NCBI RefSeq assembly: GCF_022919835.1
Contig: NZ_CP095074.1
Coordinates: 4,814,001-4,878,000 of the forward strand
DNA length: 64,000 nt
Origin: Halobacillus shinanisalinarum
GTDB taxonomy: Bacteria > Bacillota > Bacilli > Bacillales > Halobacillaceae
Direction: 5' to 3'
Positions 1-64,000 of this stretch are shown here, one piece after another. A program made the position numbers and the translations under genes. Within the stretch, counting starts at the first letter, position 1; every line of letters starts with the position of its first letter. The notes under the pieces are model-generated. The model was not told the origin of the DNA and searched no databases. It saw nothing but the letters and a program-made list of their open reading frames with translations.

Positions 1-2
1 AA

Positions 3-65
3 GATAATGTTGTGTTTATTGAAGAAGGTAAAGAAAAAACTATATTAGAAGACATAGACTTCTGA
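3..65 (+). CDS. C-terminal end of an unidentified gene
   Basis: An open frame enters from the left edge and ends at TGA (63-65). It encodes 20 residues ending in EDIDF. The acidic, lysine-rich tail looks like a genuine protein C-terminus, but it is too short to assign. No function is proposed. A symmetrical terminator follows about 110 bp later. Confidence 0.3.
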   Translation, partial: DNVVFIEEGKEKTILEDIDF

Positions 66-172
66 TCAATAAGTTCACTTAGTGACTGTTCTACGTTGAG
101 GATGAATTAAAGTGTTGACAGGGGATATAATGCTCATAAAGTCTCGGTAAACATCTTAGAAATTCAATCACG

Positions 173-230
173 AAAAAACACCTTTTGAATGGACATCTGA
201 AAGCAGATTCCACTTCAAAAGGTGTTTTTT
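173..230. terminator. Bidirectional rho-independent terminator
   Basis: A perfect 17-bp inverted repeat (173-189 with 214-230) carries A-runs on its left outer edge and T-runs on its right, so it can end transcription from both sides. It lies 7 bp beyond the stop codon of the leftward iclR-type gene and downstream of the fragment entering from the left edge. Confidence 0.85.
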
Positions 231-237
231 ATATCAA

Positions 238-1038
238 TTACACATTGATCCTCATAGCCGGAACAAATCCCAAACGGTTGGAGATATGGCCGTTCACGCT
301 TTTTAATGAGTCAATTACCTCCTCCTTTTTATTGACCATACGATCTGTTGGACCGGCTACACTTATGGCTGCAATAGCTTTGCCTGTGTAATTGAATATT
401 GGAACGGCGATGCAGGTCAGTCCGACTTCGGCTTCTTCGTCGTCCATTGAATAACCATTTTGTCTGACGTGGCTCAACTCTTCTAAATAAGCCTGACGGT
501 CAGTGATCGTTCGCTCGGTAAACTTAGGCATCCCTTTTTTAGTTAAGACGCGGTCTACTTCCTCAATGTGAAAGGTGGATACAATCGCCTTACCTAAACC
601 TGTAGAATGAATAGGTTTCCTCGTACCAAGTTCCGCAGTAGTTCTGACGGACTGGTTGGCCTCCGCTTTGTATAAGTAAACAACATCTCCGTTATCATAT
701 ACCGCTAAGAACGCAGTTTCATTTAAGTCGAGTGCGAGCTGCCTTAAGTAAGGAGTTACGATGTCTACCAAGTTCCACTTCGTAAGACTCGACATCCCCA
801 CTTCTATTGCTTTTAATCCCACTTGATACTTTTCAGTGCCTTCGACAAGCTCAATAAAACCTTTTATCTTAAGAGCTTCCATAATTCTATGGGTGGTGCT
901 TTTAGCAATACCAAGCTCCTGTGATACTTCCGCAAGGCTGACAGGTGAATCTTTAGCAGATATTAATTCCAAGATGGTAAGAGCTCTTTCTACAGCTGAA
1001 TTAGATTGTGTGCTTGCTTTTGGTTCGGGGGTTTGCAT
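238..1038 (-). CDS. IclR-family transcriptional regulator (KdgR-like role)
   Basis: This 266-residue protein has the IclR layout: an N-terminal winged helix-turn-helix at about residues 14-75 (VERALTILELIS, SLAEVSQELGIAKSTTHRIM) and a C-terminal effector-binding domain (GTRKPIHSTGLGKAI, GLTCIAVPIFNYTGKAIAAISV). Members of this family usually repress or activate catabolic operons in response to a small-molecule inducer such as 2-keto-3-deoxygluconate. The gene is divergent from the sugar-acid cluster starting at 1371, with IclR-like dyads in the shared intergenic region, so control of that cluster and of itself is the likely role. The KDG effector is inferred from context only. Confidence 0.88.
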   Translation of the reverse strand: MQTPEPKASTQSNSAVERALTILELISAKDSPVSLAEVSQELGIAKSTTHRIMEALKIKGFIELVEGTEKYQVGLKAIEVGMSSLTKWNLVDIVTPYLRQLALDLNETAFLAVYDNGDVVYLYKAEANQSVRTTAELGTRKPIHSTGLGKAIVSTFHIEEVDRVLTKKGMPKFTERTITDRQAYLEELSHVRQNGYSMDDEEAEVGLTCIAVPIFNYTGKAIAAISVAGPTDRMVNKKEEVIDSLKSVNGHISNRLGFVPAMRINV

Positions 1039-1050
1039 GGAATCATTTCA
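1038..1050. promoter_or_regulatory. Candidate IclR-type operator overlapping the regulator start
   Basis: TGGAATCATTTCA is a near-perfect 13-bp dyad close to the published IclR-family consensus TGGAAATNATTTCCA. It overlaps the start codon and the gap between Shine-Dalgarno and start of the leftward regulator gene, a position suited to autoregulation. Inference from sequence match only. Confidence 0.4.
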
Positions 1051-1199
1051 ACTCCTTTTAAAATCATAAAATTGGAACGCTGTCTCTGTATTTAATGTTA
1101 AGGCCAAAGAGCAAGCTAGTCAATTCCTTTTCAATCAAATCCTGACTCTATTATGATTTCCTAATTTAGTAAAAAAATAAATAAAATCCAAATTTTGTG

Positions 1200-1250
1200 T
1201 TGAAATATTCAAAAAAATTGTTAGAATTAGTTTTGTGGAACGAAATTCCG
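1200..1250 (+). promoter_or_regulatory. Promoter and IclR-like operator of the sugar-acid operon
   Basis: TTGAAA (1200-1205) and TAGAAT (1222-1227) with a 16-bp spacer form a sigma-A-type promoter reading into the operon. Directly downstream, at the expected transcription start, lies TGGAACGAAATTCCG (1236-1250), a 15-bp dyad with GGAA/TTCC arms like those of IclR operators. Binding there would block initiation. The rest of the 332-bp gap (1039-1370) holds only AT-rich DNA and the GGAGGAGG ribosome binding site before 1371. Confidence 0.5.
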
Positions 1251-1370
1251 TTTTATTTTATAATTGCTATTTAAGGGGGTTGATAATCCGATTAAATAAG
1301 TGGTTTTATGATGAAAGCTGAAAGCGTTGCCATTTAATTGGGTTTTTATTGCATGTGAAGGAGGAGGTTA

Positions 1371-2363
1371 ATGATGAATCAACCTGAGGTATTGATTACA
1401 GATTGTGATCATGCGGACGTGGAAACAGAAGCTCGCTTATTTCATGAAGCATCTGTCTCTTATGAGCTTAAGCAATGTCAGACAGAGGAAGACCTGATTG
1501 AACAGGGAAAAGGGTCTCGTGTATTTATTAATCAGTACGCCCCAATTACTGAAGCCGTGCTAAGTCAGCTTCCGGATTTGTCCCTCGTTGTTCGTTATGG
1601 AGTAGGTGTTAACAATGTTGATTTAGAAGCTGCTTCACGCTATAACGTGCAAGTTTGTAATGTACCTGACTACGGAATGAATGAAGTGGCCGATCATGCA
1701 TTAGCATTATTGTTGAATTTTACAAGAAAAATTGAGCTGATGAACGATAAGGTCCGTGAAGGTGTCTGGGATTATCAAGAAAGTGCACCGATTTACAGAC
1801 ATAGCGATCAAACCGTTGGGATAATTGGGCTTGGCAGAATCGGAACGTCCTTTGCGAACAAGGTTAAGGCGTTAGGATGCCGCGTAATTGGTTATGATCC
1901 TAAATTCAGCCATGAATTTTCAAAGGAAAGCGTAGATGGAGTGGAGATGGTTAGTCTTCAAGATTTGTTAATAGAATCGGATGCAGTTTCTATCCATTGC
2001 CCGTTAGACAAAGCGCATCACCTGATTGATGAACAAGAATTAAAAATGATGAAGCCTTCTGCTTATTTGTTAAATGTGTCGCGTGGAGGGATTATTAATG
2101 AAATTGCCTTAGATAAAGCCTTGCAGGAGAAATGGATTGCAGGAGCGGGAGTAGATGTTGCTTCTATAGAACCTCTGCCGGCTGATCATTCTTTATTTAA
2201 ACATAGAAATTTCGTTTGTACCCCTCATATGGCATGGTACTCAGAGCAGGCCGCACTTGAGTTGAAGCGTAAGGTAGCTGAGGAAGCGAGTCGCTTTCTT
2301 AAAGGGGAACAAGTACATTATCCAGTCAACCAAATTCATATCAAAGAGGAGCGTGTAAAATGA
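1371..2363 (+). CDS. D-isomer-specific 2-hydroxyacid dehydrogenase
   Basis: The 330-residue product belongs to the NAD-dependent D-2-hydroxyacid dehydrogenase family (phosphoglycerate dehydrogenase/CtBP-like). It shows the Rossmann motif GLGRIG near residue 150, the catalytic Arg in NVSRGG, an acidic catalytic segment (VASIEPLP) and the catalytic His in TPHMAWYSE. The start follows a strong GGAGGAGG site; a second ATG sits directly after the first. It is the first gene of the transporter/uronate operon and overlaps dctP by 4 bp (ATGA), implying translational coupling. It probably reduces a 2-keto acid or oxidises a sugar-derived hydroxyacid; the substrate is not deducible. Confidence 0.85.
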   Translation: MMNQPEVLITDCDHADVETEARLFHEASVSYELKQCQTEEDLIEQGKGSRVFINQYAPITEAVLSQLPDLSLVVRYGVGVNNVDLEAASRYNVQVCNVPDYGMNEVADHALALLLNFTRKIELMNDKVREGVWDYQESAPIYRHSDQTVGIIGLGRIGTSFANKVKALGCRVIGYDPKFSHEFSKESVDGVEMVSLQDLLIESDAVSIHCPLDKAHHLIDEQELKMMKPSAYLLNVSRGGIINEIALDKALQEKWIAGAGVDVASIEPLPADHSLFKHRNFVCTPHMAWYSEQAALELKRKVAEEASRFLKGEQVHYPVNQIHIKEERVK

Positions 2364-3370
2364 AAAAAATTTCAACGTTGTTTGTAAGCGTTTTCTGCAT
2401 GGCTTTGATTATTTCAGGGTGCGGCGGGACTGAAGGAACCTCAGGGGAATCTCAAAAAACGGAGAAATTAAAAGTTGCATTCAATCAGCCGGAAGAGCAT
2501 CCGCAGTTTCAAGCTATGGAAGCATTTGGTGAGAAATTTTATGAACGAACGGATGGAGCATATGAAGTAGAAGTTTCCCCGAATGAAACATTGGGGGCTC
2601 AACGAGAAACGTTAGAGCTGACTCAGTCCGGCACAATTGCAATGTCAATTGTTGCGGGAAGCCTGATGGAAAGCATTAATGAAGATTTCGTCGTGTTTAA
2701 CCTTCCATATGTCTATGATTCAAAAGAGCATCAAATGGATGTTTTAAACAACGAAGATATTACAAGTGATCTGTACACGTCGGTTGAAGACGATGGACTT
2801 CGTGTGGTCGGCGCATTCCACGGCGGTGTTAGAAATGTTTATAACAAAGAACAGCCAATCAACACTCCTGAGGATTTAAGCGGCATGAAAATCCGCGTAA
2901 TGGAGAGCGATACAAACGTTCAAATGCTTGAACGCATGGGCGGTGTCGGAACCCCAATGGGACAGGGAGAAGTTTACACAGCCATTCAATCGGGAGTACT
3001 CGATGGCGGAGAGAACAACGAGTTGATTTACAATGATTTAAAACACGTAGAAGTGGCGCCTTATTACAGTAAAACCCAGCATTTAATGGTACCTGATTAC
3101 TTAATAATCAACTCCGATTTATTTAATGACATGTCAGAAGAACACCAGGACATATTTATGGAAGAGTTCCAAGCAGCAATTGAAATGAATAGTGATATGT
3201 TTGAGGAAGAAGTAGCGGCTGCAGAGGAAGAAGCCATAGAAGCTGGTGCTGAGTTTAATGATGTTGATATTAGTGTGTTCCAGAAAGAAGTTGAACCACT
3301 GATTGAAGAGAAGTTGACGACGGATACAACGAAGGATTTATATGAAAAAGTACGTGAAGCTGCAGAATAA
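2360..3370 (+). CDS. dctP: TRAP transporter substrate-binding protein DctP
   Basis: This 336-residue extracytoplasmic solute receptor has a lipoprotein signal peptide: KK start, hydrophobic core, then lipobox ISGC with Cys21. A low-complexity linker and the DctP fold follow (EHPQFQAMEAFGEKFYERT; GMKIRVMES around residues 175-185, including the conserved Arg that clamps the substrate carboxylate). TRAP receptors bind organic acids; in this operon a uronate or an aldonate is likely. It is translationally coupled to the upstream dehydrogenase and followed by the membrane subunits. Confidence 0.93.
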   Translation: MKKISTLFVSVFCMALIISGCGGTEGTSGESQKTEKLKVAFNQPEEHPQFQAMEAFGEKFYERTDGAYEVEVSPNETLGAQRETLELTQSGTIAMSIVAGSLMESINEDFVVFNLPYVYDSKEHQMDVLNNEDITSDLYTSVEDDGLRVVGAFHGGVRNVYNKEQPINTPEDLSGMKIRVMESDTNVQMLERMGGVGTPMGQGEVYTAIQSGVLDGGENNELIYNDLKHVEVAPYYSKTQHLMVPDYLIINSDLFNDMSEEHQDIFMEEFQAAIEMNSDMFEEEVAAAEEEAIEAGAEFNDVDISVFQKEVEPLIEEKLTTDTTKDLYEKVREAAE

Positions 3371-3389
3371 ATTGGAGTGGTGAAAAAAG

Positions 3390-3874
3390 ATGGAATTCAT
3401 TAAAAGAACGTTAGACAAGGTGTTAGGAACAGTCTGTGTAGGACTGTTCGCTTTCCTTGTCACCCTGGTTACCTGGCAGGTATTTACAAGGTTTGTCTTA
3501 AACCATCCCAGTGTAATTTCTGAGGAGTTGGCGAAGTATTGCTTTGTATGGCTTGTCCTGTTCGGTGCGGCTTTTGTATTCGGAGAAAACGGGCACATGG
3601 CGATACATTTCATTAAAGATAAGCTGCCTAACAGGATCAAAATGGGGGTCGAAGTGTTCATAGAGATTGTAAGTATTGTATTTGTACTGCTGGCTCTCAT
3701 ACTCGGGGCTACCTGGCTACTGAGATTGCCTGGAATCAAATGTCGGCTTCTCTGTCGATTCCGGTAGGGTATTTATATGCCGGATTACCTGTAAGCGGGG
3801 CGTTTATGATGTTTTACTGCATCTATAATATTTATTTGGTTTTAAAGAAAGGAAAACCAATAGAGCAACTATAG
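3390..3874 (+). pseudogene. dctQ: TRAP transporter small permease DctQ, frameshifted
   Basis: The first part (3390 to about 3705) encodes the DctQ N-terminus with membrane segments and the typical EELAKYCFVWLVLFGAA region. The frame then breaks, and the rest of DctQ (EIAWNQMSASLSIPVGYLYAGLP and a final membrane segment) continues in the -1 frame to TAG at 3872-3874. Lengthening the G4 run at 3705-3708 by one base restores a protein of about 161 residues, the normal family length. As written, translation ends at 3767 after 125 residues. DctQ and DctM form the membrane complex. The break may be an assembly error or a true mutation. Confidence 0.85.
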
Positions 3875-3902
3875 TTACTCGTTACAGGAGGGGGAAATAG
3901 AT

Positions 3903-5213
3903 ATGGATGCTGCCATACTAGTTGCATTGATTCTAGGCATAGGTGTTACTTTGTTTTTAATTATCGGCGTACCGATAAGTGTCAGCGTGGGTATTGCTTC
4001 GGTGCTGGCTATTTTCACCATCGTTGATTTTGATGATGGATTATTAACTTCGGCTCAGCGGATGTTCACAGGAATGAACTCGTTTACATTGTTAGCCATT
4101 CCTTTTTTTGTACTAGCTGGAGGCATTATGAACAACGGGGGAATTGCTGCGAGATTAGTCAACTGTGCCAAGGTCCTGAGCGGCCGGATGCCTGGTTCTC
4201 TTGCTCATACGAATACATTTGCGAACATGCTGTTTGGTTCTTTAAGCGGATCAGCTGTGGCAGCTGCCGCCGCGGTCGGAAGTACGATGTCTCCGATGCA
4301 GGAAAAGGAAGGGTACAAAAGGGAATTTAGTGCCGCAGTAAATATAGGATCGGCACCAACGGGAATGCTTATTCCGCCGAGCAACATCATGATTGTTTAT
4401 TCCCTCGTCAGCGGCGGAACTTCCATAGCCGCTTTATTCGTGGCAGGGTACCTTCCAGGCATTTTATGGGGACTGGGCTGTATATTGGTTGCTCTTGTGA
4501 TCGCTAAGAAGAGAGGGTATAAAAGCCAGATCAATCTTACATTCAAACAGAAGCTGTTTGTATTTATTGATGCAGTGCCAAGCTTACTCCTTGTAGTGAT
4601 TGTCATCGGCGGTATTATTGGCGGAGTTTTCACTGCGACGGAGGCTTCAGCAATTGCTGTAGTGTACGCACTGTTGCTTTCCTTTATCTACCGTACGATT
4701 AAATGGAAAGACCTGCCTGCCATTTTGCTTGATGCAACGAGGACAACTTCCATTGTGCTGTTTTTAATTGGTGTTTCTTCGATTATGTCATGGGTGATGT
4801 CCTTTACAAACATCCCGGGTCTAATAGCTGACACGCTGCTGTCACTTACAGGAAATATGATTATTATTCTATTAATCATGAATCTCGTATTACTTCTTAT
4901 TGGAACGTTTATGGACCCGACCCCGGCAATTCTCATTTTCACACCGATCTTCCTTCCGATCGCTCAAAGTTTTGGAATGGACCCGGTGCATTTTGGAATC
5001 ATTATGGTATTTAACTTAAGCATTGGAACGATAACACCTCCTGTAGGACCTGTTATTTTCGTAGGATCAAGAGTAGCAGGACTGCCGATTGAAGGGATTG
5101 TAAGACCATTGCTGCCGTTTTTTGCGATGGCCGTCGTCGTATTACTAATTGTCGTGTACGTACCTTCTGTTTCCTTGCTGCTGCCGGAGGCGTTCAACTT
5201 AATATCCAGATAA
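3903..5213 (+). CDS. dctM: TRAP transporter large permease DctM
   Basis: This 436-residue, highly hydrophobic protein has the DctM layout of about 12 membrane segments. Typical signatures are NMLFGSLSGSAVAAAAAVGS near residue 100, IPPSNIMIVYS and GTITPPVGPVIFVGSRVAG near the C-terminus. It is the ion-coupled transport subunit working with DctP and DctQ to import an organic acid. An AGGAGGGGG site precedes the start. Full family length and intact. Confidence 0.94.
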   Translation: MDAAILVALILGIGVTLFLIIGVPISVSVGIASVLAIFTIVDFDDGLLTSAQRMFTGMNSFTLLAIPFFVLAGGIMNNGGIAARLVNCAKVLSGRMPGSLAHTNTFANMLFGSLSGSAVAAAAAVGSTMSPMQEKEGYKREFSAAVNIGSAPTGMLIPPSNIMIVYSLVSGGTSIAALFVAGYLPGILWGLGCILVALVIAKKRGYKSQINLTFKQKLFVFIDAVPSLLLVVIVIGGIIGGVFTATEASAIAVVYALLLSFIYRTIKWKDLPAILLDATRTTSIVLFLIGVSSIMSWVMSFTNIPGLIADTLLSLTGNMIIILLIMNLVLLLIGTFMDPTPAILIFTPIFLPIAQSFGMDPVHFGIIMVFNLSIGTITPPVGPVIFVGSRVAGLPIEGIVRPLLPFFAMAVVVLLIVVYVPSVSLLLPEAFNLISR

Positions 5214-5228
5214 AAAGGAGGAAAAAGG

Positions 5229-6233
5229 ATGGAAACAATTGTATATGAAGGACCTCAACAGGTCGCTTATCGAGAAAAGAATTCACCGCAAGCTGCCGGG
5301 GGAGAGGTGCTGATTAAAACGTCTCACGTAGGAATCTGTGGAAGTGATCTTAACATTTATGCAGGAGCTCATCCTCGTGCCGAAGCCCCTTTAGTCTTAG
5401 GGCATGAATTTTCCGGAACGATCGTTGAAGGGCATTCTGTTCTTCCTCAAGGGACTCGTGTTACTGTGAATCCTTTATTGAAATGCGGGACCTGCCTTCC
5501 ATGTACAACCGGCCAAAGCCACGTATGTAAAAACTTAAAGCTGATCGGCATCGATTGTGACGGAGGTATGGGAGCTTACGTCACAGTTCCTCAAGAAAAC
5601 GTAGTTGCCCTCCCTGATAGTGTCTCGCTCGCAGCAGGAGCATTGATCGAACCCATAGCTGTAGCCGTTCACGCTGTAAGACAAGGTGGGTATGTACCGG
5701 GAGATGGAATCGTTATTTTTGGCGCTGGTACGATTGGCCTGTGTGTCGCTCAGACGTTACGAAGCTACGGTGCTGCTGATGTGACAGTGGTCGAACCAAA
5801 TGAGCATCGGTTACAAAAAGCAGCTGAGCTTGGCTTTACAACGATTCATGCGGAAAAGGATGACATAAAAGCAGAAGTGCTGAATGCAACGAATGGTGCT
5901 GGTGCTGATTTTGTATTTGACTGTGCCGGTCACCCTGCCGTCCTAAACGCATTAACAGATATCGTGAAGGTAAGAGGCCGGATCATTATTATAGCTGCTT
6001 ATAAAAAGCCGGCCGAATTAAATCTGCTGCAAGGGATGTTTAAAGAGCTGTCCATTCAATTTGTCAGGGTCTACACAGATAAAGATTTTCAAATAGCTGC
6101 AGATTTGCTGGCGAAACATCCGGAGTTTGAAAGAATCATCACAAATGTTCTTCGCCCTGAGGAAGCTGAACGAGGGTTTCAGTTACTAACTTCCAATATG
6201 GATGCGGTTAAAGTAATGTATAAATTTAAGTAA
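5229..6233 (+). CDS. Zinc-dependent medium-chain (MDR) alcohol dehydrogenase
   Basis: The 334-residue protein shows all MDR alcohol dehydrogenase hallmarks: the catalytic zinc region GICGSDLN with GHEFSG, the four-cysteine structural zinc loop (CGTCLPCTTGQSHVC, about residues 90-105) and the NAD-binding GAGTIG motif near residue 170. Relatives include threonine, sorbitol, L-gulonate 5- and L-galactonate 5-dehydrogenases (RspB/LgoD type). Given its neighbours, oxidation of a sugar acid to a keto-acid is the likely role; the exact substrate is an inference. AAAAGGAGG precedes the start; it is tightly spaced after dctM. Confidence 0.85.
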   Translation: METIVYEGPQQVAYREKNSPQAAGGEVLIKTSHVGICGSDLNIYAGAHPRAEAPLVLGHEFSGTIVEGHSVLPQGTRVTVNPLLKCGTCLPCTTGQSHVCKNLKLIGIDCDGGMGAYVTVPQENVVALPDSVSLAAGALIEPIAVAVHAVRQGGYVPGDGIVIFGAGTIGLCVAQTLRSYGAADVTVVEPNEHRLQKAAELGFTTIHAEKDDIKAEVLNATNGAGADFVFDCAGHPAVLNALTDIVKVRGRIIIIAAYKKPAELNLLQGMFKELSIQFVRVYTDKDFQIAADLLAKHPEFERIITNVLRPEEAERGFQLLTSNMDAVKVMYKFK

Positions 6234-6246
6234 GGGAGCTCTAAAA

Positions 6247-7002
6247 ATGAATCAGCTATTTGACTTAACCGGAAAGGTCGCTGTCGTTACCGGAGGAAAT
6301 CGAGGACTAGGCAAGGATATAGCGGCGGGTCTGGCGGAATCAGGAGCAGATGTAGTTGTGGTGGCAAGAAACGTAAAGCCTGAAGTCGTTAAAGAGCTTC
6401 ATCGTTATGGAGTTAATGCTAAAGGGATTAATTTCGATCTTCAGCACACTGAACAATTTGATGATTTGGTTTCTCAAATTATTGAAGAATTTGGGAAAGT
6501 GGACATTCTCGTTAACAATGCAGGCGTACAGAAACGTCACCCTAGTGTGGATTTTCCAAAAGAAGACTGGGACTTTGTCATGAACATTAATACTAATGCT
6601 GTCTTTCTGCTCTGTCAGAAGTTTGGACGCAGGATGATTCAGCAAGGCAGCGGAAAAATTATCAATATGGCTTCCATGCTGTCGTTCCATGGAGGGTTTA
6701 CAGTTCCCGCTTATGCGGCGAGTAAAGGAGCAGTTATGCAATTTACGAAATCTCTGGCCAATGAGTGGGCGGAACAAGGTGTTAACGTAAATGCCATTGC
6801 TCCTGGATATATGGCCACAGAAATGAATACAGCATTGATAGATGATGAAACAAGGAATAAGGAAATTTTAAACCGCATCCCTGCTAAGAGATGGGGAGAA
6901 CCTAAAGACCTTCGCGGAGCCGCTGTTTTCCTGGCTTCGCCTGCTTCGGATTACATTCACGGATTTACACTAGCCGTTGATGGAGGATATTTAGGTCGAT
7001 AA
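6247..7002 (+). CDS. kduD: SDR oxidoreductase, 2-keto-3-deoxygluconate dehydrogenase type (KduD)
   Basis: This 251-residue short-chain dehydrogenase has the NAD-binding motif TGGNRGLG at residues 16-23, NNAG near residue 90 and the active-site pair Y-A-A-S-K around residues 157-161. Length and N-terminus (LTGKVAVVTGG) fit KduD/gluconate 5-dehydrogenases. KduD reduces 2,5-diketo-3-deoxygluconate to KDG after KduI in unsaturated uronate degradation. The adjacent kduI supports this over a generic gluconate 5-dehydrogenase. Intact. Confidence 0.82.
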   Translation: MNQLFDLTGKVAVVTGGNRGLGKDIAAGLAESGADVVVVARNVKPEVVKELHRYGVNAKGINFDLQHTEQFDDLVSQIIEEFGKVDILVNNAGVQKRHPSVDFPKEDWDFVMNINTNAVFLLCQKFGRRMIQQGSGKIINMASMLSFHGGFTVPAYAASKGAVMQFTKSLANEWAEQGVNVNAIAPGYMATEMNTALIDDETRNKEILNRIPAKRWGEPKDLRGAAVFLASPASDYIHGFTLAVDGGYLGR

Positions 7003-7023
7003 ATAATAGGAAGTATGAAAAGA

Positions 7024-7855
7024 ATGGAAATAAGGTACTCAGCGAACCCAGCTGATTTTAATCACTATGATAATGAAAGAATTCGTCAGGATTTTCTTGT
7101 ACAGGACTATTTAAACAAGGAGAGATCTCGATGGTCTACTCCCATTATGACCGATTAATTATAGGAGGGGCTGTTCCGGTAGCGGAGCCGCTTACCCTCG
7201 AAGACCAAGACACATTAAAAACAAACTTTTTCCTTGAGAGAAGGGAGATAGGCGTTGTAAATATTTCTTCTGTGTCTGGAAGAGTCACTGTGGATAACGA
7301 AACCTACGAATTACAGGAGCGGGATTGTTTATACATAGGGAAGGGAAAAGAGGAAGTAACGCTTGAAAGTACGGACCCTGCTTCCCCGGCTTCTTTCTAT
7401 TTAGTATCTGCAACGGCTCATAAAGAATACCAGTGCAGAAACTGGCTTTAAAAGATACCGTTCAGACACATTTAGGATCAGACAGCGAGTCCAACAAACG
7501 CCACATCTGCAAATATATTTATGAGGACGGCATAAAAAGCTGCCAATTAATGCTTGGTATGACGTTCCTTGCACCAAACAATATGTGGAATACAATGCCT
7601 CCTCACGTGCACGATCGTCGAATGGAAGCGTATCTATATTTTGATATGGATGAGAATTCTAAAGTGTTTCATTTTATGGGAGAGCCAGACAATACTAGAA
7701 AAATCGTAGTGAAAAACCAGCAGGCCGTTCTCTCCCCTCCCTGGTCGATTCACTCAGGCGTAGGGACAAACAATTATACGTTTATTTGGGCAATGGCCGG
7801 AGAGAACTATACATTTACAGATATGGACCATGTCGACATGGAACGAATTAAATAG
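7024..7855 (+). pseudogene. kduI: 5-keto-4-deoxyuronate isomerase KduI, two frameshifts
   Basis: The gene is recognisable over its whole length in three frames. ATG at 7024 starts MEIRYSANPADFNHYD; the middle part (MVYSHYDRLIIGGAVPV) is in the frame beginning 7131; the C-terminal part (LKDTVQTHLGSDSESNKRHI, then PPHVHDRRMEAY with the zinc-binding HxH...E, and SIHSGVG) is in the frame ending at 7855. Both breaks are one missing base, at a GG (7119-7120) and a CC (7430-7431); adding one G and one C restores about 277 residues. KduI converts 4-deoxy-5-keto-uronate to 2,5-diketo-3-deoxygluconate. As written it is non-functional; assembly error is possible. Confidence 0.85.
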
Positions 7856-7862
7856 GATTGCT

Positions 7863-7886
7863 GTAAGCCTCTTTTTAGAGGCTTAC
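7863..7886 (+). terminator. Hairpin between kduI and rpiA
   Basis: A perfect 10-bp stem (7863-7872 with 7877-7886) with a TTTT loop lies just after kduI. No real T-run follows, so it may attenuate or protect the upstream mRNA rather than terminate fully. The next gene has its own strong AGGAGG site. Confidence 0.45.
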
Positions 7887-7907
7887 TTCATTTAGAGGAG
7901 GGAGAGG

Positions 7908-8569
7908 GTGAATAATGATGAAGAAAAGGCGCTTGCTGCGCAGCAGGCAGTTCAGTTAATCGACGACGGTAAGTGGGTCTCGGCTCAGGAAGTACGGTTA
8001 CAATCATGCTTGAGGTACTCGGTAAACGTGTAAAGGAAGGAATGAATATTCAAGGAGTTCCAACATCGAAGAAAACCGAACGGCTGGGGCGTACCCTTGG
8101 TATTCCATTAACACCAATAAATGAAAACACCTGTATCGATGTCGCTATAGACGGTGCAGATGAAATAGCTGAAGGTCAACTGGTAAAAGGCGGAGGTGGA
8201 TCGCTCGTCCGGGAGAAAATTATCGATGCTTATGCTGGTCGACTCATAATCATTGCAGATTCAACTAAGGTTGTACCACAGCTTGGGGCTTTTCCACTTC
8301 CTGTAGAAGTTGTTCCCTTTGGATGGCAGATGACAGCGGCTGTCCTAGAGTCCCTGGGCTGCCGTGTCCAATTACGAACGCAGCAAAACGAAATCTTTTT
8401 ATCAGATAATGGCAATTATATTGTGGATTGTCACTTCACAAGCATTTCTGATCCCGCAAAGCTGCATGCTCAAATTAATCAAATTGCCGGTGTAGTGGAA
8501 AACGGCTTATTTATAAACATGGCCACCGACATTTTCGTAGGAAACCGTATTATCAAAGGAGGGAATTGA
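7908..8569 (+). pseudogene. rpiA: Ribose-5-phosphate isomerase A, frameshifted
   Basis: A GTG start at 7908, six bases after AGGAGG (7896-7901), opens a frame with the RpiA N-terminus (EKALAAQQAVQLIDDG). At about 7971 one base is missing, and the protein continues in the -1 frame with the RpiA hallmarks VGLGSGSTVT, DGADEI and KGGGGSLVREKI to the stop at 8569. The repaired product would be about 220 residues, normal for RpiA. It interconverts ribose 5-phosphate and ribulose 5-phosphate. An extra rpiA within a uronate cluster suggests a link to pentose or KDG breakdown. Confidence 0.82.
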
Positions 8570-9459
8570 ATGAATATCGTTACGATTGGGGATGCCCTGG
8601 CTGTTTTTGAACCTTTCACGAAAGGGCCGATGAGATTCGCTCATCAGTTCGAAAAAAAGGTGGGAGGTGCAGGTTAAATGTTTTGATTGGAGGCTCAAGG
8701 CTGAGACTCAAGATGGGGTGGATCAGCAGACTGGGTCGTGATGAATTCGGGCGATCGATCAGAAATTTTGCCAGAGGTGAAGGCGTGGATACGTCATAAG
8801 TCCAGCTTCAAGATGGGACACCCACTTCCCTCGGCTTTAAGGAAATGATGGAGGACGGCAGTGTGCGCACCTTTTATTACAGGGAGAACTCGCCTACCTT
8901 GTCGATGATACCGGAAGACTTAGATGAAACCTACATTAAACAGGCTGACATTTTACATATTACAGGAATTTTCCCTGCAATTGATGACAGTAACATTCCG
9001 GTGTTAAAAGAAGCCGTCCGGCTCGCCAAGAAAAATGGTGTGAAGGTTTCGTTTGATCCTAATATTCGATTGAAATTATGGAATAAAACAAAGGCACGAG
9101 AAACGCTTGCCCCGCTGCTGGCCGAAGTGGATATTCTTCTGGGAGAAAAGGAGCCGGAAAAAATAATCGCCCGGACACGTGCCTTAGGTATCCCCTTCGT
9201 TGCATTAAAACGTGGAGAGCTTGGTTCCATCGGTTATGATCCTTTTGAAGAAGCAACGGCAGAACCTGTACCTGCAGCTAAAGTTGTAGATACCGTTGGA
9301 GCGGGCGATGGGTTTAACGCAGGAGTGCTCTACGGGATTCTTCAAGGGTGGCCATTAAAGAAGGTGCTGCATTTTGGAAATAAGATCGGTTCCATGGTCG
9401 TCGGAGTTAAAGGTGATAGCGAAGGGCTTCCTTATTATGAAGAAGTTCAGGAAGTGTAG
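8570..9459 (+). pseudogene. kdgK: 2-keto-3-deoxygluconate kinase (PfkB family), frameshift plus stop codon
   Basis: The PfkB-type sugar kinase is readable from ATG 8570 (MNIVTIGDALAVFEPF). One base is missing at GG 8672-8673; adding it gives GGAGLNVLIG or, with an A, the family-typical GGAELNV. An in-frame TAA at 8797-8799 then interrupts VDTS-VQLQDG, and the frame continues to the C-terminal signature VDTVGAGDGFNAG, which holds the catalytic Asp. A segment near LLGEKEPEKI looks shorter than in relatives. The enzyme phosphorylates KDG to KDPG for cleavage by KdgA. The substitution-type stop argues for real inactivation. Confidence 0.82.
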
Positions 9460-9498
9460 GAGAAAAAAGTCATCGACCGATAGAAAGGAATGTGACGA

Positions 9499-10110
9499 AT
9501 GAATAAACTGCATACTTTACAGATGATTCATCAGGAAAAATTGATTGCGGTAATTCGAGGAGATACACAGGAAGAGGCTGAAATGATAACAGAAGGGTCC
9601 TATTCAGGCGGCATAACGATTATGGAGCTTACCTATACCGTTCCTGGAGCTACGTAAGTAATTGAAAGGCTCTCCCAGCAAAAAGACAAAAGCTGGATCA
9701 TTGGAGCTGGTACCGTCCTTGACGAAGTTACAGCGCGAATGGCGATTGAAGCAGGAGCCCAATTTATTGTAGGTCCAAACTTCGTTCCTGAGGTAGCCAA
9801 ACTGTGCAACCGATATCAGATTGTTTATATACCTGGCTGCCAAACCGCTAAAGAAGTCATTGCGGCTATGGAGGCTGGCGCAGATATCGTTAAGTTATTT
9901 CCTGGAAATATCATCACACCAGGCGGCCTAAAGGCAATGAAAGGACCGCTTCCTCAAGCAAATCTTATGCCTTCCGGCGGGGTAAGTGTAGCTAATGTAC
10001 ACGAATGGCTGGATAATGGAGCAGTTGCTATAAGTGTAGGCTGCAGCCTATATCAATCAAGTCAAAAAGAAGTGACCAGTGCTTCTAAAGAGATCACTCA
10101 TCAGTTATAA
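9499..10110 (+). pseudogene. kdgA: KDPG aldolase with in-frame stop codon
   Basis: The frame from ATG 9499 encodes a KDPG/KHG aldolase: IAVIRGDT, the catalytic Glu in IMELTYT, IGAGTVLD, and the Schiff-base Lys in ADIVKLFPG, ending SGGVSVANVHEWLDNGA. A TAA codon at 9655-9657, about residue 53, interrupts it; no frameshift is present, so one substitution would restore 203 codons. A re-start at 9739 would lack the catalytic Glu. The enzyme cleaves 2-keto-3-deoxy-6-phosphogluconate to pyruvate and glyceraldehyde 3-phosphate, the last step of the pathway encoded here. Confidence 0.85.
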
Positions 10111-10112
10111 TC

Positions 10113-10410
10113 ATAACCCTTCCAGCTCGTTTCTTTAAATCCCGATAAGGCCAGTAATCATCTGGATTAAAACATTCTTCTATCCATTTGAAGCCTAATT
10201 CATCCGATTTTTGCATTAACTTTTGAGCATAGGGAAGGTCTAAAGACATCCAACAATCCCACATCAACCAATGATCTTCCCCTACAAGGTTACGCATTTT
10301 TTTACTTGCTCTATATTTTTCCTTAATCCTTCTTCCCCATCAGCTGGACTATATTTCAAAGGCATTTTCCCTCCTATAAAACCCATTTCTTTTGCTAAAT
10401 CAGGACGGGC
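10113..10410 (-). pseudogene. Inverted middle part of an RhmD-like dehydratase (enolase superfamily)
   Basis: On the minus strand this encodes the barrel region of an L-rhamnonate-dehydratase-like protein: [18 protein letters not shown], the metal-ligand segment WDCWMSLD and the ligand Glu in WIEE. The sequence stops just before the third metal ligand. One base is missing at the seven-base T run 10297-10303 (plus strand); adding one restores the frame. The missing C-terminal part lies immediately right on the opposite strand (10622-11010), so a segment of this gene has been inverted. The N-terminal capping domain is absent. RhmD as exact function is tentative; the superfamily is clear. Confidence 0.75.
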
Positions 10411-10621
10411 GGCCTTCCTCAGTAAAGCGCTTGGGATAGGGTTAATTTGATCTGCTTCTATCACCCATAAATCCCCATAAACCCTATACATCATCTTTAT
10501 ATCCCTATGAAAATACCTTCCAATTACTAGCTTCAAAGTCTGGGATTTGTTCATTAGGCTGATCACTTTCTATTATCTCTCCTTCATATCTCCTAGCCCA
10601 TTCTGCCATATAATATCATGG
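10411..10621. other. Remainder of the inverted segment, origin unclear
   Basis: Between the dehydratase fragment and the right inversion breakpoint lies about 210 bp that on the minus strand can be read in pieces ([31 protein letters not shown]). Neither piece matches the N-terminal part expected of the dehydratase. It may be the remnant of another gene fused by deletion. No function is assigned. Confidence 0.35.
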
Positions 10622-11010
10622 TAACGGGTGGAGAGCACGAGGCGACCCGATATGGATTTAAACTTTGTTGGAGATGTGTGATTTGGATATTATTCAACCA
10701 GACGTTGGCTGGTGTGGGGGATTGACAGAACTCATTAAAATAGGGAATCTAGCAGAAAGCTTTGGAAAGCTAGTCATACCTCATGGAAGTGGAGTTTACA
10801 GCATCATTATGTAACTACCAAAATAAACAGCCCCTTTACTGAATACTTGTTATGAGCCCTGAGGCAGATCACCTAGCACCTCAGTTTTATCCATTAATAA
10901 AAGATGAACCTATACCGGAAAATGGTAAATTGAAGGTAGACGATACACCGGGATTTGGCGTAGAGCTTAATAAAGAATCGGGGTTGAAGGAAGTATTAAA
11001 AGAACAGTAA
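10622..11010 (+). pseudogene. C-terminal part of the RhmD-like dehydratase, plus strand
   Basis: The plus strand encodes the end of the same enolase-superfamily dehydratase: GGEHEATRYGF with the third metal-ligand Glu, [24 protein letters not shown] with the catalytic His, then MSPEADHLAPQFYPL and DTPGFGVEL to TAA at 11008-11010. Three single-base losses (near 10665, 10802 and 10849) break the frame. Together with 10113-10410 in reverse it covers roughly residues 180-405 of a 400-residue family. It follows kdgA and was probably part of the same operon. Confidence 0.75.
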
Positions 11011-12026
11011 TTTGATACTGCAAGGGTCATTAAATACCTCCAATCTATTAGTATCATCTCTAAAGACAGGCCTATATGTTTTAGTGGAATTCGCTTAAGT
11101 TAATGTTGATTAAAAATCCACTATTTATGACTTGATATTGACTGGATGTTGTTCATGAATTTTGATAACTTAATTAACCACAAACTAGTACCGTCACGTT
11201 GGGTATCCTACTATATAGAGTTTTTAACTCTTATCATTAAGTATTTATTAACTTCAGGGAATGGGCGGCATGATGTAAGTTGCCCCCCATAAACCTTGAT
11301 ATGACAGAGGCCGGTGATCACATGGTGTTGTGATCAAACGTTGTTTTCATATTTTAAATCATACCACAATCATGCGGATGCTCTTTTGAAGCTTTAATCA
11401 CCCTTTTGCGTCAACTACAAAAAACCCCTACTCTGTTATCGTAAGTGGGGGGAATTAGGTGACATAAATTATTAGATTGGTCACATGATCATATAAATGA
11501 TCACGAATTGGGAAATAGACATCAAAAGAGACTATCATGATCACTTTGCTTAAAAAAGTAATTTAGGAGTTATGCGGTTCATAAAGAGTAAAAAAAGTGG
11601 ATAAAAAAACTACCGTAGACGACGCATATGAATGACACCAATATTAGTTTTTAGGCATATAACAAAGCGTTATTCGAAACAAAATAAGATTATTTTTCGT
11701 GGATTTATGAAAGTCACAGAATTCGTGCTGGTTTCATCATGTTGGATTTTTTTCATTTCAGTTTATCCATCCTTGATTATAAGGTTTCCTTCATAGATCA
11801 CTTTAGGTAACCCTGTGATGTTCAACAGCCTTTTAAAACATGGGTCAACCATCTGACCACAAAAAAGAGGGTGACCACATAATTGATCACGAATTGCCTA
11901 AAAGGTTATGAAAATGTGCGAAATTGCCATAGGTATTGAAAGGTGATTTATTGGTTTTGTCAGTAATATGAAAGAAAATGTACGTTCGTGAAGTAGTGTA
12001 TTTAAACGAGTGATGTAAGAAACTTA
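11011..12026. other. Gene-free relic region
   Basis: About 1 kb of AT-rich DNA without a convincing gene. It contains a perfect 8-bp stem hairpin (11315-11322 with 11329-11336), a 13-bp direct repeat TGATCACGAATTG (11498-11510 and 11884-11896) and two further TGATCAC copies (11315, 11538). It may be the remains of a mobile element or of deleted pathway genes; nothing more can be supported. Confidence 0.5.
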
Positions 12027-12066
12027 AAGCGCCAATCCTTGATTTATTAGGGGTTGGCGCTTGTTT
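12027..12066 (+). terminator. Orphan terminator-like hairpin
   Basis: AAGCGCCAA and TTGGCGCTT form the core of a stem, extended by CC/GG after one mismatch, and TGTTTTG follows. No intact gene ends here, so it is probably the surviving terminator of a lost gene, or it insulates the germination operon. Confidence 0.55.
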
Positions 12067-12190
12067 TGTATGTGACTATTTGGGATTTTCAGGTTTATTA
12101 GAACGGTTTGAACATCACAAAGCTAGCTCAATTATTTAAGAAGATTGCACAGTAGCGAGGTGGATGTTATATATTTTAAACTTCGTTACT

Positions 12191-12220
12191 ACATAATTAG
12201 TTCCTTCTATAACCATACTA
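12191..12220 (+). promoter_or_regulatory. Putative sigma-G promoter of the gerA operon
   Basis: CATACTA (12214-12220) matches the sigma-G/sigma-F -10 consensus exactly. ACATA (12191-12195), 18 bp upstream, differs by one base from the sigma-G -35 GCATA. It lies 48 bp before the gerA start. Germinant-receptor operons are known to be expressed in the forespore under sigma-G, so the context fits. Not experimentally shown. Confidence 0.55.
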
Positions 12221-12267
12221 AGCGGGCTCAACACCTATTGAAAAATAGAACTTAAAGGATGTAACCC

Positions 12268-13722
12268 ATGGGAAATCGCGAAAACCAACAGAACGAAGAA
12301 CTGAATAACTTCCTTGAGCAGCTCAAACAAAATGATGATTTTAAAAGCAGTCAGGTGAATAAGGAAGAGGCTTCTTTTTACATAGGATATTTTAACTCTA
12401 TCATCGATAAAAAAGTTTTTCAGGAATTGGTTATGTCCTATATGAAACAGGCTACCTTTACTGATCTTGAGGAATTGAGTTCCATTCTTCCTTCAAACCA
12501 GATTCAAATAACGGAGGATAAAAAAGAGATTGAACAAGAACTATTAAATGGGAAAATCGCCATCTTCATGGAAGAATCTACAGAATGTCTATTAGTTGCG
12601 ACACCACTAAATGAGAAGCGCCAAGTATCAATTCCAGAAGTGGAGTTTAGCGTAGTCGGCCCCAAAGAAGCTTTTATTGAAGACATTGAAACCAATCTAA
12701 ATTTAATACGAAAGAGAATCCCGGTTTCTCATTTAATGATAAAAGAGATGAATGTAGGCAGTGTAACAAAGACAACCGTTGCTGTGGCATACATTGAAGA
12801 CTTTGCGGACGCCGAAAATGTAAAAACTGTGATACAACGCATTAAAGATATAGATATTGATCAAATCGTTGATAGCTCATTTATTCAACAATTGATTTCC
12901 GATGATACGAATTCACCTTTCCCTCAGTTACTTGATACAGAGAGACCTGATCGTATTGCTTCTGTGCTGACAGAAGGAAAAGTAGCCATTTTGGTCGATG
13001 GTTCTCCACATGTTCTGATTGGGCCAACCACCCTGGTTGAATTCTTTTCGGCTTTTGAGGATTACTTTTTAAATTGGATAGTTGCATCGATCTTCAGGAT
13101 GATTCGCCTATTTGCCGTCACCTTTTCTATTTTAGTTACTCCTTTTTATGTCGCTATTTTAACGCATCATTTTGATATCATTCCAGAGTCACTTTTGGCA
13201 ACCTTAATCAGTTCACGAGCTCAGGTCCCATTTCCGCCGATTTTAGAAGCACTTATTTTAGAGCTAACGATTGAATTATTACGTGAGGCCGGGGCAAGAC
13301 TGCCCACAAAAGTTGGGCAGACGATCGGTATCGTTGGAGGTATTGTTATTGGAACAGCTTCTGTTGAAGCAGGATTAACCAGTAACGTGCTCTTAATCAT
13401 TGTAGCACTTGGAGCATTGGGTTCATTTACTACACCTGTTTACAAAATGAGTAATACGATTCGCCTCATGCGTTTTCCTTTTTTACTATTTGCTCACGTG
13501 TGGGGTTTAGTAGGAATAACGATCTGTATGTGCTATGTAATGGTCCATTTATTGCGGTTAACTTCTTTGGGAAGACCTTTTTTAGAACCTGTTTTTCCTT
13601 TCCGATTCAAAGATTTAAAAGATGCATTTATCAGGCTCCCCTTCCGTTATCAGAAGAAGCGGCCGCTTGAAGTCAGGACTAATCAGCCTACACGTTTTGA
13701 GGAAGAAAACTCAAAGCGATGA
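12268..13722 (+). CDS. gerA: Spore germination receptor subunit A (GerA family)
   Basis: The 484-residue protein has the GerAA layout: a hydrophilic N-terminal domain of about 250 residues, then several membrane segments (FAVTFSILVTPFYVAILT; IGIVGGIVIGTASV; the later FPFLLFAHVWGLVGI) with the conserved PFPPILEALILELTIELLREAG stretch between them. With B and C subunits it forms an inner-membrane receptor in the spore that senses germinants. An AAAGGATG-type ribosome site precedes the ATG. Intact; overlaps the potential early start of gerB. Confidence 0.93.
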   Translation: MGNRENQQNEELNNFLEQLKQNDDFKSSQVNKEEASFYIGYFNSIIDKKVFQELVMSYMKQATFTDLEELSSILPSNQIQITEDKKEIEQELLNGKIAIFMEESTECLLVATPLNEKRQVSIPEVEFSVVGPKEAFIEDIETNLNLIRKRIPVSHLMIKEMNVGSVTKTTVAVAYIEDFADAENVKTVIQRIKDIDIDQIVDSSFIQQLISDDTNSPFPQLLDTERPDRIASVLTEGKVAILVDGSPHVLIGPTTLVEFFSAFEDYFLNWIVASIFRMIRLFAVTFSILVTPFYVAILTHHFDIIPESLLATLISSRAQVPFPPILEALILELTIELLREAGARLPTKVGQTIGIVGGIVIGTASVEAGLTSNVLLIIVALGALGSFTTPVYKMSNTIRLMRFPFLLFAHVWGLVGITICMCYVMVHLLRLTSLGRPFLEPVFPFRFKDLKDAFIRLPFRYQKKRPLEVRTNQPTRFEEENSKR

Positions 13723-13742
13723 GTTCAACGAGGAGGCAATTC

Positions 13743-14830
13743 ATGATTAAAAAACAAGACCAGGTCTCCCCCTTCATGGTTTTCTTCATAGTTGTATCCG
13801 CTCAGCTCGGAGTGGGGGTTCTTAGTTTTCAGAGTGAAATTGCTAAATATGCCGGTCACGATGCATGGATGTCCATCATTCTGGCGGGAATTACCATGAA
13901 TATTGTCATCTGGATGATGTATCAAATAATGAATAAGGAAAAGACTGACCTTGTAGCTATCAATTGTAAAGTGTATGGAAAGTGGATAGGCAGTTTGTTA
14001 AGTATGGTGTTTTCCCTCTATTTAATATTTTTAGCAGCTTTGATTCTGCGTATCTTTATTGAGGTCATTCAAGTGTGGATGTTCCCTTTTGTTAATATTT
14101 GGGGTTTGTTACTGGCTATTCTCCCACTCGTTTATTACATTATCTCCGGAGGCTTTCGTACAATCGTCGGAGTGTGTTTCTTTGGTGTAGCTATTCCTTC
14201 TTTTCTTATATTCACTTTATTTTTTCCTTTACCTTACTCGCATGCGACAAAAATTTTACCAATATTTGATCATTCCTTAATGGAACTAATCTCTTCGGCG
14301 CCTATAGCAGTTTTTAATTTATTGGGTACGGGAGTATTATTGGTCTATTATCCATTTATAAGTGAAGCACGAAAGTCACAAGTATGGGCCCATCTTGGAA
14401 ATGTATTCTCCACGGCAGTATACACGGTTGTTAGTCTAGTAACGTTTGCATATTTTACACATGAGCAATTAAAGGAATTAATTTGGCCAACCCTTATGTT
14501 ATGGAAAATCATTGAACTTCCTTTTATGGATCGATTCGAATACATTGGAATTGCTACTTGGTTTTATATAATTTTACCGAATATTTCCTTATACCTTTGG
14601 GGTGGAAGCAGAATTGTAAAAAGGATTACCACCATCTCTCAAGAGCGTATATCGATCTTTTTCCTTCTCGTTATTTTTGTCTTCTGTTTATTACTAGACA
14701 CTTGGGAACAGATAATGAGCTTTTCCTCGGGATTTCCTATGTGGGGATCGGCATATTATACGTCTATGTTCCGATTTTGGTTTTGTCCTATTTTATTATG
14801 GAAAAGGTGAAAAAACATGCGACTAAATAA
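13743..14830 (+). pseudogene. gerB: Spore germination receptor subunit B, frameshift near the C-terminus
   Basis: This GerAB-type, APC-superfamily membrane protein has about ten membrane segments. ATG 13743 is preferred over 13719 because AGGAGG (13731-13736) sits six bases upstream. One base is missing at AA 14714-14715: the frame as written ends at 14810 with an unrelated tail, while the proper C-terminus (NELFLGISYVGIGILYVYVPI and a charged end) continues in the -1 frame to TAA at 14828-14830. Adding one A gives DTWEQINELFLG. Only the last membrane segment is affected. Assembly error or recent mutation. Confidence 0.85.
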
Positions 14831-15877
14831 AAGTGTCGTATTTTTGCTGCTCATTTCAATCGGATTACTAGTAAATTATACGATGCCTAAAAAAATTGTT
14901 GACCAGATTCAGCTCGTTACCGCTGCAGGCTATGATGCAATGGAAGACGAGCAAATCCGTGGTACCGTTCTCTCATCTAAATACTCTAAAGAGGGAAGGT
15001 CAATAATTTCCTCTATACGGGAACGGCGTCTATGATTTATGAAAACCTTGCCCAATTAAATACAGAGGCTTCTGGAGAATTATTTAATGGGAAATTGGAA
15101 GTTGTATTATTCAATGAAGAACTTGCACGTAGAGGGCTTGCTAAATATACGGATTATCTGTCACGTGAGCCGAATATAGGAGCTAAACTCCAGTTAGCTA
15201 TCGTAGAAGGTTCTACTTTAGAATTTATGAAGATTATAAAAGAGAGAAAGAAAGAGTCCGGAGTTTTTATAACAGATTTGCTTGATCACATGGGAAATCT
15301 TCCGACAACGAATTTAAAAGAATTTGGCTTTCATTATTTAAATCAGACAAGTGACGCTTACTTACCTATGTTGAAACTAAAAAATGATAAAGCGAAAGTT
15401 AGTGGAATTGCATTTTTTAAGGAGGATAAATATGTCTATAGAATCTCCTTAAAAGAGGGCCTAATTTTTAAAATGTTAACGGAGGATGTAGGAGAAGGGG
15501 AGTATATGCTTAAGACAGACGAGTTCAATGCTGCTATTCAAAATGTATCCTCTTCTAGAAAATATGAAGTAGATAAGTCAGGGGAGGATATTAAAATTTC
15601 GGTAGTTTTTGAAGGGGTAATAAAAGAATACACGGGCAATAATTTGGCTAATAACATGGATCAGGTAACCGAGCAATTAAAAGAGAAACTAGAACAAAAA
15701 GCTAACGAATTGGTTAAACGATTTCAGGAGGAAAATATTGACCCAATTGGACTTGGGGAGCAAGTGAGGAGTAGGCAAAGGGAATTTCGTTACAAGCAAT
15801 GGGAGGAAAGTTATCCCTCTATCAATATTACTGTTGAGGTAGAACCTGTTCTTACTCAAACAGGGGTAAAAAAATAA
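14817..15877 (+). pseudogene. gerC: Spore germination receptor subunit C (Ger(x)C), frameshifted
   Basis: The N-terminal 60 residues (14817 to about 15002) and the rest (NFLYTGTASMIYENLAQL onward to 15877) lie in two frames. Adding one A to AA at 15002-15003 joins them as GRSNNFLYTG, a normal GerAC-like protein of about 350 residues. The signal peptide is odd: where relatives have a lipobox Cys, the sequence reads GLLVNYTMPKK without Cys, so lipidation appears lost. GerC subunits are normally lipoproteins at the outer face of the inner spore membrane. The gene overlaps gerB's repaired end by 14 bp. Confidence 0.82.
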
Positions 15878-16024
15878 AAAGGCATTGATAAAGGACTCCC
15901 AGTTCTAGTTGAAATGGGAGTTCCATGTCGAGAATCTAATGCAAATTAAAGGTACAATAATGTTTGATAGTATAATAATGGCTGTCACTTCCGGAACCCA
16001 AAGTGTTTAATCGTAAACGATAAA

Positions 16025-16064
16025 AAGAAGCTGAAGTCCCTTCGTCGGGAAGTTCAGCTTCTTT
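16025..16064. terminator. Bidirectional terminator between gerC and the XRE gene
   Basis: A long stem (AAGAAGCTGAA...TTCAGCTTCTT plus TCCC/GGGA) is flanked by A-runs on the left and T-runs on the right, so it can serve both the rightward ger operon and the leftward regulator that ends at 16102. A second, T-poor hairpin lies at about 15893-15924 directly behind gerC. Confidence 0.8.
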
Positions 16065-16101
16065 TAACACCGAATGGTTTACATAATACATTTCAAGGAA
16101 A

Positions 16102-16461
16102 TTATGATGGATGCTTTTGCTGTAGTAGAAAACGAAAGTAGTTCTCGATTTGATTTATTTCTTCAGGCTGCACATTGAGCCATGCCTCTTTATCAAAAAT
16201 AACCGGCTTCTCATAGCCTTTATTCTGCAAAAATAGTTTGATTTCCCTCATTTCATCTTCCTTTTCATCACTTAGCCCTAATAGGTAATCAGCAGTTGTA
16301 TTCAATGCATAAGCAATTTTCGAAAGATCATCAAGGTCTGGTGAGGTGTAATGACGTTCCCAATTCGATACAACTTGTGCGGAAACGCCTACCTTTTCTG
16401 CTAACATCGTTTGAGTTAAACGTCTCTCTTTTCTTAATGACCGAATACGTTGATAAACCAC
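16102..16461 (-). CDS. XRE-family transcriptional regulator
   Basis: This 119-residue protein has an N-terminal helix-turn-helix of the Cro/CI type (RKERRLTQTMLAEKVGVSAQVVSNWERHYTSPDLDDLSKIAYALNTT, residues 9-55). A small C-terminal part, probably helical, ends FRFLLQQ. The start is set at GTG 16461, eight bases behind AAGGAGG; an upstream GTG at 16479 overlaps that ribosome site. A TATAAT (complement of 16482-16487) lies just upstream, next to an array of four operator-like dyads (16497-16577), suggesting autorepression. Target genes beyond itself are unknown; miaA is divergent. Confidence 0.82.
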   Translation of the reverse strand: MVYQRIRSLRKERRLTQTMLAEKVGVSAQVVSNWERHYTSPDLDDLSKIAYALNTTADYLLGLSDEKEDEMREIKLFLQNKGYEKPVIFDKEAWLNVQPEEINQIENYFRFLLQQKHPS

Positions 16462-16496
16462 GTCAGACACCTCCTTCACTTATTATACCACAAAAC

Positions 16497-16577
16497 TAAC
16501 GAAAGTCGATAGGTTAAGTAACGGAATCCTTTATTTGCGCTAAAGGAATGCGTTAATATAGGTAACGGATTCCGTTA
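16497..16577. promoter_or_regulatory. Four 15-bp operator-like dyads at 22-bp steps
   Basis: TAACGGATTCCGTTA (16563-16577) is a perfect dyad around a central T. Related 15-mers start exactly 22 bp apart to the left: 16541 (TAAAGGAATGCGTTA), 16519 (TAACGGAATCCTTTA) and a weaker one at 16497 (TAACGAAAGTCGATA). The leftmost abuts the regulator's -10 region. Two-turn spacing places all four on the same helix face, as expected for cooperative repressor binding. The XRE protein encoded next door is the obvious candidate. Confidence 0.65.
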
Positions 16578-16648
16578 TTTAGTTGAATTATATAGGAACC
16601 TAGAGCGATTCGTGTATAATAATTGATGTAAGAAAGGAGGGTGATTTT

Positions 16649-17584
16649 TTGAAACCTAAGGTGATTAGTATTGTCGGCCCTACAGCGGTTGGTAAGTCAA
16701 AACTTGGTGTCGAAACTGCTAAACGCTTCAACGGGGAAGTTATCAGTGGAGATTCGATGCAGATTTATCGCGACATGAATATCGGGACGGCGAAAGTGAC
16801 GACGAACGAGATGGAAGGCGTTGTTCACCATATGATTGATGTAAAGGATGCTGGTCAATCATTTTCTGTGGCTGAGTTTCAAAAAAAAGTGCAATCACTT
16901 ATTGTCGCTATTTATGAGCGCGGGAAGGTACCTGTTTTAGTGGGAGGCACGGGGTTGTACATACAAGCGACACTATTTGATTACAATTTTTCATCAGAGG
17001 AAAAAGACGAACGGATTATGAAGGGTCTTGAACAGCAAGCGAGGGAGCAGGGGATTCAAGCGATGTATGATCGGTTGGTGCGTATTGACCCTGTTCAAGC
17101 AGAAAAGATTCATCCGAATAATGAACGGCGGGTGCTAAGGGCCCTTGAAGTATATGAATCTACAGGACAAACGATGAGTGAGTATCAATCTCTGCAAAGT
17201 TCCGTTTCTCCTTTTCAGCCTATTTTTATTGGGCTTGAAATGGATAGGGAGCTGCTTTATATAAGGATTAATAGCCGCGTTGATCAAATGATCGAAGACG
17301 GTTTAGTAAGTGAAGTCCGAAGCTTATATGAACGGGGGCTGGAAGGGTATCAATCGATGAGTGCGATTGGCTATAAAGAATTCATTCCTTACTTTAAGGG
17401 GGAATATGAGCTCGATCGTGCTGTTGAACTGTTAAAACGTAATTCTAGACGTTACGCTAAGCGACAATACACATATTTCAAGAATAAGCTGAATGTTCAT
17501 TGGTACACTATTCATCCAGAGAACTATGAGAATAAATTCGAAAAAATATTACATGATTTAGCAGGAATGCTGGAAAAAAGCTAG
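16649..17584 (+). CDS. miaA: tRNA dimethylallyltransferase MiaA
   Basis: The 311-residue enzyme transfers a dimethylallyl group to adenosine-37 of tRNAs reading UNN codons. Visible are the P-loop GPTAVGKSKLG (residues 10-20), the substrate motif SGDSMQIYRDMNIGTAK, VGGTGLYIQA and the tRNA-binding segment ERRVLRALEVYESTG. The TTG start follows AAAGGAGGG with a TATAAT at 16615-16620 upstream. Length is standard. It heads the conserved miaA-hfq pair. Confidence 0.96.
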   Translation: MKPKVISIVGPTAVGKSKLGVETAKRFNGEVISGDSMQIYRDMNIGTAKVTTNEMEGVVHHMIDVKDAGQSFSVAEFQKKVQSLIVAIYERGKVPVLVGGTGLYIQATLFDYNFSSEEKDERIMKGLEQQAREQGIQAMYDRLVRIDPVQAEKIHPNNERRVLRALEVYESTGQTMSEYQSLQSSVSPFQPIFIGLEMDRELLYIRINSRVDQMIEDGLVSEVRSLYERGLEGYQSMSAIGYKEFIPYFKGEYELDRAVELLKRNSRRYAKRQYTYFKNKLNVHWYTIHPENYENKFEKILHDLAGMLEKS

Positions 17585-17622
17585 AATGATAATAATATAG
17601 ATAGAAAAGAGGAGGAAGATTC

Positions 17623-17847
17623 ATGGCTCAGTCCGTAAACATTCAAGACAATTATTTAAATCAATTAAGAAAAGAACGTATGCAAATAACGGTCTTTTTA
17701 CTAAATGGCTTTCAGTTGCGGGGCGTAGTAAAGGCCTTTGATAATTTTACTGTTCTATTTGAAACAGACGGTAAACAACAACTAATTTTCAAGCATGCAA
17801 TTTCAACTTTCGCACCTGCGAAAAATATTGCTCTTGATAAAGAATAG
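17623..17847 (+). CDS. hfq: RNA chaperone Hfq
   Basis: This 74-residue Sm-like protein carries the Sm1 region ([23 protein letters not shown]) and the Sm2 signature [10 protein letters not shown]. Hfq forms a hexameric ring that binds U-rich and A-rich RNA. It lies 38 bp behind miaA with an AGGAGGAAG ribosome site and is followed by a strong terminator, so miaA-hfq probably form one unit. Confidence 0.97.
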
Positions 17848-17857
17848 AGAGTGGTGA

Positions 17858-17884
17858 CGAGCGCGGGATTCGCGCTCGTTTTTT
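17858..17884 (+). terminator. Rho-independent terminator after hfq
   Basis: CGAGCGCG pairs perfectly with CGCGCTCG (17858-17865 with 17871-17878), followed by six T. Confidence 0.92.
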
Positions 17885-17981
17885 CATGGGGAAATACGGG
17901 CGCTTCTGTTTTTCTTTATAGGCGGATGTCACAGATTCTTTTGTTTTCGCGTATGATACTTGGAAATGAGGAGGGATCGAT

Positions 17982-18923
17982 GTGTATCCACAAGCAAAAG
18001 CGGCGCGCCCAGGAACGATTAACATTGTATTAAACGAAGCAAAAGGGAAGGCTGATGCCGTAAATTCTCCTTCTGCCAAAGGGAAGCATATGGCGCCTTT
18101 CCGTAAAATTGACCAATACTTTAACCCGATTATAGGGATGCAGGAATTGAAAGTTCGTGTGAAAGAGATCTATGCTCAAGTACTCATTGCTCAAAAAAGA
18201 AAAGATTTAGGCTTGAAGTCAAATGGTCAAGTGTTACACATGATCTTTAAAGGTAACCCTGGTACGGGGAAGACGACGATTGCTCGAATGGTTGCTACTT
18301 TGTTTCAAGAAATGGAAGTATTAGAAAAAGGACATTTTATTGAGGCTGACCGGAGTGATCTCGTTGGCGAATATATCGGTCATACCGCTCAAAAAACAAA
18401 GGATTTAATAAAGAAGGCGATCGGTGGCGTATTGTTTATTGATGAGGCCTATTCTTTGGCGCGGGGCGGCGATAAAGACTTTGGTAAGGAAGCCATTGAT
18501 ACCATCGTCAAATGTATGGAGGATCATCACGATGAACTGGTGATTATCCTGGCGGGCTACCCATATGAAATGGAAGATTTTCTAAATATTAATCCAGGGC
18601 TGGCTTCACGCTTCCCGATCCAACTTGAATTTGATGATTATTCGGCAATCGAGTTATCCGCCATTGCAGATGTTATGGTGCAGGATAGGGATTACGCCCT
18701 TTCCCCACAGGCAAGTAAGAAATTATACGAACATTTAGTAGCTGTTTGTTACCAGTCCCAGCATAATTTTTCAAATGCGAGATATGTTAGAAATGTAATC
18801 GAAGAAGCGATACGAAAACACGCCTATAGAGTGGCGGGGAGTTCGGACCATGCAAGAGCAACCTTGATTACACTTGAGGCAGAAGATTTTCAACAAATAA
18901 ATGAAAAAACTAACTATCATTAA
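17982..18923 (+). CDS. spoVK: Stage V sporulation protein K, AAA+ ATPase
   Basis: This 313-residue AAA+ protein of the CbxX/CfqX group has Walker A GNPGTGKTTIARMV near residue 90, Walker B VLFIDEAYSLARG near residue 150 and the sensor/arginine-finger region PGLASRFPIQLEF. In Bacillus SpoVK acts late in sporulation. The GTG start at 17982 is six bases behind AGGAGGG (17969-17975); the ATG two bases earlier is out of frame. Position between hfq and hflX is as in Bacillus. Confidence 0.93.
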   Translation: MYPQAKAARPGTINIVLNEAKGKADAVNSPSAKGKHMAPFRKIDQYFNPIIGMQELKVRVKEIYAQVLIAQKRKDLGLKSNGQVLHMIFKGNPGTGKTTIARMVATLFQEMEVLEKGHFIEADRSDLVGEYIGHTAQKTKDLIKKAIGGVLFIDEAYSLARGGDKDFGKEAIDTIVKCMEDHHDELVIILAGYPYEMEDFLNINPGLASRFPIQLEFDDYSAIELSAIADVMVQDRDYALSPQASKKLYEHLVAVCYQSQHNFSNARYVRNVIEEAIRKHAYRVAGSSDHARATLITLEAEDFQQINEKTNYH

Positions 18924-18956
18924 AAGAGAGGAAATGTGCTCTCTTTATGCCTTTTT
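18924..18956 (+). terminator. Probable terminator after spoVK
   Basis: AAGAGAG (18924-18930) pairs with CTCTCTT (18939-18945) directly behind the stop codon, followed by a T-rich stretch interrupted by ATGCC. A weaker terminator than its neighbours. Confidence 0.55.
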
Positions 18957-18984
18957 GGTATGATAGGGGCAAACGGTTTTCATA

Positions 18985-20241
18985 ATGAAAAGGATGAATC
19001 CAATAACAATGAAAGAACAAGTCGTATTAGTCGCTAGAAGAGATCCTGCTCAGGAGGAAGAAAGGTTCACTTCCTCGCTTGAGGAGCTAAAATCGTTAAC
19101 CGAAACAGCCGGGGGCGAAGTGTGTAAAGTGATGGTCCAAAAACGTGAGCGTGTTCACCCGGCTACGTATATTGGTGAAGGAAAACTGGCAGAAATTAAG
19201 GAAGAAATCGACAAAAGTGAAGCGGGGATCGTTGTGTTCAATGATGAGCTGTCGCCGGGACAGTTAAGGAATATCGCCGATCGTTTAGAGCGGCGGGTGA
19301 TCGATCGAAGTCAGTTAATATTAGATATCTTTGCCAGCCGAGCACGGACGAAGGAAGGAAAGCTTCAAGTAGAGCTTGCCCAGCTGCAATATTTATTACC
19401 AAGACTCGCTGGGCAAGGAACGGAGCTTTCACGGCTTGGTGGAGGGATCGGTACACGAGGTCCTGGGGAAACGAAGCTTGAGTCAGACCGTCGTCATATT
19501 CAGCGCCGGATCGATGACATTAAGCGTCGTTTGCAAACCGTTGTAAAACAGCGGAATCAGTATAGAAAAAGGCGTGAAGATAATTATGCGTTTCAAGTAG
19601 CGATCGTAGGTTATACGAATGCTGGGAAATCCACATTCTTCAACAAAGTAACAGATAGTAATTCGTTTGAAGAAGACTTGTTGTTTGCTACCCTCGATCC
19701 GTTAACGCGGCAAGTCAGCCTGCCTTCTGGTTTTAAGGCGTTAATTTCCGATACGGTTGGCTTTATTCAAGATTTGCCGACAACTTTAATTGCAGCTTTC
19801 CGTTCAACGTTAGAGGAGGTAACCGAGGCTGACTTTATCATCCATATGGTTGATGCTTCCCATCCTGATCACGAAGAACAGGAAAAAACAGTCCACAAAT
19901 TACTCAGGGACTTACATGCAGATCATTTGCCGACACTTACGGTTTATAATAAAAAAGATTTACTTCAGGATGATTTTATCCCGAGTACGTTTCCATCCCT
20001 TTCTGTTAGTGTTCATGACCGCATTGATATAAAGCGGGTCCTTGATAAAGTAGAAGAAGTGCTTAAGGAAGAATGGTATGAATATAGCTTATTCATTCCT
20101 GCTTCCCAAGGTAAACGTCTGCAACAGTTCAAGAGTGAGAGTATTATAACAACGATAAAATTTCATGAAGATAGAGAAGGATATGCCTTACATGGGTATA
20201 TCCATCCTGAACACCCTTTAAAAAATAAGATATTACAATAA
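18985..20241 (+). CDS. hflX: GTPase HflX
   Basis: The 418-residue protein has the HflX N-terminal glycine-rich domain (TYIGEGKLAEIKEEI; GGGIGTRGPGETKLE), a coiled linker and a GTPase domain with G1 VGYTNAGKSTFFN near residue 208, G3 DTVGF and G4 NKKD. HflX binds the 50S subunit and helps rescue or split stalled ribosomes. Start is uncertain: ATG codons at 18985, 18994 and 19009 are all possible and none has an ideal ribosome site. Standard length with any of them. Confidence 0.94.
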   Translation: MKRMNPITMKEQVVLVARRDPAQEEERFTSSLEELKSLTETAGGEVCKVMVQKRERVHPATYIGEGKLAEIKEEIDKSEAGIVVFNDELSPGQLRNIADRLERRVIDRSQLILDIFASRARTKEGKLQVELAQLQYLLPRLAGQGTELSRLGGGIGTRGPGETKLESDRRHIQRRIDDIKRRLQTVVKQRNQYRKRREDNYAFQVAIVGYTNAGKSTFFNKVTDSNSFEEDLLFATLDPLTRQVSLPSGFKALISDTVGFIQDLPTTLIAAFRSTLEEVTEADFIIHMVDASHPDHEEQEKTVHKLLRDLHADHLPTLTVYNKKDLLQDDFIPSTFPSLSVSVHDRIDIKRVLDKVEEVLKEEWYEYSLFIPASQGKRLQQFKSESIITTIKFHEDREGYALHGYIHPEHPLKNKILQ

Positions 20242-20256
20242 GTTAGGAAGAGGAAG

Positions 20257-21477
20257 ATGAATGATCTAGTGTTAGCTGTTGAAGAACAAATTCGCCCACA
20301 GCATGAAAATGTACAAGCCTTAGTAGAGAAAAACCAGCGGAAAGTACTAGATGCTTTTCAAAAGCTTAAAGTGTCAGACTCACATTTTAACCCTACCACA
20401 GGTTATGGATATGATGACTTTGGGAGAGACACTCTAGAAGAGCTATATGCTGAAATTTTCAAAGCGGAAGACGCTTTAGTCAGGCCTCAGCTAATTTCTG
20501 GAACTCACGCCATTACGACGGCGCTCTTTGGTGTCTTGCGTCCAGGGGATGAGCTGGTATACATGACCGGCGAGCCCTATGATACCCTTGAAGAAGTTAT
20601 TGGGAAACAAGGTGGAGAGGATAAAGGTTCGTTAACGGACTTTGGTGTGACTTATCAAGCGATTTCTTTAAAAAACAATCAAGAAATTGATCAATCTAAA
20701 GTAGAGAAGGCTATTTCAAAACGAACGAAAATAGTCGCTATCCAACGATCCAAAGGCTATGCGGATCGTCCTTCTTTTTCGATTGAAGAAATAGGACGGA
20801 TGATCGCTTTTGTCAGGTCGATAAAAGAAGATGTTATTATTTTTGTTGATAACTGCTACGGCGAATTCGTTGAAGAGAATGAACCGACTGAAGTTGGAGC
20901 GGATCTAATTGCTGGATCGCTGATTAAGAATCCTGGCGGCGGGATTGCAAGGATAGGCGGGTATATCGCGGGTAGACGAGATTTGATTAGGCTTTGTGGC
21001 AATCGCTTAACTGCTCCGGGATTAGGAAAAGAAACCGGAGCCAGTTTGAATACTTTACAGGAGATGTACCAAGGTATTTTTCTAGCCCCAAATGTTGTCG
21101 GGGAAGCATTGAAGGGAGCTGTTTTCACTGCAAAATTGCTGGATTCACACGGTTTTAAAACGACGCCAAGCTATCAAGCTAAACGAACGGATTTGATTCA
21201 ATCCGTAAATTTTGACACAAGTGAGCAGATGATTCGTTTTTGCCAAGCTATCCAAGCTGCATCGCCGATCAACTCCCATGTGAAGCCACATCCAAGCCCG
21301 ATGCCTGGTTACGATAGTGATGTCATTATGGCTGCGGGAACTTTTATTCAGGGGGCAAGTTTAGAATTGACGGCAGATGGCCCATTGCGCCCTCCTTATA
21401 CAGCCTTTGTCCAAGGCGGCCTCACGTATGCCCACGTTAAAATCGCTGTCTCTCGAGCAGTACAACAATTAAAGTAA
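20257..21477 (+). CDS. ynbB: PLP-dependent aluminium-resistance/methionine gamma-lyase-like protein (YnbB family)
   Basis: This 406-residue fold-type I PLP enzyme belongs to the family annotated as methionine gamma-lyase family or aluminium resistance protein. Visible are GTHAITTALFGVLRPGDEL, FVDNCYGEFVE and the likely PLP-Lys in AGSLIKNPGGGIA near residue 228. The substrate is not established for this group. Its position between hflX and glnR is conserved in Bacillus. Terminator follows. Confidence 0.88.
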   Translation: MNDLVLAVEEQIRPQHENVQALVEKNQRKVLDAFQKLKVSDSHFNPTTGYGYDDFGRDTLEELYAEIFKAEDALVRPQLISGTHAITTALFGVLRPGDELVYMTGEPYDTLEEVIGKQGGEDKGSLTDFGVTYQAISLKNNQEIDQSKVEKAISKRTKIVAIQRSKGYADRPSFSIEEIGRMIAFVRSIKEDVIIFVDNCYGEFVEENEPTEVGADLIAGSLIKNPGGGIARIGGYIAGRRDLIRLCGNRLTAPGLGKETGASLNTLQEMYQGIFLAPNVVGEALKGAVFTAKLLDSHGFKTTPSYQAKRTDLIQSVNFDTSEQMIRFCQAIQAASPINSHVKPHPSPMPGYDSDVIMAAGTFIQGASLELTADGPLRPPYTAFVQGGLTYAHVKIAVSRAVQQLK

Positions 21478-21507
21478 AAAGGATTATCTAAGTGATAACA
21501 CGTAGTA

Positions 21508-21536
21508 ACTGAAGAACATTCATTCTTCAGTTTTTT
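21508..21536 (+). terminator. Rho-independent terminator after ynbB
   Basis: ACTGAAGAA (21508-21516) pairs with TTCTTCAGT (21523-21531), followed by TTTTT and CTG. Confidence 0.9.
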
Positions 21537-21549
21537 CTGTGAATTTCCA

Positions 21550-21598
21550 TGTTAACTTACTTAACATCTCTTGACATCTATAATGACTGTCGTATAAT
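21550..21598 (+). promoter_or_regulatory. glnRA promoter with GlnR/TnrA box
   Basis: TGTTAACTTACTTAACA (21550-21566) fits the GlnR/TnrA consensus TGTNA-N7-TNACA exactly. Directly downstream are TTGACA (21571-21576) and TATAAT (21593-21598) with a 16-bp spacer. This is the expected autoregulated promoter for glnR-glnA, repressed by GlnR under nitrogen excess. No second perfect box was seen. Confidence 0.85.
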
Positions 21599-21631
21599 GT
21601 AATTAGAATTTCTTTTGGGGGTGGCAAATCG

Positions 21632-22036
21632 ATGAGTGATGAAGTTCGTCGTTCGATGCCGTTGTTCCCGATGGGGATTGTACAATCCTTGACTGATCTT
21701 TCAGCCCGGCAAATCAGGTATTACGAAAAGCATCAGTTAGTTAATCCAGTTAGATCAAATGGCAATCAACGACTTTTTTCCTTTAATGATGTCGATCGTT
21801 TGCTAGAGATTAAAGCGCTTATTGAAAAAGGCGTAAATATGGCTGGGATTAAACAGGTGCTTACGCTTACCCATCAGCCGGAGAACGAGCCATACAGCGA
21901 AGATCAAATGGAAGAAGTTCATAATGAGCTTACTGATAAAGAGCTTCGCCGTATGTTACAGCAAGAACTATTCACCGCGGGAAGACAAGGGAAGGCAAGT
22001 ATAAGACAGGGAGAATTATCACGATTCTTCCACTAA
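21632..22036 (+). CDS. glnR: Glutamine synthetase repressor GlnR
   Basis: This 134-residue MerR-family regulator has an N-terminal winged helix (LTDLSARQIRYYEKHQLV; NQRLFSFNDVDRLLEI) and a short C-terminal tail of the kind through which GlnR interacts with glutamine synthetase in Bacillus. It represses glnRA and other nitrogen genes. Twenty bases separate it from glnA. Confidence 0.96.
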   Translation: MSDEVRRSMPLFPMGIVQSLTDLSARQIRYYEKHQLVNPVRSNGNQRLFSFNDVDRLLEIKALIEKGVNMAGIKQVLTLTHQPENEPYSEDQMEEVHNELTDKELRRMLQQELFTAGRQGKASIRQGELSRFFH

Positions 22037-22056
22037 AGTAGCATAGGAGGAGACAA

Positions 22057-23388
22057 ATGGGATTAACGAGAGAAGAAATTTTCAAGAAGATTGATGAAGA
22101 AAACGTAAAGTTTGTCCGTTTGCAATTTACGGATATGCTGGGGACGATTAAAAATGTTGAAATTCCAGTAAGTCAAGTAGATAAAGCTCTTGATGGAATG
22201 ATGATGTTTGATGGTTCATCCATCGAAGGATTTGTTCGTATCGAAGAATCAGACATGTACTTAGTACCAGACCTTGATACATTTGTTGTCTTCCCTTGGT
22301 CATCTGAAAAAGGGAAGGTAGCACGCTTCATTTGTGATATCTATAACCCTGATATGACACCATTTGAAGGATGTCCACGTTACAATCTTAAGCGTAATCT
22401 AAAGAAAATGGAAGAACTAGGTTTCTCCGCCTTTAATATCGGAACAGAGCCTGAATTTTTCCTTTTCAAGCTGGATGTAAATGGCGAACCAACGATGGAA
22501 CTTAATGATAAAGGCGGCTATTTTGATTTAGCACCAACAGACTTAGGTGAAAATTGCCGACGTGATATTGTGCTTGAGCTTGAAGAGATGGGCTTTGAAA
22601 TCGAAGCTTCTCACCATGAAGTGGCTCCAGGACAACATGAGATCGATTTCAAGTATTCTGATGCAGTGAAGCATTGTGATGATATTCAAACATTTAAACT
22701 AGCGGTTAAGACGATTGCACGCCAGCATGGATTACATGCGACCTTTATGCCTAAACCATTGTTTGGTGTGAACGGATCTGGTATGCATGCCAACATGTCA
22801 CTATTCACTGAGGATGGCAATGCCTTTTTTGATGAAAATGGAAAAGAGCAGTTATCTGATGTCGCTTATCAATTTACAGCCGGAATTATAAAGCATGCAA
22901 CTAACTTCACAGCCGTAACCAACCCGACTATCAATTCCTATAAGCGTCTAGTACCTGGTTACGAAGCACCTTGTTATGTTGCTTGGTCAGGTCAAAACCG
23001 CAGTCCACTCGTTCGTGTTCCAACATCTCGCGGTTTAAGCACACGTATTGAAGTTCGCAGTGTTGACCCGGCTGCAAACCCGTATATGGCAATGGCAGTA
23101 CTCCTTGCTGCTGGTCTTGATGGTGTTGAGAACAAGCTTGAGGCACCAGCACCAGTTGATCGTAACATCTATGTAATGGACAAAAGAGAGCGTGAAGCCC
23201 ACGGCGTTAAGGATCTGCCTGCAACACTTTCAGATGCACTTCTTGAGCTGCAATCTGATGAAGTCATGGTTAAAGCGCTTGGAGAACACTTGTTTGAACA
23301 CTTTATTGAAGCAAAAGAAATAGAGTGGGATATGTTCCGTACACAAGTACATCCTTGGGAGCGCGAGCAGTACCTGCAAACTTATTAA
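22057..23388 (+). CDS. glnA: Type I glutamine synthetase
   Basis: The 443-residue enzyme makes glutamine from glutamate, ammonia and ATP. Beta-grasp signature [16 protein letters not shown] near residue 50, the metal-site motif TEPEFFLF near residue 130, the conserved [11 protein letters not shown] and [21 protein letters not shown] are visible. Length fits the Bacillus type I-alpha enzyme, feedback inhibited and partner of GlnR. AGGAGG ribosome site; terminator follows, and the prophage begins right behind it. Confidence 0.98.
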
Positions 23389-23395
23389 TGTATGT

Positions 23396-23429
23396 AACCC
23401 CTTGACATGACTGATGTTAAGGGGTTTTT
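23396..23429 (+). terminator. Terminator of glnA
   Basis: AACCCCTTGACAT (23396-23408) pairs with ATGTTAAGGGGTT (one wobble pair), followed by TTT. The prophage attachment region starts within a few bases of its end. Confidence 0.88.
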
Positions 23430-23430
23430 A

Positions 23431-23484
23431 ATGTTTTGGTCATAAGGTTGCCATTCAAATGATATTTTCTACCGACCAAAACAT
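23431..23484. other. Probable left prophage end (attL) with inverted repeat
   Basis: An 11-bp perfect inverted repeat, ATGTTTTGGTC (23431-23441) and GACCAAAACAT (23474-23484), lies between the glnA terminator and the stop codon of the integrase. Integrase genes usually sit next to att, and no bacterial gene intervenes, so attL and integrase arm or core sites are expected here. The exact core cannot be read without attR, which is outside the window. Confidence 0.5.
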
Positions 23485-23507
23485 GACCAAAAAAATAATC
23501 AAAAAAA

Positions 23508-24641
23508 TTATTCGAATATCCCTTTTGTATAGGATTCGAATTTATCCATAGTATCTTTTTCTATCTTTTTACTGATGTGTGCGTACACGTCTGAAGTAAT
23601 TTGAATGCTACCGTGCCCCAAACGTTCTTGAACATATTTCATATCCGCTCCGGCTTCAAGCAATAAGACAGCATGAGTGTGTCTCAATGAGTGAATGGGG
23701 AGAGGTGGTATTTCTGTTCGTTTCAATATTCTTGAGAAAGAATTGAAGAGACTGGATTTTGGCATGTAGTTGCCATCTTTACGACATAAGACTAGATTTA
23801 GATCGTGATGATACAGGTCATTTAAAGTTAGTTTGTCCTGGTTTTGTTGTTTCATATGAAAGTGAAGATCGTTTGTTAGCGATTGACTTATAGTGATTAC
23901 CCTTGTAGAACTATACGTTTTCGGATCACCTAAGAGCTCTTCTTTAGATTTTGCTTGAAAATCAAGAGTTTTAGAAATGCTGATAGTTTTATCTTTTAGA
24001 TTAATATCAGTCCACTGAAGGGCAGCGGCTTCTCCCTTACGCATTCCTGTCTCGATGAGTACTTTGAAAAATAACCAATAAATATATCCATACTTATAAG
24101 CTTCTTGTAAAAAGGATGGAATATCTCCACTATCAATAAACTGTACATCCTTTTTCTTTTTATCGCCTTTGAGTGTAACACCTTCGCACGGGTTCTTTTG
24201 TAATTTGTGAATCGTGACGGCTTTTTGAAGTGAATTAAACATAGTATTATGAACAATTTCAATTGTGCGCCTGCTATACTCTTGATCAAATAGGTGATTG
24301 ATGAATTTCTGGTACATCATCGGTTTGATCTGATCAATTTGGATATCTTTGAAATAAGGAAGAATGTGATTTTTAATATTCGCCTGGTGCAAGTTGTATG
24401 TGTTCTTTCTGATAGTGCCTTCTTTATACTCGTGTAACCATTCATGTAGATAATGTTTAAGAGGTAGAGTCGTTTGTTCAAACCCTTCTTCTAATTGTCT
24501 TTCCATTTCGCGGGCTGCTAGTTGAGCTTCTTTCTTCCCTTGAAATCCTGATTTTGATTTAACCCTATGTTTAGCGGTGAAAGGGTCTTTGTACGATATC
24601 CTATACTCCCATTTGTTACCTCGTTTCCGAAAAGTAGCCAT
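23508..24641 (-). CDS. int: Prophage tyrosine-recombinase integrase
   Basis: The 377-residue protein has an N-terminal arm-binding domain (KWEYRISYKDPFTAKHRVKS, residues 10-30), a SAM-like core-binding domain and a catalytic domain. The catalytic residues are Arg in TGMRKGEAAALQW (about 200), HSLRHTHAVLLLEAG (His and Arg near 317), the later GHGSIQIT His, and the nucleophile Tyr in VYAHI (about 353). It integrates and excises the prophage. Transcribed leftward toward the glnA-side junction, as usual for lysogeny modules. Confidence 0.95.
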   Translation of the reverse strand: MATFRKRGNKWEYRISYKDPFTAKHRVKSKSGFQGKKEAQLAAREMERQLEEGFEQTTLPLKHYLHEWLHEYKEGTIRKNTYNLHQANIKNHILPYFKDIQIDQIKPMMYQKFINHLFDQEYSRRTIEIVHNTMFNSLQKAVTIHKLQKNPCEGVTLKGDKKKKDVQFIDSGDIPSFLQEAYKYGYIYWLFFKVLIETGMRKGEAAALQWTDINLKDKTISISKTLDFQAKSKEELLGDPKTYSSTRVITISQSLTNDLHFHMKQQNQDKLTLNDLYHHDLNLVLCRKDGNYMPKSSLFNSFSRILKRTEIPPLPIHSLRHTHAVLLLEAGADMKYVQERLGHGSIQITSDVYAHISKKIEKDTMDKFESYTKGIFE

Positions 24642-24658
24642 AAAAATTCACTCCTCCC

Positions 24659-25330
24659 TTATTTAGGATCAAACATTACATGCAAAACTTTACCAACTAT
24701 CCTAGCGTCTTCGTCATTTATAATGATTGGATCATAAGCAGAATTCTCAGGTAACAAAATATGTTGACCACCATCGGTTATCTTGACCCTTTTCAAGGTC
24801 GCTTCATGTCCATTCACATTAACGATTGCGATGTCTCCATTTTCCACTTGTGGTGTCAGTTTAACTACTACCCTATCTCCCTCGTGAATTCGGGCGCCTA
24901 TCATGGAATCCCCTTTTACATTTAAAACAAAAAGTTCGTGTGGACTTTTATATTCCCATAAGTTAGGTAAGTCAATATAAGTCTCTATGTTCTCTTCAGC
25001 AAAAACCGGCTTTCCGGCAGCAATCGAACCTAATACTGGAACCCTTAAACTGGTAGGGGGTGTCTCACCATTAGACTTAGGTACTTCTGTTTCAGTCATT
25101 TCAGCGTTCTTTGATTCCTCCATAATAATATGCAAAAACTCCATAACATCTATATCATATAAAGCGGCCATATCTTGTAACACTGGTATTGAAGGTTTTC
25201 TATCTCCGCGTTCCCACATATTATAAGCACTTCTTGATACACCTAATAAATCTGCTACTTCTTGTTGAGATCTTTTACTGTTAGTTTTTCTAAGACTTTT
25301 TATTTTTTCGTGTAATTTCATATCATTCAA
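24659..25330 (-). CDS. CI-like phage repressor with S24 peptidase domain
   Basis: This 223-residue protein has an N-terminal XRE helix-turn-helix (QQEVADLLGVSRSAYNMWERGDRKPS, about residues 20-45) and a LexA/CI-type C-terminal domain. The self-cleavage Ala-Gly lies in SIAAGKPV (about 103), the catalytic Ser in VKGDSMIG (about 142) and the catalytic Lys in ATLKRV (about 178). It should maintain lysogeny and be inactivated after RecA/SOS activation. Its gene is divergent from the Cro-like gene across an operator cluster. An AGAGAGG site precedes ATG 25330. Confidence 0.93.
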   Translation of the reverse strand: MNDMKLHEKIKSLRKTNSKRSQQEVADLLGVSRSAYNMWERGDRKPSIPVLQDMAALYDIDVMEFLHIIMEESKNAEMTETEVPKSNGETPPTSLRVPVLGSIAAGKPVFAEENIETYIDLPNLWEYKSPHELFVLNVKGDSMIGARIHEGDRVVVKLTPQVENGDIAIVNVNGHEATLKRVKITDGGQHILLPENSAYDPIIINDEDARIVGKVLHVMFDPK

Positions 25331-25364
25331 TCCTCTCTAAAACCTTCTGATATATGTATGAAAA

Positions 25365-25470
25365 TATTATAGCACGTTTCGTGCCATTTGTGGCACATTT
25401 TGTGCAAAAAATGTTGACATTGTTTTTAACTAGGTTTATAGTTGAATTACAAATTGACACAAAACGTGCC
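25365..25470. promoter_or_regulatory. Lysis-lysogeny switch: divergent promoters and repressor operators
   Basis: Rightward promoter TTGACA (25414-25419), 17 bp, TATAGT (25437-25442). The leftward -10 TATAAT is the complement of 25365-25370. Dyads of the form GCAC-N5-GTGC lie at 25372-25384 and 25393-25405 (centres 21 bp apart), and ACAC-N5-GTGC at 25457-25469, downstream of the rightward promoter. The paired sites also create an overlapping dyad at 25381-25396. These are the expected binding sites of the CI- and Cro-like proteins. Confidence 0.8.
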
Positions 25471-25490
25471 AAGAAAAAGGAGGGAACACG

Positions 25491-25694
25491 TTGGATAAGA
25501 AAAAAATCGGTCAAGGACTTCAGAAACTTCGTGGAGAAACACCAAGGCAAGAAGTAGCGTACCATTTAGGTATTGCCCTTTCTACTCTACGTATGTATGA
25601 AAATGGTGAAAGAATTCCAAGGGACGAGATTAAATTAAATATCGCCAATTATTATGGTGTTTCAGTTGAGGAACTTTTTTTTGCTCACCAATGA
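25491..25694 (+). CDS. Cro-like XRE regulator
   Basis: The 67-residue protein is essentially one helix-turn-helix domain (GETPRQEVAYHLGIALSTLRMYENGERIPRDEIKLNIANYYGV). The TTG start at 25491 follows AAGGAGG with seven bases between. It is divergent from the CI-like gene and first in the rightward early operon, the classical Cro position. It probably represses the repressor promoter during lytic growth. Confidence 0.88.
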   Translation: MDKKKIGQGLQKLRGETPRQEVAYHLGIALSTLRMYENGERIPRDEIKLNIANYYGVSVEELFFAHQ

Positions 25695-25706
25695 CACTAA
25701 TAGTGC
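25694..25706. promoter_or_regulatory. Additional repressor operator behind the Cro-like gene
   Basis: ACAC-TAATA-GTGC repeats the operator pattern seen in 25372-25469 and overlaps the stop codon of the Cro-like gene. A distal operator could permit DNA looping or roadblock early transcription. Sequence similarity only. Confidence 0.55.
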
Positions 25707-25724
25707 CAAAAGGGAGATGACACA

Positions 25725-25895
25725 TTGAGAGATTATCGCAACACACGATGGCATTGGTCGAAAGAAGATGACGAGTTGCTTCAGGAACTAATAGTGAAGA
25801 ACGGGGGTGGGTTAGATGTTAGACATCCAGATCAACGAGCAGCAAGCGAAAGCGATGTTAGTCCAGAAGATCGAGGAGACCATCAAGAATTTTGA
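25725..25895 (+). CDS. Small early phage protein, uncertain
   Basis: A TTG at 25725, behind GGGAGATG, opens a 56-codon frame starting LRDYRNTRWHWSKEDDELLQEL, which resembles the first helix of a Myb/SANT-like DNA-binding domain. It overlaps the next, better supported gene by 80 bp, which is unusual, so it may be non-coding or a truncated relic. Confidence 0.3.
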   Translation: MRDYRNTRWHWSKEDDELLQELIVKNGGGLDVRHPDQRAASESDVSPEDRGDHQEF

Positions 25896-26088
25896 TGCAG
25901 AGATGGTCTACTGGGATTCAAATGAGTTAAAAAGGCGTACATGTATGAGCTGGGGAACGATTCAAGATACATTCTTTTTCGACGAAAGATTCCCAAAAGT
26001 CAAACTAGGTGGCAAATGGTATTACCCAGCCAAAGAGACTAAAGATTTCTTACTCATGTGGTTAGAGGAAAGGAGGGAGGTTTCTTGA
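25816..26088 (+). CDS. Phage early protein, DUF771-like
   Basis: The 90-residue product (EETIKNFDAEMVYWDSNELKRRTCMS, then WGTIQDTFFFDERFPKVKLGGKWYYPAKE) resembles DUF771-type phage proteins. These look like helix-turn-helix excisionase-type domains and occur just behind cro in many Firmicutes prophages. GGGGGTGG ribosome site. Function is probably DNA binding; not shown. Confidence 0.7.
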   Translation: MLDIQINEQQAKAMLVQKIEETIKNFDAEMVYWDSNELKRRTCMSWGTIQDTFFFDERFPKVKLGGKWYYPAKETKDFLLMWLEERREVS

Positions 26089-26177
26089 TCGAAAAGATTC
26101 GTGAAAGTGACATTACTTATTATGTACTGGGGTTCGCAGCTCTCGAGTTTCTAAGATGGACAATTACAAGCTTATAA
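26085..26177 (+). CDS. Very small phage protein, tentative
   Basis: A TTG start at 26085 overlaps the preceding stop by four bases (TTGA), with AAAGGAGGGAGG upstream. The 30-residue peptide (MIEKIRESDITYYVLGFAAL...) is partly hydrophobic. Translational coupling and the strong ribosome site are the only support. Confidence 0.4.
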   Translation: MIEKIRESDITYYVLGFAALEFLRWTITSL

Positions 26178-26191
26178 GGAGGTAAAAGGAA

Positions 26192-26413
26192 ATGACATTC
26201 GGTGAAATGAAGGAATTTACAAGACGGCTAAAAGATATCATGTCCATGCAAGATGGGCTAGGTAAAGATAACCGATTAGCTTTACTTATGACAGATCTGG
26301 AAGTGATGTATCAGATCCCTATGTACGGCATCAATAAAAGAAATGAATTCATAAAGAAGCATCCACATGTCATGCAGTTATACAAGACGGTTTCACTTGA
26401 ACGTAATCTATAA
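26192..26413 (+). CDS. Hypothetical phage early protein
   Basis: The 73-residue soluble protein (MTFGEMKEFTRRLKDIMSMQDG...) has a good AAGGAGG site at -18. No recognised domain; mostly helical, mixed charge. In a tightly packed early operon. Confidence 0.65.
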   Translation: MTFGEMKEFTRRLKDIMSMQDGLGKDNRLALLMTDLEVMYQIPMYGINKRNEFIKKHPHVMQLYKTVSLERNL

Positions 26414-26434
26414 AACTATGAAAGGAAGATGTAA

Positions 26435-26674
26435 ATGAAAGTAGTTGAAGTTTCGATTGTAGCAGGTGCATCACTTGGAAAGTTTTCAATCATGGAAGCT
26501 CGTTTAATAGGTGTAGCGGGTGAACGTTTAGGGGTTAAATATCTATCTTGTGATGAGTTAAAGGAAAAGGGCGTTATTAAACGCGCTAATTCCTTCAATA
26601 AAGCTGAAAAGTGGCTTAACACTAAAGAAGGCCTTGAATGGGCGAAAGACGCTAAGCATTATCAAATATTTTAA
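26435..26674 (+). CDS. Hypothetical phage early protein
   Basis: This 79-residue protein is preceded by GAAAGGAAGATG. No family is recognised. The N-terminal half is beta-like (VVEVSIVAGASLGKFSIME), while the C-terminal half is helical and Lys-rich (NSFNKAEKWLNTKEGLEWAKDA). Confidence 0.65.
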   Translation: MKVVEVSIVAGASLGKFSIMEARLIGVAGERLGVKYLSCDELKEKGVIKRANSFNKAEKWLNTKEGLEWAKDAKHYQIF

Positions 26675-26688
26675 AGGGGGACGAACCA

Positions 26689-26949
26689 ATGAAAAGTACA
26701 GGCATTGTTAGAAATTTGGACGATTTAGGAAGGATTGTTATCCCAATTGAATTGAGACGCACTTTAGATATAAGTGAAAGGGAACCGCTGGAGATCTTTA
26801 TGGATGATGAAAAGATCATTCTTCGTAAGTACAAGCCTAGTGAAGAAAAGCAGGAAGTGCTCAAAGATTTACACACTTTATTGGAAACTGAAAAAGATCC
26901 AACAGTCAAAGACATGCTGCAAGATGTGATCGCTTATGTGGGCAAATAA
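26689..26949 (+). CDS. AbrB-family transition-state-type regulator
   Basis: This 86-residue protein begins with the AbrB swapped-hairpin DNA-binding domain: MKSTGIVRNLDDLGRIVIPIELRRTL through PLEIFMDDEKIILRKY (residues 1-48). A short helical tail follows. Similar small AbrB proteins are frequent in Bacillus phages and may modulate host or phage promoters. AAAGGGGG ribosome site. Confidence 0.9.
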   Translation: MKSTGIVRNLDDLGRIVIPIELRRTLDISEREPLEIFMDDEKIILRKYKPSEEKQEVLKDLHTLLETEKDPTVKDMLQDVIAYVGK

Positions 26950-26951
26950 AA

Positions 26952-26979
26952 AGCTACCTGGTCTCCACACCAGATAGCT
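26952..26979 (-). terminator. Leftward-oriented terminator-like hairpin
   Basis: AGCTACCTGG pairs with CCAGATAGCT (one mismatch) around an 8-base loop. The A-run AATAAAAA on its left means a T-run on the minus strand, so it would stop leftward transcripts, although no leftward gene is visible to its right. See the structured RNA at 27054-27155. Confidence 0.55.
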
Positions 26980-27053
26980 ACTGACAAACTCACAATTATA
27001 ATATCATGTTGTTCATGTTTTGGGCAAGGATGGTAGAAGTTGTTAGTTATTAT

Positions 27054-27155
27054 CTACGGCAGGCGTGGTGAACCTGTCGTCGTGGGTAGGAGGCTCGTTT
27101 CATCCAAAACCTCTCTGCTCAGGGTTTCCTGCCTACGACGATGTGTTCCCACATC
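27054..27155 (+). ncRNA. Candidate structured RNA leader (unidentified)
   Basis: A gene-free stretch folds into several stems. ACGGCAGG pairs with CCTGTCGT (27073-27080). A 14-bp helix joins 27078-27091 and 27127-27140. GATGTG-TTCC-CACATC (27140-27155) forms a compact hairpin just before the ribosome site GAAAGAGGTG of the gene at 27174. GGCAGG can alternatively pair with CCTGCC (27129-27134), so mutually exclusive folds exist. Three pairs are G-U on the plus strand and would be C-A mismatches on the other, pointing to a plus-strand RNA. No known riboswitch class is recognised. Confidence 0.45.
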
Positions 27156-27173
27156 AGAAAGAGGTGAAAACGA

Positions 27174-27395
27174 ATGAAATGTATAGGCTGTCAAAAACAA
27201 CCGCACGAGCTTTCCGAATACGTGCAACAAGCTACAGTCCATGAAATGTCACCTGTTGAATATGTACGTATGGATGAAGGCACTTATGACATTAAAACGG
27301 ACATGTTCTGCTGTACAGGTTGTTACGTTCAGTTGGGGTTGCCGTTAAACACTCAGCTGATTGGAATGTATCAGCATGCAGCAGAAGCCCATTAA
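27174..27395 (+). CDS. Small cysteine-rich phage protein (possible zinc finger)
   Basis: This 73-residue protein starts with a CIGC pair (residues 3-6) and has FCCTGCY near residue 47, so four cysteines could bind zinc. It follows the structured leader directly. No named family recognised. Confidence 0.65.
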   Translation: MKCIGCQKQPHELSEYVQQATVHEMSPVEYVRMDEGTYDIKTDMFCCTGCYVQLGLPLNTQLIGMYQHAAEAH

Positions 27396-27418
27396 AAAAG
27401 AACCGCATGGCAGTGCGG
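27392..27418 (-). terminator. Second leftward-oriented hairpin
   Basis: CCGCA pairs with TGCGG (27403-27407 with 27414-27418). The A-run on its left (27392-27400, including the stop codon) gives a T-run on the minus strand. On the plus strand no T-run follows. It may stop antisense transcription in the early region. Confidence 0.4.
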
Positions 27419-27472
27419 CCCTTTAAAGAAACATATTTGAAACTATTGTAGCACATTAAAGGAGGAAGTTGA

Positions 27473-27868
27473 ATGCTGAATAACGCGTCCGAAGCAAATA
27501 GCGTATTCCGTGACATGTTGGGCTTAAAAAACCAACGTAAGTCTCTTACAGATAAGATCGATAGTCGTAAAGCTCACCTTATTATGTATCTGAAGCAAAA
27601 TGGTCCGACTCTTGTTTATAACGGGGAGAAACCAACCATTATCGAGGTTGTTAAAAAATCCGTTAAACAAATTGATAAAGCAGCTCTTGCTTATGACCTT
27701 GGCATTCCTGCCAATAGCCTCACTCCCATTCGTATCGCAAAACTTGTAGAGGATGGCAAGCTAACCTATGCCAAAATCCTTGAGTACCAGTACGAAGAAG
27801 AGGACTACAGATTAAGACAGCACAAAGCCAAGAAAAAAGAAATTGAGAAATTCCGTAACCAAAAATAG
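27473..27868 (+). CDS. Hypothetical phage protein
   Basis: The 131-residue, Lys-rich product is preceded by AAAGGAGGAAG. The N-terminal coiled-coil-like part (MLGLKNQRKSLTDKIDSRKAHL) and the charged C-terminus are visible, but no family is recognised. First of the string of genes leading to the replication module. Confidence 0.7.
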   Translation: MLNNASEANSVFRDMLGLKNQRKSLTDKIDSRKAHLIMYLKQNGPTLVYNGEKPTIIEVVKKSVKQIDKAALAYDLGIPANSLTPIRIAKLVEDGKLTYAKILEYQYEEEDYRLRQHKAKKKEIEKFRNQK

Positions 27869-27882
27869 GAGGATGATCATTC

Positions 27883-28272
27883 ATGGAAATTAAATTGACG
27901 ATTGAAGCACCGGGGTTAGAAAAAGCCTTACTATCTTTATCCACTTCACTGGAAGGGACCACGTTAGGTCAAGTGGTGGATCCAGGCAGTAAAGCAGAAG
28001 ATAAGCCATCACCTAAGAAAGAGAAAGCAAAGGAAGAGGACAAAAAAGAACCAAAAGAAGAACCTGCACCAGTGAAGGAAGAAGTACCAAAAGAAGAGAA
28101 GAGTGAGCCATCCATTTCCTTAGAGATCGTCCGTGGCAAGTTGGCCAAGATTTCTCAAGCAGGAAAGCAAGCTGAGGTTAAGGCATTGATTCAAGAGTTT
28201 GGAGCCAAGAAGCTCACAGATATTGATAAAAGTAAATATGCGGAACTACTTGAAGCTGCGGAGAAATTGTAA
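27883..28272 (+). CDS. Hypothetical phage protein with Lys/Glu/Pro-rich linker
   Basis: The 129-residue protein has a short N-terminal domain (MEIKLTIEAPGLEKALLSLS), a low-complexity Lys/Glu/Pro linker at about residues 42-80, and a C-terminal helical part (EIVRGKLAKISQAGKQAEVKAL) reminiscent of SAP-like or rRNA-binding helices. Such proteins precede DUF2800 genes in Firmicutes phages. Function unknown. One-base overlap with the next gene. Confidence 0.75.
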   Translation: MEIKLTIEAPGLEKALLSLSTSLEGTTLGQVVDPGSKAEDKPSPKKEKAKEEDKKEPKEEPAPVKEEVPKEEKSEPSISLEIVRGKLAKISQAGKQAEVKALIQEFGAKKLTDIDKSKYAELLEAAEKL

Positions 28273-29447
28273 TGAGTGGTCACGCTACAAGAGATCACGC
28301 CATTCTTTCGGCTTCCGGTTCTAGTCGATGGTTGACTTGTACCCCAAGCGCTCAGCTGGAAGAACAGTATGAAAATACAACGAGTGTCTTTGCTGAAGAA
28401 GGAACGACAGCGCATGAACTAGCAGAGGATTTTCTTCGGAAAGAGTTAGGGTTAATCGCTAAAGGCACTTTCACACGTAGGCTAAACAAGATGAAAAAAG
28501 AAAATGAACATTACTCACAGTCCATGCTCGACTACGTGGAGAATTACGCAACTATCGTCTTGGAACATATCAGTGAACTAAAGCAATATTCCTCTGATGT
28601 CCTTACATTGCTAGAAGAACGACTCGACTTTAGTCGGTGGGTTCCGCAAGGGTTCGGAACAGGTGACGTTGTTTTAGTCGCTGATCAGACGTTAGAAGTT
28701 ATTGATTTGAAGTATGGTAAAGGCGTTCCTGTTAGTGCTGAAGGAAATACGCAAATGCGTTTATATGCATTAGGCGCCTTAAACCAATTTGAAATGTTGT
28801 ATGACATTGAAAATGTCCGCATGACCATTGTTCAGCCAAGGCTGGACAGTGTGTCTACGGACGAGATAGCAGCTAGTGATTTACTTGATTGGGCCGATGA
28901 GGTTGTCCAACCAAAAGCACACGAAGCTATCGAGGGAGAGGGAAACTTTGTCGCTGGTGAACATTGCCGGTTCTGTAAAGCCAGGAGCCAATGCAGGGCT
29001 CGGGCAGAAAAGAACTTAGAGCTTGCCCAACATGACTTTCAAGAACCTCCACTACTATCTTATGAAGAGATCGGTGAAATATTACCAAAAGCGGACGAGC
29101 TTCAAAAATGGGCAAAGGATGTTCAAAACTATGCCTTAGATCAGGCAGAGAAACACGGGGCGAAATTCCCGGGATACAAGCTCGTTGAAGGACGAAGCAA
29201 CCGCAAGTACACGGATGAAGCAGCTGTGATTAAGCGTTTGAAAGATGAAGGATACAGTGAGGAAGACATTTATGACATGAAGGTAAACGGCATTACGAAG
29301 ATGGAGAAGGCCATCGGGAAAAAGCCGTTTAAAGAATATCTATCTGAATACGTCATCAAGCCGGCCGGTAAACCGACGCTCGTTAAGGAATCGGATAAGC
29401 GTCCAGAGATCAACTCAACAGATTCAGCCGTAGAAGATTTTAGCTAA
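28272..29447 (+). CDS. DUF2800 protein, PD-(D/E)XK nuclease-like
   Basis: The 391-residue protein starts SASGSSRWLTCTPSAQLEEQ, the DUF2800 signature, and has TGDVVLVADQTLEVIDLKYGKG with the acidic D...D-x-K nuclease core near residues 135-155. The cysteine motif CRFCKARSQC near residues 235-245 recalls the Fe-S cluster of AddB/Cas4-type nucleases, though one more Cys would be needed. It probably acts in phage recombination or replication together with the DUF2815 gene. Confidence 0.88.
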   Translation: MSGHATRDHAILSASGSSRWLTCTPSAQLEEQYENTTSVFAEEGTTAHELAEDFLRKELGLIAKGTFTRRLNKMKKENEHYSQSMLDYVENYATIVLEHISELKQYSSDVLTLLEERLDFSRWVPQGFGTGDVVLVADQTLEVIDLKYGKGVPVSAEGNTQMRLYALGALNQFEMLYDIENVRMTIVQPRLDSVSTDEIAASDLLDWADEVVQPKAHEAIEGEGNFVAGEHCRFCKARSQCRARAEKNLELAQHDFQEPPLLSYEEIGEILPKADELQKWAKDVQNYALDQAEKHGAKFPGYKLVEGRSNRKYTDEAAVIKRLKDEGYSEEDIYDMKVNGITKMEKAIGKKPFKEYLSEYVIKPAGKPTLVKESDKRPEINSTDSAVEDFS

Positions 29448-29474
29448 AAATAACCAAAAGGGAGAGATTCACAC

Positions 29475-30044
29475 ATGGCAAAACTAAATGAAACAAAAGT
29501 TGTAACAAACGAGGCACGCTTTTCCTACACACACGTATTCGAGCCGCATGCAATTGAGGGCAACGATCCAAAGTATAGCGTGGCCATCCTTATCCCTAAA
29601 AAGGATAAAGAAACAATTGAATGTGTAGAAAAGGCAATTGAAGCAGCGAAGCAAGCAGGGAAGTCGTCCAAGTTTAGTGGTAAGATCCCGCCTACTTTGA
29701 AAACCCCTTTACGTGATGGGGATGAAGAACGACCGGATGATGAAGCGTATCAAGGTCACTACTTCATGAATGCTACGTCGAAAACAAAGCCAGGTCTCGT
29801 GAAGAAAGGATCAGCTGGTTTACTGGAAATTACGGATGAAGCAGAACTTTATTCAGGGTGTTATGGAAAAGCTTCCGTCAATTTCTTCCCGTTCAACTCT
29901 AACGGAAATAAAGGGGTCGCTTGTGGACTGAATAACCTTCTTAAGACAAATGATGGTGAAGCCCTAGCAGGTAAGCCGAATGCTACTGATGACTTCGCTG
30001 ACGAACTGGATGGAGACGACGATGACGACGATTTCTTAGGTTAA
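29475..30044 (+). CDS. DUF2815 protein, probable phage single-stranded DNA-binding protein
   Basis: This 189-residue protein matches DUF2815 (ETKVVTNEARFSYTHVFEP; KYSVAILIPKKDKET; CYGKASVNFFPF). The C-terminus is a strongly acidic run of Asp ending DDDFLG, like the partner-binding tail of bacterial SSBs. Located between the DUF2800 nuclease and DNA polymerase. SSB role is inferred from fold family and tail. Confidence 0.88.
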   Translation: MAKLNETKVVTNEARFSYTHVFEPHAIEGNDPKYSVAILIPKKDKETIECVEKAIEAAKQAGKSSKFSGKIPPTLKTPLRDGDEERPDDEAYQGHYFMNATSKTKPGLVKKGSAGLLEITDEAELYSGCYGKASVNFFPFNSNGNKGVACGLNNLLKTNDGEALAGKPNATDDFADELDGDDDDDDFLG

Positions 30045-30107
30045 TAGACATGGCTAGGGGGAGTGCTATAGCTCCCCTTTTCTATACAAAGAAAGGGTGG
30101 GAAATAT

Positions 30108-30377
30108 ATGAAAGTCCCGGCAACGATTGAAGTGTTGGACGATATCCGGAGAGAACGGATCAGGCAAGAAAAGAAGTGGGGAAAGCAAAGGCACGATTAT
30201 CCTTTCTGGCTGACCATATTGACTGAGGAAGTAGGCGAAGTTGCTCAGGCCATGCAGCAAGGAAGCGTAGCTTATAAGCAGTCGGATTCGGATGATCTAT
30301 ATGAAGAGTTGATCCAAGTGGCAGCAGTGGCAACCGCAATCGCTGAACAAGTGAAAGAAGAGCGTGAACAATCATGA
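30108..30377 (+). CDS. MazG-like nucleotide pyrophosphohydrolase
   Basis: The 89-residue helical protein carries the MazG-type metal motif EEVGEVAQAM (EExxE) near residues 43-52 and a second acidic pair DLYEELIQVA. The IRRERIRQEKKWG start is typical of phage members. It may hydrolyse (d)NTPs or alarmones. Overlaps the polymerase start by four bases. Confidence 0.85.
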   Translation: MKVPATIEVLDDIRRERIRQEKKWGKQRHDYPFWLTILTEEVGEVAQAMQQGSVAYKQSDSDDLYEELIQVAAVATAIAEQVKEEREQS

Positions 30378-32317
30378 CCACACTCTCCATTGACATTGAA
30401 ACTTATAGCTCTACCGACCTTAAAAAGACAGGCGTGTATCGCTACGTGGAAGCTGATGATTTTGAAATTCTACTCTTTGCTTATGCATTCGGTGACGATC
30501 CCGTGGAGGTCATCGATCTAGCTCAGGGCGAAAAGCTACCCGTTGTTGTGATCAAAGCACTTCAAGATCGAGAGATCATGAAAACAGCTTTTAATGCCAA
30601 CTTTGAACGGGTTTGTATCTCCAAACATTTTGACATTAAACAATACGAAACACAATGGCGCTGTACAGCCGTGAAATCTATGAATCTAGGCTTACCCGGT
30701 TATCTGGATGGGGTGGCCAAGGCCATGAACTTAGACGTTCAAAAAGATTCAGCTGGTAAAGCCCTGATCCGTTACTTCTCCATGCCATGTAAACCAAACA
30801 AGAAGAATGAAGGGCGTACACGGAACCTCCCTCACCATGATGAAGAGAAATGGCAGCAGTACAAAGATTATTGCGTGATGGACGTTGAGGTCGAACGTGG
30901 CATAAAAGAAAAGTTGGATAAGTTTCAGCTTCCAGACATGGAACACCGCATGTGGGAGTTAGATCAAAAGATCAATGATTTTGGAGTCGAAGTGGACCCG
31001 GACGTTGTTAAAAATGCCATTGAAATCAATAGGGTGTATCAAAAGAAGCTCAAGGCAGAAGCAATTGAACTAACAGGCTTAGATAATCCAAACAGTACCG
31101 CCCAGCTAGGGGAGTGGCTGAAAAACCAAGGTGTGCAGGCTCCTAACCTTCAAAAGGCAACAGTAGAAAAACTGCTTGAGGAAACTAGCGGAGACGTGAA
31201 ACGGGTGCTTGAAATACGGCTTGAGTCTTCCAAGACATCCATTAAGAAGTATCAAGCTATGGAACGGGCCATGTGTGAAGATCATCGAGTAAGAGGGTTA
31301 ATGCAGTTTTACGGTGCCGGTCGTACTGGACGATGGGCAGGGCGCCTTGTCCAGGTGCAGAACCTTCCACGAAACTATTTAAACGATCTGGATCTGGCAA
31401 GAAATCTATTGAAGCAGGGTGAGTTTGAAACGCTTGAGCTGTTGTTCGGGGATGTACCGGACGTGCTGTCTCAGTTGATCCGGACAGCGTTTGTTCCTAA
31501 GAAGGGTTATCGCTTAACGGTGTCCGACTTCTCTGCCATTGAAGCTCGTGTTATTGCTTGGCTTGCGGATGAAACGTGGCGCTTGGATGTGTTCGATGGT
31601 CACGGAAAGATTTATGAAGCCTCAGCAGCTCAAATGTTTAATGTACCCGTTGAATCAATTTCGAAAGGCGATCCATTAAGGCAAAAAGGGAAGATTTCTG
31701 AATTGGCTCTCGGCTATCAAGGAAGTGTTGGCGCCTTGAAGCAAATGGGGGCGTTAGACATGGGGCTTGAAGAAGATGAACTGCCTGAACTTGTGAGCTC
31801 ATGGCGTGAAGCGAACCCAAACATTAAGAAGTTTTGGTATGACGTGGAGAAGTCCGCTATTCAAGCTCTCCAGAACAAAACGACCGTAACGATGCCTCAC
31901 GGTCTTAGCTTCTTCTATCAATCAGGCGTGTTGTTCATAGGGTTACCGTCTGGGCGAAAACTGGCCTATGCCAAACCCAAGTTAGAAAAAGATGAACGGT
32001 TTAACAAAGACAAGATCACCTATATGGGCACAGAAGCCGGTGGCAAGTGGGCAAGACTTGACACCTACGGTGGGAAGCTCGTGGAGAACATTGTTCAGGC
32101 CGTAGCCAGAGATTGCTTGGCTCTTTCTATGATACGTCTGGACGATGCCGGTTATGACATTATTTTTCACGTCCATGATGAAGCAGTCATTGAAACGTTA
32201 GAAAATCAGGACGCACTTGAGGATATAGAGGGCATTATGGGGCAACCGATTGAATGGGCAAAGGGCTTGCCATTAAATGCTGATGGGTTTGTCACTCATT
32301 ACTACATGAAAGATTAG
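30374..32317 (+). CDS. Phage family A DNA polymerase
   Basis: The 647-residue polymerase starts with a DnaQ-like proofreading domain (LSIDIETYSS, Asp and Glu at residues 6 and 8). The family A polymerase motifs follow: A SDFSAIEARVIAW (about 385), B RQKGKISELALGYQG (about 436) and C FHVHDEAV (about 598). The N-terminal 5' nuclease of Pol I is absent, as in many phages. It should replicate the phage genome together with the VapE-type helicase. Confidence 0.95.
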   Translation: MTTLSIDIETYSSTDLKKTGVYRYVEADDFEILLFAYAFGDDPVEVIDLAQGEKLPVVVIKALQDREIMKTAFNANFERVCISKHFDIKQYETQWRCTAVKSMNLGLPGYLDGVAKAMNLDVQKDSAGKALIRYFSMPCKPNKKNEGRTRNLPHHDEEKWQQYKDYCVMDVEVERGIKEKLDKFQLPDMEHRMWELDQKINDFGVEVDPDVVKNAIEINRVYQKKLKAEAIELTGLDNPNSTAQLGEWLKNQGVQAPNLQKATVEKLLEETSGDVKRVLEIRLESSKTSIKKYQAMERAMCEDHRVRGLMQFYGAGRTGRWAGRLVQVQNLPRNYLNDLDLARNLLKQGEFETLELLFGDVPDVLSQLIRTAFVPKKGYRLTVSDFSAIEARVIAWLADETWRLDVFDGHGKIYEASAAQMFNVPVESISKGDPLRQKGKISELALGYQGSVGALKQMGALDMGLEEDELPELVSSWREANPNIKKFWYDVEKSAIQALQNKTTVTMPHGLSFFYQSGVLFIGLPSGRKLAYAKPKLEKDERFNKDKITYMGTEAGGKWARLDTYGGKLVENIVQAVARDCLALSMIRLDDAGYDIIFHVHDEAVIETLENQDALEDIEGIMGQPIEWAKGLPLNADGFVTHYYMKD

Positions 32318-32330
32318 GGGGAATCTGATT

Positions 32331-32747
32331 ATGGATATTGTCGTGAACGGCTCTTTCCAGAACGTTAAAGAGGAAATGAAAGCTTTACGATCAGCTGCAC
32401 TTGATGAAGCTAGGAACATTAAAAAGCAATATAAAAAAGATGATGAGATACCTCTTAAGGTGGAAAGAGAATATGACCGTTTATTGGAACAGGCTGAGCT
32501 CTTAAAGGTGTCAGCAATCAATCCAATTCAGCTTGAGAGTGGGTTAATTATAAACTACGAGCTCGTTAAGCAGTTAATGAAGAAGCTAAAAGGCTTCAAG
32601 ATTTCCATGGAGGAAAAGGATGGTCAGTTGATAATCAACTACTCTAAAGGTAGCACAAAAGGAACATTCACGCTTTATCACTTATACAAACTACCCTCAC
32701 TTATACAGATGCCTAAAGGTCAGATCATGGAGGAGTATCTTCTATGA
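32331..32747 (+). CDS. Hypothetical phage protein
   Basis: The 138-residue protein sits in the replication module behind AGGGGGAATC. It has a charged helical N-terminus (KEEMKALRSAALDEARNIKKQYKK) and a beta-like C-terminus (INYSKGSTKGTFTLYHLYKLP). No known family recognised. ATGA overlap with the next gene. Confidence 0.7.
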   Translation: MDIVVNGSFQNVKEEMKALRSAALDEARNIKKQYKKDDEIPLKVEREYDRLLEQAELLKVSAINPIQLESGLIINYELVKQLMKKLKGFKISMEEKDGQLIINYSKGSTKGTFTLYHLYKLPSLIQMPKGQIMEEYLL

Positions 32748-33028
32748 GAGAAATTAAACGTCGCATAAACGTGCTGTTAGATGAACAGGAAGCCAAAGGC
32801 ATCGAAACGTATGGCCAAAGTTTAGAGGATTGCCCGGAAAATGATTATGACTGGAATCGCATGACGATGGAGGAGCTGATCGACGCTCTCCAGTACCAGG
32901 TGAAAGAAAACATCCGTCTCCAGAACAGTATCAAGATCATTAAGACGAAAAAGGGTGTACCTACTGTAATTCATGTGGACGGTAAACGGTTCGTCTATGA
33001 TCCGAATACGAAGGATGTGAAGGCGTGA
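32744..33028 (+). CDS. Hypothetical phage protein
   Basis: The 94-residue protein contains ETYGQSLEDCPENDYDWNRMTMEELIDALQYQ, resembling small phage proteins related to nucleotide-metabolism helices, and ends in a beta-like segment. Translationally coupled to the upstream gene. About 80 bp follow without a convincing gene. Confidence 0.65.
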   Translation: MREIKRRINVLLDEQEAKGIETYGQSLEDCPENDYDWNRMTMEELIDALQYQVKENIRLQNSIKIIKTKKGVPTVIHVDGKRFVYDPNTKDVKA

Positions 33029-33108
33029 CTGATCTAATCGCCTATATGTTTCTGGATCCTATGCTATGTGGCCTTGTTACTGATTGATAAAGAATAGGAG
33101 GAGTTCGA

Positions 33109-33369
33109 ATGCCTTACAAAGACAATGAACAGGTACAAATGACTCTGGAACGTTATGAAGATATGCAAAGTCAACTGCAAGCTTTTGAGGATTTGAAACA
33201 GCGCTTCTTTACAGTAACAGAAAAGGAAGATCATGTATCTGTGATTGTTCACTTAGATGAGATTGAGAAGTGGTCGAAAGAGAATCATCGAGGTGGGTTA
33301 AAGAGCTTCACTCTTAATCAAAGGAAAGAAGTTGAAGCCATTGCTTATGTGGGAGTGAAGCCAGAATGA
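33109..33369 (+). CDS. Hypothetical phage protein
   Basis: The 86-residue soluble protein is preceded by ATAGGAGGAG. A helical stretch around residues 10-30 (LERYEDMQSQLQAFEDLKQR) is visible. No family recognised. Four-base overlap with the next gene. Confidence 0.65.
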   Translation: MPYKDNEQVQMTLERYEDMQSQLQAFEDLKQRFFTVTEKEDHVSVIVHLDEIEKWSKENHRGGLKSFTLNQRKEVEAIAYVGVKPE

Positions 33370-33629
33370 GTGAAGTTCAATACGACGATTACGGTCGGAT
33401 GAAGTACCATCCCGACTTTCACCCAAACCATGGGAAGAAGATGACTAATGATGAAATCTCCTACATGTGCCGTTTTTGGGAAACTGATGGAGCAAAGAGC
33501 ATCGCTGCGGCTCTCGGTAGAACTGAAAAGACATTGATGAGTAAAGTGTCAATGCTTCGAAAACAAGGGCGTTTTGATTATTATATGGAGCGCTGGAATC
33601 GGATGGAGGCGAAGGAAGCATGTATCTGA
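33366..33629 (+). CDS. Small helix-turn-helix phage protein
   Basis: The 87-residue protein carries NDEISYMCRFWETDGAKSIAAALGRTEKTLMSKV, which fits a Myb-like helix-turn-helix frequent in Firmicutes phage replication regions. Probably DNA binding. Coupled on both sides by short overlaps. Confidence 0.72.
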   Translation: MSEVQYDDYGRMKYHPDFHPNHGKKMTNDEISYMCRFWETDGAKSIAAALGRTEKTLMSKVSMLRKQGRFDYYMERWNRMEAKEACI

Positions 33630-33859
33630 AATGTATTGAATCTGTTCATATGAATGTTGAAAAAATTTACCAAGCCTTTACAGAAGGTGAAAAGTATAGA
33701 GCACGGTGGGGAGTTGTAAAAGGGAGCAATGATGACCCTTATGCGTTCGAAAGGGTTCTAAAAGCTATAAATGATAAAGGTGAAAGCCATATCATAAAAA
33801 ACCGTGAAAATGATGAACTGGATGCTTTCTTTTATAAACACTTTGAGGAGGATAACTAA
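33620..33859 (+). CDS. Hypothetical phage protein
   Basis: The 79-residue acidic protein has VHMNVEKIYQAFTEGEKYRARWG and an acidic C-terminus. It overlaps the upstream gene by ten bases; an internal ATG at 33650 is an alternative start. Function unknown. Confidence 0.62.
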   Translation: MYLKCIESVHMNVEKIYQAFTEGEKYRARWGVVKGSNDDPYAFERVLKAINDKGESHIIKNRENDELDAFFYKHFEEDN

Positions 33860-34633
33860 ATGAGTGATGTAAAAACCTATCAAATGCCCCAGTCCGATCA
33901 GGAACAACGGAAGAAGCGGTCTCCTAACTTCTATATCGAGTGTAAGGAGATAGGGATGCTTGATAAGGATGTTGCCAGTCGAATGGGTATTAGTCCTGCT
34001 AACCTAAGTATTTTAAAAGGTCGTTGGGACTTCGTCGGTAAGAGTCTGGAACAGATGAAAGCCAAATTGAAGCAAGAAACCAAGAAATCATACATCAAGA
34101 ATAAAGGCACCATGAAAGATGACATAAAAGAAGATGTGGAAAAAGCTCAGGAAGAAAAGGAAGCTGCTGCCCCTGTTCAACCGAAAGAGCAAGAGGATCC
34201 ACACGCTGATTATGAAAAGTACATGAAAGAGTTAAAGCAGAAGCTGAATGATGAAACGGGAGCTAAGACAGCGCTTGAAGATAAAGTGAAGCAACTGGAA
34301 GAAGATAATCAAGAGGATAAAGAGAAAAGAAATTATTGGGAGAGAGAATACAAACGTGCGGATGCTGCAAGGGAAAGATGGAAGTCTGAACACGTTTCCT
34401 TGAAAGGAGAACTTGATCGTCTTCAAGCTGATCAGCAACCTAAGCAAACAGTAAGTGAGCTTAATGAGAAAATCGGAGATTTAAAAGAGTGGATTCAGTC
34501 ACTTGAACAAGAAAATATGAGGTTGGAGAACGAAAAAGAAAATTATAAGCAATCGTTTAAAGTTGTAAGTGATCAGTTAGGGGAGAGTAAACAAAGATCC
34601 TATCACTTGTTTGAGCTCGTGAAAATGGGATGA
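33860..34633 (+). CDS. Phage helix-turn-helix protein with long coiled coil
   Basis: The 257-residue protein starts with a helix-turn-helix-like segment (ECKEIGMLDKDVASRMGISPANLSILKGRWDFVGKS, residues 28-63). A charged region leads into long coiled-coil heptads (about 115-245; LEDKVKQLEEDNQEDKEK). It may be a replication-initiation accessory or regulator; it lies directly upstream of the VapE-type helicase. Confidence 0.7.
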   Translation: MSDVKTYQMPQSDQEQRKKRSPNFYIECKEIGMLDKDVASRMGISPANLSILKGRWDFVGKSLEQMKAKLKQETKKSYIKNKGTMKDDIKEDVEKAQEEKEAAAPVQPKEQEDPHADYEKYMKELKQKLNDETGAKTALEDKVKQLEEDNQEDKEKRNYWEREYKRADAARERWKSEHVSLKGELDRLQADQQPKQTVSELNEKIGDLKEWIQSLEQENMRLENEKENYKQSFKVVSDQLGESKQRSYHLFELVKMG

Positions 34634-37074
34634 GAAAGGGGATGGATTCCGTGGCACCAGCAAAGAAACTGAATCTCACACATGACGGGTCCATAACGAT
34701 CGCAACCGGGAAAAGCCGTAAGGAAATGAAGTGGAAGAATCGGGAGATGCTGTGGTCGGAGTTATTGAAGCGTCTCTCTGAAACTACGAAAACCCGTGAA
34801 ACGCATGCGGAATACATGAAGATGACCAAGAGCCAGCAGGATGCAGTGAAAGATGTTGGTGGGTTTGTCGGTGGAACGTTGAAAGGTGGTCGGCGAAAAG
34901 CTGATACGGTGTCCTGGCGTCAGGTAGTGACGCTAGATGCCGACCATATTAAAGGCGACTTATGGGCATCGATTGAAATGCTTTTCGACTATGCCTGCTG
35001 CATCTATTCCACTCACAAGCACAAAGCCGAAAAGCCCCGGTTGCGTTTTGTTTTCCCCTTGTCTCGTGCTGTGACACCCGATGAATATCAAGCTGTATCC
35101 AGAAAGATTGCAGCTGATATCGGCATTGACTTTTTCGACGATACAACGTATCAAGCTCACCGTTTGATGTATTGGCCATCGACGTCATCTGATGGAGCTT
35201 ACGTGTTCGAAAAGCAGGATGCGGATTGGCTGGATCCGGATGATGTGCTTAATCGTTACAATGATTGGACGGATCCACTTGAGTGGCCAGAATCATCTAG
35301 GCAGCAGAACGTTCGGAAAAAGGAAGCGGAAAAGCAAGGTGATCCATTAGAAAAACCAAGAATGGTCGGTGCTTTCTGCCGGACGTACTCGATTACCGAA
35401 GCGATTGAAACCTTTTTAGGTGATGTGTATGAAGAAGCTGGCGACGGTCGTTTCACCTATACAGATGGATCCACGAACGGCGGTCTTGTTCTTTACGATG
35501 ATCGGTTTGCTTTCAGTCACCACGGCACGGATCCGGTTGGTGGCCAACTCACGAATGCGTTTGACTTGGTGCGGATTCATAAGTTTGGAATTCAAGATGA
35601 AGATATAAAGCCGGATACGCCGATGAATCGTCACCCCTCTTATAAAGCTATGGTGGACTTTGCAGCTAAAGATGAAAATGTTCGGATGCAACTAGGAGAG
35701 GAGCAATTAGCTGCAGCTGAAGAAGAGTTCGGAGAAGTGGCTGAAGGTGAATCCCATGAATGGTTAAAGAAGCTGGAACGGCACTCTAAAACGGGCGAGG
35801 TCCTTTCCACGAGAGGGAACATTGTAACGGTTTTAGAGAATGATCCCTCTCTTAAAGACCGCATTATGCTGAATGAGTTTTCATTTAGAGCGACCGTTCG
35901 TGAGAAGTTACCTTGGGCGAATGCAGACACCGGAGCTCTTTGGGAGGATCAAGATGAAGACGCTCTTTTTCACTACCTTGAAAGTGTTTATGGAATCGAC
36001 GCCCCTGGTAAGGTCCGTAATGGAATCGGAGTAATTTTAAAACGGCACCGTTTCCACCCTGTTCAGGAGTATTTAGAGAAACTGGAATGGGACGGCCAAG
36101 AACGGTTAGACACCTTATTCATTGATTATCTAGGGGCTGATGATAGCGAGTATGTCCGTGCGGCCACCCGTAAAGCTATGGCAGCAGCTGTGAAGCGCGT
36201 CATGGATCCCGGTTGTAAGTTTGATTACATGCCTGTGCTTGTAGGAAGCCAAGGGGTTGGGAAAAGCATGATCCTAAATAAACTTGGCCAACAGTGGTTT
36301 TCCGATTCTCTAACCACTGTCCACGGGAAAGATGCTTATGAACAACTTCAAGGTGTTTGGATCATGGAGATGGGAGAATTATCTGCCACTCGTAAAGCAG
36401 ACGTGGAAGCGATCAAGCTTTTCTTATCTAAGCAGACGGATATCTTTCGTGTAGCTTATGGCCGTCATACCTCCGTATTCCCAAGACAGTGCGTTTTCTT
36501 TGGAACCACGAATGATCGTGAGTTTTTAAAGGATAAAACGGGTAACCGTCGTTTTTGGCCGATTGTCGTTGGCGGTGAAACGCGAAAGGATCTATGGAAG
36601 GAATTCAGCAAAGAGGAAATTAACCAGATATGGGCGGAGGCCGTCGTTAGGTACAAGGAAGGCGAGAAACTTTATCTCGAAGGTGCTTTAGAAGAAGAAG
36701 CGCTGCAAGTACAGGAAATGCACACAGAAGAGAGCAGTAAGGTTGGGTTGATTCGTGAATATCTTGAAATGCCTTTACCTGAAGAGTGGCCATCGATGGA
36801 TATTGCATCAAGGAGACACCGTATCCACGGTTCCGATTTTGGAGAAATGGAAGAAGCTCCAGAAGGCAATGCGAGAGACAAGGTGTGTGCCATGGAGATA
36901 TGGGTGGAACTCTTTGAGGGTGATCCTAAACAACTTAACCCCACACAGGCTAGGGAAATCAACGATATTTTAAGGAAAATGGATGGATGGGAATCCTATG
37001 AAAAGTCACGAGGTAGATTACGTTTTGGTAAATACTACGGAGTGCAAAAAGCTTTTGTGAAAAAAGAAAACTAA
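34630..37074 (+). CDS. VapE-family phage primase-helicase
   Basis: The 814-residue protein contains a virulence-associated E helicase domain with Walker A VGSQGVGKSMILNKLG (about residue 537), the downstream GVWIMEMGELS Walker B segment and FFGTTNDREFLKDKTGNRRFWP, typical of D5/VapE SF3 helicases. The N-terminal half (WRQVVTLDADHIKGDLW; KPRLRFVFPLSR) fits an archaeo-eukaryotic primase-type domain. The best ribosome site (AAAGGGG) points to GTG 34651 rather than ATG 34630. The iteron array behind it suggests it opens the phage origin. Confidence 0.9.
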   Translation: MRKGMDSVAPAKKLNLTHDGSITIATGKSRKEMKWKNREMLWSELLKRLSETTKTRETHAEYMKMTKSQQDAVKDVGGFVGGTLKGGRRKADTVSWRQVVTLDADHIKGDLWASIEMLFDYACCIYSTHKHKAEKPRLRFVFPLSRAVTPDEYQAVSRKIAADIGIDFFDDTTYQAHRLMYWPSTSSDGAYVFEKQDADWLDPDDVLNRYNDWTDPLEWPESSRQQNVRKKEAEKQGDPLEKPRMVGAFCRTYSITEAIETFLGDVYEEAGDGRFTYTDGSTNGGLVLYDDRFAFSHHGTDPVGGQLTNAFDLVRIHKFGIQDEDIKPDTPMNRHPSYKAMVDFAAKDENVRMQLGEEQLAAAEEEFGEVAEGESHEWLKKLERHSKTGEVLSTRGNIVTVLENDPSLKDRIMLNEFSFRATVREKLPWANADTGALWEDQDEDALFHYLESVYGIDAPGKVRNGIGVILKRHRFHPVQEYLEKLEWDGQERLDTLFIDYLGADDSEYVRAATRKAMAAAVKRVMDPGCKFDYMPVLVGSQGVGKSMILNKLGQQWFSDSLTTVHGKDAYEQLQGVWIMEMGELSATRKADVEAIKLFLSKQTDIFRVAYGRHTSVFPRQCVFFGTTNDREFLKDKTGNRRFWPIVVGGETRKDLWKEFSKEEINQIWAEAVVRYKEGEKLYLEGALEEEALQVQEMHTEESSKVGLIREYLEMPLPEEWPSMDIASRRHRIHGSDFGEMEEAPEGNARDKVCAMEIWVELFEGDPKQLNPTQAREINDILRKMDGWESYEKSRGRLRFGKYYGVQKAFVKKEN

Positions 37075-37076
37075 GT

Positions 37077-37344
37077 GTATCCATTGGGTGTATCCATTGT
37101 ATCCATGGGCGCCCCTTTGGACACACCTAATAAATTCCAAATGATAAAAAAGTGTATCCATGTATCCATGAAGTATCCATAGCATGGATACGCCTACAAC
37201 TCTTCTAGGGCAAGGGCTAAACCCCTAATGTATCCATAGTATCCATGTTTATATGGGGGAGAAGTAATATAGGGGATAACAACCATATACTCAACGCCTA
37301 ATACGCAAGTGCACATACGCGTGCGCGCGCGAGAACGTGGATAC
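37077..37344. repeat. Iteron array, probable phage replication origin
   Basis: Exact GTATCCAT occurs eight times in direct orientation (starts 37077, 37090, 37099, 37154, 37162, 37173, 37230, 37239) and once inverted (37184-37191). A degenerate inverted copy is at 37337-37344. The copies form clusters of 3, 3+1 and 2. The 297-bp stretch holds no gene. A 23-bp strictly alternating purine-pyrimidine tract is at 37309-37331. Lying between helicase and nuclease genes, this is the best candidate for the phage origin. Confidence 0.75.
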
Positions 37345-37371
37345 ACCTTATGAAACAGGGAGGTCTTAGAA

Positions 37372-37665
37372 ATGGAAGAATCACGATTAGAACGTAAACT
37401 AAAGCTTGAGATCGAGAAAAGAGACGGCATGGCCTTGAAGTTCGTTTCCCCAGGTAAAGCAGGGGTGCCAGACCGAATACTAATGCTTCCAGAGGGAGTG
37501 GCTGTATTTGTAGAGGTGAAGGCACCGGGAAAAAAACTTCGCCCACTTCAACAGAAAAGAGCAATAGAACTAGAACGGTTAGGGTTTCCGGTAGAAACAG
37601 TATCTTCTGATGCCGAGGTTGAGGGTTTACTAGAAAAACTGTTTCCTTTGGAATTTATAAAATGA
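37372..37665 (+). CDS. VRR-NUC domain nuclease
   Basis: The 97-residue protein is a single VRR-NUC domain: residues 1-25 helical, then KFVSPGKAGVPDRILMLPEGVAVFVEVKAPGK with the PD...E-x-K nuclease core (near residues 30-50) and LRPLQQKRAIELERLG. Often found beside SNF2-type helicases in phages; probably a Holliday-junction or structure-specific nuclease. AGGGAGG ribosome site. Confidence 0.9.
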   Translation: MEESRLERKLKLEIEKRDGMALKFVSPGKAGVPDRILMLPEGVAVFVEVKAPGKKLRPLQQKRAIELERLGFPVETVSSDAEVEGLLEKLFPLEFIK

Positions 37666-37711
37666 ACGATGGGTTGAGGTTTCAAACCACCCACCATAAA
37701 GGAGGCGCAGC

Positions 37712-39082
37712 GTGAAGTTCATTCCACACGATTATCAAGAAATTGCGATTGATCACATTATGGAGAACGAAGCATCTGGATTATTTCTTGAGATGGGCTT
37801 GGGCAAAACCGTTAGTGCTTTAACAGCTGCAGCTGATCTCCTCCATAATTACTTTGAAGTATCCAAGGTGTTAGTGATCGCCCCTAAACGAGTGGCAGAG
37901 GATACCTGGAGCCGTGAAACGGAAAAGTGGGACCATACGGCTTATCTGAAGATATCCAAAGTCTTAGGGTCAAAGAGTAATAGATTACAAGCATTACTGG
38001 AACCAGCTGACATCTACGTGATTAATCGGGAAAACCTTGAATGGTTAGTGAATCATTATAAAAAGGACTGGCCGTTTGACATGGTTGTGATCGACGAGCT
38101 TTCTAGTTTTAAATCATCGAAAGCTAAACGATTCAAAGCGTTACGAAAAGTACGGCCATTGATTAAACGAATTGTCGGTCTAACGGGTACGCCAGCACCC
38201 AACAGTTTAATCGATTTGTGGCCACAGCTTTACCTGCTAGATAAAGGAGAGCGTTTAGGGAAAACGGTCACGTGGTATCGCGATACCTTTTTCAAACCCG
38301 GTCGTCGGGATCCAGCACGATACATTGTGTATGAGTGGAATCTGAAGGATGGATCAGAGGAAGCGATATATGACCGGATCGGAGATATCTGTATCAGCAT
38401 GAAGTCAAAGGATTGGCTGAAAAAGATGCCTGAACGGATGGACAATGTGGTGAACGTGACGTTATCCCCTACAGCTAAGAAGAAGTACAAACAGCTTGAG
38501 AAGGATCTCCTGTTGCCTTTTGAAGATAGCGATGTGGTAGCTGATACGGCTGCTGTTTTATCCAATAAGCTAATGCAGTTATCCAATGGAGCCATCTATG
38601 ATGAGAATGAAGACGTGATGAAGGTCCACGACGCAAAACTTGATGCCTTAGAAGATATGATCGAAGCAGCCAACGGCAAGCCTCTTCTCGTGTTCTATTC
38701 GTACAAGCATGACCTTGAGAGGATTAAACAACGATTCCCGCAAGCAAAGAAGCTAGAAACGTCAGAGGATATCGAAAAGTGGAATCGTGGAGAAACGCCA
38801 CTGTTTCTAGCCCATCCAGCGTCAGCAGGTCACGGACTCAACCTTCAAGATGGTGGGAACATCATCGTGTGGTTTGGGCTTACCTGGTCTCTCGAACTGT
38901 ACCAGCAAGCAAATGCCAGGCTACACCGCCAAGGACAAAAGGACAGCGTGATTGTTCACCACCTGGTATCTGAAGGCACAATCGATGAACAAGTTATGCA
39001 AGCTCTAAAAGATAAAAGCACCGGGCAGGACGCCTTACTGGAAGCTGTCAAAGCCCGGTTGGAAAAGGTGGGGGTATCATGA
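37712..39082 (+). CDS. SNF2-type DEAD/DEAH helicase
   Basis: The 456-residue SF2 helicase has the Q-like start HDYQEIAIDHI, Walker A MGLGKTVSALTAA (about residue 28), motif II IDELSSFK (DELS variant), motif III LTGTPAPNS, and motifs V-VI HPASAGHGLNLQ and QANARLHRQGQ. GTG start at 37712 behind AAAGGAGGCG. Acts on DNA in phage replication or recombination, paired with VRR-NUC. Four-base overlap with the next gene. Confidence 0.93.
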   Translation: MKFIPHDYQEIAIDHIMENEASGLFLEMGLGKTVSALTAAADLLHNYFEVSKVLVIAPKRVAEDTWSRETEKWDHTAYLKISKVLGSKSNRLQALLEPADIYVINRENLEWLVNHYKKDWPFDMVVIDELSSFKSSKAKRFKALRKVRPLIKRIVGLTGTPAPNSLIDLWPQLYLLDKGERLGKTVTWYRDTFFKPGRRDPARYIVYEWNLKDGSEEAIYDRIGDICISMKSKDWLKKMPERMDNVVNVTLSPTAKKKYKQLEKDLLLPFEDSDVVADTAAVLSNKLMQLSNGAIYDENEDVMKVHDAKLDALEDMIEAANGKPLLVFYSYKHDLERIKQRFPQAKKLETSEDIEKWNRGETPLFLAHPASAGHGLNLQDGGNIIVWFGLTWSLELYQQANARLHRQGQKDSVIVHHLVSEGTIDEQVMQALKDKSTGQDALLEAVKARLEKVGVS

Positions 39083-39519
39083 GCTATACAATCAAACCGA
39101 AAAAGATCACATTCAAAAAGACTGAATATGAATGGTTTAATTACCATGAAACGTTGAGGGAAATATCGAGATTACGTGAACAGATTGAAACGCCTTTTGA
39201 TGAGGATCCTGATGATCCAACAATTGTGAAGGGGGCTAACTCAGCTAGGAATCCAGGTGATCCGACTGGACGTATTGTGACTCGACTGTCTACGAATAAA
39301 CAGCTGCAATACTTAACAGAAGTTGTTGATGCTATAGATCGCGTTTATAATGCGTTACCGGACAGCCATAAGAAATTAGTAAAGCTAAGATATTGGTCAA
39401 AAGGTAAAGATTTAAAGTGGGACGGCATAGCCAAAGAACTAAACGTAAGCCGCAGGCAAGCCTTTAATTGGAGAGATGAGATCGTCCAAACAACCATGGA
39501 GGTTTTAGGATGGAGATAA
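39079..39519 (+). CDS. RinA/ArpU-like late transcription activator
   Basis: The 146-residue protein ends with a sigma-4-like helix-turn-helix (HKKLVKLRYWSKGKDLKWDGIAKELNVSRRQAFNWRDEIV, residues 100-138). It occupies the last place of the early region, just before the packaging genes, as the RinA/ArpU-type regulators that switch on late genes do. The N-terminal part is basic. Exact subfamily is not certain. Confidence 0.8.
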   Translation: MSYTIKPKKITFKKTEYEWFNYHETLREISRLREQIETPFDEDPDDPTIVKGANSARNPGDPTGRIVTRLSTNKQLQYLTEVVDAIDRVYNALPDSHKKLVKLRYWSKGKDLKWDGIAKELNVSRRQAFNWRDEIVQTTMEVLGWR

Positions 39520-39632
39520 AAGATTGCACTAACTTTGCACTTTTGGGGTGATAAAAAGTGATATTGTAGTAGTATGAAGTTTTAGCCATAAAAAAGGATA
39601 TGACCTTGGAACAGTTATATCCACCAACCAAG
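39520..39632 (+). promoter_or_regulatory. Possible late-promoter region with TTGCAC repeats
   Basis: Just behind the activator gene, TTGCAC occurs twice 11 bp apart (39524-39529, 39535-39540), about one helical turn, followed by AT-rich sequence. This could be the binding site of the encoded activator. No clear -35/-10 pair was identified. Confidence 0.3.
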
Positions 39633-39673
39633 AGTCATCTGATCACTTGCTACTTGTGATTAGGTGACTTTTT
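39633..39673 (+). terminator. Strong terminator ending the early operon
   Basis: AGTCATCTGATCAC (39633-39646) pairs with GTGATTAGGTGACT (39656-39669, two wobble pairs), followed by TTTT. It isolates the downstream two-gene module from early transcription. Confidence 0.9.
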
Positions 39674-39755
39674 CTATAAAAATAAATAATTTTATGCAGG
39701 AAAAAACTACCCCTTTATCGAAATTAGTCGGATGAAAGGGGAGTTTAGTTGAATC

Positions 39756-40658
39756 ATGGTAAAAAAGAGAAATGTAAAAATACACTTTGACTTTTATGAA
39801 ATCAATGATGCATCATCGAAAGAGTCTTTTAAAGAGGTATTGGATAAACTTTCAACTATGAGAGACAATGAAAGAAATATTGAGATATTTGGTGAAGATA
39901 TTAGAATAGAAGCATTTAGTGTGGATGATGGCTCGAATCACTATAAAGCGAGCTTTGTAAAACTTAGACCACTTGAAAAGATAAGCACCTATAAACTTGA
40001 TGGTAAGGGGAGGGAGATACCCCTTGAGGACGATGAGTTTGTCGGTGAAGAAGTTTCCTTTTATTATGATCCCTCTCTAAAAGTATTAGTCTTACAAAAA
40101 AACAAATATGGGGTATCTGCAGCTGGAGTTGAGGAATACTTTCAAAAATTTTTAAAAAATGACCATATAAAAATCCTGCCAATGTTTACTTTAGATACGT
40201 ATAAGAAACTCCTAAATCAAAAAGAAATAACTTATGTAGAAACAGATGTGTCTATCCCATCTGAGAAGATTCTCGAGGAAGAAGTAGAAGGATGGGCTTT
40301 CGGAGATGTTAGGAAATTGAGAGAAGAACTTGGAGCGATGAAAATAGGATTGACTTTAACAGTAGAAGATTCAAGAAAGTCAAAACTCGATTTTAATATG
40401 GCCACAAGGTTAGTAAAAGGGTTGTTAAAACATACAGGAACCAACAGGTTAAAAACGAAAGCTCGTAAAGAAACGGGAGCAAGGTTAGAGGAGATTAACT
40501 TGTTTGAGGATCTTATTAGAATTACTTATAACCGCACTTTACCTGTGGGGTCAAAATTCACAATAGAAACGATGCAATTACTTGCAGAGCAAGCATATGT
40601 TGATAAGAAGGGAGAAGTAGTCGAACTATTACAGTCAAAAAGAAAACGTGAGGTTTAA
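39756..40658 (+). CDS. DUF6731-like protein, cargo gene of unknown function
   Basis: The 300-residue protein resembles, from memory, DUF6731-type proteins (KVKIHFDFYEI-like start, SFVKLRPLEK, LEDDEFVGEEVSFYYDPSLKVL, NKYGVSAAGVEEYF). No catalytic motif is apparent. Together with the small membrane protein downstream it forms a two-gene unit bounded by terminators (39633-39673, 41154-41180), typical of prophage cargo expressed during lysogeny. The arrangement recalls two-gene defence systems such as Kiwa (membrane KwaA plus soluble KwaB), but homology to them is not shown. The GGGGAG ribosome site lies in a hairpin arm (CCCCTTT 39710-39716 with AAAGGGG 39735-39741). Confidence 0.7.
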   Translation: MVKKRNVKIHFDFYEINDASSKESFKEVLDKLSTMRDNERNIEIFGEDIRIEAFSVDDGSNHYKASFVKLRPLEKISTYKLDGKGREIPLEDDEFVGEEVSFYYDPSLKVLVLQKNKYGVSAAGVEEYFQKFLKNDHIKILPMFTLDTYKKLLNQKEITYVETDVSIPSEKILEEEVEGWAFGDVRKLREELGAMKIGLTLTVEDSRKSKLDFNMATRLVKGLLKHTGTNRLKTKARKETGARLEEINLFEDLIRITYNRTLPVGSKFTIETMQLLAEQAYVDKKGEVVELLQSKRKREV

Positions 40659-40661
40659 TAG

Positions 40662-41132
40662 ATGTATAAAAAATTTAAAGGTTCAATTGAAAGACATTCA
40701 CCACTTTTGGTTGGAGCTTTGTCCTTGATATTAGTGTTTGTCTTAAATTTAGGAGCATGTTCTATACCTAACACTAAGGAGCTATTATCTTCAGGAGTAA
40801 ATGTAGCTTCCATTTCTGTTGGGTTCCTAATTGCTTCAATATCTGTAATGGTGGGATTGAAGAATAACCCAAATTTAACTTATCTGCAAATTGAGTATAG
40901 GCCGGGCTTGAGTTATTTGGACCTTCTAAAATCGTACCTGAAATTTTCCGTTACAGTGTCCTTTATTTATGCGATTTCATCAGCAGGATTATTAATGTTT
41001 AATCAACAAGAAATCTCTTATGTTTTTGATCAACTATTTAAGCTATGGATAGTTCTATCCTTAACATTTCTAGTTTCACTGTTTAGAATTATTAAGGTCT
41101 TAGCTAATTTACTGGATGATGTTTTTAAATAA
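40662..41132 (+). CDS. Small membrane protein of the cargo module
   Basis: The 156-residue protein has about four hydrophobic segments: SPLLVGALSLILVFVLNLG (13-31), VASISVGFLIASISVMVG (47-65), FSVTVSFIYAISSAGLLMF (93-111) and LWIVLSLTFLVSLFRII (127-143). Only three bases separate it from the DUF6731-like gene, so both are co-expressed. Candidate roles are superinfection exclusion or a membrane effector; purely contextual. A terminator follows. Confidence 0.7.
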   Translation: MYKKFKGSIERHSPLLVGALSLILVFVLNLGACSIPNTKELLSSGVNVASISVGFLIASISVMVGLKNNPNLTYLQIEYRPGLSYLDLLKSYLKFSVTVSFIYAISSAGLLMFNQQEISYVFDQLFKLWIVLSLTFLVSLFRIIKVLANLLDDVFK

Positions 41133-41153
41133 ATTTATGAAAGATTTAAAATG

Positions 41154-41180
41154 AGGCACTCCTAGGTGAGTGTCTTTTTC
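41154..41180 (+). terminator. Terminator of the cargo module
   Basis: GGCACTC pairs with GAGTGTC (one wobble) around CTAGGT, followed by TTTTTC. The following 41181-41337 contains only a short palindrome (AGACTCA-CAT-TGAGTCT near 41225-41241) and no convincing gene. Confidence 0.85.
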
Positions 41181-41337
41181 TTATGGATATTAAAGGGTAT
41201 TGTATCTCCAATATGATTATGATGCCAGACTCACATTGAGTCTTGCCAGAAGGAGTAAGCACAGGGGTGGGAGTGCATGGAGATGAAAGAAGGATTAACA
41301 CTCTTTTTGTCGAAATAGAATAGGCAGAAAGGGTTGG

Positions 41338-41459
41338 GTGAGCAACAGTAAAGATATAGGAGAGGGATTACAACAAGTGGGTAATTCCATGATGGATGCG
41401 GCTGTTTACTTACGTTATTTATTGCGATACCCATTATCATATTTGTGTTTTTACTATGA
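41338..41459 (+). pseudogene. Small phage membrane protein, frameshifted
   Basis: GTG 41338 starts VSNSKDIGEGLQQVGNSMM. Adding one G to GG at 41394-41395 continues as GCGCLLTLFIAIPIIIFVFLL to TGA at 41457-41459. The repaired 41-residue peptide, a polar helix plus one membrane segment with GCGC, resembles small proteins common in Firmicutes phages. A terminator begins inside its stop codon. The break may be a sequencing error. Confidence 0.5.
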
Positions 41460-41485
41460 CATCCGTACGGGTGTCTTTTTTATAT
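41458..41485 (+). terminator. Rho-independent terminator
   Basis: GACATCC (41458-41464) pairs with GGGTGTC (41469-41475) around GTAC, followed by TTTTTTATATT. It closes the small membrane gene and insulates the late genes. Confidence 0.88.
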
Positions 41486-41506
41486 TATAAAAGGAGAGTG
41501 TTGATC

Positions 41507-42139
41507 ATGGCGGACAATAAGTCGCGCGAAGAAAGTAGAAGAAGTATCGATAAACCTAGTATGACCAAAGAACCACCTCGACAACCTGTTACACCAAAAA
41601 AGAAAAGCGTTGATAAACTAACAGTTGATGTAGATTGTTCCGATGCATTGAAAGGTTTAAAGGCTGTCCAACGTGAGGCTAAGAAAGCTACTGCTGCATT
41701 GAAAGAGTTGGATAACTATAAGCCTATTGGTCCTGGTGTAACGTGGATTCCTATGGGTGAACCTGAAGCAGTAATACCTACGAAGAATACACAAAGCTAT
41801 CATTGCACGAAACAAGATTGTGACTGGGAGATCAAGGATACAAAGAAAACGTTAGATGGTATTAGTTGTCCCGAATGTGGCAGCCATACTGTTATGCCTT
41901 ATCCCAAGCCTAAGTTATTAACTATTGAATTGGATTCTATCGATAGTGTTCCAACAGTTATTTATAAAGGGGAAAAGATTGACAATAAAGTGTTTGTTGA
42001 ATTCAATTGGGAAACACAAACAAATCAACCTACTTCATCTCCTCTGATAGACATTCAGTATCACGAGATATCTGAAAATGGAGCACCTTCTCTTCGAACC
42101 ATAGGACATAGCAGTTCGTGGGGGAGTGATGGCGGATAA
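41507..42139 (+). CDS. Hypothetical phage protein with zinc-ribbon-like segment
   Basis: The 210-residue protein starts at ATG 41507, eight bases behind AAAGGAGAG; a longer open frame to 41396 runs through the terminator and is rejected. Central YHCTKQDCDWEIKD...GISCPECGSHT (about residues 98-130) has four cysteines like a zinc ribbon. The N-terminal half is Lys/Pro-rich. The C-terminal half includes FVEFNWETQTNQ. Found before HNH/terminase in related phages; function unknown. Confidence 0.72.
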   Translation: MADNKSREESRRSIDKPSMTKEPPRQPVTPKKKSVDKLTVDVDCSDALKGLKAVQREAKKATAALKELDNYKPIGPGVTWIPMGEPEAVIPTKNTQSYHCTKQDCDWEIKDTKKTLDGISCPECGSHTVMPYPKPKLLTIELDSIDSVPTVIYKGEKIDNKVFVEFNWETQTNQPTSSPLIDIQYHEISENGAPSLRTIGHSSSWGSDGG

Positions 42140-42257
42140 ACCTAAACTAAGCGTAGTTATCTCTTCTGATAAAGATAAGTTAATTAAAAACTGGGAAGCT
42201 TACGAGAAACAAATACGTGAAGACTTTGACATACCTAAAGAGGATAGCAATGAATAA
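42129..42257 (+). CDS. Small phage protein
   Basis: The 42-residue frame (MADKPKLSVVISSDKDKLIKNWEAYEKQI...) has GGGGAGTG directly upstream and overlaps both neighbours by a few bases, a pattern of coupled translation. Charged and probably helical. Function unknown. Confidence 0.5.
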   Translation: MADKPKLSVVISSDKDKLIKNWEAYEKQIREDFDIPKEDSNE

Positions 42258-42591
42258 TCATCAACACTATGACAAGTATCGAAGGAATCCAGAAGCTAAA
42301 GCCTTTTATAAGAGCGCTGCTTGGCTTAAATGCAGAGAGGTTATTTTGATAAGGGATGATTACTTATGCCAAGAATGTTTGAAGGATAAACGATTGACTC
42401 CAGCTGATCTTGTTCACCACATCATTGAGTATAAAGAAGATCAAAGCAAAGCCTTAGACGAGGATAACTTGGTTAGTATCTGTTTCACATGCCATAACAA
42501 GATACATGGTGGCAAAGGAAAGAGTAATGAGATGAAGGTAAGCAAGAAAATAAACGTTGTCCAAATGAGTGGGAATCCAGAGATTTTTTAG
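42250..42591 (+). CDS. HNH endonuclease
   Basis: The 113-residue protein is a phage HNH nuclease: FYKSAAWLKCREVILIRDDYLCQECL, then LVHHIIEYKEDQSKALDEDNLVSICFTCHNKIH with paired CxxC zinc ligands and the catalytic HH. ATG 42250, behind AAAGAGG, is preferred to 42217. HNH genes next to terminase assist cos cleavage in HK97-type phages. Immediately left of the probable cos region. Confidence 0.9.
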   Translation: MNNHQHYDKYRRNPEAKAFYKSAAWLKCREVILIRDDYLCQECLKDKRLTPADLVHHIIEYKEDQSKALDEDNLVSICFTCHNKIHGGKGKSNEMKVSKKINVVQMSGNPEIF

Positions 42592-42727
42592 AAGGTATCC
42601 CCCCTACCCAAAATTCTACATCCCTTGAGTCTCTAGGACCGAAGGGGGACCTTCGCTTTCACCGCGGAAAAAATTTTCATGAAAGGGGGGTAAACGTAAA
42701 ATAAAAATCGAGAGAGGAGGATGAATT
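42592..42727. other. Probable cos region
   Basis: This 136-bp non-coding gap between HNH and TerS contains CCCCCCTACCC, a perfect 6-bp hairpin CGAAGG-GGGA-CCTTCG (42640-42655), CCGCGG and a GGGGGG run. Cos sites of Gram-positive siphoviruses with HNH and P27-type TerS lie here. The nick positions cannot be deduced. Confidence 0.5.
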
Positions 42728-43042
42728 ATGGGTGCGCCAACCGCTAAAAAATTAAGAGAATATCTTGGGGATTCATATCAAGATTCTGACGAAGAGTTGA
42801 TTAGTCTTTATGTCGAAACACATAAATTTTACCGCAAACTCAAAAAAGAAGTTAGTAAAAAAGATCTTATGTATGAGTACACAAATAAGGCGGGAGCAAC
42901 TAATTTAGTTAAGAATCCTCTTTCGATTGAACTAACAAAGACTGTTCAGACATTGAATAATTTGTTGAAGTCGATGGGATTGACCCCTGCTCAGCGTAAG
43001 AAGGTAGTGAACGATGATGTCGACGACTTTGACGACTTCTAA
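42728..43042 (+). CDS. Terminase small subunit (P27 family)
   Basis: The 104-residue protein shows P27-type features: ELISLYVETHKFYRKLKKEV, NPLSIELTKTVQTLNNLLKSMGLTPAQRKKV and an acidic tail DDVDDFDDF. It recognises phage DNA for packaging. AGAGAGGAGG ribosome site. Overlaps TerL by 29 bp. Confidence 0.9.
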   Translation: MGAPTAKKLREYLGDSYQDSDEELISLYVETHKFYRKLKKEVSKKDLMYEYTNKAGATNLVKNPLSIELTKTVQTLNNLLKSMGLTPAQRKKVVNDDVDDFDDF

Positions 43043-44759
43043 AACTACTGGAATCCTAAAAATATTAGCGGATCCATCACCTCAACTTTTAACTACTTGG
43101 TACGCAAAACAGGTGGTAAAAGGAAAGATAATCGCTAGTAAAAAGAACATTTTAGCTGCAAAAAGACACCTGAATGACCTTGAAAAGCAGGGAACAGATG
43201 AATTTCCATGGGTGTTTAAAGAGGATAAGGGTCACCGGCCCATCCGATTTATCGAGAAATACTGCAAACCTTCTAAAGGGGATTTTAACAAACTCATACT
43301 CCAGCCATGGCAGCACTTCATTATAGGATCGCTTTACGGTTGGGTTCATAAAGATACTGAGATAAGGCGCTTTCGTGAGGGTCTTATTTTTATTGGTCGA
43401 AAAAACGGAAAATCGACCATGATCTCAGGCGTTTCTAACTATGCTGTGGCAAAGGATGGGGAAAACGGGGCAGATATCTACTTGCTTGCTAACAGTAAGC
43501 AGCAATCCGGTATCATCTTTGAAGAAGCTAAGGCGATGGTGAAAAAATCGCCGCAACTGCGTAAACATTACACCCCATTACGCTATGAGATTAAACATGA
43601 AAAATCCTTCTCTAAAATCGAAGCCAGGGCTTCCGATAGTGAAAAATTAGACGGTTTGAACACGCATTTAGGTGTTTTTGATGAAATTCACGAGTTTAAA
43701 GACTACAAATTAATCAATATTATCAAAAAATCACGTGGATCACGGAAGCAGCCTTTGATTTTATATATCACTACAGCTGGCTATCAGCTTGACGGTCCTC
43801 TTGTTAATTACTATGAACAAGGAGCGGATGTGCTCCAGGGAGCGATTAAAGATGATCGTACTTTCTATTTCCTAGCAGAGCTTGATAGCGAAGATGAATT
43901 TGATCAGCCTGAAATGTGGGTGAAAGCCAACCCAAATATGGGCGTTTCCCTGGATTTAGAGACCCTGAAAGAGGATTGGGAGAAAGATAAGCGTACTCCC
44001 CAAGAACGTAGCGACTTCATAACCAAGCAGTTCAACATCTTTGTCAATGCTAGCAAGATGCCTTTCATCGACTTTGAAGTACTGAAAAGAAACGACAAGC
44101 ATTTAAATGATTTATCTGTTTTAGATGGTGTTAGTGCGATTGGCGGGTACGATTTATCCGATACAGAAGACTTTACCAGCGCTTGTTTGAGTTTTCCTTT
44201 ACTAGAAACGGGTGAAGTGTATGTGAAAACGCACTCCTGGATCCCAAGGAAGAAAGTCAAAGAAGGAAACGAGAAAATCCCCTACATGGAATGGGCCGAA
44301 AAAGGCTTGTTAACAATTGTCGATGAAGATTACATCGATAAAGAACACGTATTTGATTGGTTTGAAAAGCGAAGCCAGCAATTTAACATCGATCTGATCA
44401 CTTATGATCCAGCAAAAGCCTTTCGATTAAACACAGCTCTCATAGAAAATGGTTTCGAAACAGAAGTCGTTCGGCAAGGGTTCTTAACACTGGGGCCAGC
44501 GATGCAGGATTTAAAACACCTATTCTTGGATGGCAAAATGATATTCAATGAAAACGAGTTACTGCGTTGGTACATCAACAATGTGGAGCTTGTGACAGAC
44601 CGAAACAACAATATGATGCCTACCAAATCCAATCGTTACCGTAAGATAGACGGGTTTGCCGCCTTGCTAAACGCCCATACACAAGTGATGGGGCGCTTGG
44701 TTATACCAGCTGGTGATGGTGACATTGGGATTGTGTCTATGGCAGATTTAATGAAGTAA
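43014..44759 (+). CDS. Terminase large subunit
   Basis: The 581-residue packaging ATPase/nuclease has Walker A FIGRKNGKSTMISG (about residue 126-139) and Walker B LGVFDEIHEF (about 220). The C-terminal RNase H-like nuclease has IGGYDLSDTEDF (about 380) and later Asp residues (FAAL region). It belongs to the HK97-like cos-cleaving TerL group. Start overlaps terS; AAGAAGG lies upstream. Confidence 0.95.
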   Translation: MMSTTLTTSKTTGILKILADPSPQLLTTWYAKQVVKGKIIASKKNILAAKRHLNDLEKQGTDEFPWVFKEDKGHRPIRFIEKYCKPSKGDFNKLILQPWQHFIIGSLYGWVHKDTEIRRFREGLIFIGRKNGKSTMISGVSNYAVAKDGENGADIYLLANSKQQSGIIFEEAKAMVKKSPQLRKHYTPLRYEIKHEKSFSKIEARASDSEKLDGLNTHLGVFDEIHEFKDYKLINIIKKSRGSRKQPLILYITTAGYQLDGPLVNYYEQGADVLQGAIKDDRTFYFLAELDSEDEFDQPEMWVKANPNMGVSLDLETLKEDWEKDKRTPQERSDFITKQFNIFVNASKMPFIDFEVLKRNDKHLNDLSVLDGVSAIGGYDLSDTEDFTSACLSFPLLETGEVYVKTHSWIPRKKVKEGNEKIPYMEWAEKGLLTIVDEDYIDKEHVFDWFEKRSQQFNIDLITYDPAKAFRLNTALIENGFETEVVRQGFLTLGPAMQDLKHLFLDGKMIFNENELLRWYINNVELVTDRNNNMMPTKSNRYRKIDGFAALLNAHTQVMGRLVIPAGDGDIGIVSMADLMK

Positions 44760-44772
44760 GGGAGGTGATACA

Positions 44773-45993
44773 TTGAAATTCTTTCAACGAGTTAAATACA
44801 CAGCATATAGCGCTTATGCCGCATGGAAAGGAGCGACTTATGATTTTTCCTCATGGATGGGTAAGACGTTTTGGGGCATTGACAATTCCACCTTAGCTAC
44901 GAATGAGACGATTTTCAGCGTGGTTACGCGGTTATCAAATAGCATGGCCTCACTACCTTTAAAGCTTCATGAAAATTATGCTGTGGTGAACAATGAAGCA
45001 TCTGACGTTTTAATAAATGAGCCGAATCAAAACATGTCTTCCTTTGAGTTTATTCGGAACTTGGAAACGTCCCGTAATGAAACCGGGAATGGGTATGCTG
45101 TGATTGAAAGGGGTATCCGAAACCAGGTTTCTCGTTTAACCATCGTGGATGCTAACCACGTAAACCCTGTGATAGAAAGATACACACGTGATTTATGGTA
45201 TGAGGTATTAGGAGAAGACGGGAAACGTTATTACTTTCATAATGCTGACATGATACACGTTAAACATATCGTAGGAAACTTAGGGATAAAGGGCATTGAT
45301 CCGATTAAAGTGTTATCGAATGCTAATGAATTTGATAAAGCGGTTCGTGAATTTAGTTTGAAAGAAATGCAAAGCGCCCCTAACTCATTCATTTTAAAAT
45401 ACAACGCAAATGTGGATTCGGATAAAAGAAAGCGGATCATTGATGACTTTAAACGTTTTTATAAGGATAATGGCGGCATTTTATTCCAAGAACACGGAGT
45501 TGAGATCAATCAACTGGACAGGAAGTATGTGGCAGCTGATACTTTAGCGACCGAACGTATTACAAAATCACGAGTGGCCAACGTTTATAACATGCCAGTG
45601 ATCATGTTGAATGATACAGAGGGTGCTAGCTATTCCAGCAATGAACAGCTCATGCGAATGTTTGTGCAGCTTACTCTAATGCCAATCGTAAGGCAGTACG
45701 AACAAGAATTTAATAGAAAACTCCTCACACCAGCCGAAAGAAATGCTGGTTTTTATTTTAAATTTAATATGAAAGCTATGTTACGCGCTGATACACAAAC
45801 GCAAATGGATGCTTACTTTAAAGGGATTCGCTCAGGCATTTATGAACCAGATGAAGTGCGGCAATGGGAAGAACTTCCCCCACGGGGAGGGAATGCAGGG
45901 AAACTATGGCTTAGTGGTGATCTTTACCCTATGGATATGGATCCGAAAGAACGTAAATCATCATCGAAAGGTGGTGGTGCTGATGAAGATTAA
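44773..45993 (+). CDS. Phage portal protein (HK97 family)
   Basis: The 406-residue protein starts at TTG behind GGGAGGTGAT. Portal features include NETIFSVVTRLSNSMASLPLKL, NMSSFEFIRNLETSRNETGNGYAVIER and the C-terminal LTPAERNAGFYFKFNMKAMLRAD, YFKGIRSGIYEPDEVRQWEELPP. The dodecameric ring is the DNA entry gate of the head. Overlaps the next frame by 11 bp. Confidence 0.95.
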   Translation: MKFFQRVKYTAYSAYAAWKGATYDFSSWMGKTFWGIDNSTLATNETIFSVVTRLSNSMASLPLKLHENYAVVNNEASDVLINEPNQNMSSFEFIRNLETSRNETGNGYAVIERGIRNQVSRLTIVDANHVNPVIERYTRDLWYEVLGEDGKRYYFHNADMIHVKHIVGNLGIKGIDPIKVLSNANEFDKAVREFSLKEMQSAPNSFILKYNANVDSDKRKRIIDDFKRFYKDNGGILFQEHGVEINQLDRKYVAADTLATERITKSRVANVYNMPVIMLNDTEGASYSSNEQLMRMFVQLTLMPIVRQYEQEFNRKLLTPAERNAGFYFKFNMKAMLRADTQTQMDAYFKGIRSGIYEPDEVRQWEELPPRGGNAGKLWLSGDLYPMDMDPKERKSSSKGGGADED

Positions 45994-47185
45994 CGTGGTG
46001 TATGGGCCACCGGCAAGCGGTAAAACGACATATGTACAAGAGAATAAAAATAATTACACATTAATTTATGACTTTGACAAATTAATGCGGGACTTAAGCG
46101 GATTAGATTTATATGATCGACACTTGAATGTCATTGATTATGTGGTGGCTTTTCGATCACAGATTATTGAAATGCTTAAGAGCGAAACGAGATTTGATGA
46201 AGCGTGGCTTATCATATCTTATCCCAAAATAGAGTTTATTCAGGAGTTAGAAGGGCTTGACGTTTCTTATCAATTGATGGAAACAGACAAGGAAACCTGT
46301 AAACAACGCATCGATGAAGATGAGGAGCGGAAGGATAAAGCCCTTTGGAAACAGCTTGTAGAGGAGTGGTTTAAAAAACATGATAATCAGGATATTAACC
46401 AACGAAAGGGGGTGAGTTCAAAAATGAGCAAGCAACAAAAGAAAAAGTTCTGGGAAATGAAGATGTCTGCTGTAGGCAATAGCTCAGCGGATATTTTTAT
46501 TTATGGTGATATTGAGCGCTATCAATGGCTGGAAGAAGATACGACAGCATCTAGTTTCAAAGCGGACTTAGATGAATTAGGCGATGTATCAACGATTAAT
46601 CTTTATATTAACTCACCCGGCGGATCTGTTTTTGAGGGTGTAACGATTCACAACATGCTGAAACGGCACAACGCTCACATCAATGTCTATGTAGATGCCT
46701 TGGCCGCATCAATTGCCAGTGTTATTGCCATGGCCGGCGATACCATTCACATGCCAAAAAACTCTATGCTTATGATTCATAATGCTTGGAATATTGCTAT
46801 CGGCAATGCTGCTGAATTAAGAAAAGCAGCTGATGATCTGGACCGTATCAATAATTCTGCCGTACAATCCTATCTGCAAAAGTCAGGGGATAAGTTGGAT
46901 GAATCTAAGTTGCAGGAAATGTTGGATGCTGAAACTTGGTTATCAGCAGATGAAGCTTTCCAGTATGGCTTGTGTGATGTGGTCCTGGAAGAAAATCAAA
47001 TGGCTGCATCTGTCAGCAAAGAACTATTTGAGAAGTACAAGAATGTACCGGACTTCTTAAATAAGAAAGTGGAACCAAAAAAATCGGCTGCTATTTCAGA
47101 AAAAGAAATGGCAGAGCGGCAAAAGATTGCGGAACAAGCAAGATCAAATTCAAATTATATCAATGATATTCTGGGAGGAATGTAA
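45983..47185 (+). CDS. P-loop NTPase fused in frame to ClpP-like prohead protease
   Basis: ATG 45983 (AAAGGTGG upstream) starts a small NTPase: VVYGPPASGKTTYVQ at residues 5-19, YDFDKLMRDL, DEAWLIISYP, about 145 residues. Without a stop the frame runs into an S14/ClpP-like head maturation protease: INLYINSPGGSVFEG, AASIASVIAMAGD (catalytic Ser), MIHNAWNIAIGNA (catalytic His), ending DILGGM. In many related phages these are two genes. A full ribosome site (AAAGGGGGTG) and ATG at 46424 inside the frame allow the protease to be made alone. One base fewer in the G5 run would create a TGA ending the NTPase. Confidence 0.85.
   Translation: MKINVVYGPPASGKTTYVQENKNNYTLIYDFDKLMRDLSGLDLYDRHLNVIDYVVAFRSQIIEMLKSETRFDEAWLIISYPKIEFIQELEGLDVSYQLMETDKETCKQRIDEDEERKDKALWKQLVEEWFKKHDNQDINQRKGVSSKMSKQQKKKFWEMKMSAVGNSSADIFIYGDIERYQWLEEDTTASSFKADLDELGDVSTINLYINSPGGSVFEGVTIHNMLKRHNAHINVYVDALAASIASVIAMAGDTIHMPKNSMLMIHNAWNIAIGNAAELRKAADDLDRINNSAVQSYLQKSGDKLDESKLQEMLDAETWLSADEAFQYGLCDVVLEENQMAASVSKELFEKYKNVPDFLNKKVEPKKSAAISEKEMAERQKIAEQARSNSNYINDILGGM
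46405..46426 (+). promoter_or_regulatory. Internal ribosome site and start for the prohead protease
   Basis: AAAGGGGGTG nine bases before ATG 46424 gives an independent start for the protease domain (MSKQQKKKFWEMKM). This start probably yields the usual separate protease of 253 residues. Confidence 0.6.
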
Positions 47186-47186
47186 G

Positions 47187-48401
47187 ATGACGAAGCGCAA
47201 AGAACTATTTAAGACAGTAAAACAAAAGAATCTATTAAAATTAGATCTCCAACATTTTGGTGATAAGACGTTATATGAGTTAAAGCAAAACATGACCACG
47301 GTTGGTCAGCAATTGCAAAAGACAGAAGATGCACTGGCATCAGCTGCTATTGATACAGGCAAATCAACTGAGGACATTCAAGCCCTGCAAAAATCACGTG
47401 ATGATTTAAAAATGCGGTTTGACGTAATCAAGAATCAGCACGATCAGCTTGAGGAAGAACAACGTGCAAAGTTCGCGAAACAGGATAACCTTCAAGCGAT
47501 CGACGACCCAACTGAACAAAAAGTAAAAGCAAAAGCAGAACTAATTCGTGCGACGATGCGACAAAAGCCTATCTCAGGTGATGTAAAAGCGGCTCTAGGT
47601 GATGAGGGAACGACAAACGGAGATAAGTTCTTACCTAAAACAGTTTCTTCAGATATTCTTACTGAGCCTTATGTGAAGAACCAACTACGCGGGGTTTCAG
47701 ACTTTACGCAAATCACAAACCTTGAGATTCCTAAACTGAATTTCTCTTTAGATGATGATGACTTTATCGCAGATAAGGAAACGGCGAAGGAGCTTAAAGC
47801 AACAGGGGATGTCGTAACGTTTGGTCGTCATAAGTTTAAAGTGTTTGCTGGTATTTCAGAAACCGTCCTAAACGGTACTCACACAAACCTAGTCTCACAC
47901 GTGGATCGTGCCCTATCTTCTGGTGTAGCTGCTAAAGAAAAGAAAGTCGCTTTTGCTGCAACTCCTAAGGTTGGGGAAGAGCACATGTCTTTCTACTCTA
48001 CGCAGAACGCCATTAAGAAAGTGGCAGGCGAAAATATGTACAAGGCGATTAAAAATGCTATTGCTGATCTTCATGAGGATTACCGTGAAACGGCGAAAAT
48101 CGTTATGCGGTTCCAGGACTACTCAGACATGATTGAGGTCTTGGCCAACAATAACTCAACACTCTACACAGCTCAACCTGAGCAAGTATTAGGGAAGCCG
48201 GTTATTTTCTCTGATTCAGCTGTAAATCCTGTTGTGGGTAGTTTCATGTATTCTCATTTTAACTATGATCTAGGTATGCTTTTCGATCGTGATAAAGATG
48301 TTAAAACAGGTATTGAGCAGTTTGTCATTACAGCATGGATGGATCACCAGATCAAACTCAAATCAGCCTTTCGTATTGCTGAAGTTACTGCGACACCCTA
48401 A
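47187..48401 (+). CDS. Major capsid protein (HK97 fold)
   Basis: The 404-residue protein starts at ATG 47187 behind GGGAGG. Residues 1-110 form the coiled-coil delta (scaffold) domain (YELKQNMTTVGQQLQKTEDAL). The mature capsid follows (AALGDEGTTNGDKFLPKTVSSDIL; FDRDKDVKTGIEQFVITAWMDHQIKLKSAFRIAEV). The prohead protease should remove the delta domain. The gene ends ACA CCC TAA, and an FN3 domain continues in the +1 frame, suggesting a programmed +1 frameshift at CCC-T giving a minor, extended capsid protein of about 492 residues (see next entry). Confidence 0.95.
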   Translation: MTKRKELFKTVKQKNLLKLDLQHFGDKTLYELKQNMTTVGQQLQKTEDALASAAIDTGKSTEDIQALQKSRDDLKMRFDVIKNQHDQLEEEQRAKFAKQDNLQAIDDPTEQKVKAKAELIRATMRQKPISGDVKAALGDEGTTNGDKFLPKTVSSDILTEPYVKNQLRGVSDFTQITNLEIPKLNFSLDDDDFIADKETAKELKATGDVVTFGRHKFKVFAGISETVLNGTHTNLVSHVDRALSSGVAAKEKKVAFAATPKVGEEHMSFYSTQNAIKKVAGENMYKAIKNAIADLHEDYRETAKIVMRFQDYSDMIEVLANNNSTLYTAQPEQVLGKPVIFSDSAVNPVVGSFMYSHFNYDLGMLFDRDKDVKTGIEQFVITAWMDHQIKLKSAFRIAEVTATP

Positions 48402-48666
48402 TGCGCCCTCTGGCTTAACAGCAACCAATGTGACAGACACAAGTCTAACGCTTAATTGGGATGCTGTTTCGTACCCAGAGGGAATTCAACACTATGAAGT
48501 CTTCCGTGATGGGGAATTCTTAGATACAAGAGTAGGAACAAGTTTTGCGGATAGTGGATTGACTGCCTCCACTGATTATAGTTACCAGGTTAAAGCGGTA
48601 GCTAATAATGGAGCGGCGTCTGAATTAAGTGAGCCACTAGTTGTTACAACTTCAGCAGCAGTATAA
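48397..48666 (+). CDS. FN3 extension of the capsid protein in the +1 frame
   Basis: From CCT at 48397 the +1 frame encodes NAPSGLTATNVTDTSLTLNW through YSYQVKAVANNGAASELSEPLVVTT, a complete fibronectin type III domain of about 88 residues. No start codon and ribosome site suit it. The upstream frame ends exactly at CCC TAA, where a Pro tRNA can slip from CCC to CCT. The same design is published for Listeria phage PSA, and Ig/FN3-like additions by frameshifting are known for phage capsids. Likely role: decoration of the head surface and sugar binding. Confidence 0.8.
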   Translation, partial: PNAPSGLTATNVTDTSLTLNWDAVSYPEGIQHYEVFRDGEFLDTRVGTSFADSGLTASTDYSYQVKAVANNGAASELSEPLVVTTSAAV

Positions 48667-48680
48667 GGAGGGATTGATTC

Positions 48681-48989
48681 ATGCTAACAGCAGAGCAGTT
48701 CCTACCAGAGATTAAAAACTGGCTAAGAATAGATGGAAGTGAGGATGATCAAATCCTCACTTCTTTATTCTTATCTGCGAAAGAATTTCTAAAAGGGGCG
48801 GGTATTCCTGAACCGGATCCTCCGTCTGAAAGGTATAAGATTGCTATCCTTCTGATGGTCTCAAATGGATATGAGAATCGATCACCTGTTGTAGTTGGAA
48901 GCAGTGCTTCAGATCTCCCATTTAGCTTACAAACCTTTATTTTGCAATTAAAAGCTGAGGCACTGCCAAGCGAGAGTGATGTAACGTGA
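48681..48989 (+). CDS. Head-tail connector protein (gp6-like)
   Basis: The 102-residue protein begins FLPEIKNWLRIDGSEDDQILTSLFLSAKEFL, the signature of the HK97 gp6/SPP1 gp15-type adaptor that binds beneath the portal. AGGAGGG ribosome site. GTGA overlap with the next gene. Confidence 0.9.
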   Translation: MLTAEQFLPEIKNWLRIDGSEDDQILTSLFLSAKEFLKGAGIPEPDPPSERYKIAILLMVSNGYENRSPVVVGSSASDLPFSLQTFILQLKAEALPSESDVT

Positions 48990-49318
48990 GGTTTTCAACC
49001 ATGAATGAAAGAATAAAGATCATGATTCCAGGTCCAGAGAAAGATCCGGATACAGGTTATCCAATTCCTGAAAAAGATCGAAAAGATGATCTCTTCTATG
49101 AGTGTTGGTCAGAGCCTTCTGCACCGAAAGGTAGAGAATTCTATGAAGCGGCAGCGGTTCAGGCCGAACAGCAAATCGATCATAAGATACGCTGGAAAAC
49201 AGGAATTACAAATGATATGTATGTGCTCTGGCACGAAGTTAAGTACAACATCAAGGCTGTTTTGCCTGATTATGCGTATAAAAAATATGTCATCTTGAAA
49301 TTGGAGGTGATCCAATGA
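48986..49318 (+). CDS. Head-tail adaptor/stopper protein
   Basis: The 110-residue beta-rich protein (MNERIKIMIPGPEKDPDTGYPIPEKDRKDDLFYECWSEP, REFYEAAAVQAEQQIDHKIRW) fits the SPP1 gp16-like head completion family. The start is GTG 48986 overlapping the previous stop, or ATG 49001. It closes the head after packaging. Confidence 0.88.
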   Translation: MRFSTMNERIKIMIPGPEKDPDTGYPIPEKDRKDDLFYECWSEPSAPKGREFYEAAAVQAEQQIDHKIRWKTGITNDMYVLWHEVKYNIKAVLPDYAYKKYVILKLEVIQ

Positions 49319-49704
49319 GCATGGACATTAAGGGTATGAAACAAATTCAATCACGTATTGAAAGCATGGGGAAAAATGGTGTACGTGTGGAGAACAAAGC
49401 GATTCGCGCTGGAGGGGTACCTGTTGCGGAAGCCATGCGGGAGGAAGTAGCGGTTTCTGATGTTAATTCATCGGGCTATGTCCACATACGGGACGATATT
49501 CAAATCAGTGGTGTGAAAAACTTGGACGGGATTAAATCTGTTGAAGTTGGTCCAGGTAAGAAAACGGCATGGAGAGCAAATTTCTTGGTTAACGGAACTA
49601 TTAAAATGCCACCTGATGACTTCATGGGACGAGCCTACGATCAATCAAAGGATGAAGCCCAGGAAAAAATTAAAGATGTCATCCGGTCGGAGCTAAAATT
49701 ATGA
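49315..49704 (+). CDS. HK97 gp10-family tail protein
   Basis: The 129-residue protein (MDIKGMKQIQSRIESMGKNG; VEVGPGKKTAWRANFLVNGT) matches the HK97 gp10-like minor structural family, probably at the head-tail joint. ATGA-type overlaps on both sides. Confidence 0.88.
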   Translation: MSMDIKGMKQIQSRIESMGKNGVRVENKAIRAGGVPVAEAMREEVAVSDVNSSGYVHIRDDIQISGVKNLDGIKSVEVGPGKKTAWRANFLVNGTIKMPPDDFMGRAYDQSKDEAQEKIKDVIRSELKL

Positions 49705-50057
49705 TAGATTTGACCATCCCTGTTTATCAAGCATTAAAAGACAATGCTTACATCAAAGCTAATGTTACAGGCGGTGTCCATCAATACACTATAGCGTCTG
49801 GTAAGAGCCCTCCGTACATCCGGATTGCTGAATTAAACAATTATGATTCTCAATTTCATGATAATAGTCCGTATGCAAGTGCATTGCGCTTTCAGATTGA
49901 TATATGGACACCCTATAATCCCCACCCCATTGCTGTAGAAGTGGATAAAACCATGAAAGCAATGGGTTTTTCGCGTACAAGTGCAAATCCTCAATGGGAT
50001 GACACTTTGAAAGGTTTTAGAAAGATTATGCGTTATCAAACAGTAAAAACATTTTAG
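49701..50057 (+). CDS. Tail terminator-like protein (DUF3168 type)
   Basis: The 118-residue protein (LTIPVYQALKDNAYIKANVTGGVHQYTIASG; PYIRIAELNNYDSQFHDNSPYASALRFQIDIWT) fits the DUF3168/gpU-like tail completion family. Position between gp10-like and major tail protein is canonical. Confidence 0.85.
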   Translation: MIDLTIPVYQALKDNAYIKANVTGGVHQYTIASGKSPPYIRIAELNNYDSQFHDNSPYASALRFQIDIWTPYNPHPIAVEVDKTMKAMGFSRTSANPQWDDTLKGFRKIMRYQTVKTF

Positions 50058-50069
50058 GAGGAATTCTAC

Positions 50070-50657
50070 ATGGCATCATCAATCGTTGGTTTAAAAGATT
50101 TAGTTTATGCACCTTTACTCGATGATTCAGCATCGGGCGCAACATACGGAGAAGTAAAACCTTTGGCGCCTGCAATCACAGCTTCTACGGAGACAGCGGA
50201 AGAAACAGCAACCCAGTACGCTGATAACGGTCCTATTGAAGTTGTTTCGCAAATCGGCGAGACGACAATAACAATCACAGCTTCTGCACTTGAACAGGCC
50301 GTATTGGCTGAAATCCTCGGTCAAGAAGTTAGAAAAGGTGTCATTGTTTATAAACAGACGGCCACAGCACCTTATATCGCAATCGGTTTTAAAGGGACTA
50401 AAGCAAACGGTAAAAATCGTAATGTTTGGTTACTGAAAGGTCGTTTTGCCACACCGTCTGACGAGTGGAATACAAAAGCAGATTCCCCTGAGTTCTCAAA
50501 CCAAGAAATTACAGCTACTTTCATTCGTCGCGATTTTGATGAAGCGTTCAAGATTACGGGGGATGAGGAAGTAACAGAATTTGATCAGTATAAAGGAACC
50601 TTCTTTGATCAAGTCTTTGATCCGGCTCAGCTTGATGTTGCGCCAACTACGCCCTAA
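50070..50657 (+). CDS. Major tail protein
   Basis: The 195-residue protein has the tail-tube pattern of Firmicutes siphoviruses (SIVGLKDLVYAPLLDD; ATQYADNGPIEVVSQIGETTITITASAL; EWNTKADSPEFSNQEITATFIRRDF). AGGAGG precedes the ATG. Like the capsid gene it ends in CCC TAA, and a strong hairpin (50668-50686) lies 10 bases downstream; the +1 frame stays open to 50769 but encodes no recognisable domain. It assembles the tail tube around the tape measure. Confidence 0.92.
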   Translation: MASSIVGLKDLVYAPLLDDSASGATYGEVKPLAPAITASTETAEETATQYADNGPIEVVSQIGETTITITASALEQAVLAEILGQEVRKGVIVYKQTATAPYIAIGFKGTKANGKNRNVWLLKGRFATPSDEWNTKADSPEFSNQEITATFIRRDFDEAFKITGDEEVTEFDQYKGTFFDQVFDPAQLDVAPTTP

Positions 50658-50667
50658 GCTTGCGGTT

Positions 50668-50686
50668 GCGGGGTTTTTAACCCCGC
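50668..50686 (+). promoter_or_regulatory. Hairpin behind the major tail gene
   Basis: GCGGGGTT and AACCCCGC form a perfect 8-bp stem with a TTT loop, 10 bases after the CCC TAA end. It could stimulate frameshifting or stabilise the 3' end of the tail mRNA. No T-run follows. Confidence 0.4.
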
Positions 50687-50709
50687 CCAGCCGTATTATG
50701 AATGACATG

Positions 50710-50738
50710 CGCCCGTCTAATCGCGGGCGTTTATTTTT
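50710..50738 (+). terminator. Terminator between tail tube and chaperone genes
   Basis: CGCCCG (50710-50715) pairs with CGGGCG (50724-50729), followed by TTTATTTTT. Partial termination here would lower expression of downstream tail genes relative to the tube protein. Confidence 0.75.
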
Positions 50739-50753
50739 AAGGAGGATTATACA

Positions 50754-51080
50754 TTGGAAATCGTACTAAAAATAAATGGTGAAGATAAAACATTTACTCA
50801 GTCGTTTGTATCTGGATACTGCTTTAAAAAAGCGTTGGAGCTGTCTACTGAGGAAGAGAAGAAGGGCTTTGACGTTAAAATACTTGAAAAAGAAATCGAT
50901 TTTGTTTGCGAAGTGTTTAATAACCAGTTCACACGTGATGAATTCTACAAAGGCGTGGATGCGACAAAACTGATGAGTGAGATTCGTCGCATCATGGGAG
51001 AAGAGATCCTTGGATTGCCGTCTGAAGATGAGATTACGGATTTTTTGACACAACAGGCGGAGAACGAAAAAGGCGCGTAA
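50754..51080 (+). CDS. Tail assembly chaperone (gpG-like)
   Basis: The 108-residue product starts at TTG 50754, eight bases behind AAGGAGG. Features fit gpG-type chaperones (EIVLKINGEDKTFTQSFVSGYCFKKALELS; EIDFVCEVFNNQFTRDEFYKGVDATKLM). Its 3' end carries GAA AAA GGC, where a -1 slip leads into the frame up to 51250, producing a gpGT-like fusion as in lambda. It chaperones tape measure and tail tube assembly. Confidence 0.88.
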   Translation: MEIVLKINGEDKTFTQSFVSGYCFKKALELSTEEEKKGFDVKILEKEIDFVCEVFNNQFTRDEFYKGVDATKLMSEIRRIMGEEILGLPSEDEITDFLTQQAENEKGA

Positions 51081-51250
51081 CCTTCGCTGAACAGTATGAC
51101 AATCTAAAAAAAATGTATCGTGAATTGATGCAGAACGGATATAAGTTGCCAGAGATCGATGCAATGGATATCCGTTTTTTCTTTGAATTAATGGGAGCTG
51201 AAAGTGAACCACAACAGCCGAAACTAACGCCAATTGATCATGTTTTCTAA
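51068..51250 (+). CDS. T-like extension of the tail chaperone, -1 frame
   Basis: The -1 frame continues RRVTFAEQYDNLKKMYRELMQNGYKLPEIDAMDIRFFFELMGAE to TAA 51248-51250. It has no own start and ends with the usual short acidic/proline tail. Conserved -1 frameshifting at this place in tailed phages makes a fusion of about 165 residues the likely product. The A5 run at 51067-51071 is the slip site. Confidence 0.78.
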   Translation, partial: KRRVTFAEQYDNLKKMYRELMQNGYKLPEIDAMDIRFFFELMGAESEPQQPKLTPIDHVF

Positions 51251-51262
51251 GGGAGGTGCGCT

Positions 51263-54200
51263 ATGGCTGAAGAAATCGGAAATTTAGTTGTCCGCGTTGG
51301 TTTAAATGGTGCGGATTTTCAAAAAGGGATTAAGAACATTAACTCCCAGATGAACTTGGCAAGGAGTGAGCTTCGTGCTGCTTCTGGTGGGTTCAAGAAA
51401 TTCGGGAATACAACAGAGGAATTAAAAGTCAAAGCTGCCTCTCTTGGAAAACAATACGAACTGCAAGGTCAACGCGTTAAACAGCTACGGGCACAATATG
51501 ACAAGCTTGTGAAAACGCAAGGCGAAAATGCCGACGCTACCATACGAGCAGGGACGAAAGTTAATAATGCGATTGGTTCTTATAAGAAATTAGAAAACCA
51601 ATTATCAGGTGTTAATAAGGCACTTAATACACAGACATCACGATGGCAAGCTGTCCAACAAAAGCTTAGCGGTGTAGGCGGCACCATGGTAGACGTAGGC
51701 AGAAACTTTAGAGAAGTGGGCCGAAACTTAAGTATGTCCGTCACAGCTCCAGTAGGGATTGCTGGTGCCGCAGCTGTGCGAATGGCGTCTGATTTCCAAC
51801 GGTCCCAAGGTCTAATTCAGAATCAGTTGGGTATTACGAAAGATGAAGCCAAAGATCTTAACAACGTTGTCACCGATGTTTGGAAACAAGGTTTTGGTAC
51901 AAATCTTGATGAAGTGCGTACTTCCTTAACCACGGTTAAGCGGAACATGGACCTACTTAATGAACAAAACTTGAAAAAAGTGACCAAAGGTGCTCTTGGA
52001 TTGAGTTCCGTGTTCCAAACAGATGTTAACGATGTAACTCGCACAGCTTCCGTTATTATGAAAAACTTTGAAACGACTGGAACACTTGCACTCGATTATA
52101 TCACTGCCGGTTTTCAACAGGGTGGAGATTACGCCGGCGATTTACTTGATACAATGACGGAATACGCTCCGCAGTTTGGCGCAATGGGCTTTTCTGCTGG
52201 AGAAATGATGAACATCCTTATAGAGGGTGCTAAAAACGGTGCCTTTAACCTAGATAAAGTCGGCGACGCGGTTAAGGAGTTTTCTGTCCGTGCTGTCGAT
52301 GGCTCTGAAACTACGAAAAAAGGTTTTGCCGCAATTGGCTTAACTGCTCAGAAAATGGGCACGGCTATAGCAAAAGGCGGTGACTCATCACAGCAGGCTT
52401 TTGCGGCTACAGTAGCAGGACTTGCGGCTATGGAAGATCCTCTTAAGCAGCAACAGGCTGGTGTAGCTCTCTTTGGTACCCAATGGGAAGATGTAAAAAA
52501 AGAAGTCGTTTTGGCCATGGACACCACAACAAACAAACTCGGGAAAGTTGAAGGAGCCACACAAAAACTAAATGACACCATGCAACAAAACCCAGCGCAA
52601 CAGTTTCAAGCAAAATGGCGTGAATTCCAAAAAGCGCTTCTCCCTATCGCAAACGAGCTATTAAATTTAGGAATTGAAGTCTTGCCAACTGTGTCGGATG
52701 CTGTTGAAAAAATTGCGAGCGTTTTTGAGGATATGTCGCCAGCACAACGAAAATTACTACTTGGAGCCATTGGTCTGACGGCTGCATTAGGACCGTTAGC
52801 CTTTGCATTTGGTGCTATTACTAATGCCGTTGGACATTCTATTCGTGGGATGGTTAGTCTTACAGGTTGGATGGGAAGGACCAATAAAAAGTTTAATGTG
52901 TTTGGTCGCTTTGCTAAGAAAACAAGCACCTCAACAAAGAACCTTGGAATAACGGCTGGTAAAACGGGTACACAAGTAAACACCATGGGAGGAACACTCC
53001 AAAAAACTTCTAAAAAGACAGATAAAATGGGTGCCTCGACTACAAAAGCGGGATCCAAACTAGGTGGCCTAGGTGGAAAGGTTGCTTCAGCCGTTGGTCG
53101 TTTCGGAAAATTTGGAAGGACTTTAGGTGTAGCACGTTTCGGACTGGCAGCTTTAGGTGGTCCGGTCGGACTAGCGATTACAGGGATTACCGCGATCGGG
53201 ACAGCTGGATATAAGTTATATCAACATCTAAAAAATGAGACGATTCCACAGGTTGATTTGTTTGGATCGAAAGTATCTAAATCCACACAAAAAGCTGTTG
53301 GTGGATTTCTTAAACTAAACACGAAGGCAACAGAACAACTCAATCTATTAAATTGGTCTAGTAAAACCGTTTCCGAGAAAATGGCTACAAATCTGACGGG
53401 AACCTTTAATCGGATGGGGACTCAGATATCAGAAGGGATTAAAACGAAATATAATCAAGCCTATGGGACAATGCAGTCTTTCTTTGAGCGAAGCAGCGCG
53501 TTAACGAAAGAAGAGGAAGCAAAAGCGCTTGAAAAGATGACAGCTAATCATAAGAAAGAACAAACAAAGGTCCAGCAAGCCCAGGATAGGATTCAAACAA
53601 TTCTTGCGACAGCCAGTAAAGAAAAACGTGAACTGACAGATTCAGAACGCAAAGAGATTAACCAAATCCAAAAAGAAATGGTTAATACAGGTATTAAAAC
53701 TCTATCTAAAAATGAGGTAGAACAAAAATCTATTTTAGAACGTATGAAGGCCCAAGGTGAGAACATTACAGCTCGTCAGGCAGCTGCTGTTGTACAGAAT
53801 TCTAAAAAGCAAACTAACGGTGCTATCAAAGAAGCAAACAAGCAATATAAACAAACCGTAGCTGAAATCGTCCGCCAGCGGGATGAAACAGGTACAATTT
53901 CAGATAAACAGGCTCAGGAACTTATTGCTGACGCTCAAAGACAACGTGATAAGACGGTGGAAAAAGCTACAAGTATGCAAGAGAACGTCGTTAAGCAGGC
54001 GAAAAAGCAAGCAAAAGGGCATGTGGATGAAGTAGATTGGGAGACTGGTCAAGTCCTGAGTAAATGGGATAAGTTTATCGCTGCTGTAGCCAAGCCGGTT
54101 AACTCCATGATCGACGGGATTAACTGGGTTTTAAGACATATAGGGCTTAAAGATAAGCAAATCGGTGAATGGACACCCCCAGGATACGCAAAAGGTACTG

Positions 54201-55993
54201 GATTCCACCCCGGTGGTTTGGCGGTTGTAGGAGAAAAAGGTCGAGAGCTTGCCCACGTCCCTGGTAAAGGGTTAGGTGTCGTCGGGCAGCGTGGATCGGA
54301 ATTATTAAACCTCCCTCGAGGAACTTCTGTTTTACCAAACCGTCAAACAGAGGAAATATTTAAAACGCAGTACCCAGGCTATGAAGGTGGCGTTGGTAGT
54401 TTCTTTAAAAACCTATTAAAAGGACCAAGTAAACTTTTTGATTTTGCACTTGATAAATTTGGTTTTGACATCCCTGACATTGGCGGCGCTTTTACAACAA
54501 TGGGAAAAGGCATTTTCAGTTCCCTGAAAGATAACGCTCTTGATTTCGTTAAGGACAAACTGCCGAGTCTAGGTAGTTTATTCGGGTTTGGCGGCGGTTT
54601 TACGAAAACGTCCGGGTTTGGTCAGCGATGGGGAACCCTTCATAAAGGTAATGATTATGGAGCACCCATAGGAACACCTATACCGTCACAATCTGTTGGC
54701 AGGGTTATCTTCGCCGGTTATGGTCGTCGTGGGAGTGGGTATGGCGGATACGGTAACGTGGCTCATATCCAAGGTGCCGGTGGCTATTCGCATTTATATG
54801 CCCACCAAAATCAATTGTACGTCGGTACAGGGGATTCGGTAAGTAAAGGCCAAATAATAGGGACGGTAGGAAGCACCGGTGATTCGACAGGTCCGCACTT
54901 GCACTATGAGGTGAGGAAAAACGGCAGAGCTATCAACCCTGGTAGTTTAGGCGGTTTCGAAAGAGGCGGGATCATCAATCGAGAACATCTTGCTATGGTT
55001 GGTGAAGGGGATAAAGAGGAAGTAGTCATACCCCTAGAACAGCATAGAAGTCGTGCACTAGCGCTTTGGCAAGCAGCAGGGAACAAGCTAGGGGTCTCCG
55101 GTAAATCCATGGCTATCCTTTACAACGAACAAGAAGCTGTCCTTGAACAATTGCGTTTAGCAACAGGATTAATAAAAGCCCAAACAACTCAGATCGTTAA
55201 CCAGAGCCCACTATTACAACAGATAGTTGGTAGTATTCATTTAGGCGTGAATAAAGTAGCTACGCATCTAACTCAAGCAGAAGCTCGTTTTCGTAATCAA
55301 CTTACTACTGTCTCAGGTGCTATAAAAAACAATATAAATGTAGGAAATAGTATGTTGGTCTCTACCATAAGCGCGGTAGGTACAAGCATTAAAAAAGCAA
55401 CTGAACAAGCTATCCAGAATGTGGTTTCTCAAACGAAAGAAAGAGAATTACCTTTTGATCCAGCTGTTCTCCAGGAACGTATAACTAAAATATCAAAATT
55501 GGGTGGAAGGCACGCGCGTGAGTACTTCCAGTTTGTTTTAGAAGAGGGAGACTGGTTAAACGATAGTGCTACGCATATTCCTAATAAAGCATTAGTTCGA
55601 CAGCTACTCTTAGCGGGACGTGATCTATCTGTACAAATGGGAGAACCCCAAGGCGGATATGCACCTAAGCACTACAGGAATATACTTGAAGGAAATTTTC
55701 AACTTATCAGAGGTTATCAGAAAGAGACTAGAAAAGAAATTGAAGCTATTGCAAATCTAAGAACTTTGGGTATAGCATCTTTTGGGGCGCCAGCTGATTT
55801 AGTCCCTTCAAGACGATCATCACCAAGTCCACAACCATCGCAATTAAGTGCGAATGTATCAAGTGCCCATCAAACAGGTGGGGATATACACCAACACTTT
55901 TATTTCTATGGTAAGACAGATTCACCGGCTGATACGGCTCGTAAAATGAAACAAGCATCGCAAAAGTTAGCGAAGGAATGGGGGATGAACTAA
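51263..55993 (+). CDS. Tail tape measure protein with M23 peptidase domain
   Basis: The 1576-residue protein starts with the tape-measure N-terminus (VVRVGLNGADFQKGIKNINSQM), followed by coiled coils, hydrophobic segments near 495-520 and 620-650, and Lys/Gln-rich coils (about 760-920). A lysostaphin-type M23 metallopeptidase domain at about 1120-1235 has HKGNDYGAPIGTP and SHLYAHQNQL / GPHLHYEVR zinc ligands. It sets tail length and probably cuts peptidoglycan during DNA entry. Intact; overlaps the Dit gene start by one base. Confidence 0.95.
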   Translation: MAEEIGNLVVRVGLNGADFQKGIKNINSQMNLARSELRAASGGFKKFGNTTEELKVKAASLGKQYELQGQRVKQLRAQYDKLVKTQGENADATIRAGTKVNNAIGSYKKLENQLSGVNKALNTQTSRWQAVQQKLSGVGGTMVDVGRNFREVGRNLSMSVTAPVGIAGAAAVRMASDFQRSQGLIQNQLGITKDEAKDLNNVVTDVWKQGFGTNLDEVRTSLTTVKRNMDLLNEQNLKKVTKGALGLSSVFQTDVNDVTRTASVIMKNFETTGTLALDYITAGFQQGGDYAGDLLDTMTEYAPQFGAMGFSAGEMMNILIEGAKNGAFNLDKVGDAVKEFSVRAVDGSETTKKGFAAIGLTAQKMGTAIAKGGDSSQQAFAATVAGLAAMEDPLKQQQAGVALFGTQWEDVKKEVVLAMDTTTNKLGKVEGATQKLNDTMQQNPAQQFQAKWREFQKALLPIANELLNLGIEVLPTVSDAVEKIASVFEDMSPAQRKLLLGAIGLTAALGPLAFAFGAITNAVGHSIRGMVSLTGWMGRTNKKFNVFGRFAKKTSTSTKNLGITAGKTGTQVNTMGGTLQKTSKKTDKMGASTTKAGSKLGGLGGKVASAVGRFGKFGRTLGVARFGLAALGGPVGLAITGITAIGTAGYKLYQHLKNETIPQVDLFGSKVSKSTQKAVGGFLKLNTKATEQLNLLNWSSKTVSEKMATNLTGTFNRMGTQISEGIKTKYNQAYGTMQSFFERSSALTKEEEAKALEKMTANHKKEQTKVQQAQDRIQTILATASKEKRELTDSERKEINQIQKEMVNTGIKTLSKNEVEQKSILERMKAQGENITARQAAAVVQNSKKQTNGAIKEANKQYKQTVAEIVRQRDETGTISDKQAQELIADAQRQRDKTVEKATSMQENVVKQAKKQAKGHVDEVDWETGQVLSKWDKFIAAVAKPVNSMIDGINWVLRHIGLKDKQIGEWTPPGYAKGTGFHPGGLAVVGEKGRELAHVPGKGLGVVGQRGSELLNLPRGTSVLPNRQTEEIFKTQYPGYEGGVGSFFKNLLKGPSKLFDFALDKFGFDIPDIGGAFTTMGKGIFSSLKDNALDFVKDKLPSLGSLFGFGGGFTKTSGFGQRWGTLHKGNDYGAPIGTPIPSQSVGRVIFAGYGRRGSGYGGYGNVAHIQGAGGYSHLYAHQNQLYVGTGDSVSKGQIIGTVGSTGDSTGPHLHYEVRKNGRAINPGSLGGFERGGIINREHLAMVGEGDKEEVVIPLEQHRSRALALWQAAGNKLGVSGKSMAILYNEQEAVLEQLRLATGLIKAQTTQIVNQSPLLQQIVGSIHLGVNKVATHLTQAEARFRNQLTTVSGAIKNNINVGNSMLVSTISAVGTSIKKATEQAIQNVVSQTKERELPFDPAVLQERITKISKLGGRHAREYFQFVLEEGDWLNDSATHIPNKALVRQLLLAGRDLSVQMGEPQGGYAPKHYRNILEGNFQLIRGYQKETRKEIEAIANLRTLGIASFGAPADLVPSRRSSPSPQPSQLSANVSSAHQTGGDIHQHFYFYGKTDSPADTARKMKQASQKLAKEWGMN

Positions 55994-56847
55994 TGAGAAG
56001 ATTAACATTTACCAACGCAAAAGGCGAAGGTATCGTTTTTTATAAATCCCCCTATCTTATCACAAAGTTAGAAGGCATTGGAGAGGTCGAAGCAGACGCG
56101 CAGACTCAGTCAGCACCATATCAAGATGGTGCTACTTATATAGACACGAGGTTACAGCCCCGGTCAATTTCCATGGAAGGTGAATTTACCAAATTATATA
56201 ATTTGGAAGACATTAGAGAACATAGATCACGTATGCAGCGTGTTCTTAGTCCTAAATTAGGTTTAGGAAGAATCACACTTGAGTTTGATGGGGCAGTTAA
56301 AGAGATTTTAGCTGTTGTGGATGGAACTCCAGCTTTTCCGGACAAACAACGTTCACCTATCCAAAGTTTTTTAGTGAATTTCCTAGCACCTGATCCTTAC
56401 TGGAAAGACCCAGAAGAAACAAGCCGAGCGTTACGTGCTTATCAAGGCGGACTCACCTTACCATTTACATTGCCCTTTGAACTATCAGTCACAGGGGACA
56501 CCACTACTCTTGATAACCAAGGGGACGAGCCTACACCGGTCCAAATTGATATACAGGGTCCTGTGACAAACCCAAGGATTACAAATAAAACCACAGGTCA
56601 ATTCATTCAAATGAATCAGTCGATTAGTGCTGATGAAATCCTGCATCTAGATACGAGTCCACGTGCAATCCGTGCTGAACTCTATCGCGAAGGCTATGCA
56701 ATACGGAAGGTTTTAGGGTGGCGTGATCCGGAATCTGATTTCTGGTTGCTTGAACCCGGTGAAAATGAGATCCAGTTTATTGCTGATGCTGGCGGTAATA
56801 ATGCGGCGGTGGCGGTGAGTTGGCAAAACAGATATTTAGGAATTTAA
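55993..56847 (+). CDS. Distal tail protein (Dit)
   Basis: The 284-residue protein shows the Dit pattern of Gram-positive siphoviruses: RRLTFTNAKGEGIVFYKSPYLITKLEG, DGATYIDTRLQPRSISMEGEF, FLAPDPYWKDPEE and a C-terminal galectin-like domain. It forms the hub linking tail tube to baseplate. ATG 55993 overlapping the upstream TAA is preferred to 55978. Confidence 0.9.
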   Translation: MRRLTFTNAKGEGIVFYKSPYLITKLEGIGEVEADAQTQSAPYQDGATYIDTRLQPRSISMEGEFTKLYNLEDIREHRSRMQRVLSPKLGLGRITLEFDGAVKEILAVVDGTPAFPDKQRSPIQSFLVNFLAPDPYWKDPEETSRALRAYQGGLTLPFTLPFELSVTGDTTTLDNQGDEPTPVQIDIQGPVTNPRITNKTTGQFIQMNQSISADEILHLDTSPRAIRAELYREGYAIRKVLGWRDPESDFWLLEPGENEIQFIADAGGNNAAVAVSWQNRYLGI

Positions 56848-56898
56848 AGGAAATTGTCTCTTACTGTCGAATATAATTTGGAAGGAGGAGGTGACAAA

Positions 56899-57315
56899 AT
56901 GAAAAGAGAAGATTTAGCAGGTAAGATTAGGGAGAGAATTATCGATGCTGATAAAGAGTTAGCTATAGAAGCTTTTGAATCACTCAGGCGTAGTGTAGGT
57001 AACTTTTATCGTAATGAGATTGGCTTAGAAGGTGATTATGCAGACTTATCCTACGGAAGTACTCTTAGACAATATAGTGAATTAAAATTCAAGAAAAACA
57101 TCTTAGACATCCGGTTAGACCAACAAAATAAGAAAATCGTTATTAGGAAGATTACTAATCCAAAACATGAACATCAAGAAAGAAAAGAAAAGGTATTGGA
57201 TGAAATAGTAGCTAAAAAAGGTGAACTCTCTTGTAAGGACGGAGAGTTCAAGATTGAAGAAGTTGATGAATATTTATCACAATCATTTGCTGAGTTAATT
57301 AAAGAGAATGATTAA
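56899..57315 (+). CDS. Hypothetical soluble protein, likely single-gene cargo in the tail module
   Basis: The 138-residue charged helical protein (EDLAGKIRERIIDADKELAIEAFESLRRSVGNFYRNEIGLEG) starts at ATG 56899 behind GGAGGAGG; the longer frame to 56854 runs through that site. It matches no structural tail family known to me. A TATAAT (56872-56877) upstream and its own terminator (57322-57345) suggest independent expression within the tail operon. Function unknown. Confidence 0.65.
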   Translation: MKREDLAGKIRERIIDADKELAIEAFESLRRSVGNFYRNEIGLEGDYADLSYGSTLRQYSELKFKKNILDIRLDQQNKKIVIRKITNPKHEHQERKEKVLDEIVAKKGELSCKDGEFKIEEVDEYLSQSFAELIKEND

Positions 57316-57321
57316 GTTTAA

Positions 57322-57345
57322 AGCATCCCAAAGGGGTGCTTTTTA
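57322..57345 (+). terminator. Terminator behind the single cargo gene
   Basis: AGCATCCC (57322-57329) pairs with GGGGTGCT (57333-57340, one wobble) around AAA, followed by TTTT. Unusual inside a tail operon. Confidence 0.85.
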
Positions 57346-57369
57346 GTTTGCTCAAAAAGGAGTGATTCC

Positions 57370-58326
57370 ATGGAACGAAGTTATTTTTATGATAGCTACC
57401 CGGATGATCCAAGAGAGTATCAACAAGATGCTCTTGCGGCTTTTTTCGCACAGATTATCGGTAATGGTGTTTCAAACGCGCCTAACCTGTCTAATGGAGA
57501 GGTCACAGCTACTAATAGCATGACTGTCCAGCTTGGTCCTATGTGGGCGTTTGCTAATGGCTACGGTTATAACAATACAGCTGCCTTAAATCTGACACAC
57601 GATACAGCAGACCCGTCTTATGATCGTATTGACCGTATTGTAACCCGTTATGATTCAAGTCCTCAAGTAAGATGGAATAAAGCTTATGTTAAGAAAGGCA
57701 CGCCTAGTGATAACCCGGTGCCTCCTGACTTGCAGCGTGACACACTGGTTTATGAACTGAGTGTATCTCAAGTTAGGGTGACGGCTGGGAAATCTTTTAT
57801 TGAACAATCTCAAATTACGGATGAGCGGGCCAATCCTAATGTATGTGGGTATATTCCACTTCACAATATCTATCGCGGCTTGACCATTGATGAAAATGGG
57901 ATGGTCACTATGCCGCGTCAATCTTTTGTGAAAACAGAAAACCAAGCAAATATATCTTTTCCTGAAAATGTACGGACGGCACTGCCTTTTGGAGAGGTGC
58001 TAGAAGATAAACAAGGTGAGCTGATCAGTGACACAATGTTTCGCCCTAAGGCAAACGGAGTATTCAACGTCTGGGCAGAAGTCGGCCTTCCTCAATCTTC
58101 ATTCCCAAACGGCCTAGACGGTCACATATACGTCTATGTGAACGGGAAAGAAAGTTTCCCACTAGAAGCCAGAGTGTTAAACACGAGTAATGACAACTTT
58201 TTCATCGCTAGTGGCTTTGATAGTTTCAATCAAGGAGACGAAGTGGAGTTTAGATTTATTCATTACAACACTGGCGAATCTATTTCATCTAATCTACTGA
58301 GGGTACGTATTGCTAAAATGGCGTAA
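57370..58326 (+). CDS. Baseplate/tail-tip structural protein
   Basis: The 318-residue protein resembles phage baseplate upper proteins or structural proteins with an N-terminal attachment domain (YFYDSYPDDPREYQQDALAAFFAQIIGNG; DTADPSYDRIDRIVTRYDSSPQVRW). A C-terminal beta-sandwich follows (FNVWAEVGLPQSSFPNGLDGHIYVYVNGKE). Probably part of the host recognition device. Exact family uncertain. Confidence 0.8.
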   Translation: MERSYFYDSYPDDPREYQQDALAAFFAQIIGNGVSNAPNLSNGEVTATNSMTVQLGPMWAFANGYGYNNTAALNLTHDTADPSYDRIDRIVTRYDSSPQVRWNKAYVKKGTPSDNPVPPDLQRDTLVYELSVSQVRVTAGKSFIEQSQITDERANPNVCGYIPLHNIYRGLTIDENGMVTMPRQSFVKTENQANISFPENVRTALPFGEVLEDKQGELISDTMFRPKANGVFNVWAEVGLPQSSFPNGLDGHIYVYVNGKESFPLEARVLNTSNDNFFIASGFDSFNQGDEVEFRFIHYNTGESISSNLLRVRIAKMA

Positions 58327-58340
58327 GGAGGTGACCCCTC

Positions 58341-61300
58341 TTGAAAACAGGCATCCGAGTCTATGACAAATATTTAACGGAACTAGATGAAGTCCATGAT
58401 TATATCAGTCTTCAATTTCCCCGTAATTATTACGAGATTGGTAACTTTGAGATTCATATCAACCGTTATGCGCACGGGGTAGAAAGCTTCCAAGAAGGAA
58501 ACATTATCATCCTTGGAAAGCAAACACACAAAGCAGGGATCATCCTTAGTCGCGAAATTGCTCTCGATGAAAACGGGAAAGCAACCGAGAACTGGATATT
58601 TAAAGGAACAACGTTAAAGGGGCTTATGAGGCGACGCGAAACCAAGCCTCCTGAACACACTGACCAGGATCGAAAATCGGGTGATGCAGAAACCGTCATG
58701 AAACATTATGTTGATCGACATTTTGTGAATCCGGATGACCGGGCACGGAAAATGCCACGCCTGGTCATTGCCCATAATCGTCATAGAGGCGACCACATCT
58801 CTTGGGAATCCCGATATAAAAAAGTATCTGATGAGTTAACCACAATAGGCAAACTCACAGGTATTGGTTGGAAAGTTGACGTTGACCTTGTTAATAAGCA
58901 ATTCATATTCGATGTTATGGATGGACGAGATTTGACGGAAGGAAACAATGAGGGAAATGATCCAGTCTTCTTCAGTCCTGAATATGGAACAGTCGAAACA
59001 CAACGGTTTTCAAGCTCTCGTATTGATTCAGCCAACGTTGGATTTGTCGGTGGGCAGGGTGAAGGTGAGGACCGTGAAATCATCATTGTTGGGAATATCA
59101 CTGGATGGGAGAGGGTTGAAACCTTTATCGATGCCCGTGATGTCGATGATGAAACAGGTGAAGGCGACAACGGTGAATCATTGAAAGAGCGTGGCCAACG
59201 AAAGCTTAATGATATGGCTCCGCAGTTTCACTTTGAGGCTCAACTTCTAACACCTACTTTCACCGAAGCAAGTAACCCTTTTGCGCTTAAAACGCCATTT
59301 GAGTATGAGAAGGACTTTGACTTGGGTGACCGAGTAAACGTAGACAATCGAGACTGGGGCATCACCATGAAAGCGCCTATTACGGCCTTTTTGGAGGTTC
59401 ATGAAGTAGGTGGTTTTCGATTAGAAGCTACCTACGGTGAGTCGGTGCCGACATTGACTGATAAAATTCAGAAGAAGTTTAATGAGATCAGCGGCATTGA
59501 ACAGCAAGAGTTGCCGGCTAAATATACTCAGATTCAGGTGGAAAAAGCTAAGAAATACAGTGACAAGCAATTAACTAAAGAGCAAGAAGCACGGATTGAA
59601 CAAGCGAAAGCTAATCTCAAAGAGGCTAAGGAATATGCTGAACCAAAATTCCATGAAGGTCCTACTCCTCCTGAGGATAAAGCCAAGAAGTGGATCGACA
59701 CATCTGATCTCGATAACATTGTATGGAGAACATGGGACGGATCTGAATGGGTAGCTGGTCCGGGTGGTCCGCAGGGTGTTCCTGGTCCTCCTGGCGAGGA
59801 TGGCCAATCTCTTTACACATGGATTAAATACGCTGATGATGCCCAGGGAACTGGGATGGCAGAGCTACCTGACGGCAAAGAGTATTTAGGGATAGCCTAT
59901 AACAAAACCATTCAAATAGAATCATCGGATCCTAATGACTACACATGGTCTAAAATTGAAGGGCCCAAAGGGGATCAGGGAGTACCCGGTCCAACTGGTG
60001 AAAATGGCCAACCAACTTATACATGGATTAAGTATGCCGATGATGCTGTTGGGACAGGGCTTTCAGATAATCCGGTTGGTAAAGAGTATATAGGACTTGC
60101 GTATAATAAGAGCACTCAAACAGAGTCGTCAACCGCGAGTGATTATACTTTTTCTCTTATTAAAGGTCCTAAGGGTGATCAAGGAGAAAGAGGTCCACAA
60201 GGTTTGAGGGGCTTACAGGGTGAAGCAGGAAGCCAAGGTATCCAAGGGATTCCGGGTGAAGATGGCACCTCCAGCTACACGCATGTTGCCTATGCGACCA
60301 ATTCAACAGGTACAACTGGTTTTTCGGTTAGTGACTCGACAAATAAAACGTATATCGGTATCTATGTGGATCCCAATCCAACTGACTCCACTGATCCTGC
60401 CAAATATAACTGGACGCTGATTAAAGGTGCAGATGGTAGCCAGGGGATACCAGGACCTGCTGGAGAAGACGGCAAGACACCTTACTTGCATATAGCTTAT
60501 GCCACCAATAGCGCAGGAACGTCTGGATTTAGTACAACCGAGTCCACTGGAAAAACGTACATCGGACAATACACCGATTTCACTCAAGCCGACAGCACCA
60601 CTCCTTCTGATTATCAGTGGTCATTGATTAAAGGGGATAAAGGCGATCGGGGTGAGCAAGGTCCTCAAGGTATTCGAGGTTTACAAGGTCCTCAAGGAGA
60701 TCAGGGAATACGTGGCCAGACGGGAGCCGATGGATTAACAGCCTATACACACATTGCCTATGCCAACAACAGCACAGGCACAAGTGGTTTTAGCGTTAGT
60801 GACTCTACTGGCAAACTTTATATCGGTGTGTATGCAGACCATACCCCAAGCGACAGCACCGACCCTAGCAAGTATAACTGGACACTTATTAAAGGGGCAG
60901 ACGGTGAACGCGGTATTCCAGGTCAACCGGGAGAAGATGGAAGAACACCTTATCTTCATATTGCATATGCGACAAATAGTGATGGCTCAGCAGGATTTAG
61001 TACAACGGATGCAGCAGGAAAAACGTATATTGGTCAATATACAGACTTCAATGCTACTGATAGTAACAATCCTTCCAGTTATTCGTGGTCATTAATTAAG
61101 GGTCCAAAGGGAGAAATAGGCGATACTGGACCTCAAGGACCTGAAGGACCACAGGGGCCAAAAGGTGCTACAGGTCCAGACGGACCCCAAGGTCCACAAG
61201 GTATTCAAGGTCCAGCAGGTGTAGATGGAGAAACTTACTACACTTGGATTATGTATGCCGATGATGCAAACGGATCGGGAATCAGTAACTCACCTTCAGG

Positions 61301-64000
61301 TAAAGAGTATATAGGTATTGCTAAAAACAAAACTACAGGTACTGAATCAACGAATCCTGACGACTATTCATGGTCCTTAATAAAAGGTCCTAAGGGTGAC
61401 GCAGGTGCAACAGGACCAAAAGGGGAAACGGGTGCTACTGGACCACAAGGTAATAACTATGAAATACGCTATAGGCGTACACAAGTGCGACCTCCTGCTC
61501 CATCAGGTAATGAACCTAGTGACTGGTATCTAACTGTTGAAGAAGTTGCACAGGGTTATGGTAACGTATGGTTTTCTGAGTGTATAAGAAATTCTAGCGG
61601 TAATATACTGGGGTCTTGGTCTATGCCCGCACTACATCAGTATTACAGCAGCAATCTTTTAGAAAATCAACCTTGGTCAATAGGTACGGGCAGTGATGGC
61701 AACTATTCTCAAAATGGAAAAACTGAAGAAAATTATCGTGAAATTGATGCAACTCCGTTTGGTGGAAGGGATATTATCTGGAAAGCACGTTCACAGGACG
61801 CCGATGATAGCAGTGAAGGTGGATGGAATCATGATGATATTCCAATAGACCATACACAAAGATACAGGTTGTCTGTGTGGGCTATGCAGCTAGACAGGGT
61901 ACCAAGAATTTATTTAGGGTGCGACAGCGGAATATTAAATCTTGATGGCTCAACAAATACAAACCCTTATTTTTGGAGTGGAGACCTGCCAGAGCTAGGG
62001 AGATGGTATTTAATAGTAGGGTACATGTATGGTTCAGGCGAAACCCTCGACACTAGGCATGAATTAGGTGGCGTGTACGATGGCAAGACAGGTGAGCAAA
62101 TTGACACAGCACTTACATTTAGGGTACCTGTAGATAGGCTTACACAAGAACACAGAACGTACCTCTACTATTCAGATGACATTATTAGTGAAGCTGCACA
62201 AGCACATTATTACGCTCCAAGGTTTGATTTAGCTGACGGAAATGAGCCTAGTATAGAAGACTTGTTAAAGCAAGGACGTAGGGGTGCTCAAGGTCCTCAA
62301 GGAAATACAGGGCCTCAAGGACCACAGGGAATTAAAGGCCCACCTGGACCGAATGGCGAAACTTATTATACATGGATAAAATATGCCGACACTGTTTCGG
62401 GTAGTGGTATGTCAGATGATCCAACAAATAAAGAGTATATAGGGATCTCCTATAATAATCTTGATCAAACCGAATCAAGTAATGCAGCTGACTATACTTG
62501 GGCATTAGTAAAAGGACCGAAAGGCGACACAGGTAGTCAGGGGCCCCAAGGTCCTACAGGCGATCAGGGTCCGACCGGTCCGCAAGGCCCGAAAGGTCCC
62601 CAGGGTGTGGAAGGTCCACCGGGAGCAGATGGACAACCTAGATACACTTGGATTCGGTATGCAAATGACCAATACGGTAACGGTATGTCTAACTTTCCTG
62701 ATGGAAAACGATATATTGGACTTGCTCAGAACAAAACAACGGCTACTGAGTCAACTTCACCTAGTGCATACACATGGGCTAAAATGGAAGGTGACAGAGG
62801 GCCAACAGGTCCTACCGGTCCCACAGGTGATCAGGGTCCGCAAGGGCCTACTGGACCAGAAGGTGAGAGAGGACCAAACATTGTTGACACCAACACGTCA
62901 TTTGGCGTTAATTGGCTAGTTGCAGACTATATTAAGTCTCTTAACGGACTAAATGTAGGAAATGGACAGTTTGTTGTTGATAACTATGGAAATGTTAAGT
63001 TTGCGGGTGACTTACAGGGTGCAAGTGGTTACTTCAAAGGATCAGTAACTACTGACGACGGTGCAGGAGATAAAGTAGAAATAGCAAATGGTCAGTGGCA
63101 AACCGTGCTAAACAATAGGCGTTCTATTAGAAGCATTGGTAGAACCCTAGAATTTTACGATAGCGGTATTAATGATCCTAATCCCGATTACGGAAAGATA
63201 GGAGACATTACGTCAGCATGGGATATAGATGAACCTGGCAAACGTGGACTTTCTATTCAGGGTAATAAGGATTATATATCACTATCTCGTGAAATAAGCA
63301 GTACAGTAGCAAGAAGGCAGTTTTTACTAGATTGGACAGACCCTAACAAACAAAAAGCATTTTTAGCCGGTGGAGGTAGCTGGACTGATAACGGTTATTT
63401 AGACTTGCGTTCAACTTGGACAGGTGGATCAGCAGGCGGTAAAGTTCCTAAATTACTAATATCAAACTATACGGAAAACTATGGAGATCCTAGTCAAACA
63501 CAGTGGTCAGCAGGCATAATGTTTACAGGACGTGATAACCAAGCACCAGGCGGCAGTGATAATCGCTTTGGGTTTGAACACTGGCAATACCGAGGCGATT
63601 CAAAGGGTTCTGCAAAACTGATGTGGTCCTCGGACAGTCATCCAGTAGATAGCTACTATAAAGGTGACGGAACTTATTTCGAAGTTAACACCACAACCGC
63701 AATTTTACCTATAAACACGTGGATACAAGCCGGTGACGTAAGCCCGAGTTCATATAAAGCTATGGGGCATTAGTAAGTAACGATTACGGCGCATTAAACT
63801 ATAATGGGGTTATGTATTTCGATGCTATGGACGTCTACGTCAGCGTAGGATCGGACGGATATGCCTACGGATCAATCGACTATAGTTTTAGCGGAGCCGA
63901 GAATATTTTTTCTGTACACGGGCAGGTGTCAGGCGCCTACTCTAGTTCAGCCGTGTGCGGCTTCGAGAACATAACTTCAACAGGGTTTACGTGCTATGTA
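58341..64000 (+). CDS. Giant tail-tip/fibre protein with collagen-like modules, frameshifted and cut by the window edge
   Basis: TTG 58341 (AGGAGGTG upstream) starts a protein of 1810 residues in its first frame. Residues 1-380 form a Gp37/Tal-like baseplate hub ([25 protein letters not shown]). A coiled linker follows, then about nine modules alternating [10 protein letters not shown].../[10 protein letters not shown]... domains with collagen-like GPKGDQG repeats. An inserted beta-sandwich-like domain lies near 1040-1310, and a C-terminal head follows. At 63756-63758 one base (A) appears missing: the frame ends AMGH at 63773, but [21 protein letters not shown] continues in the -1 frame (63758-64000) to the edge. 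Probably receptor binding. Confidence 0.88.

Follow-up and report, generated by a model that had tools for sequence, protein, structure and literature searches.

The major capsid protein gene of a prophage in Halobacillus shinanisalinarum ends in CCC TAA, and the +1 frame at this stop encodes an FN3 domain that lacks a start codon of its own. This raises the question of whether and how the domain is produced. The locus lies in a stretch of 64,000 nt (contig NZ_CP095074.1, positions 4,814,001 to 4,878,000), here called the window, to which all positions given without a locus name refer. The host genome is one contig of 4.887 Mb, in which the capsid region is present as a single copy. In another part of the window (3390-10110), several chromosomal genes for sugar-acid metabolism and a transporter gene appear interrupted in frame, either as pseudogenes or by assembly indels.

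The capsid gene end and the FN3 frame behind it

The following features were considered:

47187..48401, + strand: gene for the HK97-type major capsid protein, read in the zero frame, 404 aa (sequence; Pfam Phage_capsid, phrog_10, 7rwz_B)
48396..48401, + strand: slip site CCC_UAA, with CCC in the P site and the stop in the A site, and with putative +1 re-pairing to CCU (site seen in the sequence)
48400..48666, + strand: FN3 domain of 88 aa and its stop codon, in the +1 frame (Pfam fn3; dN < dS)
48406..48482, + strand: stem-loop downstream of the slip site, with basal arms at 48406-48413 and 48475-48482 and a likely role as stimulator (folding, synonymous permutation)
50070..50657, + strand: gene for the major tail protein of this prophage, ending ACG CCC TAA, with CCC at 50652-50654 (sequence)

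The capsid gene product matches Pfam Phage_capsid (PF05065; 1.2e-12, 48.3 bits against a cut-off of 24.2) and the major head protein family phrog_10 (7.2e-56), and has a solved relative in 7rwz_B (4.8e-103). In the zero frame the gene ends GCG ACA CCC TAA TGC GCC (C-terminus of the protein VTATP; CCC at 48396-48398, TAA at 48399-48401), which confirms the ACA CCC TAA end reported in the first-pass annotation. From AAT at 48400, the +1 frame runs for 88 residues, starting with NAPSG, before it reaches the stop at 48664-48666, and it matches Pfam fn3 (PF00041; 1.9e-12, 47.6 bits against a cut-off of 25) over profile positions 2-83 of 84. According to the ORF listing the start for this frame is GTG at 48289, well within the capsid gene, while ATG at 48401 belongs to the third frame. 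No start or ribosome-binding site that would open the FN3 frame at the domain was found in the window sequence and the ORF list, so that the description of a complete FN3 domain without an own start holds. The next gene downstream starts at 48681. The CCC TAA of the tail protein gene (50652-50657) is followed by a +1 frame of 37 codons in which no domain was recognised and which contains overlapping hairpins; this second site may be either a vestige or due to chance.

We consider it very likely that +1 slippage at the CCC-stop of the capsid gene yields FN3-extended subunits mixed with plain ones. The most likely interpretation of the window is thus a programmed +1 frameshift that would make a minor, FN3-bearing capsid protein, by a mechanism which we infer with strong comparative evidence. 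Most ribosomes would terminate at TAA, so that the capsid protein is released without an extension. When CCC occupies the P site and the stop codon the A site, with the stem-loop ahead, some peptidyl-tRNA-Pro (UGG) may slip by one base onto CCU, and the ribosomes concerned would then read on into the FN3 frame, so that the particles would contain a mixture of plain and FN3-extended subunits. The slip is a putative event and its frequency is likewise conjectural. The FN3 domain would be displayed on the outer head surface, on a minority of the subunits, and by analogy it may have a role in weak cell-envelope binding, as proposed for the SPP1 domain.

The closest precedent is gp17.1* of phage SPP1, in which, according to the accessible text of PMC6316719, a +1 shift at CCCUAA extends the tail tube protein gp17.1 by an 87-residue FN3 domain. 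There, too, the site is CCC UAA at the end of a structural gene, the shift is +1 and the added domain is FN3. The window site is therefore the SPP1 gp17.1* cassette on a different protein: the FN3 domain is on the major capsid protein here and on the tail tube there, and the 3' stem-loop described for the window site is a computational result. The same text gives a 3:1 ratio for the SPP1 tail, so that a long form can be more than a small fraction, and the small fraction of capsomers assumed in the first-pass annotation is not required. That annotation had also referred to slippage of Listeria phage PSA on CCC before a stop codon. As far as the accessible text of PMC5009743 goes, +1 shifts on CCC extend both Cps (capsid) and Tsh (tail) of PSA; the description fits the tail protein, which has CCC_UGA, but not the capsid protein, with its slip site ACA_CCC_UCC, a pseudoknot and no stop. 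Thus the window, with CCC followed by TAA, does not match the Cps kind, in which CCC is followed by a sense codon. In phage T3, as reported in the same text, a frameshift gives the major coat protein a second form with a C-terminal extension; T3 belongs with other cases of -1 shifts that give Ig-like extensions, whereas here the shift is +1.

Capsid ends and RNA structure in related phages

For the comparison with related phages we used 33 loci from genome contigs, the best 80 of 140 loci from viral contigs and the window copy. These 114 loci contain 101 distinct capsid ends, the window included. In 53 of the 101 ends the gene has CCC as its final sense codon, followed by TAA in 50, TGA in two and TAG in one. 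A +1 extension of 18-95 codons was present at all 53 CCC-stop ends, compared to extensions of at least 18 codons at 7 of the 48 other ends; the corresponding Fisher value of 2e-21 overstates the independence of the data because many of the phages are close kin. Thus, with the best 80 of 140 viral loci included, CCC-stop plus +1 extension recurs in 52 further distinct ends, which come from separate assemblies. The codon preceding CCC was ACN at 49 of the 53 sites. In the same set the +1 frame was intact over at least 60 codons at 36 CCC-stop ends, and ten capsid ends are followed by 60 or more open codons in the -1 frame. A capsid-FN3 fusion in frame was seen in none of the 114 loci (best 80 of 140 viral loci included): the longest in-frame tail beyond the aligned capsid end comprised 26 residues, and therefore the domain was not seen as an in-frame fusion. 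In relatives with the domain in cis, its first residues adjoin the slip site directly. Further, dN was lower than dS in all seven evaluable pairs (an eighth was saturated), which indicates purifying selection on the +1 frame.

Short extensions (18 to 53 codons) were found at 17 of the 53 CCC-stop ends in this set. That of L103 is an interrupted whole FN3 frame, and five others (L059, L061, L062, L063 and L065) are rich in Pro and Glu. In Paenibacillus larvae phages, a Pro/Glu-rich +1 extension of the capsid gene (L115:4121-4294) is annotated as a separate hypothetical protein. In three other Paenibacillus loci (L025, L026 and L027) the same domain of about 93 residues is found in the -1 frame after both the capsid and the tail protein.

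The stem-loop starts 7 nt after CCC. Folding of positions 48390-48500 gave -35.2 kcal/mol (z -3.82), and when synonymous codons were permuted across the FN3 frame of the window, none of 200 trials was as stable (z -4.06). At 25 sites with a whole domain the same permutation resulted in a mean z of -3.29, with 23 of 25 below -2, while the controls (36 each) had mean values of -0.59 within the capsid gene and -0.78 in the second half of the FN3 frame, with none and one below -2, respectively. Dinucleotide shuffling of 90-nt windows gave z below -2 at 23 of the 25 whole-domain sites versus 2 of 102 coding controls; z was likewise below -2 at 13 of the 43 ends other than CCC and at 4 of the 15 tag sites. 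Folds of 60-nt windows were not unusual. The basal stem was not recovered by RNAalifold on the 25 sites, and hand inspection revealed that its pairs slide by one base between relatives. The synonymous-permutation test was therefore used. By this test the stem-loop is more stable than the protein sequence demands, and the structure is a likely candidate for a stimulator of slippage. CCC is a rare codon (9.8% of the Pro codons in 37 window ORFs), and one tRNA-Pro, with the anticodon UGG, was found in the host genome (150 of 306 candidates scored, 55 tRNA matches, clusters retrieved).

Together, the widely shared CCC-stop, the absence of in-frame fusions among the loci compared, the selection on the +1 frame and a stem-loop exceeding the coding need support the programmed +1 slippage that the first-pass annotation had predicted to add FN3 to the capsid protein. 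Three other explanations were weighed against it. At one hand, one surplus base in the assembly could have split a true gene which is a direct in-frame capsid-FN3 fusion, and the apparently interrupted chromosomal genes at 3.4-10 kb imply that the assembly may contain indels. However, an extra base is unlikely because the relatives have the same CCC-stop, in 52 ends from separate assemblies, and the predicted fusion was not seen in the 114 loci (best 80 of 140 viral loci included); such an error is highly improbable. Alternatively, the FN3 frame could be a decayed remnant which is never translated. This is very unlikely: the missing start codon near the domain and the interrupted frame of the relative L103 would be in line with decay, but purifying selection acts on the +1 frame, which is intact in the 36 long CCC-stop ends, the RNA structure is selected beyond the demands of the protein, and masses in the accessible text on phi12-type phages, given below, fit +1 products. 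Finally, reinitiation or an internal start could yield FN3 as a protein of its own, without fusion, as might be expected from some relatives in which the partner half of the domain is an own gene with an own ribosome-binding site. Against this speaks that the window has no start or ribosome-binding site for the FN3 frame at the domain, and that in the cis relatives the domain begins directly after the slip site; we regard a separate FN3 protein as scarcely credible.

Tags and partner genes in the relatives

In addition to whole domains, many relatives of the window phage have a short tag only, which corresponds to half of an FN3 domain, to half of a Big_2 domain or to a peptide of 18 residues. 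In L003, L013 and L022, the +1 tag comprises FN3 strands 1-2, and the remainder of the domain begins a separate gene directly after the capsid gene, with an own ribosome-binding site. The two parts do not overlap in profile coordinates (L003, fn3: tag 2-21, partner 31-83; L009, Big_2: tag 3-30, partner 35-67). In other phages the 18-residue tag has an IG.A.IG core, and the product of the next gene starts with a shared module of 30 residues and continues as collagen-like or other sequence. With a strict pattern, this IG-type partner and the tag were found together in 12 of 16 distinct rows; near-variants of the partner are present in three more (L007, L172 and L173), and L169 has the partner without the tag. 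The 86-residue partner of half-Big_2 tags at L009:6578-6838 contains strands C-G followed by a new first half at its C-terminus, and therefore could in principle chain head to tail.

In phages with a tagged capsid protein, a tag of the same kind is also found behind a CCC-stop at the end of the gene for the major tail protein; the tail protein of L022 has no tag. A first search for pairs of extensions of all types was swamped by low-complexity and GC-rich ORFs and was replaced by a search for CCC-only pairs. Among 248 loci scanned, 16 distinct ones had two CCC-stop sites, and the two tags were alike in 15 of them (the exception is L234). When ORF ends were taken as capsid and tail protein by their spacing (2.1-2.3 kb), matching tag pairs (score of at least 38, reached by 1 of 1,700 shuffles) were found in 26 of 34 distinct loci bearing a partner. 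The loci without a match were L262, L328, L347 and L349, which have no pair of candidate ends; L317, which has CCC TAA on both genes but lost its capsid tag to a filter; L333, in which the tail tag is present and the capsid tag is not clear; and L324 and L325, each on a contig of some 140 kb, in which a relative of the partner is present and no matching tag pair was found. In Enterococcus loci, a similar tag pair is located in the -1 frame.

When the two halves of L022 were joined, with the stop read as Ser, they were modelled as an FN3 domain (pLDDT 90.8) with strands 1-2 from the tag and strands 3-7 from the partner, matching the FN3 domain of chitinase A1 (1k85) with a TM of 0.80. Since the alignment used contained six intact FN3 domains, the model speaks for a fit of the halves but not for their binding. 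The partner half alone was modelled with five strands (pLDDT 80.8, pTM 0.58). According to the profiles and the model, tag and partner thus appear to be complementary halves of one domain which fit together, and they may dock by fold complementation. In chaperone-usher pili, a second protein contributes the strands that an incomplete Ig-like fold is missing (donor-strand complementation). In comparison, here a frameshift would supply a two-strand hairpin to head and tail, to which the partner would bind. No description of such split-domain docking was found in the literature searched, in which few subscription papers were included, and a text search of PMC12409344 for the terms sought gave no hits.

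Published masses and the possible role of the tags

The Staphylococcus phages phi12, 47 and 3A (Triavirus) have a capsid protein related to that of the window phage (7rwz_B), and in them the +1 frame after CCC encodes an extension for both capsid and tail protein. They differ from the window in the site, TTA_CCC_AGC_TAA, and in the extension, which is a half-domain tag of 20 residues, the remainder being a separate gene (gp38 in phi12). In phi12 both structural genes end TTA CCC AGC TAA, each with its 20-residue tag in the +1 frame. The gene after that of the tail protein matches phrog_341, the family of the L003 partner, and this common membership is why we take the phi12 partner as FN3; Pfam fn3 does not reach it.

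The phi12 masses were calculated before we knew the MALDI values and after we had seen the gel table. The plain forms gave 23,294.7 Da (tail protein), 15,871.2 Da (partner without Met) and 30,374.8 Da (mature capsid protein), and the +1 forms 25,204.7 Da (tail protein) and 32,310 Da (capsid protein). In the accessible text of PMC8569155, a phi12 gel has two capsid bands of 29.5 and 32.6 kDa (33.0 in a SaPIbov5 sample), ESI detected a mass of 30,374 together with unidentified minor peaks, and gp38 is among the major bands. The accessible text of PMC5923470 lists 15,871, 23,295, 25,208 and 30,373 as MALDI signals common to six related phages, with no protein assigned to 25,208 in the accessible rows of its Table 3. 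The virion peak at 25,208 Da fits the +1 tail protein, predicted at 25,205, and the unexplained second capsid band of 32.6 kDa fits the +1 capsid protein, predicted at 32.3. For phage 47 the +1 tail protein was also calculated as 25,204.7 Da, and no product of 24.0-26.5 kDa is encoded by any of the 25 annotated genes that lie wholly in its first 24 kb; the published masses of two phage 47 proteins exceed theory by 3-4 Da (PMC5923470, same text). The phage 3A tail protein was calculated as 25,245 Da in the extended form, not 25,208, and as 23,335 Da in the plain form, which is off the common published value of 23,295. The common MALDI signals in this text do not include the mass of 32,310 calculated for the extended phi12 capsid protein. 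Neither of the two sources, in its accessible parts, describes the tag as a frameshift product or reports a junction-spanning peptide, and the word "frameshift" is absent from PMC8569155. The fit of the published phi12-type masses to +1 products is thus strong but indirect.

Based on these observations, we consider it probable that frameshifting at the ends of structural genes is a general display port, which adds either a whole domain or the same kind of tag on head and tail for docking of one partner, with a -1 version in Enterococcus phages and with phrog_341 as the partner family. The partner would dock by completing the FN3 or Big_2 fold with the hairpin, or by binding the IG peptide. Alternatively, the tags and partners of the relatives could be no docking halves, in which case the partner would be a usual protein of tail or head, and the tags would be relics or chance peptides. 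In favour of this, phrog_341 is annotated as "major tail protein", the L022 partner half may fold by itself, given its five modelled strands, the L022 tail protein is untagged, the partner relative of L324 and L325 comes without a matching tag pair, and the IG-type partner of L169 without a tag. However, the tags on the two upstream genes are alike in most partner-bearing loci and in 15 of the 16 with two CCC-stop sites, the halves abut without overlap in profile coordinates, and the partner is a major band in phi12 preparations according to the accessible text. We therefore regard the absence of docking as rather unlikely. Further, the phrog_341 members L116:6411-6866 and L003:4299-4994 begin within an FN3-like domain and are located behind structural genes with tags, and the label of this family is probably wrong.

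In summary, the window contains a recoding cassette of the SPP1 type on the major capsid protein, which is widespread and probably aided by RNA structure, and in the relatives the use of split-domain tags, set on both head and tail and served by a single partner, looks like the new element. If the display-port interpretation is true, docking tags set by frameshifting are present on the head and tail of well-studied phages, the mass data without assignment in the accessible phi12-type work would be accounted for, and phrog_341 would be misnamed. These phages would then possess a natural two-part display system.
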